Shown here: positions 1 through 64,000 of the stretch, in pieces | Numbering within the stretch: position 1 is the first letter of the stretch | How the letters are laid out: each line of letters opens with the position of its first letter | From: Caenibius tardaugens NBRC 16725 | GTDB lineage: Bacteria > Pseudomonadota > Alphaproteobacteria > Sphingomonadales > Sphingomonadaceae | Direction of reading: 5' to 3' | Assembly (NCBI RefSeq): GCF_003860345.1 | Contig: NZ_CP034179.1 | Coordinates: 186,001-250,000, forward strand | DNA: 64,000 nt | The notes under the pieces: generated by a model | What the model was told of the DNA's origin: nothing | The model's input: only the letters and a program-made list of their open reading frames with translations | The model's database searches: none | Program-made: the position numbers and the translations under genes

Positions 1-46
1 GTAACCGGGCAAGGCATGTGCGAACAGGAGCGAAACCATTAAACGG

Positions 47-1990
47 TTGCAGACATTGCTGGCCCGTTTGAGAGAGGGCAACGACCCGGTCGATGACCGC
101 GTTCGTGCGCTCCTTCTCGGGACGCTCTATACGCAACCCACCAGTCTTGCGATCGGCGCTATCAACGGTGTGGCATCCGCTGTCATCGCGGCTTATGTCA
201 CCGACAATCGCCTGCTCGTTGTTGCAAGCATTCTCCTTATCCTGATCGCGGTAACCCGTGTAGCCCTGAGCCACTGGATCGGTCGTCAGACGATTCTGCC
301 GGAACATGCCCGGCGCTGGGAAACGGCTTACGAAATCGGCGCTTTCAGCTATTCCATCATGCTGGGCCTGATCGCGGCGCTTTCCATCGGGCTACAGGTC
401 AATGGCCATGTGCAGGTGATGACGGTTGCCGTTGCGCTCTGTTACGGCACCGGAATCGCGGCCCGCAACGCCGGGCGGCCGAACATTGCCATCGGGCAGT
501 TGTTTCTCTCCCTCGTGCCGGTGATCATCGCGTTGTTCTATGTGGGCTCGCTCGCCTACATCGTTCTTGCGATAACCGTAACCCTGCTGGTCCCGGCAAT
601 GATGTCGATTTCTCTCAATGTGTTCGGTACCCTGCGCCAATCGATTACCGAAGCGCAGAACAACGCGGAACTGGCCGAACGCATGCAGATACTGGCCCGT
701 ACCGACGTCGTCACCGGCATCGCCAATCGCGCTGGCCTCAATCACGAACTGACCGAAAAATCCCTCGCCCTGCCTGCGGACCGGAAGCTGATGCTGCTGT
801 GGGCGGACCTCGATCGCTTCAAGGAAGTGAACGACACGCTCGGGCATCCCGTCGGCGACAAGGTTTTGGCGGAAGTCGCCAAACGCCTGACCGAACAAGC
901 CCCGAAAAGCGCAACACTCGCCCGTTTTGGTGGCGATGAATTCATTATGGTGTGCGAAATCGACGCCCGCAAACAGGCCGAAGATATCGCCAGTCATGTC
1001 CTCGGCGAAATCAGTCGTCCGTTCCGCCTCGATGGCGAACGGTTGACCGTGGGCGCTTCACTCGGCGTGGCCCTGCTTCCGGACGATGGCGCCGATATCG
1101 CAACACTGATGCAATGCGCCGACCTTGCGCTTTATCACGCCAAAGTCGGAGGGGGGCAGACGGTGAGCTTCTTCGACGCAGCCATGACGCGCGATCTCGT
1201 GCGGCGGCGGGAAATCGAGGCGGAATTGCGCGCTGCGATCCAGCGCGATGAACTGTCGATCTTCTTCCAGCCGATTGTCGATCTTGAAACAGGGCGCATC
1301 CGCGCGTTCGAAGCGCTGGTGCGCTGGTTCCATCCCGAAAAGGGCGAACTGCGGCCGGATGAATTCATCCCTGTGGCAGAAGAAACCGGCGTTATCATCA
1401 CGTTGGGCAACTGGATCACGTCGCAAGCTGCAAAAGCCTGCGCGCAATGGCCCGAGGACGTCAGCGTGGCCGTCAATCTTTCGCCAGCCCAAATTCGTGC
1501 GCCCGGTGCCGCACTGGGCATCCACAATGCCTTGCGCGAAGCGGGGCTCGACCCGAGCAGGCTGGAATTGGAAGTCACGGAAAGCCTGTTTCTCGACGAC
1601 GATGAGAATACCGGGCGTTTCATGGATGAACTCTCGGCGCTCGGCGTGCGCTTCGCTCTCGACGATTTCGGCACCGGCTTTTCCTCGCTCGGCTACATCA
1701 ACAAATTTCCCTTCAAGAAAATCAAGGTCGACAGAAGCTTCGTATCGGGTCCGAACGTGGGCCGCAAAAGCGAAGCCATTATCCGGGCCGTGGCCAAAAT
1801 GGGTTCCACGCTCGAGATGGATATCGTCGCCGAAGGTCTCGAAACCGTGGAACAGGTCAACGCCGTTCGCGATGCGGGCTGTAACCTCGGTCAGGGCTAT
1901 TACTTCAGCCGCGCCGTTCCGGACTATCTCGCCGTGATGCTTCTCGCGCGGGAACGCGACGAGCACGAACCACGTCAACAGGTTCTTTAA
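47..1990 (+). CDS. Membrane GGDEF-EAL cyclic-di-GMP turnover protein
   Basis: Predicted bifunctional diguanylate cyclase/phosphodiesterase at the inner membrane. About five or six hydrophobic segments fill residues 20-200, followed by GGDEF (motif RFGGDEF, residues 295-299) and EAL (FEAL, 422-424). The EAL domain keeps VNLSPAQIR, ELEVTES, DDFGTGFSS, KVDRSF and AEGLET, so hydrolase activity is plausible. No RxxD inhibitory site is seen just before GGDEF. The start is uncertain: TTG at 47 is 16 nt from the only good Shine-Dalgarno (AGGAG, 26-30), whereas an in-frame ATT at 38 is 7 nt from it. An ATG at 16 in another frame stops at 42. The promoter is outside the window. Confidence 0.9.
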   Translation: MQTLLARLREGNDPVDDRVRALLLGTLYTQPTSLAIGAINGVASAVIAAYVTDNRLLVVASILLILIAVTRVALSHWIGRQTILPEHARRWETAYEIGAFSYSIMLGLIAALSIGLQVNGHVQVMTVAVALCYGTGIAARNAGRPNIAIGQLFLSLVPVIIALFYVGSLAYIVLAITVTLLVPAMMSISLNVFGTLRQSITEAQNNAELAERMQILARTDVVTGIANRAGLNHELTEKSLALPADRKLMLLWADLDRFKEVNDTLGHPVGDKVLAEVAKRLTEQAPKSATLARFGGDEFIMVCEIDARKQAEDIASHVLGEISRPFRLDGERLTVGASLGVALLPDDGADIATLMQCADLALYHAKVGGGQTVSFFDAAMTRDLVRRREIEAELRAAIQRDELSIFFQPIVDLETGRIRAFEALVRWFHPEKGELRPDEFIPVAEETGVIITLGNWITSQAAKACAQWPEDVSVAVNLSPAQIRAPGAALGIHNALREAGLDPSRLELEVTESLFLDDDENTGRFMDELSALGVRFALDDFGTGFSSLGYINKFPFKKIKVDRSFVSGPNVGRKSEAIIRAVAKMGSTLEMDIVAEGLETVEQVNAVRDAGCNLGQGYYFSRAVPDYLAVMLLARERDEHEPRQQVL

Positions 1991-3287
<1,297 letters not shown>

Positions 3288-3314
3288 TCCCTTTCGTCTC
3301 CCCAGGAGTTTCCC

Positions 3315-4205
3315 ATGTCCATTCTCATTGACAAGAACACCAAGGTCATCACCCAGGGGATGACCGGTGCCACCGGCACCTTCCACACCGAACAGGCGCT
3401 GGCATACGGCACCCAGATGGTTGGCGGCGTGACCCCCGGCAAGGGCGGCACGACCCACATCGGCCTGCCCAACTTCAACACTGTTGCAGAAGCCAAGGCC
3501 GTGACCGGCGCGACCGCTTCGTGCATCTACGTTCCGCCGCCGTTCGCAGCGGATTCGATCCTCGAAGCGATCGATGCGGAAATGGAACTGATCGTTGCGA
3601 TCACCGAAGGCATCCCCGTTCTCGACATGGTGCGCGTGAAGCGCGCCCTGCAGGGTTCGAAATCGCGCCTGATCGGCCCGAACTGCCCCGGCGTTCTGAC
3701 CCCGAATGAATGCAAGATCGGCATTATGCCGGGCTCGATCTTCAAGAAGGGTTCGGTTGGCGTGGTCAGCCGTTCGGGTACGCTGACGTACGAAGCCGTG
3801 TTCCAGACCACCAACATCGGTCTTGGCCAGACGACGGCTGTCGGCATCGGCGGTGACCCGGTCAACGGCACCAACTTCATCGACGTGCTGGAACTCTTCC
3901 TTGCTGACGACGAAACCAAGTCGATCATCATGATCGGTGAAATCGGCGGCAGCGCTGAAGAAGAAGCAGCCCAGTTCCTCAAGGACGAAGCGAAGCGTGG
4001 CCGCAAGAAGCCGATGGTTGGCTTCATCGCGGGCCGTACGGCGCCTCCGGGCCGTCGCATGGGCCATGCCGGTGCCATCGTCTCCGGTGGCCAGGGCGGC
4101 GCAGAAGACAAGATTGCGGCGATGGAAGAAGCGGGCATCCGCGTCTCGCCCTCGCCCTCGCTTCTCGGCGAAACGCTCGACGGTCTCCTCAAGGAACTCG
4201 TCTGA
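3315..4205 (+). CDS. sucD: Succinyl-CoA ligase, alpha subunit
   Basis: Alpha subunit of succinyl-CoA synthetase, which makes ATP/GTP from succinyl-CoA. It has 296 residues, with the N-terminal CoA-binding fold ([11 protein letters not shown]) and the phosphorylated His251 in [13 protein letters not shown]. The Shine-Dalgarno AGGAG (3304-3308) lies 6 bases before the ATG. The partner beta subunit gene sucC, normally just upstream, is not between mdh and sucD nor elsewhere in the window. A strong hairpin follows the stop and may lower expression of the genes beyond. Confidence 0.97.
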
Positions 4206-4215
4206 GCCAAAGATA

Positions 4216-4239
4216 GAGCCCCTGCTGCGGCAGGGGCTC
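4216..4239 (+). terminator. Intercistronic hairpin between sucD and sucA
   Basis: A perfect 10-bp stem (GAGCCCCTGC / GCAGGGGCTC, loop TGCG) begins 10 bases after the sucD stop. It is followed by a C/T-rich but not T-rich tract, so it fits an RNA-stabilising or partially terminating hairpin better than a full intrinsic terminator. Confidence 0.6.
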
Positions 4240-4324
4240 CTCCCCTTCCCCGGGAGCGCAAACGCGGTTGGGACATTGTCATTTGCCGGACTGACAAGCA
4301 GTCCAGCATCCAGAGGTGACCCCT

Positions 4325-7159
4325 ATGGGTAACGAAAGCCACGATTTCCTGCCCGATGGTCCGCAACAGGGCCCGTCATGGCAGAACGCGCGCTGGCCGC
4401 TGGTTGGCGGCGCGGACGAAGACGAATTCACGCAGGCGCTGGACCCCACTGCGATGCAGTTGGCGATCAAGCAGTCCGCCGCGAAAGCGGAAAAGGCGTT
4501 GGACGAAACCGCCATCGCGCAGGCCGCAGACGAATCCATCCGCGCGATGCTGCTGATCCGCACCTATCGGGTGCGCGGCCATCTTGCTGCGGATCTCGAT
4601 CCACTGGGCCTTTCAACCCGCGATCTTCCCGCAGACCTGACACCCGAATATTACGGCTTTGTCGGTGCGGCTCTCGACAAGCCGGTTTACGTCGGCGGCG
4701 CACTCGGCCTCGAGTGGAGCACACCGCGGCAGCTGGTGCAGATTCTGCGCGCCAACTATTGCGGCAAGGTCGGCCTCGAATACATGCACATATCCGATGT
4801 GGAGGAACGCCGTTTCCTTCAGGATCGCATGGAAGGTGCGGACAAGTCGATCGACTTCACCGTGCTGGGCAAGAAGGCCATTCTTTCGGCTGTGATCCGC
4901 GGGGAACAGTACGAAAAATTCCTCGGGAAGAAATATGTCGGCACCAAGCGCTTCGGCCTTGATGGCGGCGAATCGATGATCCCGGCACTGGAAGCGGTCA
5001 TCAAGTATGGCGGCCAGCTGGGCGTGCGTGAAATCGTTTACGGCATGGCGCATCGCGGCCGCCTTAACGTGCTCGCCAACGTCATGGCGAAGCCGTACCG
5101 GGTGATCTTCCACGAATTTTCCGGCGGCAGCGCCAACCCTGACGATGTCGGCGGTTCGGGTGACGTGAAGTATCACCTCGGCACCAGCACCGACCGTGAA
5201 TTCGACGGCATTTCGGTGCACATGTCGCTGGTCCCGAATCCCAGCCATCTCGAAACCGTTGACGGTGTCGTGCTGGGCAAGGTCCGCGCGCAGCAGGCGT
5301 TCCACGACGATCTCGACAAGCATGAACAGGTCATGCCGGTGTTGATCCATGGCGACGCGGCCTTCGCCGGCCAGGGCATCGTGTGGGAATGCTTCGGCCT
5401 GTCCGGCGTGCGCGGCTATTCCACCGGCGGCTGTATCCACTTCATCATCAACAACCAGATCGGGTTCACCACCAGCCCCAAGTTCGCGCGCAATTCGCCC
5501 TATCCGTCGGATGTGGCGAAAGGCGTGCAGGCCCCGATCCTGCACATCAACGGCGACGATCCGGAAGCGGTCACCTTCGCCTGCAAACTGGCGGTCGAGT
5601 ATCGCCAGATGTTCAAGCGCGATATCGTGATCGATATGTGGTGTTACCGCCGTTTCGGGCACAACGAAGGCGATGAACCGGGCTTCACACAGCCGCTGAT
5701 GTACGATCGCATTCGCCAGCATCCACCGGTCAGCGCCATCTACGCCGATCGGCTGAAAGCCGAAGGCGTCATCGACGACGACTATATCGCGCAGACCACG
5801 AGCGATTTCGTGAAACTGCTCGATGACGAGTTTGAGGCTGGCAAGAATTACAAGGCGAACGAAGCCGACTGGTTCGGTGGACGCTGGTCGGGCCTCCACA
5901 AGCCTGCCGATCCTGAAACCGCGCGCCGCAACGTGGCGACAGCGATCGAGCCCAAGCTGTTCGAAAGCCTGGGCCGCACGCTGACGACTGTTCCGGACGA
6001 TCTCACCATCCACAAAACGCTTGGGCGCGTGATCGAAGCCAAGCGCAAGATGTTCGAGGATGGCGAAGGGTTCGACTGGGCCACCGCCGAAGCACTCGCT
6101 TTCGGCAGCCTGACCATGGAAGGCTTCGGCGTCCGTCTGTCAGGGCAGGATTCCGGCCGCGGCACTTTCAGCCAACGGCACGCTATCTGGATCGACCAGA
6201 AGGACGAACACAAATACGTCCCGCTGGCCACGCTGCCGCATGGCAAGTTCGAAGTCTACGACAGCACCTTGTCCGAATACGGGGTGCTTGGCTTCGAATA
6301 TGGTTTCGCTTCGGCCGATCCGAAAACGCTGGTTCTGTGGGAAGCGCAGTTTGGCGACTTCGCCAATGGCGCGCAGATCGTAATCGATCAGTATGTGGCT
6401 GCGGGCGAAGCCAAGTGGCTGCGGGCGAACGGTCTCGTTCTCCTGCTGCCCCATGGCTATGAAGGCCAGGGCCCGGAACACAGTTCCGCCCGGCTTGAAC
6501 GGTTCCTGCAGCTCTGCGCCGACGATAACCTTCAGGTTTGCAACATCACTGTCCCGGCGAACTATTTCCACGTTCTGCGCCGGCAGATGTTGCGTCCGTT
6601 CCGCAAGCCGCTGATCATCATGGCGCCGAAATCGCTTCTGCGTCACCCGATGGCGAAAAGCGCAGCGGACGAATTTGTCGGCGACAGCCACTTCCGCCGC
6701 ATTGTCAGCGACACGAAAACGATCCCTGACGACAAGATTCGCCGTCTGGTGCTCTGTTCGGGCAAGGTCGCCTATGACCTGATCGAGAAACGCGATGCCG
6801 AAGGGCTGGACGATGTCTCCATTGTCCGCCTGGAACAGCTTTACCCGTTCCCGGGCAAGCCGCTGACCGAACGTCTCGCTGCGATGACCAATCTCGAAGA
6901 GGTGGTCTGGTGCCAGGAAGAACCGCGCAACAATGGCGCATGGTTCTTTGTGGAGCATCCGATCGAAGTGGCGCTCAACGCTGCGGGCAAGACTGGCATG
7001 CGGCCGTCCTATGCCGGGCGCCTTCCTTCGGCCTCGCCGGCAACGGGTCTGGCCAAACGCCACGCGCAGCAGCAGCAGGCTCTGGTCAATCACGCACTGG
7101 GTCTGCCCGGCGGCGAACAACCCAAGCACAGCTTTCATCCCGCCGATAACGGCGAATAG
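4325..7159 (+). CDS. sucA: 2-oxoglutarate dehydrogenase E1 component
   Basis: Thiamine-diphosphate E1 subunit that decarboxylates 2-oxoglutarate and passes the succinyl group to lipoyl-E2. It has 944 residues, close to the usual 930-1000. The short E2-contacting N-terminus, the ThDP/Mg region GDAAFAGQG (343-351) with downstream [10 protein letters not shown], the transketolase-like middle and the OGDH C-terminal domain are all visible. ATG 4325 was preferred to GTG 4316 because AGAGG (4312-4316) is placed correctly for it. The gap to sucB is 29 bases, indicating co-transcription. Confidence 0.97.
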
Positions 7160-7188
7160 ACGTCCTGACTGGACAGGGAAGACAAACC

Positions 7189-8415
7189 ATGTCGATCGAA
7201 GTCAAAGTCCCCGTACTGGGTGAATCGGTTACCGAAGCAACCGTGGGCGAATGGCTGAAGCAGCCCGGCGAAGCGGTGAAGGCAGACGAACCCATCGTCA
7301 GCCTCGAAACCGACAAAGTCGCGGTGGAAGTGCCCGCGCCCTTTGATGGTGTGCTGACCGAACAGAAAGTCGCCGTTGGTGACACCGTGGAAGTCGGCGC
7401 GGTTATCGCCCTGCTGACCGAAGGCGGCGCTGGCGCTGCGCCGGCCGCCAAGGATGCGGCTGCGGCACCCGCTGCCACCGCCCCCGCAACGGCGGCGCCT
7501 CAGGATGCGGACGCCTCGCAGACACTATCCCCGGCGGTCCGCCGCGCGGTGCTCGAACACGGTGTCGATCCGTCGACGATCAAAGGTTCGGGCAAGGATG
7601 GCCGTCTGACCAAGGAAGACGTGATCGCGGCGGCCAAGGCCAAGGATACGGAAGCCCCTGCCCCAGCCAGCACTGCGGCAGCCGGCGCGCCATCGTCTGC
7701 CGTTCCGGCGGCTGGCCGCAATGTCGAACGCGTCAAGATGACGCGCCTGCGCCAGACGATCGCCAAGCGCCTGAAAAGCGCACAGAACGATGCCGCCCTT
7801 CTCACCACTTTCAACGATGTCGACATGTCGGCCGTCATCGAAGCACGCGAGAAGTACAAGGACGTGTTCCAGAAGAAGCACGGCATCAAGCTTGGCTTCA
7901 TGTCGTTCTTCGCCAAGGCATCCGTGCTGGCGCTCAAGGATATTCCGGCAGTCAACGCGCAGATCGATGGCAACGAAATCCTCTATCACGATTTCGTCGA
8001 TATCTCGATCGCGGTCTCCGCCCCCAATGGCCTTGTTGTTCCGGTCGTGCGCGATTGTGACAAGCTGGGCTTTGCCGGGATCGAGAAGGCGATTGCCGAC
8101 TACGGCAAGAAGGCCAAGGAAGGCACGCTGACCATGGAAGACATGAAGGGCGGGACCTTCACGATTTCCAATGGCGGTGTGTTCGGCGGCCTGATGTCGA
8201 CCCCGATCATCAATCCTCCGCAGTCGGCCGTGCTTGGCCTGCACCGCATCGAGGATCGGCCGGTTGTCCGCAATGGCGAAATTGTCATCCGTCCGATGAT
8301 GTACATTGCGCTGTCTTACGATCACCGTATCATCGATGGCCGTGAAGCAGTGACTGCGCTGAAAACCATCAAGGAAGCGATCGAAGATCCCACACGGATT
8401 CTCATCGACCTCTAA
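7189..8415 (+). CDS. sucB: Dihydrolipoyl succinyltransferase, E2 of the 2-oxoglutarate dehydrogenase complex
   Basis: Core acyltransferase of the 2-oxoglutarate dehydrogenase complex. Domains in order: one lipoyl domain with lipoylated Lys43 (ETDKVAVE), an Ala/Pro/Thr-rich swinging linker (about 85-105), the peripheral subunit-binding domain (about 110-145), a second Ala-rich linker, and the catalytic domain with His379 and Asp383 (DHRIIDG). It has 408 residues. The stop codon overlaps the ribosome site of the small lipoprotein gene that follows, suggesting coupled translation. Confidence 0.97.
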
Positions 8416-8427
8416 GGATCTGGCCTG

Positions 8428-8712
8428 ATGCGTATCGGACTCCTTGTTCTGCCAGGCCTTGCCGCCCTGATCAGCGGCTGCGGCACGGCGGGCGAGGAGT
8501 CTCTGAACAAAAGCTTCGACGAGGAGTTTCGCAGCTCCTGCGTCAGCTCTGCCGTCAAGACCGGTGCACCGCCCCCGCTCGCAGCGCGGGCCTGCGCCTG
8601 TACGATCGACGAAATCAACGCAAAGTACAGCACGCGTGAAAAGCTGGCTCTGTCGCAAGACGAGATCATGCCGATCATCGAGGCGTGCGCGAACAAAACG
8701 GTGCAACGATAA
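8428..8712 (+). CDS. Small predicted lipoprotein in the sucB-lpd junction
   Basis: I do not recognise the family. It has 94 residues with a lipoprotein signal: hydrophobic residues 4-15 and lipobox LISGC with Cys18. The mature part is mostly polar and contains four more cysteines, including a CxC (ARACACTID), the spacing of small periplasmic disulfide proteins. The ribosome site TAAGGA overlaps the sucB stop, and its own TAA overlaps the lpd ATG by one base (TAATG). It is therefore locked into the operon and probably couples lpd translation. Confidence 0.8.
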   Translation: MRIGLLVLPGLAALISGCGTAGEESLNKSFDEEFRSSCVSSAVKTGAPPPLAARACACTIDEINAKYSTREKLALSQDEIMPIIEACANKTVQR

Positions 8713-10115
8713 TGGCTGAATACGACTACGACGTTCTTGTCATCGGTGCCGGCCCCGGCGGTTATGTGGCAGCTATCCGTGCCGCGCAGCTCGGCCTCAA
8801 GACGGCCTGTGTCGAATCCCGCGAAACCCTTGGCGGCACCTGCCTCAACGTGGGCTGCATCCCTTCCAAGGCCCTGCTACACGGGTCGGAACTGTTCGAA
8901 GAAGCACACGATGGCACGCTTGCCAAGTTCGGTGTGAAGACCGGCAAGGTCGAAATCGACGTGGCCACGCTGCAGGGTGAAAAGGCAACCGCCGTCAAGG
9001 AACTGACCGGCGGTATCGAATACCTGTTCAAGAAGAACAAGGTCGAATGGCTCAAGGGCCTCGGCGCGTTCAAGGATGCCCATACGGTCGAAGTGGCCGG
9101 AAAGTCCTGGACCGCGAAGAATGTGGTGATCGCCACCGGTTCGTCGGTCACCCCCCTGCCAGGCGTTGCTGTCGATAACGACAAGGGCATTATCGTCGAT
9201 TCAACCGGCGCTCTGGCCCTGGCTGCTGTCCCCAAGAAGCTCGTGGTGATTGGCGGCGGCGTGATCGGACTGGAACTCGGCTCGGTCTGGCGGCGCCTTG
9301 GCGCAGACGTCACTGTGGTCGAATTTCTCGATGCCCTGCTTCCCGGCATGGACGGCGACGTCCGCAAGGAAGCCGCCAAGATCTTCAAGAAGCAGGGCAT
9401 GGAACTGAAGCTGGGAACCAAGGTCACCGCGGCCGAGGTCAAAGGCAAGAAAGCCATTCTCACGCTCGAACCGGCTGCTGGTGGCACTGCGGAAACGCTC
9501 GAAGCCGATTGCGTTCTGGTTGCCATTGGCCGTCGCCCGAATGTCGATGGCCTTAATCTCGAGGCGATCGGTCTGGCGCTGAATCAACGCGGCCAGATTG
9601 AAACCGACCACGATTTCCGCACCAAGGTCGATGGCGTCTGGGCCATTGGCGACGTGATCCCCGGCCCGATGCTGGCGCACAAGGCGGAAGACGAAGGCAT
9701 TGCCGTTGCGGAAAACATCGCCGGGCAGATCGGCATCGTGAACCATGCGGTAATCCCCAGCGTGGTCTACACCACCCCGGAAATCGCTGGTGTCGGTCTG
9801 ACCGAAGAAGCCGCCAAGGAAGCGGGCTTCGACATCAAGGTCGGCAAGTTCCCGATGATGGCCAACAGTCGCGCCAAGACCAACCGCGAACCGGACGGCT
9901 TTGTGAAAGTGATCGCCGATGCGAAAACCGATCGGGTTCTGGGCACCTGGGTTATTGCCTCGGTCGCCGGAACAATGATTGCACAGGTTGCGCAGGCCAT
10001 GGAATTCGGCGCCCTGTCGGAAGACATCGCCTATACCTGCCACGCACACCCGACACATTCCGAAGCCATCAAGGAAGCGGCAATGGCTGTGCGGGGCAAG
10101 CCCATCCATATGTGA
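8712..10115 (+). CDS. lpd: Dihydrolipoyl dehydrogenase (E3)
   Basis: Flavoprotein that reoxidises the dihydrolipoyl arm of E2 with NAD. It has 467 residues. The FAD motif GAGPGG is at the N-terminus, the redox disulfide is Cys44/Cys49 (GGTCLNVGCIPSK), the NAD motif GGGVIGLELG is central, and the C-terminal CHAHPTHSE supplies the active-site His/Glu. The ATG overlaps the stop of the preceding lipoprotein gene by one base; an upstream in-frame start at 8685 lies inside that gene and was rejected. It ends the operon, 39 bases before a strong terminator. Confidence 0.97.
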   Translation: MAEYDYDVLVIGAGPGGYVAAIRAAQLGLKTACVESRETLGGTCLNVGCIPSKALLHGSELFEEAHDGTLAKFGVKTGKVEIDVATLQGEKATAVKELTGGIEYLFKKNKVEWLKGLGAFKDAHTVEVAGKSWTAKNVVIATGSSVTPLPGVAVDNDKGIIVDSTGALALAAVPKKLVVIGGGVIGLELGSVWRRLGADVTVVEFLDALLPGMDGDVRKEAAKIFKKQGMELKLGTKVTAAEVKGKKAILTLEPAAGGTAETLEADCVLVAIGRRPNVDGLNLEAIGLALNQRGQIETDHDFRTKVDGVWAIGDVIPGPMLAHKAEDEGIAVAENIAGQIGIVNHAVIPSVVYTTPEIAGVGLTEEAAKEAGFDIKVGKFPMMANSRAKTNREPDGFVKVIADAKTDRVLGTWVIASVAGTMIAQVAQAMEFGALSEDIAYTCHAHPTHSEAIKEAAMAVRGKPIHM

Positions 10116-10154
10116 CGGGTAATCACGCCGGCCCGCCGGGTGAAATCGACATAC

Positions 10155-10190
10155 AAAAAGGGGGAGACCGTCGCGGCCTCCCCCTTTTTT
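10155..10190. terminator. Bidirectional terminator between lpd and the minus-strand gene
   Basis: A perfect 12-bp stem (AAAAAGGGGGAG at 10155-10166, CTCCCCCTTTTT at 10178-10189) carries its own A-run and T-run. It can end the lpd operon on the plus strand and the 10208-10975 gene on the minus strand. Confidence 0.93.
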
Positions 10191-10207
10191 CATCAGTTCG
10201 TGCGCGA

Positions 10208-10975
10208 TCAGATACCGTCGCGATAGACCGGTCCCTGCGCGTCGCGCGCCCGGGCATAGGCATCATCGCTCCACTGCCCATTGTCGGGGGATGCATCGCC
10301 ATAGCGGTCATCCCCGGAACGATAATCCATCGACGCGCTGTCACCGCTGTAACGGATGCCACCGATGCGTCCGCCGGAATCGATGGCGCACGAGAAACTG
10401 CGTCCGTCGCGAAGCGTGCCGTTCACGCTCCAGCCATTGCCGGAACGCTGGACCCCTTCGACATTGTCGACACTATCCTTGCGTTCCACTTCGGCCACGC
10501 ATTGATCCACGGCGCCGTCAATGCCCCGACCCTGCGAATAGGTGCCATCCTGGCTCTGACGATAGTTGTAGTCATCACCGCGATAGTCGGGATCGCTGGT
10601 CCGATAGCCATCGTTATCGGCACGATAATCGTCACCGCGATAATCGCGATCCCGATAGTCGCTGTCCTTTTTCGAATTGCTGGCTGCGGCGGCCACTGCG
10701 GCGATCCCGCCCAATATCAGAACGCCGGCCAGAACATCGCCGCCATCAATACCGCCGCGATGGCGCTTGTACCGGCCATAGGACGGATAGCGTCCCCAGC
10801 CACGGCTGTTTTCGACAACCGACCCGTCGTCCGCCTGCGCATGCAACACGGCGAAGGCCGGTGCAGGCGATTGCGCCACAACCGGCAAAGGGGCGGCGAT
10901 TGCCGGGGTTGCCGCCATCGAAACCGATGCAGCAAGAGCGGTGAAAGCAGCAAAACGTGAGGAAAAACGGCCCAT
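10208..10975 (-). CDS. Secreted Tyr/Asp/Arg-rich protein (paralogue 1)
   Basis: Function unknown; 255 residues. A Sec signal peptide ends near Ala-Ile-Ala-Ala (about residue 25). A Gly/Ala-rich hydrophobic stretch resembling a glycine zipper (GVLILGGIAAVAAAAS) follows, then a low-complexity segment of DYR/DDY repeats, and a folded C-terminal domain with two Cys (DQCVAEVERK, FSCAID). ATG 10975 was chosen because GAAAGG sits 6 bases upstream. The same architecture recurs in the next gene upstream, so the two look like a tandem duplication. The hydrophobic segment suggests envelope association. Confidence 0.8.
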   Translation of the reverse strand: MGRFSSRFAAFTALAASVSMAATPAIAAPLPVVAQSPAPAFAVLHAQADDGSVVENSRGWGRYPSYGRYKRHRGGIDGGDVLAGVLILGGIAAVAAAASNSKKDSDYRDRDYRGDDYRADNDGYRTSDPDYRGDDYNYRQSQDGTYSQGRGIDGAVDQCVAEVERKDSVDNVEGVQRSGNGWSVNGTLRDGRSFSCAIDSGGRIGGIRYSGDSASMDYRSGDDRYGDASPDNGQWSDDAYARARDAQGPVYRDGI

Positions 10976-11074
10976 TCCAAGACCTTTCAAAAGAAGCAGC
11001 AAAGCCCAGAGCGCTGCATCATGCCGGATTACACGTGCGATACTTACGGTGATCTGAATGATCGGTTTGAAACA

Positions 11075-11102
11075 TGGCCCGGATTTCGAGAAATCCGGGC
11101 CA
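11075..11102 (-). terminator. Hairpin after the 11125-11730 gene
   Basis: A perfect 12-bp stem (TGGCCCGGATTT / AAATCCGGGCCA) with a CGAG tetraloop lies 22 bases past the stop. On the minus strand it is followed by TGTTTC, a weak T tract. It separates the two tandem paralogues. Confidence 0.7.
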
Positions 11103-11124
11103 CATCTGTTCCTCGCAGCAGATG

Positions 11125-11730
11125 TTACAGGCCGCGAATGTTCTTGTAATCGATTTCGGTCACCCGGCCGTAGCGCACCTTGCAGGTGAAGCTGCCCGCG
11201 TCATAACCACGATAGCGGTTGTTCCAGCCACGATAGTCGTTGTTCCAGCCCCGGCCATAAGCCCGGTCGCCAGAGCGCCAGTCGCGACCCATGTTGTTCA
11301 CCGCGATACGTCCCTTGACGGTATATCCGCCGTTGGTGCGCTTGATATCGCGAACATCGGTGACCTTGGCATTGCCATAGCTGTGCCGGGATGCATCGCG
11401 TTCAGCCGAACGGACACACATTTCCACCGCCTGCCGCGGATTGCCGCGACGGTTGTAATCGTCCCGATCGCGATAGCCATAACGCGAATAGTCATCGCGA
11501 TAACCATAGCGGTCATTATTGCGGTCGTAGTTGCGATCGTAGCCGCGGTCACGCGATGCGGATGAGGCAATCGCGGCGATACCACCGATAACCAGCGCAC
11601 CGGCGATGATTTCACCGGCACCAATGCCATCGCCGCGATCACGATCACGGGCCATGGCGGGCGAAGCAGACGTGACAGCCATCGCACCTGCGGCGACGGT
11701 CCCGATCAGAGCTTTGGACATGGTCTTCAT
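11125..11730 (-). CDS. Secreted Tyr/Asp/Arg-rich protein (paralogue 2)
   Basis: Function unknown; 201 residues. It has a signal peptide (MKTMSKALIG to about Ala-Met-Ala), a Gly/Ala hydrophobic stretch (IIAGALVIGGIAAIASS), a long segment of DRGYDRN/YGYRDD repeats, then a C-terminal domain with two Cys (VEMCVRSAER, FTCKVR) and several RGW/NNRY motifs. The order of parts matches the 10208-10975 protein. ATG 11730 follows AAAGGA with about 9 bases spacing; upstream in-frame starts run into the promoter region. Confidence 0.82.
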   Translation of the reverse strand: MKTMSKALIGTVAAGAMAVTSASPAMARDRDRGDGIGAGEIIAGALVIGGIAAIASSASRDRGYDRNYDRNNDRYGYRDDYSRYGYRDRDDYNRRGNPRQAVEMCVRSAERDASRHSYGNAKVTDVRDIKRTNGGYTVKGRIAVNNMGRDWRSGDRAYGRGWNNDYRGWNNRYRGYDAGSFTCKVRYGRVTEIDYKNIRGL

Positions 11731-11843
11731 CGCATTAATCCTTTTCAACGGTCGAGCCATACCCCCGACCATGGAACGGCTTCTAGCGAATCGCAGGTAT
11801 GGAAATGCTGAACCCGGTCGACAGCATCCGTTCATGAACCGGA

Positions 11844-14048
11844 TTATTTTTCTGAACGAACATCCAGACCCGTCCACCGGGCGAGGAACGCCAGCACATC
11901 GGCGCCTTCCGCGATCTGCTTGTCTGTCGGCTTGCCTGACCCGTGCCCGGCCCCGGTTTCGATGCGGATCAGATGTGGCTTGTTACCAATGGGCGCCGCC
12001 TGCAGGGCTGCTGCATATTTGAAGCTGTGGCCAGGCACCACGCGGTCATCCGTATCTGCGGTTGTCACAATGATCGCCGGGTAATCCACCCCCGCGCGAA
12101 TGTTGTGATAGGGGGAATAGGAACGCAGGATGGTGAAGTCTTCTTTCCGATCCGGATGGCCGTAATCATCCACCCAATATCGCCCCGCGGTCCAGCGGTC
12201 GAACCGCAACATATCCATTACGCCGACGGCCGCATGCACCGCATTGAACAAATCCGGGCGCTGATTCGTCACCGCCCCCATCAGCAGGCCACCGTTCGAC
12301 CGTCCTTCGATCGCCAGACCATCGGGCGAAGTAATCCCTTCCCGCTTCAAATATTCGCCAGCGGCAATAAAATCGTCGAAAACGTTCTGCTTGTTGGCCA
12401 GACGGCCCGCATCATGCCACGCCTTGCCATATTCGCCCCCACCACGAATGTTCGCCAGTGCGAAAGCCCCGCCCGCTTCCAGCCAGGCCATCCGCACGGC
12501 GGAAAATCCCGGGGTCACCGATACGTCGAAACCGCCATACCCATAAAGCATGGTCGGCACGGCCTTGCCCGCTTCTGCCACACTGCGTTTGCGCACCACG
12601 AACATCGGCACATTGGTGCCGTCCTTGGACGTGAAAAACCGTTGCTCCACCGCATAGGCATCCGGATCGAAAGTCAGCTTCGGCAAGGCGAAGGGTTGCA
12701 TCCGGCCTGTGGCCAGATCCATCCGATAGATTCCGGCAGGCCGGTTGAAACTGGCGAAACTGTAGAACGTCTCGGGATCGCCCGGCTTGCCGGTGAACCC
12801 GTTCGCAGTACCCAATCCGTTGAGCCGGATTTCATCCACCCGCGTGCCACCAAGTTCGAAGATCAGGGCCCGCGATGCGGCATCCTTGAGATAAGACACG
12901 ACAAGCCGATTACCCACCAGCGAAGCCGCATTGATCGTTTCCGGTGACTGACGCACCACTTCGTACCAGCGCGGGGCCCCCGCATCGAGATCGATCGCAA
13001 CAATCCGGAAACGCGGCGCATCCTCGTTGGTGGTAAACCACAGCACCCCACCGGTACCCTCGATCAGATTCCACGCGTTATCGAAGCCCGTGATCAAAGG
13101 CCGGGCGAACCAGCCCTTCTGCGCACGCTTCGCCAAATCGATGGCGTGCACTTCATATTTCGAATCGGTGCCGATCGCGCTTGTGATAACCGCCCAGCGC
13201 CCGTCATAAGTCACCTCTGCGGTATGGCTGCGCTCCTTGTGGTCAGGCGTTGCGAAGACGCGTTCATCCACACTCTGATCGGTGCCCAGACGATGGAAAT
13301 AGACCGCCTGATTGTAATTGAGCGCCTGAAAATCCTGCCCGCCTTCCGGTTCCGGAAAACGGGAATAGAGAAAGCCTTCTTCCCCCACCCAGGCCAGACT
13401 GGTGAACTTCGCCCAGCGCACGGTATCCGACAGGCGCTTGCCCGTCCGCACGTCGAGCACTTCCAGCCTGCGCCAATCACTGCCGTCTTCCTGCACGCTG
13501 TAAAGAACGTAGCGGCCATCAGGCGATGGCTTCCAGGCATCGAGTGCGCTTGTGCCATCCTTCGACCATTGCACCGGGTCCAGCAGCAACCGGGGCTTGC
13601 CATTCAGGCCCTTGCGCACGAACAACTGGGGCTGGTTCTGCAGCCCTTCGTTGCGTTCGTAGAAGTATTGCCCGCCAGCCTTCACCGGGATCGAAAACCG
13701 CTCATAATTCATGAGCTGGCCAATCTTTTCGGAAAACCACGCCCGGCCCGGCAGCGTCCTGAGATAGGCGTCGGTCACGACGTTTTCACGGGCAACCCAG
13801 TCGGCGACCTCGGGCGTATTACGAACATCGTTTTCCAGCCAGCGATAGGGATCGGCGATCGTCTCGCCAAAAAGCACGTCGTTCACATTATCGCGGCGGG
13901 TTTGTGGATAGGTGATGGCTGGGTTGGTCGCGGGCACAGGCGCGGCTCCGGCTGAAACGGGGTTGGCCATATCGGCAGCGATCGCCAACTGAACTGTAGC
14001 CAGCGAAAGAACGAGCGCACCGGCAACGGGGCGCGTGAGCGAGCGCAT
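11844..14048 (-). CDS. Exported prolyl oligopeptidase (S9A)
   Basis: Serine peptidase cutting after proline in short peptides. It has 734 residues with a signal peptide (about residues 1-26), so it is probably periplasmic. The N-terminal propeller begins at the RRDNVNDVLFGETIADPYRWLE signature. The C-terminal hydrolase domain has nucleophile Ser584 (GRSNGGLLM), the acid in TADTDDRV and the His in GAGHGSGKP. ATG 14048 was preferred to TTG 14060 because GGAG lies 6 bases upstream. It follows the rplQ terminator and is probably transcribed on its own. Confidence 0.93.
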   Translation of the reverse strand: MRSLTRPVAGALVLSLATVQLAIAADMANPVSAGAAPVPATNPAITYPQTRRDNVNDVLFGETIADPYRWLENDVRNTPEVADWVARENVVTDAYLRTLPGRAWFSEKIGQLMNYERFSIPVKAGGQYFYERNEGLQNQPQLFVRKGLNGKPRLLLDPVQWSKDGTSALDAWKPSPDGRYVLYSVQEDGSDWRRLEVLDVRTGKRLSDTVRWAKFTSLAWVGEEGFLYSRFPEPEGGQDFQALNYNQAVYFHRLGTDQSVDERVFATPDHKERSHTAEVTYDGRWAVITSAIGTDSKYEVHAIDLAKRAQKGWFARPLITGFDNAWNLIEGTGGVLWFTTNEDAPRFRIVAIDLDAGAPRWYEVVRQSPETINAASLVGNRLVVSYLKDAASRALIFELGGTRVDEIRLNGLGTANGFTGKPGDPETFYSFASFNRPAGIYRMDLATGRMQPFALPKLTFDPDAYAVEQRFFTSKDGTNVPMFVVRKRSVAEAGKAVPTMLYGYGGFDVSVTPGFSAVRMAWLEAGGAFALANIRGGGEYGKAWHDAGRLANKQNVFDDFIAAGEYLKREGITSPDGLAIEGRSNGGLLMGAVTNQRPDLFNAVHAAVGVMDMLRFDRWTAGRYWVDDYGHPDRKEDFTILRSYSPYHNIRAGVDYPAIIVTTADTDDRVVPGHSFKYAAALQAAPIGNKPHLIRIETGAGHGSGKPTDKQIAEGADVLAFLARWTGLDVRSEK

Positions 14049-14064
14049 ATCGAGCTCCAAATGA

Positions 14065-14103
14065 AAAGGGCGGTTGCGAAGCTAGCATCCGCAACCGCCC
14101 TTT
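14065..14103 (-). terminator. Intrinsic terminator of the ribosomal superoperon
   Basis: A 14-bp perfect stem (AAAGGGCGGTTGCG at 14065-14078, its complement at 14090-14103, 11-nt loop) reads on the minus strand as a GC-rich hairpin followed by TTTTC, 27 bases after rplQ. It closes the ribosomal gene block. Confidence 0.92.
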
Positions 14104-14129
14104 CAATGGGTCATCGAAGAGAAAACCGA

Positions 14130-14549
14130 TCAGGCGTCGGCAAGTTCTTCTTCGTTGGCAACCGGACCGCTGTCCTTGCCCTTGGCATCGACATCGCGGT
14201 CGACCAGTTCGATGATCGCGATCGGGGCAGCGTCCGAAGCGCGGATGCCAGCCTTGATCACGCGGGTGTAACCGCCTTCACGATCCTTGTAGCGCTCTGC
14301 CAGAACGTCGAACAGCTTCTGCTCCTGCGCGTCGTCCATCAACCGGCTGTGCGCCAGACGACGGTTCGACAGGCCGCCATGCTTGGCGAGCGAGATGAGC
14401 TTTTCAACGTAAGGACGCAGTTCCTTCGCCTTCGGCGTGGTGGTCAGGATCTGCTCGTGCTTGATCAGCGATGCGGCCAGGTTGCGCAGAAGAGCGGCGC
14501 GGTGGCCGGACTTACGCTGCAGCTTACGGCCAGCAATTTTATGACGCAT
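14130..14549 (-). CDS. rplQ: 50S ribosomal protein L17
   Basis: Large-subunit protein near the exit tunnel. It has 139 residues. The conserved start [17 protein letters not shown] and the [13 protein letters not shown] helix are clear. A short acidic C-terminal tail ([12 protein letters not shown]) goes beyond the core. It is the last gene of the alpha-operon segment, 117 bases after rpoA, and is followed by a strong terminator. Confidence 0.97.
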
Positions 14550-14666
14550 GATTCACTTCCTTCGTTCGTAAGGGGCCCGTATCAGGTAGCCCGGTACCGG
14601 CTGTTTTCGGGGTCAGCCTGTATCCCCTGATGGTCCGCCCCGACCGAAGCCGGGGCGAGAGACCGA

Positions 14667-15722
14667 TTAACCGAGAAGTTCCTGTTCGAGCTTCTTGGCC
14701 ATTTCTTCGATATTTTCCGGCGGCCAGCCAGGGATATCCATACCCAAGCGCAGGCCCATCGAGGAAAGGACTTCCTTGATCTCGTTGAGCGACTTGCGGC
14801 CGAAACTCGGGGTGCGAAGCATTTCGGCTTCGGTCTTCTGAACCAGATCCCCGATGTAGATGATGTTGTCGTTCTTGAGGCAGTTCGCCGAACGCACCGA
14901 CAGTTCCAGTTCATCGACCTTCTTGAGAAGGTAACGGTTGAGCTGGTTCGCATCGCTTTCTTCCGGCTGGGCAGCCACGCCAATCATCGGCGACTGACCC
15001 TGCGGGATCGCGTCTTCGAAGTGGACGAACAGCGCCAGCTGATCCTGAAGAATGCGCGCAGCATAGGCCACGGCATCTTCCGGCGTCACGGTGCCATCGG
15101 TTTCGATGGTGAGCGAAAGCTTGTCGTAATCGAGTTCCTGACCCACGCGGGCGTTCTCGACCTTGTAGCTGACCTGGCGAACCGGCGAATAAAGCGAATC
15201 AACCGGAATCAGGCCAACCGGCGCATCGGCCGGGCGATTCTGCACAGCGGGAACGTAACCCTTGCCGGTGTCGGCGGTCAGTTCCATGTTCAGCGTCGCG
15301 CCTTCATCGAGATGGCAGATCACCAGATCCTTGTTCATCACCTCGATATCGCCGGAAACGGCAATATCACCCGCCTTCACTTCGGCCGGACCGGTCACGG
15401 AAAGCTGAAGGCGCTTGGCCCCTTCCCCTTCCATCTTCAACGCGATCTGCTTCACGTTGAGAACCATGTCGGTCACGTCTTCGCGAACGCCGGTCAGCGA
15501 CGAGAATTCGTGCAGCACGTTTTCGATCTTGATCGAAGTGATCGCCGCACCCTGCAGCGACGAAAGCAAAACGCGACGCAGCGCGTTGCCGAGCGTCAGA
15601 CCAAATCCACGCTCCAGAGGTTCCGCGACGAACGTCGCCTTGCGCTTGCCGTCACCGCCGGGCTTGATATCGAGGCTGTTGGGCTTCTTCAGTTCCTGCC
15701 AGTTCTTGATATTGACGGACAT
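14667..15722 (-). CDS. rpoA: RNA polymerase alpha subunit
   Basis: Assembles the polymerase core and contacts promoters and activators. It has 351 residues. The N-terminal dimerisation domain holds [20 protein letters not shown] and the C-terminal domain holds [16 protein letters not shown] with [21 protein letters not shown], the DNA/activator-binding surface. The order rpsK-rpoA-rplQ is canonical, but rpsD, which sits here in enterobacteria, is absent as is usual for alphaproteobacteria. The 111-base leader upstream can fold into nested inverted repeats. Confidence 0.98.
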
Positions 15723-15742
15723 GTAATTCCCCTAGGGTTTTA

Positions 15743-15823
15743 TCTGGCGGGAACGGCCGCTGGACGCCTTTGAGAGCGCACCGCGGCCGATCCGAAGGAT
15801 GGCGACCTCGTCAGGCCGCCAGA
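15743..15823 (-). promoter_or_regulatory. Nested inverted repeats in the rpsK-rpoA gap
   Basis: Two nested perfect pairings occupy the gap: TCTGGCGG (15743-15750) with CCGCCAGA (15816-15823), and inside it CGGCCGC (15754-15760) with GCGGCCG (15783-15789). Together they place most of the rpoA 5' region in one long stem-loop. A translational control or processing site is possible; no experimental analogue is known to me. Confidence 0.5.
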
Positions 15824-15833
15824 CAGGTTCAAA

Positions 15834-16223
15834 TCAGACGCGGCGACGCTTGGAAGGCCTCACGCCATTGTGCGGGATCGGGGTCACATCACGGATCGAG
15901 GTGATGGTGAAACCGACCGCCTGGAGAGCGCGCAGTGCGCTTTCGCGACCCGAACCAGGGCCCTTCACTTCCACTTCAAGTGTGCGCACGCCATGTTCCG
16001 CTGCCTTCTTGCCGGCGTCGTCTGCAGCAACCTGCGCGGCATAAGGGGTGGATTTGCGGCTACCCTTGAAGCCCATCATGCCTGCGCTGGACCAGCTGAT
16101 CGCATTGCCCTGTGCATCCGTGATGGTGATCATGGTGTTGTTGAAGCTTGCGTTGACGTGCGCAACGCCGCTGGTGATATTCTTACGCTCGCGGCGCCGA
16201 ATACGCTGTGGTTCGCGTGCCAT
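15834..16223 (-). CDS. rpsK: 30S ribosomal protein S11
   Basis: Platform protein of the small subunit, near the Shine-Dalgarno helix. It has 129 residues, with conserved [22 protein letters not shown] and the basic C-terminus [15 protein letters not shown]. It follows rpsM by 56 bases and precedes rpoA. Confidence 0.98.
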
Positions 16224-16279
16224 ATTTCGTGTCCTGTCCTCAGTAGGGAAGAAAAGCGGTTCCGGTTACCCGGCCCGAC

Positions 16280-16648
16280 TTACTTCTTCTTGCCAGCGAT
16301 CGGCTTGGCCTTGCCCTTGCGGGTGCGGGCGTTGGTGTGGGTGCGCTGACCGCGAACGGGCAGGCCCTTACGATGACGCAGGCCGCGATAGCATGCGAGG
16401 TCCATAAGACGCTTGATGTTCATCGCAGTTTCGCGACGAAGGTCACCTTCAACGGTAAATTCCGCATCGATCGCTTCACGGATCTGAAGCACTTCAGCGT
16501 CGGAAAGATCCTGAACGCGCCGAGCGTGATCAATACCCAGCTTGTCAGCGATATCCTTCGCCGATTTCGGGCCGATACCATGAATGTAGGTGAGCGCGAT
16601 AATCACGCGCTTGTTGGTGGGGATATTTACCCCGGCAATACGAGCCAC
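16280..16648 (-). CDS. rpsM: 30S ribosomal protein S13
   Basis: Small-subunit head protein contacting the P-site tRNA and the large-subunit bridge. It has 122 residues, starting [15 protein letters not shown], with the [13 protein letters not shown] helix-hairpin-helix and a Lys/Arg-rich tail ([13 protein letters not shown]). A 299-base gap with a strong hairpin separates it from adk, so a separate promoter for rpsM-rpsK-rpoA-rplQ is likely. rpmJ, often found here in other bacteria, is absent. Confidence 0.98.
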
Positions 16649-16871
16649 TTAATTCTCCTGCTCCACAGGAGGCGGCGACATCCCATCACGGGAAAGCCGC
16701 AACCGCCTATCTCAACGCTTGCACACTGCGACATTATCCGAATGGCCAGAATGACAATGACCGGAGGCATGCACCAGGCAACGGCCAACCGGAATCATCC
16801 GAACTGTCGAGTGAATGGGCCGCTTACGGCGATTCGTCCAGAAGGTCAACATCGGACTTCAGACGCAATGG

Positions 16872-16896
16872 GGTGCCGCACAACCTGTGCGGCACC
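16872..16896. terminator. 11-bp hairpin between adk and rpsM
   Basis: A perfect stem (GGTGCCGCACA / TGTGCGGCACC, loop ACC) lies 52 bases past the adk stop within a 299-base gene-free gap. No T-run follows on either strand, so pausing, RNA end protection or Rho-assisted termination is as likely as intrinsic termination. Nothing else in the gap looks coding. Confidence 0.6.
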
Positions 16897-16947
16897 GTCA
16901 TAAAGGGACTATAACAAACGGACGCGCAAGCGTCAAAAATCGCGAGA

Positions 16948-17595
16948 CTAACCCTTTAGGATCGACTCGATTTGAGCGGTCACATCGTCCATCTGCGCCA
17001 TGCCGTCCACGCGCGAGACAATTCCGCGCTGTTCGTAGAACGGCAGGATCGGCGCGGTCTTCGCGCGGTATTCCGCCATACGCGTGCGGACGGTTTCCTC
17101 GTTGTCATCCGGCCGCCGCTTGAACTCTGTCGAACCGCACTTGTCACACACACCCGGCGTGACTGGCTGTTCGAACGTGTCGTGATAGCCCTTGCCACAC
17201 TGCGCACAGGTGAAACGCCCGGTAATACGCTCGACCAGCGCATCCTCGTTCACGTCAAGCTCGATCACATGGTCAAGCTTGCGCCCGTGGCTCGCAAGAA
17301 GGGAATCCAGCGACACGGCTTGCGCTTCGGTGCGGGGGTAACCGTCAAAAATGACGCCAGTGCCCTCGCCCATCGCGGCAAGTTCATCGGAAATCAGCGC
17401 GGAGACGATTTCGTCCGAAACCAGTTCGCCCGCTTCCATCACCGCCTTTGCCTGCAGCCCCACGGCGGTCCCGGCCTTGACTGCCGCGCGCAGCATGTCG
17501 CCTGTCGAAAGCTGACGCATACCGAAACGCTCAACAAGCCGTTGCGCCTGGGTGCCCTTCCCTGCCCCCGGCGGTCCCAGAAGAATAATATTCAC
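16948..17595 (-). CDS. adk: Adenylate kinase, zinc-LID type
   Basis: Equilibrates ATP + AMP with 2 ADP in the cytoplasm. It has 215 residues. The P-loop GPPGAGKGTQ (7-16) is at the N-terminus. The long LID carries four cysteines in two CxxC pairs (FTCAQCG, CDKCGS), the structural zinc site typical of this group and missing in E. coli Adk. It is 34 bases after secY, the usual secY-adk pairing inside the spc operon. Confidence 0.98.
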   Translation of the reverse strand: MNIILLGPPGAGKGTQAQRLVERFGMRQLSTGDMLRAAVKAGTAVGLQAKAVMEAGELVSDEIVSALISDELAAMGEGTGVIFDGYPRTEAQAVSLDSLLASHGRKLDHVIELDVNEDALVERITGRFTCAQCGKGYHDTFEQPVTPGVCDKCGSTEFKRRPDDNEETVRTRMAEYRAKTAPILPFYEQRGIVSRVDGMAQMDDVTAQIESILKG

Positions 17596-17629
17596 GTGGG
17601 TCTCCCTGTTTGAGTTTCCCCAAGCGGGC

Positions 17630-18994
17630 TCAGCGAAGCCGGCCCTTGAGTTTGGCTTTCTTGATCAGATCGCCGTACTGATGCGCGAGCAGATGCGACT
17701 GGATCTGGGTAATCGTATCGACCGTGACGTTCACCACGATCAGCAGGCTCGTGCCACCGAAGAACAGGGCAACCCCCGTCTCCGCCAGCAGAAACTCCGG
17801 CGCTACGCAGACCAGTGTCAGATAGATCGCACCGATCACGGTGATCCGGGTCAGCACGTAATCCAGATAGTTCGCGGTGTTCTTGCCCGGGCGAATACCT
17901 GGAATGAAACCACCGTTCTTCTTCAGGTTCTCCGCCGTTTCCTCAGGATTGAAGACAACCGCGGTGTAGAAGAATGTAAAGAACACGATGCCCAGCGCGT
18001 ACAGCGTCATGTAGAGCGGCTGCCCATGCTGGAGATACTGATTCATCGTCACGACGATGCTGCCCATCGTGGATTCGGGATTGACCGAATTGCCTGCAAA
18101 CTGGCTGATCGTCAGCGGCAGCAGAAGCAGCGAGCTCGCAAAGATCGGCGGGATCACGCCGGCGGTGTTGAGCTTCAGCGGCAGGTGCGAACGATCGGCC
18201 TGCATCATGCCGCGTTGGCTGGCGCGCTTGGGATACTGGATCAGCAGACGCCGCTGCGCCCGTTCCATGAACGAGATGATCAAAATGAGGCTGACGATCA
18301 TGAGAATCATCGCGACAATAGTGAAGCTGCCGGTCGCACCCGAGCTGTACTGGCCCATAAGATTGGACGTAAACGTCGGGAACTGGGCGACAATGCCCGC
18401 CATAATGATCAGCGAAACGCCATTGCCGATACCACGGCTGGTGATCTGTTCGCCCAGCCACAGCAGGAACATGGTGCCGCCGACAAGGCTGATCACCGCG
18501 CCGATACGGAACATATAGCCCGGATCGACAACCGCCTGCATCCCGCTCTGCGCGCCATAGGCTTCGAGACCGGTGGCAATGAACCACCCCTGCACGATCG
18601 TGAGAAACACCGCGCCATAACGCGTGTACTGGTTGAGCTTCTTGCGCCCGCTTTCGCCTTCTTTCTTCAGCGCCATAAGCGCCGGATGAAGCGAAGCGGC
18701 AAGCTGCACCACGATGGAAGCGGTGATATAGGGCATGACGCCGAGCGCAATGAGACTCATGCGCTCAAGGCTGCCGCCCGAGAATGTATTGAAAATATCG
18801 AGAATGCCGCCGCGCGTCTGCGCGTAGAGGTCCTGAAGGATCAGCGGATTGACGCCCGGCAAAGGCACGAAGCTGAGAAAGCGGAATACAATCAGAGCGC
18901 CGATCGTAAACCAGATACGCTTCTTGAGTTCCGTCGCCTTGGAGAAGTTGGCGAGACTGAGATTGCTCGCAAGATTGTCGGCGCGTGATGCCAT
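17630..18994 (-). CDS. secY: Preprotein translocase subunit SecY
   Basis: Channel-forming subunit of the SecYEG translocon. It has 454 residues with ten hydrophobic segments; the N-terminal KRIWFTIGALIVFRFLSFVPLPG and the cytoplasmic loop around GESGRKKLNQYTRYGAV are typical. It follows rplO by 117 bases. A hairpin with 8-bp arms (19068-19075 / 19090-19097) lies in that gap. Confidence 0.98.
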   Translation of the reverse strand: MASRADNLASNLSLANFSKATELKKRIWFTIGALIVFRFLSFVPLPGVNPLILQDLYAQTRGGILDIFNTFSGGSLERMSLIALGVMPYITASIVVQLAASLHPALMALKKEGESGRKKLNQYTRYGAVFLTIVQGWFIATGLEAYGAQSGMQAVVDPGYMFRIGAVISLVGGTMFLLWLGEQITSRGIGNGVSLIIMAGIVAQFPTFTSNLMGQYSSGATGSFTIVAMILMIVSLILIISFMERAQRRLLIQYPKRASQRGMMQADRSHLPLKLNTAGVIPPIFASSLLLLPLTISQFAGNSVNPESTMGSIVVTMNQYLQHGQPLYMTLYALGIVFFTFFYTAVVFNPEETAENLKKNGGFIPGIRPGKNTANYLDYVLTRITVIGAIYLTLVCVAPEFLLAETGVALFFGGTSLLIVVNVTVDTITQIQSHLLAHQYGDLIKKAKLKGRLR

Positions 18995-19111
18995 GGGACC
19001 AATGTACCTTGTCTGGGCCGCCAGCCTGAAACCGGGCTACCCTCGTGAGTGCCCGCCCATATAGCGACCAGGCGGAGATTTCATAACCCCCGCCTGGCGC
19101 AATTTCCCGAA

Positions 19112-19603
19112 TTATTCGGCTGCGTCAGCCTTGGCTGCTTTCGCCGGCACCGTCACTTCGACTGCACCGCCAGCCTTTTCGACCGCGGCAACCGCGCCCT
19201 TCGAAGCACCGGCAACCTTGAACTGCACCTTGGCGGTCAGTTCGCCCTTGCCGAGCAGACGCACGCCATCCTTGCCGCCGCGGGCAAGACCAGCTGCCTG
19301 CAGCGCAGCGTGATCGACAACCTGCTTCACGTCGATCTTCCCGGCATCGATGAACTTCTGGATCAGACCCAGATTCACTTCTGCGTAGTCCTTCGCGAAG
19401 ATGTTGTTGAAGCCGCGCTTCGGAATGCGCATGTGCAGCGGCATCTGACCGCCTTCGAAGCCGTTGATCGAAACGCCCGAGCGTGCCTTGGCACCCTTCT
19501 GACCACGACCACCGGTCTTGCCCTTGCCCGAACCGATACCACGGCCAATGCGCATACGACCTTTACGGGCACCTGCGTTATCACGGATTTCATTGAGTTT
19601 CAT
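19112..19603 (-). CDS. rplO: 50S ribosomal protein L15
   Basis: Central large-subunit assembly protein. It has 163 residues with the Gly/Lys-rich N-terminus [20 protein letters not shown] and the [18 protein letters not shown] motif. An Ala-rich C-terminal tail (about 150-163) extends slightly beyond the E. coli length. It starts 87 bases after rpmD, behind a terminator-like hairpin. Confidence 0.98.
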
Positions 19604-19635
19604 AATTATGCACTCGCTTTCGCTTTGTTCGCGCC

Positions 19636-19673
19636 AAAAATAGAGAAGGCCCGGTACTCGCCCGGGCCTTCTC
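19636..19673 (-). terminator. Terminator-like hairpin inside the spc operon (rpmD/rplO)
   Basis: A perfect 12-bp stem (GAGAAGGCCCGG at 19643-19654, its complement at 19662-19673, 7-nt loop) is followed on the minus strand by TATTTTTG. This is the form of an intrinsic terminator, yet it lies between rpmD and rplO, which should be co-transcribed. It suggests attenuation of rplO-secY-adk. Confidence 0.75.
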
Positions 19674-19690
19674 CGTCAACCTTGTGAGGC

Positions 19691-19867
19691 TCAGTCGACC
19701 ACAGCCACCATATGCGGCAGCTTGGCGATCGCACCACGCACTTCCGGAGTGTCCTCGATCTCAACGACCTTGTGCATTTTGCCAAGGCCCAGACCGATCA
19801 GAATCTGCTTCTGCTTTTCCGGACGACGGATCGGCGAACCGATCTGCTTGATCTTGATCTTCGCCAT
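19691..19867 (-). CDS. rpmD: 50S ribosomal protein L30
   Basis: Small large-subunit protein of 58 residues. Read directly from the sequence: it starts [19 protein letters not shown], contains [19 protein letters not shown] and ends PHMVAVVD. It sits in its canonical place, 6 bases after rpsE and before rplO. Confidence 0.97.
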
Positions 19868-19873
19868 GTTCGA

Positions 19874-20602
19874 TTACTCCACGATGGCCGCAGCGTCGGC
19901 TTCCGCCTCGGCTTCGCTCGCACCACCACGGCCGAGAAGGTCTGCAACCTTCTTGCCGCGACGCTGTGCCACCGACTTCGGCGAAGTCTGGTTGGTCAGC
20001 GCGTCAAAGGTGGCGCGGATCATGTTGTAGGGGTTCGACGTACCGACCGACTTGGTCACCACGTCGGCCACGCCCAAGCTTTCGAAGACAGCGCGCATCG
20101 GACCACCGGCGATGATACCCGTACCGGCCGGAGCCGAACGGACATTCACCTTGCCCGCGCCATAACGGCCCTTGCCGTCATGATGCAGCGTGCGGCCTTC
20201 CTTGAGCGGAACGCGGACCATCTTCTTCTTGGCGGAAGCAGTTGCCTTGGTGATGGCTTCCGGCACTTCGCGTGCCTTGCCATGACCGAAGCCAACGCGG
20301 CCCGAGCCGTCGCCCACAACCACCAGTGCCGCGAAACCGAAGCGCTTACCGCCCTTCACTGTTTTCGAGACACGGTTGATGTGAACGAGCTTTTCGATCA
20401 GCTCTTCACCTTCTTCTTCCTGGTTGCGACCGCGACGATCGTCACGTCCGCGACCACGGCCACGGCCTTCACCGCGTTCGCCGCCACGGCCGCGACCACG
20501 GCCACGACCTTCACGCTGCTGACCACCGGTATCGGCTTCTGCCGCTTCGGGAGCCGCAGTTTCGACCACGGGGGTTTCTTGGTTGTTGTTCTCGTCAGCC
20601 AT
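19874..20602 (-). CDS. rpsE: 30S ribosomal protein S5 with an RG-rich N-terminal extension
   Basis: Accuracy and mRNA-entry protein of the small subunit. The core (from about residue 65, [20 protein letters not shown]) is canonical. In front of it lie about 30 acidic residues and then about 35 residues of RGRG/RGG repeats, giving 242 residues against about 167 in E. coli. A short Ala/Glu tail ends the protein. ATG 20602 is preferred (8 bases after GGAG); ATG 20605 overlaps the rplR stop and is also possible. Confidence 0.97.
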
Positions 20603-20604
20603 CA

Positions 20605-20943
20605 TCAGAACTCCAGCCCGCCTTCGCGCGCAGCGTCAGCCAGCGCCTTGACGCGGCCATGGAACAGGAAGCCACCGCGATCGAATACGACAGTGGTTAC
20701 GCCCGCCTGCTTTGCAGCAGCGGCGATATCGGCACCGACCTTGGCAGCCGCTTCCACATTGCCGCCCTTCGCACCGAGAGTCGATGCTGCGGCCACAGTG
20801 CGGCCAGCAGTATCGTCGATGATCTGCGCGTAGATGTGCTTGCCGGAACGATGTACCGAGAGCCGCGGACGGCCACCAGCACGAGCCTTGAGTGCCGTGC
20901 GCACGCGGCGACGGCGACGATCAAAAAGAGAAAGCTTGGCCAT
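20605..20943 (-). CDS. rplR: 50S ribosomal protein L18
   Basis: Binds 5S rRNA in the central protuberance. It has 112 residues from [20 protein letters not shown]; motifs [20 protein letters not shown] and [20 protein letters not shown] are diagnostic. The start at 20943 was chosen over a longer frame that runs back into rplF. It begins one base after the rplF stop and its stop touches the rpsE start region. Confidence 0.97.
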
Positions 20944-20944
20944 C

Positions 20945-21478
20945 TTACTTCTTCTTCCCTTCCTTGCGGAAGATATATTCGCCGCGATACTTGATACCCT
21001 TGCCCTTGTAGGGTTCGGGCTTCCGCCAGCGACGGATTTCAGCTGCGAACTGACCAACCTGCTGCTTGTCGACACCACTGATTTCAATGGTCGTCTGATC
21101 AGGCGTCTTCACGTCCAGACCTTCCGGCACATCGAGATCGACATCGTGGCTGTAGCCGAGCTGAAGCTTCAGCTTCTTGCCCTGCGCGTTCGCACGATAA
21201 CCGACACCGGTGATATCCAGCGTCTTGGTGAAACCTGCGGTCACACCTTCAATCAGGTTCGACACCAGCGTGCGCTGCATGCCCCAGAACGAACGTGCAC
21301 GCTTGGTATCGTTGGCCGGCTGCACCGAAATGCTGCCGTCTTCGATTGCGTAGGTGACTTCGTCAGCCAGGCTCAGCGTAAGCGTGCCCTTGGGGCCCTT
21401 CACGGTGAGGGCGCCATTCGCGATTTCGGCGCTGACGCCGCCCGGAATGGCAACCGGCCTTTTGCCGATGCGGCTCAT
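20945..21478 (-). CDS. rplF: 50S ribosomal protein L6
   Basis: Large-subunit protein near the factor-binding site, made of two related domains. It has 177 residues, starting [15 protein letters not shown] and ending with the signature [20 protein letters not shown]. Its ATG overlaps the rpsH stop by one base (ATGA), indicating translational coupling. Confidence 0.98.
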
Positions 21479-21873
21479 CAGAACACCTCCGCCAGCACTT
21501 CGCCGCCGACGTTGTGTGCACGTGCTTCGGCATCCGAGAGCACGCCACGCGGCGTCGAGACGATGGTGATGCCAAGACCGTTGCGGATCGTCGGCAATTC
21601 CTTGCTGCCGGAATAGATCCGGCGGCCAGGCTTGGAAACGCGGGCGAGATGCTTGATCGCAGGCTCGCCTTCGAAGTACTTCAGTTCGATCCGCAGCTGC
21701 TTGTGCTTGCCGGTTTCGTCTTCGCTGAAGCCACGGATGTAGCCTTCGCGCTGAAGAACTTCGAGAACGCGGGTGCGCAGGTTGGACGCCGGCGAAAGGA
21801 CAGAGTCCTTCTTCGCCCGCTGGCCGTTGCGAATGCGGGTGAGCATATCACCCAGGGGATCGGTCAATGCCAT
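21478..21873 (-). CDS. rpsH: 30S ribosomal protein S8
   Basis: Primary 16S-binding protein and, in E. coli, the spc-operon translational repressor. It has 131 residues with [18 protein letters not shown] at the start and [20 protein letters not shown] at the end. It lies 10 bases after rpsN and overlaps rplF by one base. I did not identify an S8-binding mimic near rplE. Confidence 0.98.
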
Positions 21874-21883
21874 GTGATGATCC

Positions 21884-22189
21884 TTACCAGCTCGACTTTG
21901 TCACGCCCGGAATCAGGCCCTTGTTGCCCAGATCCCGCAGTTCGATACGGCAAAGCCCGAACTTGCGATAATAGCCGCGCGGACGACCCGTGGTGGCGCA
22001 ACGATTGCGCACGCGGGTCGGGTTAGCGTTACGCGGAATTTCCGCCATTTTGAGGCGGGCCATCAGGCGTTCGGTCTCATCAGCCGACTGGTCGTCAGCA
22101 ATGGCCTTCAGCTTGGCATATTTCGCCGCATACTTCTGAACAAGCTTCTTGCGCCGCTCGTTCTTATTAATGGAACTCAGTTTCGCCAT
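21884..22189 (-). CDS. rpsN: 30S ribosomal protein S14, cysteine-free form
   Basis: Small-subunit head protein. It has 101 residues, the long form without the zinc CxxC pairs; the conserved end [20 protein letters not shown] and the terminal Ser-Ser-Trp are present. It sits 39 bases after rplE and 10 before rpsH. Confidence 0.98.
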
Positions 22190-22228
22190 GGACTTAAGCT
22201 CTCTTTCGCTATCGCTTCAGGGCGCGGC

Positions 22229-22807
22229 TCACGCCGCTTCCTTCTGTTCGGCTTCAGCCGGGAACGGAAAACCGAACAGGCGCAGCAGTTCGCGCGCTTC
22301 TTCGTCGGTCTTCGCGGTGGTGGTGACGATGATATCCAGACCCCGGACCTTTTCGATCCGATCATAGCTGATTTCGGGGAAGATGATCTGTTCCTTGACG
22401 CCCATCGCGTAGTTGCCACGCCCGTCGAAGCTCTTCGGGTTGAGGCCACGGAAGTCGCGGATGCGCGGCATAGCAATGGTCACCAGACGGTCAAGGAATT
22501 CGTACATGCGTTCGCGGCGCAGGGTAACCTTGCAACCGATCGGCATGCCTTCGCGCAGCTTGAACTGTGCGATCGACTTCTTGGCCTTGGTGATCACCGG
22601 CTTCTGGCCGGCAATCAATTCCATTTCTTCAGCGGCGGTCTGAACCTTCTTCTTGTCCTGGCTCGCTTCGCCCACGCCCATATTCAGCGTGATCTTTTCG
22701 AGCTTGGGGACTTCCATCGGGTTCGAGTAGCCGAACTTTTCGGTCATCGCCTTGGCGATTTCCGCGTCATAACGCTGGCGCAGACGCGGGATGTACTTGT
22801 CAGCCAT
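22229..22807 (-). CDS. rplE: 50S ribosomal protein L5
   Basis: 5S rRNA- and P-tRNA-contacting protein of the large subunit. It has 192 residues with [34 protein letters not shown] and [17 protein letters not shown]. The ATG overlaps the end of rplX by 8 bases, a usual arrangement in this operon. Confidence 0.98.
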
Positions 22808-23120
22808 CGATAGTCTCCCCGGACTTCACGGCAACGCGAACCTTCTTGCCGTCCTTTTCTTCGAAACGGACGCGGGTAGGCTTGCCATCCTTCGGATCGG
22901 CCAGAGCGACCTTCGAAATCGCCATCGGCGCTTCGCGACGGTCGATTCCGCCCTGCGGGTTGGTCTGGCTCGGCTTGCGGTGACGGGCAGCGATATTCAC
23001 GCCCTGCACCACGACCTTACCGTCCTTCGGCAGAACCTGAAGAACCGTACCTGTACGGCCCTTGTCCTTGCCGGAACGAACGACGACGCTGTCGCCCTTC
23101 TTGATCTTCGCGGCAGCCAT
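22800..23120 (-). CDS. rplX: 50S ribosomal protein L24
   Basis: Assembly-initiating large-subunit protein. It has 106 residues, with the KOW motif [20 protein letters not shown] near the N-terminus. ATG 23120 was chosen (GGAGGT 7 bases upstream) over GTG 23123. It overlaps the rplN stop by one base and rplE by 8 bases. Confidence 0.97.
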
Positions 23121-23488
23121 CACAGCACCTCCGGAGCAAGCGAAATGATCTTCATGAAGCCGCGGCCACGCAGTTCGCGCACCACCGGGCCAAAGATACG
23201 GGTGCCGATCGGCTCCTCGTTCTTGTTCACGAGAACTGCGGCATTGCTGTCGAAGCGAATAACGCTGCCATCGGGACGGCGAACGTCCTTCTTGGTGCGC
23301 ACGATCACCGCACGGTGAACGTCACCCTTCTTCACGCGCGCACGCGGTTGCGCCTCCTTGATGGAGACGACGATCACGTCGCCGACGCCTGCGGTACGGC
23401 GCTTAGACCCGCCCAGCACCTTGATGCACTGGACGCGCTTCGCGCCGCTGTTGTCCGCGACGTCGAGATTGGATTGCATCTGGATCAT
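23120..23488 (-). CDS. rplN: 50S ribosomal protein L14
   Basis: Intersubunit-bridge protein of the large subunit. It has 122 residues from [18 protein letters not shown], ending [13 protein letters not shown]. It is the first spc-operon gene, 57 bases after rpsQ with no terminator between, so the S10 and spc units appear fused. Confidence 0.98.
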
Positions 23489-23545
23489 CGATCCGGTTCC
23501 TTCTCACTCGGCTTGCCGGAACCAGTCCGGCAGTTCCAAAAAACG

Positions 23546-23839
23546 TCAGTTGTTGCCCGCGGCCTCAACGTCGAGGTTGGCTTCCACAGCCTGGCCCTTG
23601 CCCGCCTGAACGCGTTCGATCACCTGCCAGGTCTTGGTCTTGGAGATCGGACGAGTTTCCTCGATGCGAACGGTTTCACCAGTCTTGTAGACATTGCCCT
23701 CGTCATGGGCGTGGTACTTCTTCGAGCGGCGGATGATCTTCCCGTACAGCGGGTGCTTCACCTTACGCTCGACAAGCACCGTGACAGTCTTGTCGGTCTT
23801 GTCGGAGACCACGGTCCCGATCAGAATACGCTTCGGCAT
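23546..23839 (-). CDS. rpsQ: 30S ribosomal protein S17
   Basis: Primary 16S rRNA-binding OB-fold protein. It has 97 residues from [18 protein letters not shown], with [20 protein letters not shown]; a C-terminal tail of about 15 residues rich in Glu/Ala goes past the core. The start was placed at 23839 because the upstream frame reads into rpmC. It is 10 bases after rpmC. Confidence 0.97.
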
Positions 23840-23849
23840 CGTGTGTTCC

Positions 23850-24053
23850 TTAAGCCTTGCCAGCGCGGGCGCGCTCGCCCTGCAGCGTCTTGATACGCGC
23901 GATTTCGCGGCGCACTTCCTTGATGCGGGCGGGACGCTCGATCTGGTTGGTCGCTGCCTGGAAACGCAGGTTGAACTGCTCACGCTTGAGATCGACCAGA
24001 TCGGCGGTCAGCTGATCGTCAGTCTTGGCGCGGAAGTCTTCAGTCTTGGCCAT
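23850..24053 (-). CDS. rpmC: 50S ribosomal protein L29
   Basis: Tunnel-exit protein forming part of the SRP/trigger-factor dock. It has 67 residues, two helices, with [22 protein letters not shown] 24053 shares a base with the rplP TGA and is 7 bases from GGGAG; ATG 24056 is an alternative. Confidence 0.96.
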
Positions 24054-24487
24054 CATTCAGCTCCCAGGTGCGAAGTGTCACCCAGACGGGCAACGACCTT
24101 GGTCTTGATCGGCAGCTTCATCGCAGCGCGTTCGAAGGCAACGGCGGCCAGCGGACCGGGAACGCCGTCGAGTTCGAACAGGATGCGGCCCGGCTTCACA
24201 CGTGCTGCCCAGTATTCGATCGAACCCTTGCCCTTACCCTGACGGACTTCAGCAGGCTTCTTCGAAACCGGCACGTCGGGGAAAACGCGGATCCAGAGAC
24301 GACCCTGGCGCTTGATGTGACGCGTGATGGCGCGGCGAGCCGCTTCGATCTGACGCGCGGTGATACGTTCCGGTTCCATGGCCTTGAGACCATACGAACC
24401 GAAGTTCAGCGTCGTGCCGCCCTTGGCGTTGCCGTGAATACGGCCTTTGAACGCCTTGCGGAACTTGGTTTTCTTAGGTTGCAGCAT
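24053..24487 (-). CDS. rplP: 50S ribosomal protein L16
   Basis: Large-subunit protein that helps position A-site tRNA. It has 144 residues from [19 protein letters not shown], with the conserved [17 protein letters not shown] loop, including the Arg that is hydroxylated in E. coli. It starts 5 bases after rpsC. Confidence 0.98.
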
Positions 24488-24492
24488 GACTC

Positions 24493-25203
24493 TTAGTTCC
24501 TGCGGTCATCACGTGCCGGACGCACGCCGGAGGTCTGTGCCTCCATCATCAGCCGGTCCTGCGCCATCGGATCGTGACCGAGGATCTCACCCTTGAAGAT
24601 CCAGCACTTGATACCGATGATGCCGTATGCGGTCAGCGCTTCGGCTTCAGCATAGTCGACGTTGGCACGCAGCGTGTGCAGCGGCACGCGACCTTCGCGA
24701 TACCATTCCACACGAGCGATTTCCGCGCCGCCGAGACGGCCACCGCACGTGATCTTGATGCCTTCGGCGCCAAGACGCAGTGCAGACTGCACGGCCCGCT
24801 TCATCGCACGGCGGAAAGCCACGCGGCGGATCAGCTGGTCGGCAACGCCCTGTGCAACGAGCTTGGCATCGATTTCCGGCTTGCGGATTTCAACGATGTT
24901 CAGCTTCACTTCGCTGGCGGTCATCTTCGACAGCTTGGCGCGCAGCTTTTCGATGTCCGCGCCCTTCTTGCCGATGATCACACCGGGACGGGCCGCATAG
25001 ATCGACACGCGGCACAGCTTGGCCGGGCGTTCGATCACCACCTTCGAAATCGCTGCCTGCGGCAGGTTTTCGACGATGAACTTGCGGATTTCGAGATCTT
25101 CCTTGAGCAGCTGGCTGTAATCACGCCCTTCGGCGTACCAGCGGCTGTCCCAGGTACGATTGATCTGCAGACGCAGGCCGATCGGATTGCTCTTCTGACC
25201 CAT
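24493..25203 (-). CDS. rpsC: 30S ribosomal protein S3
   Basis: Part of the mRNA entry channel and helicase centre. It has 236 residues from [20 protein letters not shown], a KH domain with [13 protein letters not shown], and the C-terminal domain with [15 protein letters not shown]. It sits 3 bases after rplV. Confidence 0.98.
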
Positions 25204-25206
25204 GGA

Positions 25207-25584
25207 TCAGGCCTCCTCGACTTCGCGGACCACAATGCGCAGCCGGCTGAACGGCTTAAGGATGCGCGTGGATTTACCACGGCCCCGCGTGTGGAAACGC
25301 TTCATGGTCACCGACTTGCCGACGCTTGCTTCCGCAACGACCAGCGAGTCGACATCCAGATTGTGGTTGTTTTCCGCGTTGGCGATCGCCGAAGCGAGAA
25401 CCTTCTTCGCGTCCTGTGCCATCGCCCGCTTCGAGAAGCTGAGAATGTTCAACGCATCCTCAGCCTTCTTGCCACGGATCAGGCCAGCAACGAGATTCAG
25501 CTTTTGTGCCGAACCGCGAATGGTCGTGCCAACAGCCAGCGCCTCGTTATCGGCGACGCGGCGGGGAGCTTTCTGCTTGCTCAT
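25207..25584 (-). CDS. rplV: 50S ribosomal protein L22
   Basis: Lines the exit tunnel with its beta-hairpin. It has 125 residues; the loop tip carries [19 protein letters not shown]. Its ATG overlaps the rpsS stop by one base. Confidence 0.98.
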
Positions 25585-25859
25585 CAGCGCTTACCCTTCT
25601 TGTCGGCGGCGTGACCCGGGAAGCTGCGCGTGGGCGCAAATTCACCAAGCTTGTGACCGACCATCTCTTCGTTGACCGAAACCGGCACGAACTTGTGACC
25701 ATTGTAGACGTTGAACGTCAGGCCAACGAACTGCGGCAGGACGGTGGAACGACGCGACCAGGTCTTGATCGGCGAACGTGCACCGGATTCCTGGGCATCT
25801 TCTGCTTTTTTCAGCAGGTGAAGGTCGACAAACGGACCTTTCCAGACGGAACGAGCCAT
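25584..25859 (-). CDS. rpsS: 30S ribosomal protein S19
   Basis: Head protein forming a complex with S13. It has 91 residues, starting [18 protein letters not shown] and holding [21 protein letters not shown]. It is 6 bases after rplB and overlaps rplV by one base. Confidence 0.98.
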
Positions 25860-25865
25860 TCTCGC

Positions 25866-26702
25866 TTACCTCTTCTTCTTCGCGTGACGCGAACGGATAA
25901 TCATCTTGTCCGTCTGCTTGTTGTTGCGGGTCCGGGCGCCCTTGGTCGGCTTGCCCCACGGGGTAACCGGATGACGGCCACCCGAAGTGCGGCCTTCACC
26001 ACCACCATGCGGGTGGTCGACCGGGTTCTTCGCAACACCGCGCGTCAGCGGACGACGGCCCATCCAGCGCTTGCGACCAGCCTTGGCCAGCGTCTGGTTC
26101 GAGTTGTCGGGGTTCGAAACCGCGCCAACCGTACCCATGCAATCGCCACGCAGGTAACGCTGTTCGCCCGAGTTCAGACGAACGATCACCAGACCACGGT
26201 CACGACCGACGATCTGAATGTAAGCGCCGGCCGAACGGGCGATCTGGCCGCCCTTGCCCGGCTTCATTTCGACGTTGTGGCAGATCGTGCCAACCGGCAT
26301 CTGCGACAGAAGCATGGCATTGCCCGGCTTCACGTCGGTGCGCTCACCGGCAACGACCGAGTCACCCACGGCAACGCGCTGCGGTGCGAGGATATAGGCG
26401 AGTTCGCCATCCTCGTACTTGATGAGCGCGATGAACGCGGTGCGGTTGGGATCGTATTCGATCCGCTCCACGGTAGCCGGCATGTCCCACTTGCGACGCT
26501 TGAAGTCGATGAAGCGGTACTTCTGCTTGTGACCACCGGCGATACCGCGCGAGGTCACGTGGCCCTTGTTGTTACGGCCACCGGTCTTGCTCTTACCTTC
26601 AGTAAGCGCCTTGACAGGCTTGCCCTTCCACAGGCCAGACTTGTCGACGAGGACCAGTCCGCGGCGCGCGGGGCTCGTCGGTTTATAGTTCTTCAGTGCC
26701 AT
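25866..26702 (-). CDS. rplB: 50S ribosomal protein L2
   Basis: Primary 23S-binding protein needed for peptidyl transfer and subunit joining. It has 278 residues; the conserved [19 protein letters not shown] loop with the critical His is intact. It lies 10 bases after rplW. Confidence 0.99.
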
Positions 26703-26712
26703 GATCCGCGCC

Positions 26713-27021
26713 TCAGATACCGCTGGTGACGTCGATCGACTGGCCTTCGGCCAGCGTCACAATCGCCTTCTTCACATCGGAACGCTTGTAGGGCTTGCCC
26801 TTCCAGCGCTTCGTCTTGCCCTTCTGGACCAGGGTGTTCACACCCTTGACCTTCACGTCGAACAGAGCCTCGACCGCGTCCTTGATCTGCGGCTTGGTGG
26901 CGCTATCGGCGACCTTGAAGACAACTGCGTTGTTCTCGGACAACAGCGTCGACTTCTCGGTGATATGGGGCGAAAGGATCACGTCGTAGTGACGCACATC
27001 CACGTCCTGCTTCTTAGCCAT
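26713..27021 (-). CDS. rplW: 50S ribosomal protein L23
   Basis: Exit-site dock for trigger factor and SRP. It has 102 residues with [20 protein letters not shown] and [19 protein letters not shown]. It overlaps the rplD end by 8 bases. Confidence 0.98.
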
Positions 27022-27640
27022 TGAACCGCGCCTCCAGTTTTTCGACCGCCGCGCGGGTCAGCACCAGCGTGTCATGCTTCAGGATGTCGTAGACATTCGC
27101 GCCGACAGCCGGGAGCACATTGATGTTCGGCAGGTTGCCAGCAGCGCGAGCGAAACCTTCGTTCACCGCATCGCCGTCGATAACCAGAACCTTCTTACCC
27201 CAACCCGCATTGGCGAGCTGACCGGCAAGCGCCTTGGTCTTGGCATCCTTCAGCTCGAGGCTGTCGAGGATCACGAGACCGTCCTTCGCACGGGCCGAAA
27301 GAGCCATCTTGAGGCCCAGAGCACGCACTTTCTTGTTCAGCGACTGACCGAAGTCACGTGCACGGGCACCGTGCGCCTTACCACCGCCGATGAAGACAGG
27401 AGCCTTGCGGTCGCCGTGACGAGCCGTGCCGCCACCCTTCTGCTTGCCCCACTTCTTGCCGGTACGGGCAACATCCGAACGTTCACGGGTCGGACGGGCC
27501 GGACCGCGGCGGTTCTCGAGCTGCCAGGTGACAACGCGATGCAGAATGTCAGCGCGCGGTTCGAGACCGAACACGGCATCCGACAGTTCAATGTCGCCAG
27601 AGGCCTTGCCGCCATCCAGGGTCTGAATCTTGACCTTCAT
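27014..27640 (-). CDS. rplD: 50S ribosomal protein L4
   Basis: Tunnel-lining protein; in E. coli it also represses its own operon by binding the S10 leader. It has 208 residues, with the tunnel loop [20 protein letters not shown]. It sits 3 bases after rplC. If L4 autoregulation exists here, the structured rpsJ-rplC gap is the obvious target, which is an inference. Confidence 0.98.
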
Positions 27641-27643
27641 GAC

Positions 27644-28402
27644 TTAGCCCTCCTGGCCTTCGGTCGCCTCGACCGCCGGTGCCGTATCGGCAGGCGTGTC
27701 GGCAGGCGCCGCTTCGTTGCTGTTGGCAGCACCCTTAAGGCCTGCCGGATACGGTGCTTCCGCGTGACGCGCGACCTTCACCGAATCGCGAACAAGCAGC
27801 CAGCCATTCTTCGAACCGGGGACAGAGCCCTTCACGAAGATCAGGCCACGCTCGTCATCCGTGCGAACGACTTCGAGGTTCTGCTGCGTGCGCTGGCGAT
27901 CACCCATGTGACCGGCCATCTTCTTGTTCTTGAACACGCGACCCGGATCCTGGCGCTGGCCAGTCGAACCGTGTGCACGGTGGCTGATGGACACGCCGTG
28001 CGTTGCACGCATACCACCGAAACCCCAGCGCTTCATCGCACCGGCAAAGCCCTTGCCCTGCGTGTCCCCGGTGATGTCGACCATCTGGCCCGCAACGAAA
28101 TGCGAGGCTGCGATCGTGGCACCAACTTCGAGAACCGCATCGTCGGCAACGCGGAATTCCGCGACCTTGCGCTTGAGCGGCACATTCGCCTTGGCGAAGT
28201 GCTCACGCTGCGGCTTGTTTACATTCTTCTGTTTCGCTTCACCCGAACCGACCTGAAGAGCGGTATAACCGTCCTTCTCTTCGGTGCGGACCGAGACGAC
28301 CTGACAATCTTCCAGTGCCAGAACGGTGACCGGCACGTGGCGGCCATCCTCCTGGAACAGACGGGTCATCCCGACTTTCTTAGCGATCACGCCTGTGCGC
28401 AT
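27644..28402 (-). CDS. rplC: 50S ribosomal protein L3 with acidic C-terminal tail
   Basis: Early-assembly protein reaching the peptidyl-transferase centre. It has 252 residues; the core includes [20 protein letters not shown] and [20 protein letters not shown]. About 35 residues rich in Ala, Pro and Glu extend past the E. coli end (209 residues). A 258-base structured gap separates it from rpsJ. Confidence 0.97.
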
Positions 28403-28451
28403 GATCCATACTCCTACAGAGGCCTACGCAAGCCCATCCTGCGAAGGCATG

Positions 28452-28531
28452 TTCAGCCCAAAATGTGAAGCGTGCCCCGTCCGGGCTGAAACAGTGCCTG
28501 CTGCAAGCAGCAGGCGAGACGGGGGACGCTT
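28452..28531 (-). promoter_or_regulatory. Pseudoknot-type pairing in the rpsJ-rplC leader
   Basis: Transcript order on the minus strand: arm A5 (28531-28518), a perfect 8-bp hairpin (28515-28508 / 28503-28496, loop CUUG), arm B5 UUCAGCCC (28490-28483), arm A3 (28481-28468), an 8-nt linker, and arm B3 GGGCUGAA (28459-28452). A5/A3 pair over 13 of 14 positions and B5/B3 over 8 of 8. The interleaved order is that of an H-type pseudoknot or of two mutually exclusive stems. A further stem (28448-28441 / 28429-28422, one mismatch) lies just before the rplC ribosome site. Confidence 0.6.
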
Positions 28532-28660
28532 GCCCGACAAATGCCCAAAGGCAATGCCGGAGGTATCCCTAATGTCCCGGGCTGGAATAAATCCTGCCCT
28601 GCCCGCGCATTTTGGCGACGCGCGGGAATCGCTGGAGCCCCCTTAGGGGCAAAGCGGCGA

Positions 28661-28972
28661 TCAGGCCAGCTTAATTTCGACGTTCACGCCAGCAGCAAGA
28701 TCGAGCTTCATCAGAGCATCAACCGTCTGGGCGTTGGGCTGCACAATGTCGAGCAACCGCTTGTACGTGCGCACCTCGAACTGCTCGCGCGACTTCTTGT
28801 CGATATGCGGACCGCGGTTCACGGTGAACTTCTCGATACGCGTCGGGAGCGGAATGGGGCCACGAATGAGCGCGCCGGTGCGACGGGCGGTTTCCGCAAT
28901 TTCGCCAGTTGCCTGGTCGAGCACGCGATGATCGAACGCCTTAAGGCGAATGCGGATATTCTGAGCTTCCAT
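28661..28972 (-). CDS. rpsJ: 30S ribosomal protein S10
   Basis: Small-subunit head protein, also the NusE antitermination partner of NusB. It has 103 residues from [19 protein letters not shown], with [30 protein letters not shown] 28972 is preferred to GTG 28978 on family length. It starts 173 bases after tuf. Confidence 0.97.
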
Positions 28973-29040
28973 GTCCACTTACCGATGCGAAAGAGCCAAA
29001 GGATGACCACGACAGCCATCCCATAAATAAAAACGAAGAC

Positions 29041-29088
29041 CGCCCCATTTCACCTGACCTTCAACGAAGGCTCACGTGAACGGGGGCG
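29041..29088 (-). terminator. Three-part hairpin between tuf and rpsJ
   Basis: Stacked pairings CGCCCC/GGGGCG (29041-29046/29083-29088), TTCAC/GTGAA (29049-29053/29076-29080) and CCTTC/GAAGG (29058-29062/29066-29070) form one long imperfect hairpin in the 173-base gap. No T-run follows on the minus strand, so processing or partial termination between the str and S10 units is more likely than a full stop. Confidence 0.55.
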
Positions 29089-29145
29089 ACCCCGAAAATT
29101 CCGACCGGCCGAATCCCCAGGGACCCGGCCGGAGCGGCGCCTATA

Positions 29146-30321
29146 TTACTTCGTGATCCCGCTGACAACCCCGGAACCGACGGTACGACCGCCTTCACGG
29201 ATTGCGAAGCGAAGACCTTCGTCCATGGCGATCGGAGCAATCAGCTTCACGCCGATCGTCACGTTGTCGCCAGGCATAACCATTTCCGTGCCTTCGGGAA
29301 GAACGACTTCACCGGTCACGTCCGTGGTACGGAAGTAGAACTGCGGACGATAGTTGGCGAAGAACGGCGTGTGACGGCCACCTTCGTCCTTCGACAGCAC
29401 GTAGACTTCTGCGCTGAATTCCGTGTGCGGCGTAACCGAACCGGGCTTCGCGAGAACCTGACCACGTTCCACCGCTTCACGAGCGATACCGCGGATCAGG
29501 GCGCCGACGTTATCGCCAGCTTCACCACGATCGAGCAGCTTGCGGAACATTTCCACGCCGGTCACGGTGGTCTTCTGCGTGTCCTTGATGCCGATGATTT
29601 CGACTTCGTCGCCCACGTTCACAACGCCCGTTTCGATACGGCCGGTCACAACCGTACCGCGACCCGAGATCGAGAACACGTCTTCGATCGGCATCAGGAA
29701 CGGCTTGTCAACCGGACGGTCCGGCTGCGGGATGTAGTCGTCGACGGCCTTCATCAGTTCGAGAATCGACTTTTCACCGATTTCCGGATCGCGGCCTTCG
29801 AGAGCGGCCAGAGCCGAACCCTTGACGATCGGAATATCGTCGCCCGGGAAGTCGTAGCTGGACAGCAGTTCGCGAACTTCGAGTTCGACGAGCTCGAGGA
29901 TTTCTTCGTCGTCGACCTGGTCAACCTTGTTCATGTACACGACCAGAGCCGGCACGCCGACCTGACGAGCGAGCAGGATGTGTTCGCGGGTCTGCGGCAT
30001 CGGGCCGTCAGCAGCGTTCACCACCAGGATAGCGCCGTCCATCTGGGCAGCACCGGTGATCATGTTCTTCACATAGTCAGCGTGACCCGGGCAGTCGACG
30101 TGTGCGTAGTGACGTGCATCGGTTTCGTATTCGACGTGAGCGGTCGAAATGGTGATGCCGCGTTCACGCTCTTCCGGAGCTTTGTCGATGTTTGCGAAAT
30201 CGACGGGCGCACCCAGAACCTTGGTGATTGCTGCAGTCAGCGTGGTCTTGCCGTGGTCGACGTGACCGATGGTGCCGATGTTGCAGTGCGGCTTGTTCCG
30301 CTCGAATTTTTCCTTCGCCAT
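29146..30321 (-). CDS. tuf: Elongation factor Tu
   Basis: GTPase delivering aminoacyl-tRNA to the ribosome. It has 391 residues. GTP-binding motifs [22 protein letters not shown] and NKVD are complete, followed by two beta-barrel domains. It is the last gene of the str segment, 92 bases after fusA. Only one tuf copy is in the window. Confidence 0.99.
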
Positions 30322-30413
30322 TGTCTCTTAACCTCTATTCCTAGAACTTAGATTTTCACGGGGGAAAACGGCACCCGTTGAATCAGGCGCCGCCCCTAAA
30401 CGCTCACTCGCCT

Positions 30414-32507
30414 TTAGGCAAGCTTCTCCTTGACTTCAGCAGCGACATTTGCCGGCACTTCGTCGTAGTGGGAGAATTGCATGGTGTACTGCGCACGACC
30501 CTGAGTGAAGGAACGCAGTTCGTTGACGTAGCCAAACATGTTCGCAAGCGGCACATTGGCTTCGACGGCCTGGGCATTACCACGCGTATCGGTGCCCTGA
30601 ATCTGGCCACGACGCGAGTTGAGATCGCCGATAACGTCGCCGAGATATTCATCGGGAGTCACGACTTCAACCTTCATGATCGGTTCGAGCAGCTTGATGC
30701 CGGCCTTGCCAGCAGCTTCGCGCATCGCACCGCGACCGGCGATTTCGAACGCGATCGCGGACGAGTCGACGTCGTGGTACGCACCGTCATAGAGAACGAT
30801 GTCGAAGTCGATGATCGGGAAGCCGACCAGATAGCCGCTGGCTGCCTGTTCACGCATACCCTTTTCAATCGCCGGGATGAATTCACGCGGAATGTTGCCG
30901 CCCTTGATTTCATCGACGAAGTTGATGCCCTGGCCGCGTTCGCCCGGAGCAAGCTTCACCTTCACGCGACCGAACTGACCGGTACCACCCGACTGCTTCT
31001 TGTGGGTGTAGTCGATGTCGACCGGCTTCGCCAGCGACTCGCGGTAGGCCACCTGCGGCGCGCCCACGTTGGCTTCGACCTTGAATTCGCGCTTCATGCG
31101 ATCGACGAGAATGTCGAGGTGAAGTTCCCCCATCCCCTTGATGATCGTCTGACCCGATTCATGGTCGGTGGTGACGCGGAACGACGGATCTTCGGCAGCC
31201 AGACGATTGAGCGCAACGCCCATCTTTTCCTGGTCAGCCTTGGTCTTGGGTTCCACCGACAGTTCGATAACCGGTTCGGGGAATTCCATCCGTTCGAGAA
31301 CGATCGGGTTGGCCGGATCGCACAGCGTATCGCCCGTGGTGGTTTCCTTGAGACCAGCCAGAGCCACGATGTCGCCTGCGAACGCTTCTTCGATGTCTTC
31401 GCGGTTGTTGGAATGCATCAGCAGCATGCGGCCGATCTTTTCCTTCTTGTCCTTCACCGAGTTCAGGACCGCGCCCTTGGAGAGCTTGCCCGAGTAGATG
31501 CGGGTGAAGGTCAGCGAACCCACGAACGGGTCGTTCATGATCTTGAACGCCAGCGAGGAGAACGGCGCGTCGTCGCTCGACGGACGGCTGTCTTCTTCGT
31601 CGCTGTCGGGCTTCACGCCCTTGATGGCCGGAACATCGACCGGGCTCGGCAGATAGTCGACAACGGCGTCGAGCAGAGCCTGCACGCCCTTGTTCTTGAA
31701 CGACGAACCGCACAGAACCGGAACGAAGGCCTGAGCCAGCGTACCCTTGCGGATCAACGCCTTGAGCGTTGCAACGTCAGGCAGGTTACCTTCGAGGTAA
31801 GCTTCCATCGCATCGTCGTCCTGTTCGACGGCGAGTTCGATGAGCTTTTCGCGGTATTCCGCGGCCTTGTCGGCGAGGTCGGCCGGGATTTCTTCATAGA
31901 AGAATTCGGCACCGAGCGATTCATCCTTCCAGATGATGGCGCGGTCGTTGACGAGGTCAACGAGACCCTTGAAGTCCGACTCTGCACCGATCGGCAGGTA
32001 AAGAACCAGCGGGATCGCACCGAGACGATCGATGATCGTCTGCACGCAATAGTAGAAGTTCGCACCGGTCCGGTCGAGCTTGTTGATGTAGCACATGCGC
32101 GGAACGCCGTACTTTTCAGCCTGACGCCACACAGTTTCGGACTGCGGCTCAACGCCGGCAACGCCGTCAAATGCGGCGACCGCGCCGTCGAGCACGCGCA
32201 GCGAACGTTCGACTTCAATGGTGAAGTCCACGTGGCCCGGGGTGTCGATGATGTTCAGGCGGTGCTCGGGGCCATTGCCTTCATCGGCCTGCCAGAAACA
32301 GGTGGTGGCAGCGGACGTGATCGTGATGCCGCGTTCCTGCTCCTGCTCCATCCAGTCCATGGTGGCGGCGCCGTCGTGGACTTCGCCGATCTTGTAGGAC
32401 TTGCCGGTGTAGTAGAGAATCCGCTCGGTCGTGGTGGTTTTGCCGGCGTCGATGTGCGCCATGATACCGAAATTGCGGTAGCGTTCGATGGGATGGCTAC
32501 GTGCCAT
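30414..32507 (-). CDS. fusA: Elongation factor G
   Basis: Translocation GTPase. It has 697 residues, with [39 protein letters not shown] and [10 protein letters not shown], and the G-specific insert after the GTPase domain. It sits 90 bases after rpsG in the canonical rpsL-rpsG-fusA-tuf order. A 7-bp inverted repeat (CGATTGT-T-ACAATCG, 32562-32576) is in the upstream gap. Confidence 0.99.
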
Positions 32508-32597
32508 GGGAAATTCCTTGAAAGATGGGGGCCCCCGCTGGGAGCGACCCCCATATGGTTACGATTGTTACAATCGAAAGTCTTTCCGGCGCGAAGC

Positions 32598-33068
32598 TTA
32601 CCAGCGGTAGTGGCTGAACGCGCGGTTGGCGTCGGCCATACGGTGGGTGTCTTCCCGCTTTTTCACCGCGTTGCCGCGATTGTTTGCCGCATCCATCAGT
32701 TCACCCGACAGGCGCGCAGCCATGGTGGTTTCCGCACGACCGCGTGCAGCCGAGATCAGCCAGCGGATCGCGAGAGCCTGTGCACGCTCGGGGCGCACTT
32801 CGACCGGAACCTGGTAGGTCGCACCACCGACGCGGCGGCTGCGGACTTCAATCTGCGGACGCACGTTGTTCAGCGCATCATGGAAAACCTGAACGGGATC
32901 GCTCTTGGCCTTCGCTTCAACCGTTGCGAGCGCACCGTAAACGATACGTTCGGCAACCGACTTCTTACCGTCCAGCATGAGGTTGTTCATGAACTTGGAC
33001 AGGACCTGATCTCCAAACTGGGGATCGGGCAGGATTTCCCGCTTCTCGGGACGACGACGACGTGACAT
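32598..33068 (-). CDS. rpsG: 30S ribosomal protein S7
   Basis: Organises the small-subunit head; in E. coli it also regulates the str operon translationally. It has 156 residues from [20 protein letters not shown], with [12 protein letters not shown] and the C-terminal [15 protein letters not shown]. It is 77 bases after rpsL. Confidence 0.98.
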
Positions 33069-33145
33069 CGGTTATTTCCTTTTACTCGGCAGCACTGGCC
33101 CTGAGGGCGTGCAGGCCTGAAACCTTAGGAACTCGCGAGCGAGCC

Positions 33146-33517
33146 TTACTTCGGCCGCTTGGCGCCGTACTTCGAACGGCTCTGCTTGCGGTCCTTGACA
33201 CCCTGCGTGTCGAGCACGCCGCGCAGCACGTGGTAACGCACACCGGGAAGGTCGCGCACACGGCCGCCGCGGATCAGCACAACCGAGTGTTCCTGCAGGT
33301 TGTGGCCTTCGCCGGGGATGTAGGAAATGACTTCGCGCTGGTTGGTCAGGCGGACCTTGGCAACCTTACGGAGAGCGGAGTTCGGCTTCTTCGGCGTCGT
33401 GGTATAGACGCGGGTGCAGACACCGCGCTTCTGCGGGTTCTGATCCATCGCAGGGACCTTGCTCTTGGCCTTCTGCGGAACGCGGCCCTTGCGGACCAGC
33501 TGGTTGATTGTCGGCAT
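33146..33517 (-). CDS. rpsL: 30S ribosomal protein S12
   Basis: Decoding-centre protein that sets accuracy. It has 123 residues from [20 protein letters not shown]. The conserved loops [17 protein letters not shown] and [17 protein letters not shown] carry the usual Lys and Pro residues. It heads the ribosomal block, preceded by a long leader containing a terminator-like hairpin. Confidence 0.98.
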
Positions 33518-33730
33518 TGAATACCTTCACCTGGTTCATGGCGATATCAGCAGAGTGAAGGATAAAAACCTGCACAGGGCCATCCGTCCGCATCGCGGGA
33601 ATGGACGCATACGAACACCGCCATGCGGTATTCGCTGTGCAAGCCGAATCGCTCCACCCGACACGATCACCGGGTTACTTTGACGGCTGCCCCGCAGTTC
33701 ACCCGCGCAAGCGCGCAGCGAACCCAATAG

Positions 33731-33760
33731 AAAAAGGCGTTGAATGCAGCATTCAATGCC
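33731..33760 (-). terminator. Terminator-like hairpin in the rpsL leader
   Basis: An almost perfect palindrome of 12-base arms around one central base (33736-33747 / 33749-33760, one G-T wobble) is followed on the minus strand by TTTTTC. It reads toward rpsL, so it would stop transcripts started upstream before they reach the operon. Confidence 0.7.
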
Positions 33761-33830
33761 CCGGGACGTGACCGGCAATGTTCAGCTCTATCTACCCGGA
33801 AGCGGGATAACCCGCGTTTCGGATCGCGCG

Positions 33831-33859
33831 CCCTTAGGGGAAGCCGGGCCTGGGGTCAA
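33831..33859 (-). promoter_or_regulatory. Possible promoter of the rpsL operon leader
   Basis: TTGACC (33859-33854), 17-base spacer, TAAGGG (33836-33831) on the minus strand. The -35 is good but the -10 is poor, so this is tentative. Confidence 0.3.
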
Positions 33860-33979
33860 GGACGGGGATAGGCCCGAACAGACCATAGCCATGCCGTGGG
33901 GCATGCAAGGACGATCCTCACCAGCATACGGCGCGTCACGCAACTTATCCCGTTTTTTTGTCCTGTAGTCGCGGATGCA

Positions 33980-34007
33980 TTGTCTACACAATGAATAGAG
34001 TTATTAT
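33980..34007 (+). promoter_or_regulatory. Promoter of the 34067 gene with an inverted repeat on the -35
   Basis: TTGTCT (33980-33985), 16-base spacer and TATTAT (34002-34007) precede the ATG by 60 bases. A perfect inverted repeat CATTGT-CTAC-ACAATG (33978-33993) overlaps the -35 box and could be an operator. Confidence 0.5.
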
Positions 34008-34066
34008 GACAAGCGTCGGGACGTGTTCCAAGTCGACCGGCTTTCGAGTCAACTGGGAGATGAACC

Positions 34067-34741
34067 ATGACCGATCGCGTGCCGGTTTCCTATGAAACCC
34101 TGAAAGACCCCCTCGTTCTGATCGTGCCCGGGAATACCGCAGAGGATTCGCCCCAATGGCAACAGGCGTGGGCACGCCAGCAGGCGAACTGCGAACGCCT
34201 TGATCTCGGAATGTGGCATGATCCGCATCGCAACACCTGGGTCAACAAACTCAATCTTGCCATATCCAGAGTCAATCGTCCCGTCGTGCTGGTGGCGCAA
34301 GGGCTTGGCAATCTGGCCGTCGCGTGGTGGGCTGAATACGAACGCCCTGCGGAAGGCGGCCCGGTGGTTGGCGCGCTGCTGGTCGCGCCGCCCGATCTCG
34401 ATCGTCCGGGACTGGACCAACGCGTCGCCAAATTCGGCGCTGTGCCACGACGCGCCCTGCCTTTCCCCTCGTTTCTCGTACCGGACAACTACGATCCCAA
34501 CGGCAATTACCGGTCGGCCTATGGCCTCGCCAAGGACTGGGATGCCCGCTTCATCGATGGCGAAGACGAACCCGGCTCGACCACCAGCACCCGCGAATGG
34601 CACTTTGGCCAACGCCTGCTCAACCGTTTGCTCCGCGATTACAGGCTCTCACCCCCTGTTTCGCGCAGCAAAGCCCCTCTCGGTGCCCCGCTTTCCGGGG
34701 GACTGACGAACAATGGCGCCCCCGCGCCGGTGATCGTCTAG
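34067..34741 (+). CDS. RBBP9/YdeN-type alpha/beta hydrolase fold, active site lost
   Basis: It has 224 residues and resembles the RBBP9/YdeN small serine-hydrolase family: LVLIVPGN near the N-terminus, a DSPQWQ region, and SFLVPDNYDP toward the end. The nucleophile elbow, normally H-S-L-G, reads VAQGLGN, so the Ser is replaced by Gly. The catalytic His segment (normally GHIN) reads GEDEPGST, without His. The Asp of YDP remains. Enzymatic activity is therefore doubtful and a binding role is possible. GGGAGATGAACC gives a good ribosome site. It is divergent from the rpsL operon. Confidence 0.75.
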   Translation: MTDRVPVSYETLKDPLVLIVPGNTAEDSPQWQQAWARQQANCERLDLGMWHDPHRNTWVNKLNLAISRVNRPVVLVAQGLGNLAVAWWAEYERPAEGGPVVGALLVAPPDLDRPGLDQRVAKFGAVPRRALPFPSFLVPDNYDPNGNYRSAYGLAKDWDARFIDGEDEPGSTTSTREWHFGQRLLNRLLRDYRLSPPVSRSKAPLGAPLSGGLTNNGAPAPVIV

Positions 34742-34772
34742 AGGGCGACGCGGCGGGTAACGGGTTTGGCGT

Positions 34773-36425
34773 TCAACACACCGACACATCCGCACCCGCC
34801 GCGTGATGCCCTGCAATCCAGGCAAAAACCATCGACGGCCCGATCGTTGCGCCCGCGCCGGGATAAGTGCGCCCCATGACCGGGGCCGCGTTGTTGCCAG
34901 CGACGTAGAGCCCTTCGATCACACTGCCATCGGCGCGCAGAACGCGCGCATGCGCATCCGCCATCAGCCCGCCCTTGGTGCTGAGATCGCCCGGCCAGTA
35001 CCGCACGGCATAAAACGGCGCGGCATCCACCGGGCCGAACGAACGGTTCGGCCGATGCGCGGGGTCGCCATAATATTCGTCGTAAACATTGTCGCCGCGA
35101 TCGAAATCCGCATCGACCCCGCCTGCCGCAGCCATGCTGTTCACCCGCGTCACTGTGGCGACCAGACCGGCGGCATCGATCCCGCACTTGCCAGCAAGTT
35201 CCTCCAGCGTTTCCCCTTTCTGGAAAAACCCGCTCTCCACATATTGCCGGGTCACCCGGGGTGGTATCTGGCCGAAGAAATAGCGGTTCCTGTAACGTGT
35301 ATCGAACACCAGCCAGCTGGGCACAGCCGGAACCGTCTTGTCACGCTCCAGCATGGCCCTGCCCGCATCGACATAAGACGCCGCTTCGTTCGTGTAGCGT
35401 TGGCCCGACTGATCGACGATAATCGATCCGGGCAAGGTCCGTTCCCAGATGCCAACATTGATCGTGCCATCGGGCGAAATCGAAACCGGATACCACGTCG
35501 CCGAATCCATAAGCGCAAGTTCCGCGCCGATTGCCGCGCCGATCTTGTGCCCATCACCGGTGTCATCCGGACTGGCCGGGCTCCATTCCCCGGTCACGCC
35601 CTGAAGCGGCATGCGGTAGGCCGCATCCTTGGCAAAACCGCCTGCCGCCATCAGCACACCGCGCGGCGCGGCAATCGTTTCCTCACCCTGCGCCGTCGTG
35701 ACTTTCACCCCGATGACCCGGCCCGCATCGTCCTGCACCAGTTCCTTCAACGGCGTATCGAGGCGCACTGGGATATCGAGCGACTGGACCACAGCCATTA
35801 ATTGCGCGACCAGCGTCTGCCCCATGGACAGCGGCACCTGCCCCTTGATCCGGAACTTCAGCGTGCGCGCAACAACGGTCATGACCCCCATCAGCGAATT
35901 GAACGAACGCAGCATGGTCGGAATCTTGGGCGCCGCATCGGTGGTGATCGCCAGCGGGCGCATCATGTTGCGCCGCATGGTGTGAAGCATCGCACCCAGC
36001 CTATTGGCGTCGAAATTGGACGCTTCCAACGTACGGCCAACCTTGGCGCCGGGCATCTTCTGATAATAATCCGGATACTTCGGCGCTCGAATCCACGTGA
36101 ACCCCAGCTTTTCGAGCGATCGCACCATTTTGGGGCCCGCATCGAGATAGGCATGTTTGCGTTCACGGCTGCTCGCCGGGCCGACTTCACCGACAGTCGC
36201 CTCGAGATAGGCCATCGCCTCCTCGTAGGAGTCGGGAATATTATCCCGCTTCATCAGATGATTATTGGGTATCCATACACCGCCACCTGAAAGCGCGCTG
36301 GTCCCACCCCAAAGTGCAGCCTTTTCGATCACCACGGGGTTCAAGCCATTAAGCTTTGCCGCGATGGCACCGGCCAAACCGCCTGCGCCCGAACCTACAA
36401 CAACGAAATCAACCGACGCAGCCAA
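34773..36425 (-). CDS. KstD-like FAD-dependent dehydrogenase
   Basis: FAD_binding_2 family flavoprotein of 550 residues. The dinucleotide motif VVGSGAGGLAGAIAA is at the N-terminus, followed by GGTSALSGGGVWIP. The C-terminal YVAGNNAAPVMGRTYPGAG with TIGPSMVFAW matches 3-ketosteroid delta-1-dehydrogenases and related fumarate-reductase-type enzymes. The true substrate cannot be told from sequence; there are no other steroid genes here. It starts with TTG at 36425, supported by GGAGGG 5 bases upstream. Confidence 0.88.
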   Translation of the reverse strand: MAASVDFVVVGSGAGGLAGAIAAKLNGLNPVVIEKAALWGGTSALSGGGVWIPNNHLMKRDNIPDSYEEAMAYLEATVGEVGPASSRERKHAYLDAGPKMVRSLEKLGFTWIRAPKYPDYYQKMPGAKVGRTLEASNFDANRLGAMLHTMRRNMMRPLAITTDAAPKIPTMLRSFNSLMGVMTVVARTLKFRIKGQVPLSMGQTLVAQLMAVVQSLDIPVRLDTPLKELVQDDAGRVIGVKVTTAQGEETIAAPRGVLMAAGGFAKDAAYRMPLQGVTGEWSPASPDDTGDGHKIGAAIGAELALMDSATWYPVSISPDGTINVGIWERTLPGSIIVDQSGQRYTNEAASYVDAGRAMLERDKTVPAVPSWLVFDTRYRNRYFFGQIPPRVTRQYVESGFFQKGETLEELAGKCGIDAAGLVATVTRVNSMAAAGGVDADFDRGDNVYDEYYGDPAHRPNRSFGPVDAAPFYAVRYWPGDLSTKGGLMADAHARVLRADGSVIEGLYVAGNNAAPVMGRTYPGAGATIGPSMVFAWIAGHHAAGADVSVC

Positions 36426-36796
36426 GCCACCCTCCCCATCAATCCGACGGCTGTGTATGGTTTTACCTTGACCGCGACAAGACAGGCCTGCGGTTCTTCC
36501 CCCTGTTGGAATTTTTCGGTCGCCCCGGGAACCGGGTTAACCATCAAGAGTCATGAAAACAGGGCGTTCTTCGTCACTGAAGACCGCGCATCGCGCGAAT
36601 GCCCAAGGGGTGGGCCAGTCGAGGACCGGGCAATCCCCTTTGTCTTCGACCGGTTCAGTCCCGGAGAAGGCGGCCCCTCCCCCGGACCGCCTTCTTTTCG
36701 TGACGCCTGCCGAAGGGCGGATTCGGGTGAAGGGAATGGTTAAGAATTGCGTGTTACCCCTAAATCACGAAACATTTCCCAATGTTGGGAGGGATC
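36426..36796. other. Gene-free stretch before the PilZ gene
   Basis: 371 bases. Frames here lack ribosome sites and family resemblance. The region holds one clear plus-strand terminator (36665-36698) with no plus-strand gene before it, so a short untranslated transcript is possible. Confidence 0.5.
36665..36698 (+). terminator. Orphan plus-strand terminator
   Basis: A 9-bp stem (AGAAGGCGG at 36665-36673, CCGCCTTCT at 36687-36695) is followed by TTTTC. The nearest upstream gene runs the other way, so this does not end any annotated gene. Confidence 0.75.
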
Positions 36797-37162
36797 ATGG
36801 CCGTAACGTTTATTCGTCCCCATCGCCGGTTCGCCGTGCGGCGGAATGTGCGGGTCGCGCACAAGGCCTCGGAAAGCACCGAAGGCCTTATGATCGAGCT
36901 TTCGCTCCGGGGATGCCGGATCAGCAATCTTGCACAGAACCCGTTTGAACCGGGCGAACCGGTCACACTGGAAATCAGCGGTTTTGCGCCGATTGATGGC
37001 TCTATCCGCTGGACACACAGCGGCATTGCGGGCCTCTGCTTCAACGATGCCCTGCACGCTCACACTTTCAACCATCTTGTAGGCATTTGCCGCGGCGACA
37101 TAACAGCCGCGCCGGTATCCGTGCAGAAGGCCAGTCCCGCCCGCCGCAGACAGATAGCCTGA
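36797..37162 (+). CDS. Single-domain PilZ protein
   Basis: It has 121 residues. An N-terminal basic RxxxR-type element (HRRFAVRRNVRV) precedes the second motif ELSLRGCRI, where the usual Asp/Asn of D/NxSxxG is Glu. It is probably a c-di-GMP receptor, though the Glu weakens the call. ATG 36797 was chosen because GGGAGG lies 5 bases before it. An Arg/Lys-rich tail (SPARRRQIA) ends the protein. The window also holds three GGDEF-EAL proteins that could supply or remove the ligand. Confidence 0.85.
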   Translation: MAVTFIRPHRRFAVRRNVRVAHKASESTEGLMIELSLRGCRISNLAQNPFEPGEPVTLEISGFAPIDGSIRWTHSGIAGLCFNDALHAHTFNHLVGICRGDITAAPVSVQKASPARRRQIA

Positions 37163-37312
37163 CCGATGTATTTGGCGCGACTCGTGAACGGCTGTTACTT
37201 TGGTTCCAAGTCCGAACGACAGCCCACGCTGCCGGAACGACATCAGGCAGGATTTGCAGTGATCCGGCCGACTGGCGGAATGCTGCACCCCGCTCTATCG
37301 CGAGGATAGACC

Positions 37313-37498
37313 ATGCAGACGCGCGCAAACGTACCGCTCTGCCTGAGGCATGCACGCGAGGAAGTGCTCATGGCGTTGAGCGCACCCACGGCCCTGGAGG
37401 AAGGGCAGCACCGCAGGCGAGCAGACAAGTATCTCACAAAGGCAATTCGCGGCATCCAACAGGACCCCGGAAAAGTCTACGACTGGTCTCGTGTTTGA
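37313..37498 (+). CDS. Possible 61-residue protein
   Basis: Not recognised. ATG 37313 follows GAGGA at a good distance (6-7 bases), and the frame is Arg/Lys- and Ala-rich with a likely helix (EEGQHRRRADKYLTKAIRG). It lies alone in a 472-base gap between convergent genes. No second line of evidence supports it. Confidence 0.4.
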   Translation: MQTRANVPLCLRHAREEVLMALSAPTALEEGQHRRRADKYLTKAIRGIQQDPGKVYDWSRV

Positions 37499-37566
37499 CC
37501 GGACCAACAACGCTGGCGTGACATCGCGCCAGTAGGCACAACCCAAGGTCGCGCCCCAATGCCATT

Positions 37567-37595
37567 CGGCACCCCCGACCAGGTCAGGGGTGCCG
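37567..37595. terminator. Hairpin between convergent genes
   Basis: CGGCACCCC (37567-37575) pairs perfectly with GGGGTGCCG (37587-37595), with GACC/GGTC pairing inside. It sits 39 bases past the 37635-38282 stop on the minus strand. No T-run is present. Confidence 0.5.
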
Positions 37596-37634
37596 CTTGC
37601 AACGGACCTTCAAAAATCGCGAGTCGATCAGCGC

Positions 37635-38282
37635 TCAGGTCGAATGACCGGGTAACAAATCGGTCTGGTCTTCCTGCTTTGCAGGTTTCGCAGGCTTGGC
37701 CTTTTGCTTCGGCGCAGCGGATTCGGGCTGGGTTGCGGTAGGCTGCGGCTTGGCCGACGGCTTCACGGCAGCGCAATCGCCACTGCTGGCCCGCACGACC
37801 TGAGGTTCCTTGCCACTGCCATCGGAACGCCATTCCACAGTCTGCGTGCAACCGTTCGCGCCACTGGTCGACGAATGGAAACTGTATTGCACCATTGTAC
37901 CTGCGGGCAAATCGCCCTGCGAAACCAGGTGCACCGGAGCCCCATCGGCATCAACCGCCGCCATCTGGTCCATATTCGCGATCTGTTGCATCATGGCCTG
38001 ATGCCGGGCTTCCATTTGCGCCATCATCAGGTCCATCTGGGCAAAGGGTGCGAAGAACATGTCGTCGTCAAATCCGACGGGAAGGCGCATGTCTTGCGCC
38101 GCAACCGGCGATTGCACCACGGTCACGTCGGGCCGCGCATCACCGAGGTAATGGATTTGCGCCACGCCGCCATCGGGCAGCTTCACTTCCATCACGTGCA
38201 CATGATCAGAGGCCGCTACGGCCACCCCGGTTGCAGCCAGCGCAACGACACCTGCGACAAGGGCTGTACGAAGCTTTCGCAT
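37635..38282 (-). CDS. Secreted Met-rich protein of unknown function
   Basis: It has 215 residues with a signal peptide (MRKLRTALVAGVVALAATG, cut near residue 25). A central segment is unusually rich in Met with His/Gln (MDLMMAQMEARHQAMMQQ), followed by a small domain with two Cys (NGCTQTVEW, SSGDCAAV) and a Lys/Pro/Ala tail. A His pair follows the signal (DHVHVME). Met/His clusters can bind copper, which is an inference. ATG 38282 is preferred to 38288 on spacing from AGGAG. Confidence 0.75.
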   Translation of the reverse strand: MRKLRTALVAGVVALAATGVAVAASDHVHVMEVKLPDGGVAQIHYLGDARPDVTVVQSPVAAQDMRLPVGFDDDMFFAPFAQMDLMMAQMEARHQAMMQQIANMDQMAAVDADGAPVHLVSQGDLPAGTMVQYSFHSSTSGANGCTQTVEWRSDGSGKEPQVVRASSGDCAAVKPSAKPQPTATQPESAAPKQKAKPAKPAKQEDQTDLLPGHST

Positions 38283-38400
38283 CACCATTTTCTCCTGAAA
38301 TCCGGTCAGCGAAATTTAGGCGCACATGCTGAACGCCAGATGACCAGCCCCCGTTCGGACCGGAGTAAACGCCCCGGTTGTGCGGTGAAATGGCACGGGA

Positions 38401-39207
38401 TCATTCCGCAGTGAGATGGGCGACCAGTGCCTTGACCTTCTTCTGGCGCCACTGCGGCACGGGCGCCACCAGCCAATAGGCCTTCCTGCATGGTTCGATA
38501 TCACCCATGCGATCGACCCGGCCATCCGCAATCCATTTTTCCGCCAGCAACGCAGGGACTTCGGCAATGCCCAGCCCCGCCGCCGCAGCGGCCAGCGCCT
38601 GGCCCGCATCCGGCACACTCAGCAGCGTCGCGGCATCTGCCGCCGCGTCGCTTTGCCCCTGCCAGTAGATTTCGGGTTGATCGCTGTTGCCACCCGTTCC
38701 CGGCGCGCAAACCCGAACCTTGCCCGGCGCCCCGAGAGAAACACCCTCGTATTCTCCCGGGCCTTCAGCCCAGCGCACCGCGATATCCAGATTGGCTTCC
38801 GCAAAATCATTGGCATCGCCATCGACCAGCGCAAACTGAACGTCAGGATTGGCAACCCGGAAGCTGGCCAGCCTTTCGCCAAGCCAGGCCGCGAAAAAGT
38901 CGCGCGGAACAGCGATGGTATAAAAATGGCTGGCCTGCCCGGCCTGCATGGCACGAACGGCTTCCTCGAAATTGAGGAAACCCTCACGCAGGGCATCGAG
39001 CCCGGCTTTCGCCTCTTCCGTCAATTCCAGCCCCTTGCTCGTCCGCCGGAACAGCACAACGCCCAGCACGTCTTCCAACGCCCTGATCTGCTGCCCGACA
39101 GCCGCCGGGGTAACCGCGAGCTCGTCGGCTGCGCGGGTGAACGAGAGATGCCGTGCAGCGGCATCGAATACGCGCAAGGCGTTCAGAGGCAGGTGTGTGC
39201 GTTTCAT
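38401..39207 (-). CDS. LysR-family regulator, GcvA-like
   Basis: Transcription factor of 268 residues. The N-terminal winged helix-turn-helix (LNALRVFDAAARHLSFTRAA, with VTPAAVGQQIRALE) is the GcvA-type sequence. The C-terminal effector domain is somewhat short. No divergent partner gene is adjacent on the plus strand, so its target is unclear; apaG lies 65 bases upstream on the same strand. Confidence 0.93.
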   Translation of the reverse strand: MKRTHLPLNALRVFDAAARHLSFTRAADELAVTPAAVGQQIRALEDVLGVVLFRRTSKGLELTEEAKAGLDALREGFLNFEEAVRAMQAGQASHFYTIAVPRDFFAAWLGERLASFRVANPDVQFALVDGDANDFAEANLDIAVRWAEGPGEYEGVSLGAPGKVRVCAPGTGGNSDQPEIYWQGQSDAAADAATLLSVPDAGQALAAAAAGLGIAEVPALLAEKWIADGRVDRMGDIEPCRKAYWLVAPVPQWRQKKVKALVAHLTAE

Positions 39208-39272
39208 TGATGTTCGCGTTTAATCGCCACCCGACCCACGGGCAAGCGCGGTGAACGGCAAAACGCTACCGC

Positions 39273-39671
39273 TCAATCTGCGGTGGCAGGCGCTGCGAGC
39301 GGGAAGAACGGTATCGCAACCCGCAGAGCCTCGCCGCTTTCCTTGCGGAACGTATAATGCCCTTCCATCGAGCCATGCGGCGTGGTCAGCGGGCAGCCCG
39401 ACACGTAATCATGCGTTCCTTCGGGTGGCAGGATCGGCTGTTCGCCAACAACACCTTCGCCGTCGACATGGTTCACCGCGCCATTGCCGTCCGTAATGCG
39501 CCAATGACGAGTGAGCAGTTGGATCGTTTCCCTCGAGTGGTTCTCGATACGGATGTGATAGACCCAAAACCACTTGCCCGCCGAAACATGCGACTGTTCC
39601 GGAAGAAAATTGACGGCAACACGGACGGTAACCCCATCAGTGATCGCTGCGTGCTGGAATAGCTGCTCCAT
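39273..39671 (-). CDS. apaG: ApaG family protein
   Basis: It has 132 residues, a fibronectin-type beta sandwich named from the enterobacterial apaGH locus and loosely linked to Co/Mg resistance. Diagnostic stretches are FWVYHIRIENHS, LLTRHWRITDGNG, GEGVVGEQPILPPEG and GSMEGHYTF. The start ATG 39671 follows family length; the longer frame overlaps the histidine-kinase gene. Confidence 0.95.
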   Translation of the reverse strand: MEQLFQHAAITDGVTVRVAVNFLPEQSHVSAGKWFWVYHIRIENHSRETIQLLTRHWRITDGNGAVNHVDGEGVVGEQPILPPEGTHDYVSGCPLTTPHGSMEGHYTFRKESGEALRVAIPFFPLAAPATAD

Positions 39672-39694
39672 GACGATTCGTAACCTAACTCGAT

Positions 39695-41068
39695 TTACGC
39701 GCGCGGCAAGTCTTTCGGCGGGGACTGTCCCCCCGTTTCTGGCGATGCCAGCGCATCGTGCGATTCCAGGCGCCAGATGACCCCTGTGGAATGGTAATCG
39801 AGCGAAACCTCCGCGTTCAGGCTCTGGCGCGGAACATCGAGGATGAGCGTTGTGCCAAACCCGGTATTCTGCGGAATAACTGTCGCAGGACCGCCCCGCT
39901 CCGTCCATTGTATGGCAAAATGGTTGTTGGCGGTGTCCACGTCCCAATGGAGGGTCACAGCGCCCTCTGCCACGGAAAGCGCCCCATATTTCAGCGAATT
40001 GGTGGCAAGTTCGTAAAGCGCCATCCCCACAGCTTCCGCTGCGCGTGGATTCAGCGCGGCATCCGCCCCATCGATGGCGATCTGCCGCTGCCCTTCCCCG
40101 AGGAATCTGAGCTGCAGCGCAACCAGTTCGCTCAGCGGCACCTCTCGCCAGTTTTGCCGGACCAGAATATCCTGATTGACGGAAAGGCTGGATAACCGGC
40201 GGTCAAAACTCTCCAGAAATGCGGGCGTCACCCCGTGCGTGCGCCGGGCAATGGCACGGATTTTCATCAACATATTCTTTGATCGGTGATTGACCTCATT
40301 CAGCAGCAGACCGATGTGTTCGGCCTGCTGACGCTGCTCGGTGATATCGGTGTTCGTGCCAAACCATTCAGTGATTGCACCGGTCTCATCAGCCACAGGC
40401 ACCGCGTGCGAGAGAAACCACCGATAGTCCCCGTTGGCACCGCGTAGCGGGAACAGATCCTCCCAAGGCTCCCCCAGTTCCAGGCACCGCCTGAACTTCG
40501 CGCTTACCCGTTCCACATGATCGGGATGATGCACCCACATCGGACCATGCACGGACATCGTCTCAAAGTTCAGGCCGGTGAATTCATACCACCGGCGATT
40601 GAACCAGGTGACCCGGCCATCGGCACCCAGAATCCATGCGAACTGGGTGATGTTGTCAGCCAGCATTCGAAAACGCCGTTCGCTGTTCCGCCAGCGATCG
40701 ATCATCGCGATGCGCTGACTGGCATCACGAATATTCTTGCTGGCACCGATGATATTGCCGCGCTTGTCCCTGACCGGCGACACCGCCACGGCCACGTGAA
40801 CCGTGTGCCCGTCCTTGTGGAGGCGCTCGGTATAAAACTCCCCCACACGCTCCCCCGCATGAATACGCGCGAGAATATCGTCTTCTTCCTGTTGTCGTCC
40901 TTCGGGGATCAGCCGCCGGATAGAATGCCCGATCATTTCCCGGGCGCTAAATCCGAAAATCCTTTCGGCTGCCGGATTCCAAATAATAATCCGGCTTTCC
41001 AAATCTTTAGCAATAATAGCGTCATCTGAAGATTCGATCAGAGCGGCATAATGATACTCTACCTCCAT
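39695..41068 (-). CDS. PAS-PAS HWE-family histidine kinase
   Basis: Cytoplasmic sensor kinase, 457 residues, without membrane segments. Two PAS domains (about 8-125 and 130-245) precede the phospho-acceptor helix EVNHRSKNMLMKIRA (His at about 261) and NWRE, the Trp-x-Glu that defines HWE kinases. The ATPase part has a degraded G-box (NTGFGTTLIL). No response regulator is adjacent. ATG 41068 is better spaced from GGGAAGGG than ATG 41071. Confidence 0.92.
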   Translation of the reverse strand: MEVEYHYAALIESSDDAIIAKDLESRIIIWNPAAERIFGFSAREMIGHSIRRLIPEGRQQEEDDILARIHAGERVGEFYTERLHKDGHTVHVAVAVSPVRDKRGNIIGASKNIRDASQRIAMIDRWRNSERRFRMLADNITQFAWILGADGRVTWFNRRWYEFTGLNFETMSVHGPMWVHHPDHVERVSAKFRRCLELGEPWEDLFPLRGANGDYRWFLSHAVPVADETGAITEWFGTNTDITEQRQQAEHIGLLLNEVNHRSKNMLMKIRAIARRTHGVTPAFLESFDRRLSSLSVNQDILVRQNWREVPLSELVALQLRFLGEGQRQIAIDGADAALNPRAAEAVGMALYELATNSLKYGALSVAEGAVTLHWDVDTANNHFAIQWTERGGPATVIPQNTGFGTTLILDVPRQSLNAEVSLDYHSTGVIWRLESHDALASPETGGQSPPKDLPRA

Positions 41069-41169
41069 CATGCCCTTCCCTCATCTGATGAAAGCGTGAC
41101 TGCCAAGACTGGCAGAACGCTATCTCCATTTGGGCACTATGGCGAATCTATTCCCGTCAAAGGTCAACC

Positions 41170-42378
41170 TTATAGTCCGGCCTTACGCAGTGCCTGATCG
41201 AGATCGTCGATGAGATCCTGAGGGTCTTCCAGTCCGACACTGATGCGCAGCATCCCTTCGGTGACACCCATCGCAGCCCGGGTTTCCGCCGCGAGGCTGG
41301 AATGGGTGGTCGATGCCGGATGCGTCATCAGCGTTTTGGAATCGCCGATATTGTTCGAAATATCGATCAGTTCCAGCGCGTCGAGAATGGCGTGTGCTGC
41401 TTCACGGCCGCCATCGATCTCGAACGAGAAGATCGAGCCCGGCTTGATCATCTGCTTCTGCACCAGTGCGAATTGCGGATGGCTGGGCAACCCGGGATGC
41501 AGAATGCGCGGCACCCGCGTTTCGAGAAAGCGCCCCACTTCCAGCGCGTTATCCGCCTGGCGATTGGCACGCAGGTCGAGCGTTTCCAGCCCCTTGAGCA
41601 CCACCCACGCACTGAAAGGCGACAATGTCGGCCCGGTATTGCGCTGGAACGGCAGCAGATGATTGTTGATGAAATCTGCGGACCCGCAGACCGCGCCCGC
41701 CAACACCCGGCCTTGCCCGTCCATCAGCTTGGTCGCGGAATAGGCCACGACATCGGCACCGAATTCCAGCGGCCGTTGCAGCGCGCTGGTTGCGAAAGCA
41801 TTGTCCACCACGCTGCGAATGCCATGTTCGCGCGCCAATGCGCAGACCGCCGCGACATCGACGATATCCATTGTCGGGTTCGCAGGGGTTTCGAAGAAGA
41901 ACATTTTTGTGTTGGGCCGGATCGCCGCTTTCCACGCATCGAGATCGCGCCCGTCAACCGGGGTCGCCTCGATCGCAAAGCGCGGCAGGAGATTATCCGT
42001 TACCCAGCGCGTGGGCCCGAAGGCCGCCTGTGCAACCACCAGATGATCGCCCGCCGACAACTGGCACAGCATCGCCGCCGTCATCGCGGCCATGCCCGAT
42101 GCCTGAACCCGGCACGCTTCCGCCCCTTCCATCAGCGCGATGCGTTCTTCCAGCATCTGCACCGAAGGGTTTTGCGTGCGCGAATAGGTCATTCCCGGTT
42201 CCTCGCCGGCGAAGCGCGCGGCCGGGGTTGCCGCATCGTCGTAGGAATAGCCGGAAGTAAGGAAAATCGCTTCGCTCGTTTCGCCCTGTTCGGAGCGCCA
42301 CGTGCCACCACGGACAGCCCGCGTCGCAGGCCGCCATTTGGTCGTAATCGAACGGTTCTGACCGGTGTTCTTCTTCAT
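41170..42378 (-). CDS. metZ: O-succinylhomoserine sulfhydrylase
   Basis: PLP enzyme making homocysteine from O-succinylhomoserine and sulfide. It has 402 residues. YSATKLMDGQGRVLAG includes the PLP Lys and the DGQGR typical of MetZ rather than cystathionine gamma-synthase. TYSRTQNPSVQMLEERIA and ASGMAAMTAA are the usual N-terminal elements. ATG 42378 begins the family alignment; the frame continues upstream to 42414 without support. Confidence 0.95.
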   Translation of the reverse strand: MKKNTGQNRSITTKWRPATRAVRGGTWRSEQGETSEAIFLTSGYSYDDAATPAARFAGEEPGMTYSRTQNPSVQMLEERIALMEGAEACRVQASGMAAMTAAMLCQLSAGDHLVVAQAAFGPTRWVTDNLLPRFAIEATPVDGRDLDAWKAAIRPNTKMFFFETPANPTMDIVDVAAVCALAREHGIRSVVDNAFATSALQRPLEFGADVVAYSATKLMDGQGRVLAGAVCGSADFINNHLLPFQRNTGPTLSPFSAWVVLKGLETLDLRANRQADNALEVGRFLETRVPRILHPGLPSHPQFALVQKQMIKPGSIFSFEIDGGREAAHAILDALELIDISNNIGDSKTLMTHPASTTHSSLAAETRAAMGVTEGMLRISVGLEDPQDLIDDLDQALRKAGL

Positions 42379-42446
42379 GGGCGCGCGTTTAATCGCGCCC
42401 ACCGGCCGGGGCAAGCGGCGATATAGCCTGATCGGACATTACCATC

Positions 42447-42496
42447 CCGATTTTCGGGTCATGCCGATTTTCGGGTCATGCCGATTTTAGGGCCAT
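42447..42496. repeat. Three-unit 17-bp tandem repeat
   Basis: CCGATTTTCGGGTCATG occurs at 42447-42463 and 42464-42480, then a degenerate copy at 42481-42496. It lies between metZ and leuB on the same strand. Confidence 0.9.
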
Positions 42497-42513
42497 CCGA
42501 TTTCAGATGGCCC
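42490..42513 (-). terminator. Hairpin after leuB
   Basis: GGGCCATC (42490-42497) pairs with GATGGCCC (42506-42513), 33 bases past the leuB stop; TAAAAT follows on the minus strand. A weak terminator is possible. Confidence 0.5.
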
Positions 42514-42545
42514 CTTGCCAGGACATCTTGTCAGAACATCCCGAA

Positions 42546-43604
42546 TCAGAGGCGTGCGAGCACCGCATCGCCAATTTCAGCCGTGCCAGCCGTGCCACCC
42601 AGATCGCCGCCGCGAATCCCGTCAGCCAATGCTTGCGCAACGGCCGCCTCGATCCGGACAGCTTCCGCTTCCAGCCCGAAACTGTGGCGCAGCATGATGG
42701 CAAGGCTCAGGATCATCGCCATGGGATTGGCCTTGCCCTGCCCGGCAATGTCCGGCGCGCTGCCGTGAATCGGCTCGAACAGGCCCTTGGTGCCGTATTG
42801 CGTTTGCGTTTCACCCAGCGCGGCGCTGGCAAGAAGCCCAATCGAACCGACACACATGCTCGCCTGATCCGACAGGATGTCGCCAAACATGTTGCCCGTC
42901 ACGATCACGTCGAACTGGCCCGGATCGCGCACCAGCTGCATCGCCGCGTTATCGACGTACATATGGCTCAGCGCGACATCGGGATATTCCGCGCCAACTT
43001 CGATCATCACATCGCGCCACAACTGGAACGTCTCCAGCACATTCGATTTGTCGACCGAACACAGCCGCCCCTTGCGCCCCTGCGCCGCGCGGAACGCCAC
43101 ATGGGCGATCCGGCGCACTTCGTCCTCGGCATAAGACATCAGGTCCCAGCCCTGACGACGGCCATCGTCCAGCGTGCGAATGCCCTTCTCGCCAAAGTAT
43201 ACGTCGCCGTTCAGTTCGCGCACGATCAGCATGTCGATCTTGCCGGCCACTTCGGGGCGCAGCGCGGACATTTCTTCCAGCCCGGCAAACATCGTGGCCG
43301 GACGCAGATTGGCGAACAGCGTGAGTTCGCGCCGCAGGCCAAGAATTGCCTGTTCGGGGCGCAGATGGCGTTCGAGATTATCGCATTCGAAATCGCCGAC
43401 AGCGCCAAACAGGATCGCGTCGGCTTCATGCGCGATACGGATGGTATCTGCGTGCAAAGGGTGGCCAAGCTTGCGATAACCGGCGCCGCCAACATAGCCT
43501 TCCATCAATGTGACATCGGGCAGTGCGAGCGCATCGAGAACCCGCAGCGCCTCATGCATGATTTCGGGACCGATGCCGTCTCCGGCGAAAACCGCGATCT
43601 TCAT
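42546..43604 (-). CDS. leuB: 3-isopropylmalate dehydrogenase
   Basis: Third step of leucine synthesis, oxidative decarboxylation of 3-isopropylmalate. It has 352 residues, with [29 protein letters not shown]-type N-terminal parts, [23 protein letters not shown] and [21 protein letters not shown]. It begins 16 bases after recO. leuC and leuD are not in the window. Confidence 0.96.
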
Positions 43605-43620
43605 GAACTATCTTCCTGGT

Positions 43621-44229
43621 CTAATGGGATCCCGCGATCCGGGCGAGCCGGTCGCGCAGCATTGCGCGCGCCGCCATAACGTTTCCGCGGCGGTCGGCAA
43701 GGCAGTATCGCGCGATCAGCAGGCCCATGCGATCAAAAGCCGCCAGATCCCCCGTCCATTCCCCCAGCGGGCCGGGATCGCCGCCTCCATACCCCAGTTC
43801 CCGCATCAGCAGCGCTTCATAGCGCAAGAGCGCCTCAGCCCAGCCGCGCGCTGAAGGCGCATGACAAATTGCCGTAAGTAATGCCGATAATGAACTGTAA
43901 AGATTTGGATATGATTGCCGTTCCGGCAGAGTGGATGCCGTCAGCGCGCAAACCCATGTCATCGCCGCTGCGGGCAAGGGTTCCGCCAGCCACGGGCCGC
44001 GACTTTCGACAAGTTCCACTTTCGCAAAGGGTAATTGATTTTCGGAACGCGCGCGCATGTCCAGATCGACAAGGTTGCCCGGGATCACAACCGGACGCAG
44101 TGCGCGCCCCCGCCCTCCTGCGACATAGCCCGCCACCATGCCATGCTCCTCGGTCAACAGGCGCGCGATTATCGCGGTTTCACCGTGTGGCCGGGCAGCA
44201 CAAAGGATGGCGGGGGCGCGAAAATGCAT
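43621..44229 (-). CDS. recO: DNA repair protein RecO
   Basis: RecF-pathway mediator that loads RecA and anneals strands. It has 202 residues, shorter than the E. coli protein (242). The N-terminal OB fold begins APAILCAARPHGETAIIARL, with the GMVAGYVAGGRG loop. The four scattered cysteines do not form a CxxC zinc site. It is the promoter-proximal partner of leuB. Confidence 0.93.
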   Translation of the reverse strand: MHFRAPAILCAARPHGETAIIARLLTEEHGMVAGYVAGGRGRALRPVVIPGNLVDLDMRARSENQLPFAKVELVESRGPWLAEPLPAAAMTWVCALTASTLPERQSYPNLYSSLSALLTAICHAPSARGWAEALLRYEALLMRELGYGGGDPGPLGEWTGDLAAFDRMGLLIARYCLADRRGNVMAARAMLRDRLARIAGSH

Positions 44230-44359
44230 AGGCGATGCATGTGGCCCGATGACCGGTCAAACGCAATGGACCGCGACATGGTGACTGGAACCGGAAATGG
44301 CAGGGGACAACGCCCCGCCCTTGCCCTTGTAAAACGCCGGAAGAACCGGGCGTTCGCGA

Positions 44360-44608
44360 TCAGGCTTTCTGCTTCGCTTCCAACGCGGCGAGGCGTTCGG
44401 AAAGTTTTTCATTTTCTTCCCGTGCCTTGGCTGCCATTTCTTTGACAGCATCAAATTCTTCGCGACTGACAAAATCAAGGCCACCCAAGGTTTCCTTCAG
44501 CCGTTCGCGTGCGCCATCACGGGCTTCCCGGGTCATCCCCGCGAATGTACCAGCGGCGCTGTTCATCAGCTTGACGAAGTCGGCGATCAGAGGATTTTCG
44601 CTTTGCAT
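44360..44608 (-). CDS. ubiK: UbiK-family ubiquinone synthesis accessory factor
   Basis: It has 82 residues, a short alpha-helical protein of the BMFP/UbiK type. The N-terminal helix is amphipathic and the C-terminal part (VSREEFDAVKEMAAKAREENEKL) forms a coiled coil, as in the trimeric UbiK. It is probably a peripheral membrane protein supporting the aerobic ubiquinone complex. Confidence 0.85.
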   Translation of the reverse strand: MQSENPLIADFVKLMNSAAGTFAGMTREARDGARERLKETLGGLDFVSREEFDAVKEMAAKAREENEKLSERLAALEAKQKA

Positions 44609-44672
44609 GGCGGGTATGTGGTCCTGCGCACGCGGCTTGTCCAGTGGCCTGAAGCGCGCAGGGCACCTCTGC

Positions 44673-45227
44673 CTAAAATTCTATGCGCTGCACCGCCCCA
44701 CTGGCGTTGCTGCCATCGGCATAGGGGTTAAGCTCCAGAATTTGCCAGGTGAGCACGCCCGCAAACAGGACCCACGCGAGATAGGGCAGCAACAGCGCAC
44801 CTGCGTACCACCGGATACGCCAGAACAGCACCGTGGTTACCGCCACGGCAATCGCCAGAACGCCAAGCAATACCAGCGACGCGGAAATCTTGTGCGCGGC
44901 AAAAAACAACGGTGCCCATGCGAGATTGAGCGCCAGTTGGACAAGGAACATGGCAATCGCCGACCCACGCCCACGGGCACCCCATGCGGAACAGACAACC
45001 GCGAACGCGAAACCCATCATCAGATAGAGGATAGTCCAGACAATCCCGAACGTTGCCGGCGGCGGATAAATGCCGGGCTTGCCCAGCGAATCGAACCAGA
45101 GATTACCCGGCCCACTGCCCGCCAGTTCCCCCGAAAGAAAACCGGCCAGCAAGACAGCCGGCATCAGCAACAGCGCCCAGCGGGCCAGACTGGCTCGCAA
45201 TTGCCCTTGCGAGGCGAGAAGATTCAT
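44673..45227 (-). CDS. tspO: TspO/MBR family membrane protein
   Basis: Five hydrophobic segments in 184 residues. PGIYPPPATFGIVWTILYLMMG, AWAPLFFAAH and LLPYLAWVLFAGVLTW are the tryptophan-sensory-protein signature. It is likely a porphyrin/ligand-binding inner-membrane protein. ATG 45227 gives near-normal length; an ATG at 45278 adds 17 residues without a ribosome site. Confidence 0.9.
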   Translation of the reverse strand: MNLLASQGQLRASLARWALLLMPAVLLAGFLSGELAGSGPGNLWFDSLGKPGIYPPPATFGIVWTILYLMMGFAFAVVCSAWGARGRGSAIAMFLVQLALNLAWAPLFFAAHKISASLVLLGVLAIAVAVTTVLFWRIRWYAGALLLPYLAWVLFAGVLTWQILELNPYADGSNASGAVQRIEF

Positions 45228-45345
45228 CCGCAACCCCCGTTGATTCGCAGCGGATATTGGCGGGGCGACGGGCCGCATGCAATTAGTCGATTTAGCTTTG
45301 TTCCCAAACGGGACTTCAGAAGCACCAATTATTTCAATGCGCGGA

Positions 45346-46083
45346 TCATGCGCGCTGTGCAGCGATCAGAAATTCCACATTGCCTTCGGGGCCCGTGATC
45401 GGACTTTCGACGATACCGTCCACCGCCCAGCCTTCGCTTTCAAGCCAGGCGCGCACCTCATCGCATACGCGGGCATGCAAGGCGGGATCGCGCACGACGC
45501 CACCCTTGCCCACTTCCCCTTTGCCGACTTCGAACTGGGGCTTGATCAGGGCCACGAGACGGCATTCGGGTGACGCGAGTTTTAGAGGTACTTCCAATAC
45601 CTTATGCAACGAAATGAAGGACGCATCGCAAACCACCCAGGTACAGGGCGCATCGATCATTTCCGGTGTCAGAATGCGGGCGCTGGTCTGCTCAAGAACG
45701 GTGACCCGCGGGTCCTGGCGCAGTTTCCACGCCAATTGGTTAGTGCCAGAATCGACGGCAAAAACCCGTTCAGCCCCCTTGCTGAGCAGCACATCGGTAA
45801 ACCCGCCGGTCGAACTGCCGATATCCATCGCCACCACACCCGTGGGATCGAGTGCGAAATGATCGATCGCATGCGCAAGCTTGATTCCACCGCGCGATAC
45901 CCATGGATGATCCCGCCCTTTCAGGACGATTTCCACATCTTCCGCGAATTGCTGCCCCGGTTTGTCGGCCTTGCGGTCCCCCACCATGACCAGTCCGGCC
46001 ATGACAAGCGCCTGCGCCCGTGCCCTGCTTTCCGCCAGCCCGCGCATAACGAGCAATTGGTCGATCCGTTGTTTCTGTGCCAC
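45346..46083 (-). CDS. tlyA: TlyA-family S4-domain RNA methyltransferase
   Basis: It has 245 residues from the proposed GTG at 46083. The S4 RNA-binding domain (QRIDQLLVMRGLAESRARAQ) precedes a FtsJ-like methyltransferase with DIGSSTGGFTDVLLSKGA as the SAM site. It probably makes ribose methylations in rRNA; the older name is hemolysin A. The start is uncertain: in-frame ATGs at 46137 and 46140 would lie only 7-10 bases from the divergent gene at 46148. Confidence 0.88.
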   Translation of the reverse strand: MAQKQRIDQLLVMRGLAESRARAQALVMAGLVMVGDRKADKPGQQFAEDVEIVLKGRDHPWVSRGGIKLAHAIDHFALDPTGVVAMDIGSSTGGFTDVLLSKGAERVFAVDSGTNQLAWKLRQDPRVTVLEQTSARILTPEMIDAPCTWVVCDASFISLHKVLEVPLKLASPECRLVALIKPQFEVGKGEVGKGGVVRDPALHARVCDEVRAWLESEGWAVDGIVESPITGPEGNVEFLIAAQRA

Positions 46084-46147
46084 AAACCGGCCGATAGCCG
46101 ACCGAGCCCTCTTGAGCCAGCACCCGCTTCGGGCCATCATCGCCAAC

Positions 46148-46660
46148 ATGACTTTGAAGCGTCTTACCCCCGTCGCCCTGCTCGCCCTCGCAGCGTGCGT
46201 TCCGCAAGCTTCCCCACCGACACCCACACCAACGCCCACACCCCGGCCGGTTGAACGACCCCAGCCGCCGGTTCCGGCCACGCCACCCGCCACATGGATG
46301 GATATGCCACGCACCCCGGGCGACTGGTCCTATCGTCAGGGACGGGCCACCTACACCTCACCGCAAGGTGGGGCGATCTTCACCATGGCCTGCGATCGCA
46401 GTGCCGGACGCATTACGCTTTTGCGCGCAGGGGTTGCCGGGGAACGCACGACCATGCGCATTTTTACAGAAACCGCCAGCCGCTCCCTCGATTCGGCAGG
46501 CGGCACCGCTGGCGTCAATGCTTCGCTGACAGCGCGCGATCCCTTGCTGGATGCCATGGCGTTCTCGAAAGGACGGTTCGCGGTGGAAGTGCCCAACGCG
46601 CAAACCCTCTACTTGCCAAGCTGGATCGAAGTATCGCGTGTAATCGAGGATTGCCGCTGA
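46148..46660 (+). CDS. Predicted lipoprotein with a Pro/Thr linker
   Basis: Function unknown; 170 residues. The lipobox LAAC places the lipid on Cys17. A Thr-Pro repeat linker (TPTPTPTPRP) leads to a domain starting near WMDMPRTPGDWSYRQ and ending VIEDCR, with a cysteine in the middle (FTMACDR). The promoter must overlap the tlyA 5' region. A GC hairpin follows 117 bases after the stop. Confidence 0.85.
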   Translation: MTLKRLTPVALLALAACVPQASPPTPTPTPTPRPVERPQPPVPATPPATWMDMPRTPGDWSYRQGRATYTSPQGGAIFTMACDRSAGRITLLRAGVAGERTTMRIFTETASRSLDSAGGTAGVNASLTARDPLLDAMAFSKGRFAVEVPNAQTLYLPSWIEVSRVIEDCR

Positions 46661-46777
46661 ATTCCGCGCAATACGGCCAGAAGACTCGCATTCGCAGGTC
46701 GACGTTTCCCGCGATTTTTCACCCCGGGATCAGCGTCGTGACGCCACCTTGCACATCGCGGGACCTGCAAACGACAA

Positions 46778-46800
46778 CGGGCCGGTGGATAACCGGCCCG
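46778..46800. terminator. GC-rich hairpin after the lipoprotein gene
   Basis: A 9-bp perfect stem CGGGCCGGT / ACCGGCCCG with a 5-nt loop. AAACCCC follows on the plus strand and TTGTCGTTT on the minus strand. Confidence 0.55.
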
Positions 46801-46948
46801 AAACCCCAATTCTGACGGCAAAATAATTGAATGCAAGACTTGTGTTGCGGCGCATCATGACTCACATTGGAGACAAGCCCGGGGAGGTTCCGGGTTTAGC
46901 CGCAAAAAACGGCGACTTTGGCTCAACAGCGCGAAAGGAGGTGATCCG

Positions 46949-47005
46949 ATGTCTCATGGTCCAGCAGAGAGGTCGGCTACGTTCCGCACGGAGCATTATC
47001 GCTGA
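46949..47005 (+). CDS. 18-codon minigene with a perfect anti-Shine-Dalgarno complement
   Basis: The sequence AAAGGAGGTGATCC (46934-46947) is complementary to the last 14 bases of typical bacterial 16S rRNA and is spaced ideally (7 bases from GGAGG) from ATG 46949. The frame encodes MSHGPAERSATFRTEHYR and ends TGA at 47003-47005. Codon use (TCT, CCA, AGG) is unlike the GC-rich neighbours. There is no run of Ile, Leu or Val, so it is not a classical branched-chain leader peptide. Confidence 0.55.
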   Translation: MSHGPAERSATFRTEHYR

Positions 47006-47063
47006 TCTAGTTCAGTAAGCGATAAAGGCTTTGTGGGCGGCACTTCCTGGCCGCTGACCATGT

Positions 47064-47100
47064 GAAAGGCCGTTCCCGGCGATTGTCGGGGCGGCCTTTC
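47064..47100 (+). terminator. Terminal hairpin of the ilvE leader
   Basis: GAAAGGCCG (47064-47072) pairs with CGGCCTTTC (47092-47100), with a second CCCGGC/GTCGGG pairing inside. TCATATCT follows, only moderately T-rich. It lies 122 bases before ilvE. Confidence 0.6.
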
Positions 47101-47222
47101 TCATATCTGCCGATAACGATCGCCTGCGGCACAGGCCGCTTTGCCCAGCTTCCCCCTTGCACCGAACGCCACATAGGCTTACCCGCGCGCCTGTCCCGCA
47201 AACAGGAGAGGTAACTCTGCCG

Positions 47223-48320
47223 ATGCCCGAAAATCAGGGTCTTACGTTCGAACGTCTTCCCCACCCCGCTCCGACAGATTCGGCACAGCGGGAACAGGCG
47301 CTCGCCAATCCCGGTTTCGGTTCGGTATTTTCGGACCACATGGTCACGATCGACTGGGAAGAAGGCAAAGGCTGGCACAATGCCACACTCGGCCCGCGCG
47401 TTCCGTTGAGCCTCGATCCGGCAACCGCCGTGCTGCACTATGCGCAGGAAATTTTCGAAGGGCTGAAAGCTTACCGGCAGGCCGATGGCACCGTTGCCCT
47501 GTTTCGCCCCGAAGCCAACGCCGCCCGTTTCAACGCATCCGCGCGTCGGCTGGCCATGGCGGAACTGCCTGAAGAGACATTCGTCGAATCGGTGCGCCTT
47601 CTGGTCGAAGCTGATCGCGACTGGTTCCCGACGGTTGAGGGCGGTTCGCTGTACCTGCGCCCCTTCATGATCGCATCGGAAGCCTTCCTGGGCGTGCGCC
47701 CTTCGAAGAAATTCAAATATATCGTTATCGCCAGCCCGGCCGGTAACTATTTCAAGTCGGGCGCACCTGCCGTGTCGATCTGGGTAAGCAGCGACTATTC
47801 GCGCGCGGCCCCCGGTGGCACCGGTGCCGCCAAATGCGGCGGCAATTACGCAGCCAGTCTCGTCCCCCAGGCCGAAGCGATCGCGCGTGGGCACGATCAG
47901 GTCGTGTTTCTCGATGCGGAAGAGCACAAATGGATCGAGGAACTGGGCGGCATGAACCTGTTCTTCGTGTTCGACGATGGCCGTATCGTCACCCCCCCGC
48001 TGACCGGCACCATTCTGCCGGGCATCACCCGCAACAGCCTGCTGACGCTGGCCCGGGAAGAAGGGCTCGATGTTCATGAGGAACGCTACAGTGTGGAACA
48101 GTGGCGCGCCGATGCCGCCAGCGGCAAACTGATCGAAACTTTCGCCTGCGGTACTGCGGCGGTTGTCACCCCCGTCGGGAAGATTGCCGATCGCAATGGC
48201 GAAGTACTGATCGGTTCAGGCGGCCCCGGCCAGCTTACACAGAAATTCCGCGAGAAACTCGTTGGTATTCAGCGCGGCACGGTCGAAGACAAACATGGCT
48301 GGATAACGAAGCTTTCCTGA
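47223..48320 (+). CDS. ilvE: Branched-chain amino acid aminotransferase
   Basis: PLP fold-type IV enzyme for the last step of Val, Leu and Ile synthesis. It has 365 residues, the long class with YAQEIFEGLKAYRQADG, GSLYLRPFMIAS, AAKCGGNYAASL, EELGGMNLFFV and CGTAAVVTPVG. ATG 47223 follows GAGAGG, an acceptable but long spacing. The last 105 bases overlap, in antisense, the end of the deacetylase-fold gene. Confidence 0.95.
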   Translation: MPENQGLTFERLPHPAPTDSAQREQALANPGFGSVFSDHMVTIDWEEGKGWHNATLGPRVPLSLDPATAVLHYAQEIFEGLKAYRQADGTVALFRPEANAARFNASARRLAMAELPEETFVESVRLLVEADRDWFPTVEGGSLYLRPFMIASEAFLGVRPSKKFKYIVIASPAGNYFKSGAPAVSIWVSSDYSRAAPGGTGAAKCGGNYAASLVPQAEAIARGHDQVVFLDAEEHKWIEELGGMNLFFVFDDGRIVTPPLTGTILPGITRNSLLTLAREEGLDVHEERYSVEQWRADAASGKLIETFACGTAAVVTPVGKIADRNGEVLIGSGGPGQLTQKFREKLVGIQRGTVEDKHGWITKLS

Positions 48321-49352
48321 CAGCGTCCGGTCTTTTTCGGCTTGCCCATCAACATTGCGCCCTGCGCCACCCGGCGCCGGGCGCAAGCTTTTTGCGCCAT
48401 AGCCCCAGTTGATCATCGCCTGTTTTGCCATGCGATGCAGCGTGCGAACCGGATTGTGCGGCATCAGCGGCAAGGCCCTGCCATCGGGCTCCGCCGTCAG
48501 CCCCTCGAAACCTGTTCCGGTGGCGATGCTGCTGCGCCCCAACCATGCGCAAAGCGCTTCGAACCGACGCTTCATAAGGCGTAAAGGTCTGGCATTATGC
48601 CGATCGAACAGTTCAAAACTGTGCGATACCAGCACCATCGCGGGCCATTTATGCGCATGCGCATGCGTGATCGCCGCCTGCATCTCGCGCGCGGACAGGG
48701 CAGCAACCTGCCCGTGCCGGACGCCGCCGTTGCGCGCGGCAATCGCAGCGATCGGCATTTCGACCACATTATTTTGGCGAAATGGCGCACAGGCGCCGAT
48801 GGCTTGCACGATGCTGCATTCGGTATCCTGAAGGCCTGCAGGGAAACTGCTGTCATACAGGATGCCGCAGTCGCTCAACGCCCGTAGCGTGTTGTCATCG
48901 GCCCCATAGTTCCCTGCACGAAACGCCCTGGGAAACGCAGCGCCCGCCGCCACCAGGCGATCCGCCGCATAGGCAACCAGTATCCGCTGCTCCTCCCGCG
49001 TGAAATCACGCATATTCCGACCCGTGCGGTCACCCAGCGGGTTTTCCTTCGCGAAACGGAGCCATTCGGTGTGCAGATGCAACTGCACCTCGTGCCCGTG
49101 TTCAAGAATCGGCTGGACGACCCTGTCCACCGCCTCCTGCCCCCAAACGAGCGCAGGCATCGGATCGACAAAGAACACGCCCCGGATACCGTGCCGCGCC
49201 ATCACGTCCATCTGGTAATGAATGCCGGCCTCTTGCCCACGCGCCCGGCAAGCAATCGCAAGATCAAAATTCCGCGAACAGTCACGCGCCACACCTCGCG
49301 CGTAGAAATCCTCGGAATACTCCGTATCAATTGTGATCAAAACCGGCAGCAT
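48216..49352 (-). CDS. Polysaccharide-deacetylase-fold protein
   Basis: It has 378 residues with a NodB-like pattern: VLITIDTEYSED (Asp9), GIRGVFFVDP, the metal-type motif GHEVQLHLHTEW, and VSHSFELFD near the C-terminal half. It is probably a metal-dependent carbohydrate or related hydrolase; no signal peptide is seen. ATG 49352 was chosen; GTG 49367 is possible. Its final 35 codons overlap the ilvE 3' end on the other strand. The last approximately 70 residues may therefore be weakly constrained. Confidence 0.8.
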   Translation of the reverse strand: MLPVLITIDTEYSEDFYARGVARDCSRNFDLAIACRARGQEAGIHYQMDVMARHGIRGVFFVDPMPALVWGQEAVDRVVQPILEHGHEVQLHLHTEWLRFAKENPLGDRTGRNMRDFTREEQRILVAYAADRLVAAGAAFPRAFRAGNYGADDNTLRALSDCGILYDSSFPAGLQDTECSIVQAIGACAPFRQNNVVEMPIAAIAARNGGVRHGQVAALSAREMQAAITHAHAHKWPAMVLVSHSFELFDRHNARPLRLMKRRFEALCAWLGRSSIATGTGFEGLTAEPDGRALPLMPHNPVRTLHRMAKQAMINWGYGAKSLRPAPGGAGRNVDGQAEKDRTLSGKLRYPAMFVFDRAALNTNEFLAEFLCKLAGAA

Positions 49353-49495
49353 TCGTCGCGCCCCCACCTTCGCAACTTCCGAATCCTTTCTGCATGATAG
49401 CGTTTTTTTGCACCTTGCAACGGGAGTTTTCTTGTCGAATTTCCGTCAGTTCGGCATCCTTACCCTGCAGCGCAGATATACCCTGGAGATTATAC

Positions 49496-50353
49496 ATGGC
49501 CGACACGACCTATACCCCGCCTCAGGTCTGGACCTGGGATCAGGAAAACGGCGGCCGTTTCGCCGGAATCAATCGGCCCACGGCCGGCCCGCGTACAGAA
49601 CGGGATCTGCCGGTAGGCGATCATCCGTTCCAGCTTTACTCGCTCGGCACGCCCAATGGGCAAAAGGTCACGATCATGTTCGAGGAACTGCTCCACGCGG
49701 GGCATTCCGGCGCCGAATACGATGCGTGGATGATCAACATCATGGAAAGCGACCAGTTCACTTCCGGGTTCGTCGACATCAATCCCAATTCCAAGATTCC
49801 CGCGCTGGTCGACCGCTCGGGCGCGACCCCGTTCCGCGTCTTCGAGTCAGGTGCCATTCTGGTCCATCTGGCCGAAAAGTTCGATTTCCTGTTGCCCCGC
49901 GATCCGGCGCGCCGTGCGGAAACGTTCAGCTGGCTGATGTGGCAAATGGGGACCGCGCCCTTCCTGGGTGGCGGGTTCGGCCATTTCTTCGCCTATGCGC
50001 CGGTCAAGATCGAATACGCGATCAACCGCTACGCCATGGAAGCGAAGCGGATTTTCGATGTGGCTGACCGCCAGCTCGCGCGGACCCAATTCCTCGCCGG
50101 GGATGAGTATTCCATCGCCGATATTGCCGCATTCCCGTGGTTGGGCATGATCCACGGAGGGCATGCCTACAACAATGGCGCGGAATTCCTGGCACTGCAC
50201 GAATACAAGCATGTCGGCCGCTGGATCACGGAACTGAGCAAGCGCCCGGGCGTGGCCCGTGGCCGACTGGTCAATACCGAAAAGGGCCTAGCCGAGCGCC
50301 ACGCGGCCAGCGATTTCGACGCGCTGGACCCCGAATTGCTGAAAGGCGGTTGA
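49496..50353 (+). CDS. YghU-type glutathione S-transferase
   Basis: It has 285 residues. The thioredoxin-like N-domain (FQLYSLGTPNGQKVTIMFEELL, then NPNSKIPALVD and FESGAILVHLAEKF) is followed by the all-helical domain with YSIADIAAFPWLGM. It matches the YghU/YfcG disulfide-bond reductase group, which uses two glutathiones rather than an active-site Cys. ATG 49496 has GGAG 8 bases upstream. Confidence 0.93.
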   Translation: MADTTYTPPQVWTWDQENGGRFAGINRPTAGPRTERDLPVGDHPFQLYSLGTPNGQKVTIMFEELLHAGHSGAEYDAWMINIMESDQFTSGFVDINPNSKIPALVDRSGATPFRVFESGAILVHLAEKFDFLLPRDPARRAETFSWLMWQMGTAPFLGGGFGHFFAYAPVKIEYAINRYAMEAKRIFDVADRQLARTQFLAGDEYSIADIAAFPWLGMIHGGHAYNNGAEFLALHEYKHVGRWITELSKRPGVARGRLVNTEKGLAERHAASDFDALDPELLKGG

Positions 50354-50411
50354 AAGGGACGATAACCCCCTTCCCTTCGCCCGAACGCTCGTTATAGAGG
50401 CGCCGGTCTGC

Positions 50412-50486
50412 TGGGGCGTCGCCAAGTGGTAAGGCACCGGTTTTTGGTACCGGCATTCGCAGGTTCGAATCCTGCCGCCCCAGCCA
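50412..50486 (+). tRNA. tRNA-Gln (anticodon UUG)
   Basis: Acceptor stem TGGGGCG/CGCCCCA, discriminator G and encoded CCA. The anticodon stem CCGGT/ACCGG carries loop TTTTGGT with TTG at positions 34-36, and the T arm has GGTTCGAATCC. All four stems pair. It lies 58 bases after the GST gene. Confidence 0.97.
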
Positions 50487-50599
50487 GGGATTTCTGCGGG
50501 TTTCGAGAGAAATCCGCGATCCTTCTTCCCGATATTGCGCAGGCCACCCTGCCCCGCGAATTTTTTGCGCGCAGAATCAGAACGGCTGTGCCCGCCGCT

Positions 50600-52555
50600 T
50601 CAATCGGCGGGATTATATTTCTGCACAAACCGCATTGCCGCCTCCAGCATCTGTTTGCGCGTGGCGGCACGTGACAGATAATGGTCTTCGGCAGCGAGCG
50701 TCACGAATTCGTGCGGCTTGCCCGCGCGTTTCAGGGCATCGGCCATGATCTCGCTGTGCTTGAACGGCACGACCGTATCGTCTTTCCCATGAATCAGCAA
50801 AATCGGGGCATCGGCGCGTGCAGCGAACCGGCGCGGGGAAACATCGTCATAGCCCGCCGGGTCGCCCAGCCTTTCCACGCGCGAACGCCGTACGGTCGGG
50901 TTGTAAGCCGTTTCGCGCAAATCGGTTTCATACATCAGCCTGACATCGCTCACCGGCGCCACAGCCACGGCACAGCGATAGGTGCCCTGTTGCAGGGTCA
51001 CGCCCGCCAGCGCGGCATATCCGCCATAGCTGCCCCCCATGATACAGGCACGCGACGGATCGACGATGCCGCGCCGCACCAGTTCGGCCAGCCCATCGGT
51101 AATGTCGCTCTGCATCTTGCGTCCCCATTGCCCATACCCCGCATGCATGAACGCGACGTCGCGATTGGTAGAGCCGCGAAAATTGGGCTGAAACACGGCA
51201 TAACCGCGCGATGCAAAGGCCTGCGCCCACCAATCGAACTGTTCCCCATCGAAGGCATGCGGGCCACCATGCGGAAACAGGATGACGGGCAGTTTTTGCG
51301 CGACCTTCCCGGGGGGAAGCGTCAGTATCCCATCCATCTTCAAGCCATCAGACGCGGTATATTCAACCGTTGAAATCGGACCGACATCCGAGGAATTGAT
51401 CTGCAACCGTTCGTAGGCGATCGGGTCGGCCTTCCCCTTGGCCATGTCCACGATATACCATGTGCCGCTATCGCCATTCCCGCTCGTATGGACGAGGAAA
51501 TGGCTGAAGTCGGGCGTCCATTCCTTAATCGACGCAGTCGTATTCCGAAACGCGCGATAAACACGGTCGAGTGCCTCCTGCTTTGCCGGATCGAACATGA
51601 CGGTGCGCGCCACCGAGCCTTCGGGGAGATAGCCCATCAAGCGCCCGTTCGTGCTATCCACATAGAAACGCCCGACATCGACATCGGCGAGAATCTCTTT
51701 CTGCGCCCCGCCCGCCAACGGCACCTCGAACATGCGGACACGCTGATCTTCCGCATCTTCGATCGTATAGATCACGCCAGTCCCATCATGGTTAAAACTT
51801 AACAGCTCGACATTTCCGGTTTTTGCAACGCCGCGCGCGATGGTTTGCCGCTTCTGGTTGCTGATATCCCACGTTCCCGCTTTCGTGCGCATTTCGAACG
51901 TGACCGCAACGACACCCTTATCATCGACAAGCCAATCGCCCCAATTCCCCTCGCCCGCGGGATCTGCAACCTTGGTTGCGCGATTTTCCTTGAGATCGAC
52001 GGCATACAGGGTCGGGCGGCCATGGTCGAATTCGTAAGAGCCGGGCCCGATGCCACGTCGCAGAGCAAGACCGGAAAAGAACCCGTACCATTTTCCGTTC
52101 AATCGGCGTGAACCGTAATATCCCCATATTGCCTTGGCGATGGCATCCGATTTGGCGAACACCGTTTCTGCCTTGCTGCCGTCTGCGGGCACTATCAGGG
52201 CTCCGGACAACTCGATCTTGTTGGTGGTGAAATCGAAACCCAACGCCTCGGTTGCGCGAATTTCCGCAATGGCGAAATCACTGCCCACCCACGAAATCGT
52301 GTCAAACTTCATATCTGCTATCGGGATGCCGAAGTGAGAATTCCGGACGGTATCGATCAACACGATGCGGCGGCCGCCCTTCACGGTCCCAGCGAAAGCA
52401 ATCGCCTTGCCATTATCGGCGACAGAAATGTCTTCCACGCCCGGAAGATCGCCATAGGCGTCCAACGGCGGCGCGGCATAGCCCGGCACGGAGAAGCCCA
52501 GGCCGCAAGCCAACGCCACGCGCAACAATGCGACTTTGCCCCCGTGCCATGCCAT
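50600..52555 (-). CDS. Exported S9-family prolyl oligopeptidase/acylaminoacyl peptidase
   Basis: It has 651 residues with a signal peptide (to about residue 24). A TolB-like beta-propeller precedes the alpha/beta hydrolase with nucleophile Ser509 (GGSYGGYAAL), the acid in IHGKDDTVVP and the His in AAEDHYLSRA. ATG 52555 follows GGGGGA. It is divergent from the small gene at 52691. It is unrelated in detail to the S9A enzyme at 11844-14048. Confidence 0.92.
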   Translation of the reverse strand: MAWHGGKVALLRVALACGLGFSVPGYAAPPLDAYGDLPGVEDISVADNGKAIAFAGTVKGGRRIVLIDTVRNSHFGIPIADMKFDTISWVGSDFAIAEIRATEALGFDFTTNKIELSGALIVPADGSKAETVFAKSDAIAKAIWGYYGSRRLNGKWYGFFSGLALRRGIGPGSYEFDHGRPTLYAVDLKENRATKVADPAGEGNWGDWLVDDKGVVAVTFEMRTKAGTWDISNQKRQTIARGVAKTGNVELLSFNHDGTGVIYTIEDAEDQRVRMFEVPLAGGAQKEILADVDVGRFYVDSTNGRLMGYLPEGSVARTVMFDPAKQEALDRVYRAFRNTTASIKEWTPDFSHFLVHTSGNGDSGTWYIVDMAKGKADPIAYERLQINSSDVGPISTVEYTASDGLKMDGILTLPPGKVAQKLPVILFPHGGPHAFDGEQFDWWAQAFASRGYAVFQPNFRGSTNRDVAFMHAGYGQWGRKMQSDITDGLAELVRRGIVDPSRACIMGGSYGGYAALAGVTLQQGTYRCAVAVAPVSDVRLMYETDLRETAYNPTVRRSRVERLGDPAGYDDVSPRRFAARADAPILLIHGKDDTVVPFKHSEIMADALKRAGKPHEFVTLAAEDHYLSRAATRKQMLEAAMRFVQKYNPAD

Positions 52556-52690
52556 GCAAATTCCCCCTGTGCGCCCCAACGGCACGCGGTGGATCGCACA
52601 AAGCGATCCGAGTGCATAGCGGTGATCCGTCGCCGTCTGCCGGAATCGCCCCCACCTTGTTCCTGCCACGCGATATGCCATATTCGGGCG

Positions 52691-52996
52691 ATGGTGTGGG
52701 ATCTTCGCCGTGCGCTTCTCAAGAAAGAGGAATTCGAGTCCGCCCGGCTGATGGACTTCGATTTCCGTTTGCGCGCCCGTGCCACCCGGCTGCTGGCCCA
52801 GGCCTATGCGCTCGATGAAACGGCGCTGGTGGGCAACGTCGCCCTGCATGATGAAGACGGCGTTGTCGCGCTGGTCGCCACGCAGACCGGAACCGCGCGG
52901 CATGCCGTGCAGGCAGAATATCTGCGTTGCCTGATCAGCGCACGCGAGGCGCTGATCGCCGAACGCGGCGATCCCACACCGCATCGCCTGGCATAG
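52691..52996 (+). CDS. Small uncharacterised protein
   Basis: Not recognised; 101 residues. It starts MVWDLRRALLKKEEFESARLM and contains ARATRLLAQAYALDET and ALVATQTGTARHAVQAEY, predicted mostly helical. No signal peptide and no clear ribosome site. It is divergent from the S9 peptidase and convergent with lepA. Confidence 0.65.
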   Translation: MVWDLRRALLKKEEFESARLMDFDFRLRARATRLLAQAYALDETALVGNVALHDEDGVVALVATQTGTARHAVQAEYLRCLISAREALIAERGDPTPHRLA

Positions 52997-53068
52997 ACCG
53001 AAACGGGTCGGGAATGGGACGGTCAGGCCGGAACGTCAGCCCCGGCCGCCTCACCGCCAAAGCGCGGC

Positions 53069-54886
53069 CTATTCTTCGCCCATGCGCAGGGCGGCGATAA
53101 ACGCTTCCTGCGGGATCGCGACATTGCCGTATTCGCGCATCTTGGCCTTACCCTTCTTCTGCTTTTCCAGCAGCTTCTTCTTACGGGTAATGTCGCCGCC
53201 ATAACACTTCGCGGTCACGTCCTTGCGCAGGGCGGCGATCGTTTCGCGCGCCACGACCTTGCCACCGATCGCCGCCTGAATCGGGATCTTGAACAAGTGC
53301 CGCGGGATCAGGTCTTTCAGGCGTTCGCACATGTGCCGTCCGCGTTCTTCGGCCACGCTACGGTGCACGATCATCGACAGGGCATCGACCGGTTCATTGT
53401 TGACCAGAATGCTCATCTTCACGAGATCGCCTTCGCGCAGGCCGATCTGTTCGTAATCGAAGCTGGCATAGCCCCGGCTGATGCTTTTCAGGCGATCGTA
53501 GAAATCAAACACCACTTCGTTGAGCGGCAGTTCATACGACACCTGCGCGCGTCCACCGACATAGGTAAGGTCGGTCTGGATGCCGCGCCGGTCCTGACAG
53601 AGCTTGAGAATCGAGCCGAGATATTCGTCAGGCGTGTAGATCGTTGCCTTGATCCACGGTTCGTCGATCTGTTCGATCCGTGACGGATCGGGATAATCGG
53701 CCGGGTTGTGCAGCATAATTTCCTGCGCATCGTCGGTCTTCGATTTGCGCAACTGGATGCGATAAACCACGCTGGGCGCGGTGGTGATCAGATCGAGATC
53801 ATATTCGCGGGTCAGGCGTTCCTGGATAATTTCCAGATGCAACAGCCCGAGGAACCCGCAACGAAAACCGAAACCGAGCGCCGCGCTGGTTTCCATTTCG
53901 TAGCTGAAGCTGGCGTCGTTGAGGCGCAGCTTGCCGATCGATTCGCGCAGCTTCTCGAAATCTGCGGCATCCACCGGGAACAGCCCGCAGAAGACCACTG
54001 GCTGGACTTCCTTGTACCCGGCCAACGCCTGCTCCGCGCCATTTTTGACCGTGGTGATCGTGTCACCGACGCGAGCCTGTTCCACTTCCTTGATCTGCGC
54101 GGTGATGAAGCCGATTTCGCCCGGGCCGATTTCCGGCAGGTCGGTGCGCTTGGGCGTGAAGCATCCCACGCGGTCGATCAGATGGACAGTGCCACCCTGC
54201 ATGAACTTGACCTGCAGGCCCTTCCGGATTGCCCCGTCGAGCACCCGCACGAGGATGACAACCCCCAGATAGGGGTCGTACCAGCTGTCCACCAGCATGG
54301 CCTTGAGCGGCGCGTCCCGATCGCCCTTGGGCGGCGGAATTTTGGCGACAACGGCTTCCAGCACATCCTCGATGCCGATGCCTGATTTCGCACTGGCCAG
54401 CACAGCCTCGGAGGCATCGATACCGATGATATCTTCGATTTCGGCGCGGACCTTTTCCGGCTCGGCCGCCGGCAGGTCGATCTTGTTGATCACCGGCACG
54501 ATTTCATGATCGTGCTCGATCGATTGATAGACGTTGGCCAGCGTCTGCGCTTCCACGCCCTGCGCGGCATCGACCACCAGCAAGGCCCCTTCACAGGCGG
54601 CAAGACTGCGGCTCACCTCATAGGCGAAGTCCACGTGCCCAGGCGTATCCATGAGATTCAGCTCATAGGTCTGCCCGTTCTTCGCCGTGTAGGTCAGCCG
54701 CACGGTCTGCGCCTTGATCGTGATTCCGCGCTCCCGCTCAATGTCCATATTATCAAGGACTTGATCGCTCATTTCACGGTCAGTCAGCCCTCCCGTGAAC
54801 TGAATGAGGCGGTCGGCCAGCGTCGACTTGCCGTGATCGATGTGGGCAATAATGCTGAAATTGCGGATATTGGCGAGCTCGGTCAT
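53069..54886 (-). CDS. lepA: Elongation factor 4 (LepA)
   Basis: Ribosome-associated GTPase important in translation and 30S biogenesis. It has 605 residues, with [32 protein letters not shown] and [13 protein letters not shown], and the LepA-specific C-terminus. It is 45 bases after the upstream GGDEF-EAL-PilZ gene. Confidence 0.98.
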
Positions 54887-54931
54887 GCGCGGGCCGTTAG
54901 CAGTGCCTATGCGACCTGTCAGCGGAATTTG

Positions 54932-57133
54932 TCAGGCAACGCGGGTTTGCGGGAAATTCTGCACCTGAACTTGCATGAATTGGGGCGTCCCCGTTTGCGT
55001 GCCCGACTTGCCGACCAAAGGGTAATGACCAGGCGGCAGCACGGTTAGCGGCATGCCCGCTGCGGCAAGCACATAGGGCGAAACCCGATGGCGCGTACAT
55101 AGCCCGCCCGCCCCATCGTTGATCAGCTGCGTTTCGAATTCGAGCCCCAGCACCGCATCGCGGGACCACACGACCGTAGCAACCGCGAGTTGTCCATTGC
55201 CCATATCCAGTACCAGTTCGGTATCCACCGGCACGCCAAGCAACCCCTCGACCCGTGCGCCTGTGCGCGAAAGGTCGCGCATGACCGCATCGTAACGATG
55301 ATCGCCATGAATGAGCCCGACCATGCGGAACACCGACCGCCGGTTCGGGCGGTAGCGTTTCGGGCCATCGGGCTCGAGACGGAAATCGCCCTGCGCGAGC
55401 CGTTCCAGCACCTCATCATTCGGCAGCGCCTTCGAATAGATCCAGCCCTGCACGAGTTGCGCACCCATGCCGTGGATGAGATCGAGTTGGTCGAAGGCTT
55501 CCACACCCTCAACGATCACTTCCATCTTCAGCGCACTGGCAAGGCCGATTGTCGCACTGATGATCGCCTGATCCTTGCTGCCGCGCTCGGTGCAGGTTTC
55601 GACGAATTTCCGATCGATCTTGAGCTTTTCGAAGGGTGACGAGCTGAGATAGGCAAGCGAGGAATAACCGGTACCGAAATCATCGAGCGCCAGCCGGACG
55701 CCAAGCTGTTTGATCGCGCGAAAAATCTGATCGTTACTGTCGTCATCGCCGAGAAACACGCTTTCCGTGATTTCGAGCACCAGTTGCGACGGATCGATCT
55801 GCGATGCGGAAAGGACATGCGTCAGCGTGGTCACGAAGCCTTCGCTCATGAACTGGACGGCGGACACATTGATCGAGACGGGCAGTTTTTTCGGCCACTT
55901 CGCGGCATCCGCGCAGGCCGTCCGCAAGGCCCATTCGCCCAGCGTGTTGATCAGGTGCGAATCTTCCGCGATCGGGATGAACACTGCCGGACTGATCAAA
56001 CCACGTTCCGGATGGTTCCACCGCATCAGGGCCTCGAATCCAACGACGATATTGTCTTCGATCCGGACGATCGGCTGATAATTCAGGGTCAGCTCACCAT
56101 GGGCAAGCGCATCGCGCAGATCGTCTTCAATGAGGCGACGTTCTTCCGCTTCGTCCTTCAATTCGCTGGAGTAGAAGCGATACTGGCCGCGCCCGCCGCC
56201 CTTGGCCGAATAAAGCGCCAGATCCGCACTGCGGACAAGCTGATCGCTGTCCAGCCCGTCATAGGGTGCGATCGCGACGCCAATCGATGCACCGATCGTA
56301 CAACGCACCCCATCGATGGTGTAGGGTTGTGACAGCATCTGGATGATCCGGGCGGCAATATCGCCCAACTGGCCACGATCATCGAGATCGGGAAGGATTA
56401 CCTGGAACTCGTCCCCACCCAGGCGCCCGATCTCACCCTGTTTGGCAACGATCCGGTCCAACCGCTGGGCGACCTGCTTGAGCAGCTCATCCCCCGCAGG
56501 ATGGCCCATCGTGTCATTGATCTGCTTGAACCGGTCGAGGTCGAGCATCATCAGCGCACAACTGCGTTGGGCCGCCTTGTATGCAGTCAGGATCGAGGTC
56601 AGCCGCCGCGCCATGCGATGGCGATTGGCCAATCCGGTCAGCGAATCGAATTCCGCCAGTCTCGCTGCATCCTGCCGTTCCCGCCGCTGCAGCGTGACGT
56701 CCTTGCCGTGACCCGCATAGCCTTCGAACCGTCCCGCGTCGTCAAACACCGGGCGTCCGGATATCGACCACCAGATTTCCTTGTCCTTTACCGGAGCTTT
56801 AACCGGCAGTTCGACAATGGAATTGCGCGCGGCGAGCAGAAAATTGAAAGGCCGGTTCTGCCCTTCCATTTCATCCAGCTCGACCGTGAAAATATCGACG
56901 ACGGGGCAACCCAGTATGTCGTCCAGCGCGGTGTCCAGCAGGTCGCATATGCCCCGACTGATGTAAGTCAGGCGCCCCTCTGTATCCGAGGCCCAGAACC
57001 AGCCCTGCCCCGATTGTTCATAGATATCCAGCAAGCGCAACCGCTCTGCGCTGCCGATGGGCGTCGAGGACCGCACTGTGCTGTCCGCCGATGAGCGATT
57101 GCGAAAGTTACCGAGCAGTTCACTCAAAGCCAT
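54932..57133 (-). CDS. PAS-GGDEF-EAL-PilZ protein
   Basis: It has 733 residues and is soluble. A PAS domain (about 30-150), GGDEF (motif 239-243, RLGGDEFQVILP), EAL (367-369; INVSAVQF, EITESVF, DDFGTGYSS, KIDRKF and VEGVE all retained) and a C-terminal PilZ (RxxxR at 595-599, DLSRTG at 620-625) follow in order. The protein can thus make, cut and probably sense c-di-GMP. It lies upstream of lepA. Confidence 0.93.
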   Translation of the reverse strand: MALSELLGNFRNRSSADSTVRSSTPIGSAERLRLLDIYEQSGQGWFWASDTEGRLTYISRGICDLLDTALDDILGCPVVDIFTVELDEMEGQNRPFNFLLAARNSIVELPVKAPVKDKEIWWSISGRPVFDDAGRFEGYAGHGKDVTLQRRERQDAARLAEFDSLTGLANRHRMARRLTSILTAYKAAQRSCALMMLDLDRFKQINDTMGHPAGDELLKQVAQRLDRIVAKQGEIGRLGGDEFQVILPDLDDRGQLGDIAARIIQMLSQPYTIDGVRCTIGASIGVAIAPYDGLDSDQLVRSADLALYSAKGGGRGQYRFYSSELKDEAEERRLIEDDLRDALAHGELTLNYQPIVRIEDNIVVGFEALMRWNHPERGLISPAVFIPIAEDSHLINTLGEWALRTACADAAKWPKKLPVSINVSAVQFMSEGFVTTLTHVLSASQIDPSQLVLEITESVFLGDDDSNDQIFRAIKQLGVRLALDDFGTGYSSLAYLSSSPFEKLKIDRKFVETCTERGSKDQAIISATIGLASALKMEVIVEGVEAFDQLDLIHGMGAQLVQGWIYSKALPNDEVLERLAQGDFRLEPDGPKRYRPNRRSVFRMVGLIHGDHRYDAVMRDLSRTGARVEGLLGVPVDTELVLDMGNGQLAVATVVWSRDAVLGLEFETQLINDGAGGLCTRHRVSPYVLAAAGMPLTVLPPGHYPLVGKSGTQTGTPQFMQVQVQNFPQTRVA

Positions 57134-57246
57134 CGAGCAGTTCCCCAGATCCCGGCATAGGCTGTGCCCCGGGCAGACGTTACAGACTATTAACTAAGAA
57201 CTGAGACTTAACTATTCGCAAACAAACGAAATAATTTTTCCGTCGG

Positions 57247-59889
57247 TCACACTGCCGCCCGGATGTTGCCGCGTTTGGGGGGCTGCTGGATGGCCAAGTC
57301 GCTGCGCACCAGATTACCGTCGCGATCGCGCGCAAGCGGGACAGTAAACGCCAACCCTACGAGACCATCTTCGGCCCAGCGGCACGTGGCGCTCACGACA
57401 AGATCGTCTGAAAGCCTCACCTCAAACTGCGCGCCCGCTGGCACGTTCCACAGGCCCTGCACCAGTGCGCCGGTTGCAGAAATATTTCGGATTGTCCCGT
57501 TGAAGACATGCCCATCACGATGGAGCGTGACCTTGCGGAAGGTACTGTGCCGGGCCGGACGCCGGGCATACTGGTCTTGATCGACCGCTTTCACCACAGT
57601 GCCCAGCCGCAAGGTGGCTTCCGCCAGCGTCAGGACACCGTCATAGACAAAGCCCTGCACGTGGCTGCATCCGTGCAGGCGCACCTGTTCCAGTTCCTCG
57701 CGCGTTTCCACGCCTTCAGCGGTCGTTTCCATACCCAGCGATTCCGCCAGATTGGTAATGGCTGAAATGATCGCGCCGTTGCGGCTGCCCCGTTGCATGG
57801 CTTCCTTCAGAAAGCTCTGGTCGATCTTGATCCTGTTGAAAGGGGCCTTCTTCAAATGGGCCAGCGAGAAATGGCCGGTCCCAAAATCGTCAAGCGACAG
57901 GCGCACCCCGATCCGCTTCAACGCAGCGAACATGGCATCCATGCGTTCGTCGTCGCTGAGAAACACGCTTTCGGTGATCTCAAGCTCAAGCCGCGATGCC
58001 CGGACGCCCGCATGCGCCAAAGTGCGGGTGACAATCATCGGCAGTTGCGGGTTTTCGAACTGCAGTGTCGACAGATTGACCGCGACAAGAATGTGCTCGG
58101 GCCACAACGCCAGATCTTCGCATGCCGTGCGCAAGACCCATTCGCCAATCGCGGAGATCAGCCCGGTGTCTTCCGCCACCTCAACAAAGACGGCGGGGGA
58201 CAACAGCCCCTTTTCCGGATGGTTCCATCGCAGCAGGGCTTCAAAACCGCAGATCTTCTCAGTCGCGGTTTCGATGATCGGTTGATAGTGCAGTTCCAGC
58301 CCACCATCGTGCATGGCAAGGCGCAGATCTTCTGCAAGCTTTCGCCGTTCTTCCGCGAGCGATTGCAAGTCTTCCGCAAAGAACCGGTAGCGACCGCGCC
58401 CGTCGTGTTTGGCCGCATAGAGCGCAAGATCGGCATTGCGGATCAATTTATCGCTGGTGTCACCATGCTCAGGGGCAATCGCAATGCCCACCGATGCGCC
58501 GATTTCCACACGCCGTCCGTCGATGGCATAAGGTTGCGACAGGTTCGCCATGATGGTCGAAGCCAGATCCGCGAGCTTTTCCCGGTCCGCAATACCAAGG
58601 ATGACCTGAAACTCATCCCCCCCCAGACGCCCGACCTTGCCACCGGTGGCCATCACTTTTTGCAAGCGAACGGCAACCTGTTGCAGCAAGACATCGCCTG
58701 CCGGATGCCCCATGGTGTCATTGACCTGCTTGAAGCGATCAAGATCGATGAGAAAGATTGCGCAAGCGCGGCTTTCGCCATTCGGCATCGTCATGAGCTT
58801 GTCGAGCGTCTTCAGCATCGTATGGCGATTGGCAAGTCCGGTTAGCCAATCGTACCGCGCCAGGCGTGAAACTTCTTCCTGGATTTTATGCTCGCTGGTC
58901 AGGTCAAAGGCGGAACCGCGAAATCCGGTGAATTTTCCCAACAGATCATAGGCTGGCCGCCCGCTTAACGACCATTGATGTCCCATTTCGCCATTGCTGT
59001 CCCGGGCATGCACGGTGACATTTTCGAACGGCGTCCGTGCGGTAAAATAGAATGCCAGATTTTGCGCCTCGAGAGTGCCTAGCACCGCATTGTCAAACAG
59101 GGAGAGAAACGGATTTCCAATGAGATCACCATGTTCCCGTCGAAGCGTATCAGCGACAGAATGCGAGAGATAGGTGATCACACCGTTGTGATCCGTCTCC
59201 CAGAACCAGCCCTGGCGCATCTGTTCCAGATCGGCCAGAATCTGCAGAGCCTGCTGTTCACGGCGGGCCTCTGCCGCGACATAGATACCGCGCTCGGTCA
59301 GGAACGCCTCCTGACCGCGGCTGGCGCAATAGGCAATCGGCAGCACCACCGCCCACGCCAACACGCTTGCCGTACTGCCTTCGGTCAGCGCCACCGCCCC
59401 CCAAAGAGGGACAGGAACCATCATTATCATATGCGGCCGAAACGCCTGCAAAAGCGTGGCGAGCGCACAAACCGCCGCGACACCACCAAGACTGACAGAC
59501 CAGCTGACTGCCCCCGACACAGCCCACAGGGTCATGACACAACCGAACAGCGCCATGGGCGCCATCACCAGTGCGATCGCGACAACCAGTTTGTACGATG
59601 CAATCGCGCGGGAAAGTTTGGCGGAAAGTTCCAGAAGACCGGATGAAAGAGCAAGGACCGCAGCCGCAAGGAACAGGATCGCGATATGGGGTGTAAGAAC
59701 AGCCTGCGATGCGATCCGGGGCAGCAGCACCGCCAACGCCATCGCCAGCGCCACCACCCACCAATGCGCGGATATCAATCGCCCATCGCCAATTACGGCA
59801 AAGTTCGTGGTCACAGCGCCATCATGCGCCGTGCCGGGCGCACCACGCTCCCCGCGGTCGCCTTCACGCCTGAACCCTGCCCAATCCAT
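57247..59889 (-). CDS. Membrane PAS-GGDEF-EAL-PilZ protein
   Basis: It has 880 residues. About five or six hydrophobic segments (41-190), a PAS domain (about 210-335), GGDEF (423-427), EAL (550-552) and PilZ (RNISATG, 801-807). The EAL loop 6 reads DDFGTGHFS instead of the usual DDFGTGYSS. It is a close architectural paralogue of the gene 113 bases downstream, with added membrane segments. The start is uncertain: ATG 59889 lacks a strong ribosome site. Confidence 0.9.
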   Translation of the reverse strand: MDWAGFRREGDRGERGAPGTAHDGAVTTNFAVIGDGRLISAHWWVVALAMALAVLLPRIASQAVLTPHIAILFLAAAVLALSSGLLELSAKLSRAIASYKLVVAIALVMAPMALFGCVMTLWAVSGAVSWSVSLGGVAAVCALATLLQAFRPHMIMMVPVPLWGAVALTEGSTASVLAWAVVLPIAYCASRGQEAFLTERGIYVAAEARREQQALQILADLEQMRQGWFWETDHNGVITYLSHSVADTLRREHGDLIGNPFLSLFDNAVLGTLEAQNLAFYFTARTPFENVTVHARDSNGEMGHQWSLSGRPAYDLLGKFTGFRGSAFDLTSEHKIQEEVSRLARYDWLTGLANRHTMLKTLDKLMTMPNGESRACAIFLIDLDRFKQVNDTMGHPAGDVLLQQVAVRLQKVMATGGKVGRLGGDEFQVILGIADREKLADLASTIMANLSQPYAIDGRRVEIGASVGIAIAPEHGDTSDKLIRNADLALYAAKHDGRGRYRFFAEDLQSLAEERRKLAEDLRLAMHDGGLELHYQPIIETATEKICGFEALLRWNHPEKGLLSPAVFVEVAEDTGLISAIGEWVLRTACEDLALWPEHILVAVNLSTLQFENPQLPMIVTRTLAHAGVRASRLELEITESVFLSDDERMDAMFAALKRIGVRLSLDDFGTGHFSLAHLKKAPFNRIKIDQSFLKEAMQRGSRNGAIISAITNLAESLGMETTAEGVETREELEQVRLHGCSHVQGFVYDGVLTLAEATLRLGTVVKAVDQDQYARRPARHSTFRKVTLHRDGHVFNGTIRNISATGALVQGLWNVPAGAQFEVRLSDDLVVSATCRWAEDGLVGLAFTVPLARDRDGNLVRSDLAIQQPPKRGNIRAAV

Positions 59890-60112
59890 CGCCTGCCAAT
59901 GCGCAGCAAGCTTTTGAAAAAACGTTAATCACGGCGGCAATACCGCGAACATTTTTTGCCAGCGCACAGTCCCTGCAACGGGATGACAACAACCACTGCT
60001 GGGCAAGCGTAACAATTGGCCAATCTTCCGCCGCAAGAGCTTGTCTGGCACGTCCAAATAGGGAAGAAGACGCAGCAGACCAAAACAGGCAAAAACGCGG
60101 GAAGGACATTGA

Positions 60113-61429
60113 ATGCGGCATCTAGCGATTATCGGCTCTGGCCCGGCAGGCTACTACACGGCCGAGGCAGCCCAGAAATTGTGGGGTGACGATGTTCGTA
60201 TCGACATTTTTGACCGCCTTCCCGTTCCCTACGGTCTGATCCGGACCGGCGTTGCGCCGGATCACCAGTCGATCAAGGCCGTATCCGCACGTTACGAGAA
60301 GACCGCACTGTCGGATAATGTCCGTTTCGTCGGGAATATTTCGATCGGGCAGGATGTCACCGTGGAAGAGCTGCAGTCGCTCTACGACGCGGTGATATTC
60401 GCCACGGGCGCGCCGAACGATCGCCCGCTGGACATCCCCGGCGAGGAACTGTCCAACGTGTTTGGCAGTGCCGCATTTGTGGGATGGTATAACGGCCATC
60501 CCAATTTTGCCTCGCTCGATCCCGACCTGTCTGGGCGCAATGCCGTGATCATCGGCATGGGCAATGTCGCGCTCGATGTGGCGCGCATTCTTTCCAAGAC
60601 CGATGAAGAATTCAAAGGCAGCGATATCGTGGCGCATGCGCTGGACCTGCTGCGGGATTCAAAGCTGGAAAAAATCACGATCCTGGGGCGCCGAGGTCCG
60701 CACCAGATTGCCATGACACCCAAGGAACTGGGCGAGCTGGGCAAGCTCGAGAATGCCTGCCCGCGCGTTAGCCCCAGTGATCTTCCCGAAGAAGGCGAAG
60801 ATGCGCTGCTGGAACCCGGTCAACGCAAATCCGTGGTACATCTGCGCAGCTTTGCCGCCATTCCGGAAGGATCGCGTGCGGATTATGGCAAGGAAGTCGC
60901 CTTCCAGTTCTTTGGCGTGCCCGAACGGATCATCGGCAACGGCAAAGTCGAAGGTCTGGAAATCTCCGAAACCGCGCTGCGTGACGGGAAACTGGTTTCC
61001 ACCGGCAAAGTGGAAACCATTCCCTGCGATCTGCTGGTCAGTTGCATCGGTTATCGCACATCCCCCATTCCGGGCGTCCCATTCGATGAACGGGCGGGCC
61101 GCTTCGCGAACGATGAAGGGCGCATCCTGCCCGGATTGTACTGCGTCGGCTGGGCCCGGCGGGGCCCGACCGGCACGATCGGCACCAACAAGCCCGATGG
61201 GTTCGCGATCATCGACAAGATTGCCGAAGATTACGAAGCGGGCGTGCTTGGCGGCACGCGCAAGGAAGGTCGCCCTGGCTTCGACAAGCTGACCGAGGCA
61301 CGCAATCTCGATGTGATCACATTCCGCGACTGGAAGAAGATCGAAGAAGCGGAAGAAAAGGCCGCCCGCGACGGCGCCCCGCGCGAAAAATTCGTGCATG
61401 TCGACGAAATGATCCGCGCACGCGGCTAG
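60113..61429 (+). CDS. fprA: FprA-type ferredoxin/adrenodoxin NADP reductase
   Basis: FAD enzyme of 438 residues passing electrons between NADPH and ferredoxin. HLAIIGSGPAGYYTAEAAQ binds FAD, VPYGLIRTGVAPDHQSIK and FATGAPNDRPLDIPGE are family signatures, and GMGNVALDVARIL is the NADP site. The C-terminal GWARRGPTGTIGTNKPDG is retained. AAGGA lies 6-7 bases before the ATG. Confidence 0.93.
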   Translation: MRHLAIIGSGPAGYYTAEAAQKLWGDDVRIDIFDRLPVPYGLIRTGVAPDHQSIKAVSARYEKTALSDNVRFVGNISIGQDVTVEELQSLYDAVIFATGAPNDRPLDIPGEELSNVFGSAAFVGWYNGHPNFASLDPDLSGRNAVIIGMGNVALDVARILSKTDEEFKGSDIVAHALDLLRDSKLEKITILGRRGPHQIAMTPKELGELGKLENACPRVSPSDLPEEGEDALLEPGQRKSVVHLRSFAAIPEGSRADYGKEVAFQFFGVPERIIGNGKVEGLEISETALRDGKLVSTGKVETIPCDLLVSCIGYRTSPIPGVPFDERAGRFANDEGRILPGLYCVGWARRGPTGTIGTNKPDGFAIIDKIAEDYEAGVLGGTRKEGRPGFDKLTEARNLDVITFRDWKKIEEAEEKAARDGAPREKFVHVDEMIRARG

Positions 61430-61430
61430 G

Positions 61431-61476
61431 CCCAAACAAAAACGCCACCCCGACCGATATCCGGTGGGGTGGCGTT
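61431..61476 (-). terminator. Terminator after dnaN
   Basis: An 11-bp perfect stem (AACGCCACCCC at 61441-61451, GGGGTGGCGTT at 61466-61476) is followed on the minus strand by TTTGTTTGGG. It lies between convergent fprA and dnaN and fits dnaN best. Confidence 0.88.
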
Positions 61477-61526
61477 AAAATCTGCGCTATCGCAATAAAC
61501 GATATCGAAATTGGCGACGTAACGCC

Positions 61527-62645
61527 TCAGACGCGCATCGGCATCAGCACATAGAGCGCCGGGCTCTTCGAATCCTGACGGATCAGGGTCGGCGCACCGG
61601 CATCGGCAAGATGCAGTTCCACCGTATCGCCATCGATCTGGCTGAGGATATCCTTGAGATAGTTGGCGTTAAAGCCGATCTCGAACCCTTCGGCGCTGTA
61701 ATCGGCGGCGATTTCTTCTGCCGCGGTGCCGTTGTCGGGCGACGTCACCGACAGTGTGACCTTATCGTGATCCAGCCCCATTTTCACCGCGCGGGTCTTC
61801 TCCGTGGCGATGGTAGCCACGCGATCGACCCCTTCGAAGAAGCTCTTCGGATCGAGCTTGAGCAGTTTGTCGTTACCCGTGGGAATGACGCGCGTGTAAT
61901 CGGGGAATGTCCCGTCAATCAGCTTGCTGGTCAGCACCACGCCATTTTCGCCGCCCAGTGTAAACCGGATCTTGCTGGCCGACAGGTCGATTTCGACATT
62001 GGTGTCGAGCGCTTCTTCGAGCAGCTTGCGCAGTTCAGCCACAGCCTTGCGCGGGACGATCACGTCCGGCATCCCTTCGGCCCCATCGGGGCGGGCAATC
62101 GTGAAACGTGCCAGACGGTGGCCATCGGTTGCCGCCGCCTTCAGTTCGTCTTCCGCCACATGCAGGAAAATACCGTTGAGATAATAACGGGTTTCTTCCG
62201 TCGAAATGGCAAAACGGGTGCGATCGATCAGTTCCGCCAGAGCCTTGGCCGAGATTTCGAAAGTGGTCGGCAGATCGCCTTCTACGATAACCGGGAAATC
62301 ATCGCGCGGCAGTGTGGGCAGCGAGAACCGGCTGCGCCCCGATTTCACCACCATGCGGTTATCCGCCGCTTCCAGGCTGACCTGGCTGCCATCGGGCAAT
62401 TTGCGTGCGATATCGAACAGGAGGTGCGCCGAAACGGTGATCGCGCCCGCCAGATCAACCGAAACCGCCGACAGACTTTCAACCACCTGCAGATCAAGGT
62501 CGGTGGCCATGACGCGCAGCGTGCCGTCCGGTGCCGCTTCGATCAGGACGTTGGACAGGATAGGTATGGTATTGCGGCGTTCGACCACCGACTGGACGTG
62601 GGACAGGCAACGCAGGAGTGTTGCGCGTTCGATCGTGGCCTTCAT
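61527..62645 (-). CDS. dnaN: DNA polymerase III sliding clamp (beta subunit)
   Basis: Ring clamp tethering the replicase. It has 372 residues in three repeated domains, from MKATIERATLLRCLSHVQSV and ending LYVLMPMRV. It stands apart from dnaA and recF here, as often in alphaproteobacteria. Confidence 0.98.
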   Translation of the reverse strand: MKATIERATLLRCLSHVQSVVERRNTIPILSNVLIEAAPDGTLRVMATDLDLQVVESLSAVSVDLAGAITVSAHLLFDIARKLPDGSQVSLEAADNRMVVKSGRSRFSLPTLPRDDFPVIVEGDLPTTFEISAKALAELIDRTRFAISTEETRYYLNGIFLHVAEDELKAAATDGHRLARFTIARPDGAEGMPDVIVPRKAVAELRKLLEEALDTNVEIDLSASKIRFTLGGENGVVLTSKLIDGTFPDYTRVIPTGNDKLLKLDPKSFFEGVDRVATIATEKTRAVKMGLDHDKVTLSVTSPDNGTAAEEIAADYSAEGFEIGFNANYLKDILSQIDGDTVELHLADAGAPTLIRQDSKSPALYVLMPMRV

Positions 62646-62825
62646 CGTTCTACCGATCCCCGTTGTGCGCCCACGGCAATGGAATCGCCGTTCAGACGCA
62701 TGGAATTACACCTGTAATCTCTAGCGCGAGCATCCCGCGCGGCAAGCAGGATTGGCGGACTGGCTTGAGAATCTGGGGATAAACTCTGGAAATCCGCCAT
62801 TTTCACGCCCGCCAACCCCCGGGCC

Positions 62826-63578
62826 TCATCCCAGCATCGCCATCCCGCCGTTCACATGCAATGTCTGGCCGGTGATGTAGCCCGCTTCCTTCGATGCAAG
62901 GAAAGATATCGCAGCGCCGATATCTTCGCCCTCGCCCATGCGGCCCATCGGAATCTTGCTGTTCAGCGCTTCCTTCTGCGCATCGGGCAGGACGTCGGTC
63001 ATCGCGGTACGGATAAACCCGGGCGCAACGCAGTTCACGGTAATACCGCGGCTTGCCAGTTCCTGTGCCAGGCTCTTGGACATGGCGGTGACGCCGCCCT
63101 TGGATGCGCAATAGTTCATCTGCCCGGGATTGCCGGTGGACCCGACAATGCTGGTCACGTTGATGATCCGGCCAAACCGGGCCTTCATCATCGGCCGCGC
63201 GGCGGCCCGCATCAGGCGGAAGGTGGATTCAAGATTGACGCGGATCACCGCATCCCATTCCTCATCCTTCATCCGCATGGCGAGATTATCGCGCGTGATC
63301 CCCGCATTGTTGACGAGAATATCCAGCTTGCCCAGCGTATCGACGGTGGCCGGGATCAGTTCCTCGACTTGCGTCACATTCGAAAGATCGCAGGTGATTT
63401 CAACGTGATCGTGACCATATTCGGCGTTCAATTCCTCACGAAAAGCGCGCAATTTCGCCGCGTTGGAGCCCGACAACGCAAGGCGCGCGCCCTGTGCGGC
63501 CAGCGCCCGTGCGATGGACGATCCGATACCGCCAGCAGCACCTGTCACCAGTGCCGTCATGCCTGTTAGGTCGAACAT
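62826..63578 (-). CDS. fabG: 3-oxoacyl-ACP reductase
   Basis: NADPH-dependent SDR of fatty-acid elongation. It has 250 residues; TGAAGGIGSS binds the cofactor and Ser143, Tyr156 and Lys160 (YCASK) are catalytic, with NNAG at 90-93. APGFIRTAMTDVL and the C-terminal GQTLHVNGGMAML are typical of FabG. acpP and fabD are not in view. It starts 12 bases after the partial gene upstream. Confidence 0.96.
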   Translation of the reverse strand: MFDLTGMTALVTGAAGGIGSSIARALAAQGARLALSGSNAAKLRAFREELNAEYGHDHVEITCDLSNVTQVEELIPATVDTLGKLDILVNNAGITRDNLAMRMKDEEWDAVIRVNLESTFRLMRAAARPMMKARFGRIINVTSIVGSTGNPGQMNYCASKGGVTAMSKSLAQELASRGITVNCVAPGFIRTAMTDVLPDAQKEALNSKIPMGRMGEGEDIGAAISFLASKEAGYITGQTLHVNGGMAMLG

Positions 63579-63590
63579 ATTTCCTCCCGA

Positions 63591-64000
63591 CTATTTGCTG
63601 CCAAAATGCTGGCTGCTGTACCGTTGCATTGCCTGGGCAGCCAGCAAAGCGCCGGCAAACCCGCTATTCTTCTCGTTGGCCGGAATGCCCGAACTGAGGA
63701 TCAGCATCCCGAGAAACATCTCGTCCGATTCGCTGAGTTCGTCCGTTTCCGTGCCGAACACCGATCCGCCCACCATCTTTTCCAGAATAGGCCACAACCG
63801 GTTCTGATCCGCCCCGGCAACCGTGCGGTCAAATCGCGCCAGATCCGCCTCGCTCAACGGTGCATGCGCACGCAAGGCCCGCTCCAGCGTCCTGCCGATC
63901 TGGTAGAACACCGCATAAAGCACCGCATCCGATGACCAGTTGTGCTGATCGGCGCAGGCACCCGCGCGTGCCGAATAAACCTCGAGCAAGGCTTCCGGCG
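63591..64000 (-). CDS. Unknown gene, 5' end beyond the window
   Basis: About 136 C-terminal codons are open to the window edge with no stop, so the true start lies outside. The sequence (WSSDAVLYAVFYQIGRTLERAL, NRLWPILEKMVGGSVFG, MLILSSGIPANEKNSGF) is mostly helical and not recognised. An internal TTG at 63989 is unlikely to be the start. It is probably co-transcribed with fabG. Confidence 0.6.
   Translation of the reverse strand, partial: PEALLEVYSARAGACADQHNWSSDAVLYAVFYQIGRTLERALRAHAPLSEADLARFDRTVAGADQNRLWPILEKMVGGSVFGTETDELSESDEMFLGMLILSSGIPANEKNSGFAGALLAAQAMQRYSSQHFGSK

Follow-up and report, generated by a model that had tools for sequence, protein, structure and literature searches.

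Which product is encoded just upstream of an ilvE-like gene, where a run of bases complements the 3′ end of 16S rRNA: a leader of that gene, a small mRNA, or an RNA of its own? In the window (the whole stretch of DNA analysed, 64,000 nt), AAAGGAGGTGATCC is found at 46934–46947 on the forward strand with no mismatches, and the six other matches in the 64-kb window have three mismatches each. The 4.36-Mb genome contains a single exact copy, and simple arithmetic gives about 5 × 10−4 for an exact 14-mer arising by chance in 64 kb, both strands included. The 16S tail used for pairing was taken from two further genomes within the window's family, in which the 16S rRNA ends with ...GGCTGGATCACCTCCTTTCTAAGG, as TGGATCACCTCCTT has no match in the window's own assembly. 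With the addition of G46933, the pairing between the RNA and 16S rRNA reaches 15 nt (GAAAGGAGGUGAUCC with GGAUCACCUCCUUUC) and spans from the base of helix 45 to 1 nt before the predicted mature 16S 3′ end. Both the perfect 14-nt 16S complement of the original prediction, here extendable to 15 nt, and the 18-codon minigene placed on it (ORF at 46949–47002, followed by a stop codon) were confirmed. The features of the locus and its neighbours are as follows:

45349–46314, reverse strand: TlyA-like protein (S4 and FtsJ domains), the upstream neighbour in the clade
46840–46868, forward strand: promoter-like TTGTGT-17-CACATT, read by eye, with a predicted start near 46875
46875–46932, forward strand: 5′ leader of the window's own clade with hairpins CCCGGG..CCGGG and GCCGC-A6-CGGC (upstream sequences of L008–L010; fold)
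46933–46947, forward strand: GAAAGGAGGTGATCC, complementary over 15 nt to the free 16S tail; variants mostly keep the pairing via G-U
46949–47005, forward strand: 18-codon minigene with predicted peptide MSHGPAERSATFRTEHYR and stop codon TGA at 47003–47005; its length, but not its amino acids, is conserved in the clade
46955–46965, forward strand: P1 5′ arm CATGGTCCAGC (codons 3–6), pairing with 47053–47062; covariation
46971–46977, forward strand: GGTCGGC (codons 8–10), possible alternative partner of the P1 3′ arm (7-bp pairing)
46996–47025, forward strand: hairpin TTATCGC...GCGATAA beside the stop codon (arms 46996–47002 and 47019–47025); several relatives, but not all of them, have a stem like it
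47037–47054, forward strand: hairpin GCGGC-loop-GCCGC with CACUUCCU in the loop
47053–47062, forward strand: P1 3′ arm GCTGACCATG, from pairing counts and covariation
47064–47108, forward strand: intrinsic-terminator-like hairpin and tail (arms 47064–47076 and 47088–47100)
47223–48320, forward strand: ilvE-like class IV aminotransferase (Pfam PF01063; ATG at 47223), a neighbour only

Family Identity and Distribution

The Rfam search proposed along with the original prediction revealed that 46925–47097 matches RF01867 (CC2171, Caulobacter sRNA; Rfam 15) with a score of 47.4 bits and an E-value of 7 × 10−9. As this score is below the gathering cutoff of 75 bits, the element is referred to as a distant relative of RF01867, and not as a member by Rfam's rule. 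The alignment covers the whole model (positions 1–159 of 159), including the Shine–Dalgarno (SD) block, the RTG-TCT-CAU start, the P1 arms and the terminator stem, whereas a longer 5′ leader, a different ORF (MSHG...) and other neighbours distinguish the two. In the accessible literature (an open library, with subscription papers and supplements outside it), the CC2171 family is named without a function: one paper lists it among predicted sRNAs of Mesorhizobium (PMC5596092), another in a table of Rfam families (PMC11701678). In the former, MH_s33 of Mesorhizobium huakuii, a relative from another order that is annotated as RF01867, was detected by sequencing as a 215-nt transcript (PMC5596092).

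RF01867 was found in 96 of 385 genomes of the class. The strict motif AAGGAGGTGATCNNRTGTC is present in 74 of 385 class genomes and in 90 of 120 genomes of the window's own family, and its reversed control gave 0 matches. Based on genus names, the motif-carrying genomes include members of Sphingomonadales, Rhizobiales, Rhodobacterales, Caulobacterales, Rhodospirillales and Acetobacterales, so that the conservation in relatives on which the original prediction had staked itself extends over several orders of Alphaproteobacteria. Short R1 matches resemble bare terminators and were excluded by eye. A phage or plasmid origin was rejected, as a search of phage and plasmid collections returned no match; the motif is present in six of 2.9 million viral contigs (L297–L302). 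Judged by this comparison of sequences, the element is a real, conserved RNA gene across Alphaproteobacteria, probably a stand-alone one, distantly related to CC2171 (RF01867).

One genome of the window's family has two copies (L042 and G051:C1:2921838-2922077), one of which is of the Caulobacter type (MSHCH).

Minigene Length and Peptide

Across 194 distinct motif-selected loci, the ORF is mostly 14–26 codons long. The first stop in frame falls at codon 19 in 60 of the 69 sphingomonad loci and within 15–21 codons in the remaining nine, and the stops of these 69 loci occupy five distinct positions in frame versus 27 scattered ones in each of the +1 and +2 frames. Over the 69 loci, codon 19 underwent about 30 changes, about eight of them between stop and sense, on a tree of short flanks in which the stop labels are near random (24 changes versus 26 shuffled), making the change count uncertain. 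Since at most 2 in 9 single-base changes would by chance turn a stop codon into another stop, the excess of stop-to-stop changes is clear in spite of the poorly resolved tree. These patterns argue for selection on frame length in sphingomonads, consistent with a translated minigene.

The pooled pN/pS of 51 distinct sphingomonad 18-codon ORFs is 1.27, a value raised by RNA elements that constrain third positions and so lower pS. Codons 2, 3, 4 and 9 of these ORFs are invariant at every base, and in codons 10–18 the majority of codon changes switch the amino acid. In Rhodobacterales pN/pS is 0.86, and the Bradyrhizobium peptide is nearly fixed (six distinct sequences); therefore, the claim that length is kept rather than the peptide is restricted to sphingomonads, and in those two other groups the peptide may have a function. 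In that group, the comparison demonstrates that the frame and length of the predicted short ORF are kept and its amino acids are not, and, as length persists while amino acids drift, the act of translation seems to outweigh the peptide.

The most serious alternative is a small mRNA that encodes a functional peptide and has an unusually strong ribosome site. Such an mRNA would account for the perfect initiation region, for the recurrence of clade-specific peptides (MSxxKRCHLAGIAR in Bradyrhizobium, MSRVILERGVGT in Rhodobacterales) and for two members that encode secreted-looking peptides of 56–59 aa, but it is unlikely in view of a sphingomonad peptide that drifts around codons fixed at every base, and because no one peptide is common to the whole class.

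L156 (Azospirillum) and L255 (G144) have this start block in front of ORFs of 56–59 codons that share an AECS(T/S)SH motif and have a signal-peptide-like N terminus. In MSS-type loci (e.g., L246 and L252), the ORF often ends in EQPL or EQPS from GAGCAGCCTCT, which may form a small hairpin or resemble the aSD.

Predicted Pairing with the 16S rRNA Tail

The distance from the SD block to the start codon is 12 in all 194 motif-selected loci, although the selecting pattern permits little else. Since conservation of the motif cannot be judged on loci chosen by that motif, a motif-free set (L023–L052 and L303–L322) was obtained via covariance models; it comprises 49 distinct loci, or 48 after the exclusion of L322, a spurious terminator match. 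The models include the block themselves, and loci that have fully lost it could escape this set. In total, 36 substitutions relative to GAAAGGAGGTGATCC were counted, seven of them from L322, leaving 29 in the 48 loci. With the alphaproteobacterial 16S tail applied to every locus, most genomes being without a readable 16S end, 19 of the 29 substitutions (14 A>G, 5 C>T) keep the pairing as G-U; the pairing is broken by A>T (3), T>C (3), C>G (2), C>A (1) and G>A (1). Among the transitions, the ratio of pairing-keeping (A>G, C>T) to pairing-breaking (G>A, T>C) changes is 19:4, and 18:2 when L316 and L320 are set aside; in these two loci the block is one base shorter through a deletion and the spacing to the start is 1 nt shorter, hence their differences reflect a shifted alignment. 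The substitutions were tallied per locus and not per event (a one-position A>G recurs within families), so the ratios are given without a p-value. The substitutions thus tend to preserve pairing with the 16S 3′ tail, as a 16S-tail-binding RNA would require, and the comparison of relatives demonstrates that the predicted RNA carries a 5′ complement of nearly the whole free 16S tail at a near-fixed distance from the start codon.

Complete 16S 3′ ends were obtained from G005 and G006 (own family), G399 (Alphaproteobacteria), and G529 and G755 (Gammaproteobacteria). Two loci of one gammaproteobacterial family, L238 and L239, carry TAAGGAGGTGATC, and their 16S rRNA ends with CCTCCTTA, while alphaproteobacterial relatives carry GAAAGGAGG and alphaproteobacterial 16S rRNA ends with CCTCCTTTCT. 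The 5′ edge of the block is TAAGG in the former (16S end CCTTA) versus GAAAGG in the latter (16S end CCTTTCT); by this comparison, the edge in the two gammaproteobacterial relatives is altered to fit their own 16S end. Such relatives are rare (1 of 143 class genomes and 2 of 80 family genomes). The R1 scores of L238 and L239 are modest (30.4 and 18.7 bits, compared with 17.1 and 12.3 for two korB-like genes), so their homology rests on the block, the 18-codon ORF and the terminator jointly.

In four genomes of other classes (L240–L243), the extended SD CAAGGAGGTGATCTGATGTC precedes a 2-oxoacid:ferredoxin oxidoreductase beta-like (korB-like) gene.

A base-pairing sRNA, with its target seed in the 5′ block or the hairpin loops and the ORF secondary, is likewise improbable, and we place it after the peptide-encoding mRNA. 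The RNA is small, structured and probably terminated, it carries sRNA in its Rfam name, and its GGAGG could pair with the CCUCC loops of other sRNAs; such loops occur in alphaproteobacterial sRNAs. However, the match of the block to the 16S tail extends far past GGAGG and follows the 16S rRNA when this differs in Gammaproteobacteria, the frame length is kept, and apart from the SD block no seed is conserved across the class in A1.

Predicted RNA Structure and Transcript Boundaries

The region folds better than shuffled sequences (z = −4.3), in agreement with the structure originally claimed for it. CTTGN3-16..18-[CT]A[TC]NNT is found upstream of 69 of 194 relatives, compared with 1.1% of mononucleotide shuffles; a generic sigma-70 scan of the locus called no promoter. 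Covariation, proposed from the outset as a check, was detected in helix P1: 90.6% of its cells are paired, and 25 double changes were counted in a mixed set, versus 10.2 on average in shuffles and no more than 8 in slid versions. Among 64 sphingomonad loci whose 3′ arm could be recognised, 60 form the complete codon 3–6 helix; five further loci are without the arm. In 55 of these 64, codons 8–10 can form all 7 bp with the P1 3′ arm. As hardly any variation is seen in either partner, this second helix is put forward as a suggestion.

The stop codon had been placed within the 5′ arm of a hairpin. It does adjoin the hairpin, but falls inside the arm only through an inner CUGA/UCAG extension that is not conserved. 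Within the window's clade, the CACUUCCU loop is complementary to the SD at about the level expected by chance. The terminator-like hairpin claimed before ilvE is present and has a weak U tract; a generic terminator scan did not call the 47064–47108 hairpin, and our own scan, which has no chance estimate, located a similar one in 187 of 194 relatives. In the predicted RNA, the comparison thus demonstrates a covarying P1 that links codons 3–5 to the segment just before the terminator-like hairpin, with no fixed gene downstream.

Relationship to ilvE

According to the original prediction, the element is a leader before ilvE. It does lie on the same strand and 5′ of the aminotransferase gene in 14 loci of the window's clade, but at distances of 116–816 nt, and in other clades it is followed by genes for RNase R-like (RNB-domain), ExoD, GlmU-like (hexapeptide/NTP-transferase), DJ-1/PfpI or VWA proteins. 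No antiterminator partner was found for the terminator-like hairpin, and the RNA appears to end at this terminator of its own. With regard to amino-acid attenuation, MSHGPAERSATFRTEHYR contains no I, L or V, and hence no run of codons for the regulated amino acids, which upholds the earlier statement that this is not a branched-chain attenuator; a conserved position before the operon is also lacking, as the adjacency is limited to the clade. The ilvE attenuator was therefore rejected on the basis of neighbours, spacing, terminator and codons. The leader reading fails because the relatives come with terminator-like hairpins and often with promoter-like sites, and because no clade other than the window's has ilvE as the next gene; a cis-acting role on ilvE is very unlikely. 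Even less probable is an accidental strong SD without further function, since the motif, although used ordinarily by the korB-like genes of four other-class genomes, is conserved over several orders of Alphaproteobacteria together with covariation and recurring terminator-like hairpins.

Proposed Function

The explanation that we prefer, with a confidence somewhat short of even, is a stand-alone RNA that would bind the 30S subunit via the whole 16S tail, be translated for the act and not for the peptide, and act in trans. In this mechanism, 30S subunits would be captured through the extended pairing with the 16S tail, and the minigene ORF would be translated for the sake of translation itself. 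Ribosome occupancy would open P1, perhaps freeing its 3′ arm to pair with codons 8–10, and through its shape, its stability or the ribosomes it carries, the minigene RNA may report or buffer free 30S subunits, acting in trans and not on ilvE. We infer, in line with suggestions of the original prediction, that the predicted minigene RNA may sense free ribosomes and act in trans, which fits the data. A bolder version, in which an Alphaproteobacteria-wide ribosome-gated RNA combines whole-tail 30S capture with a minigene of fixed length and free sequence that toggles the structure, and senses or buffers free ribosomes in trans, is possible but doubtful.

Several known systems resemble parts of this arrangement. 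Pos19 of Rhodobacter sphaeroides (PMC5036791) is also a small coding RNA with an SD, a small ORF and a terminator, but it has a 50-codon ORF and an RpoE promoter and, according to the same source, was not found in other species. In the extended SD sites of Staphylococcus aureus (PMC13009471), the SD–aSD pairing is likewise lengthened towards the start codon, but these belong to ordinary mRNAs and uORFs in another phylum. SD sites are present at 24.6% of the CDSs of C. crescentus (PMC4117421). If confirmed, the preferred explanation would give bacteria with few SD sites a natural means of gauging ribosome availability. The analysis turns a listed sRNA family without an assigned function into a testable object, a class-wide RNA apparently tuned to the 16S tail, whose ORF in at least one large clade seems to be kept for length rather than for the peptide, and it allows an apparent ilvE attenuator to be set aside as false.

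A sensor could use self-sequestration of the SD; its closeness to chance in the window's clade (mean z = −0.23; −0.76 over 187 loci) counts against the preferred explanation. As a general property of the family it was rejected, since it is strong in Rhodobacterales and Bradyrhizobium but not in the clade of the window. At loci of Bradyrhizobium and Rhodobacterales such as L118 and L093, the SD and start codon are apparently sequestered by ORF or 3′ sequence (UCACCUC; CACCUCC), with mean z values of −1.8 and −1.7, respectively, versus shuffles.
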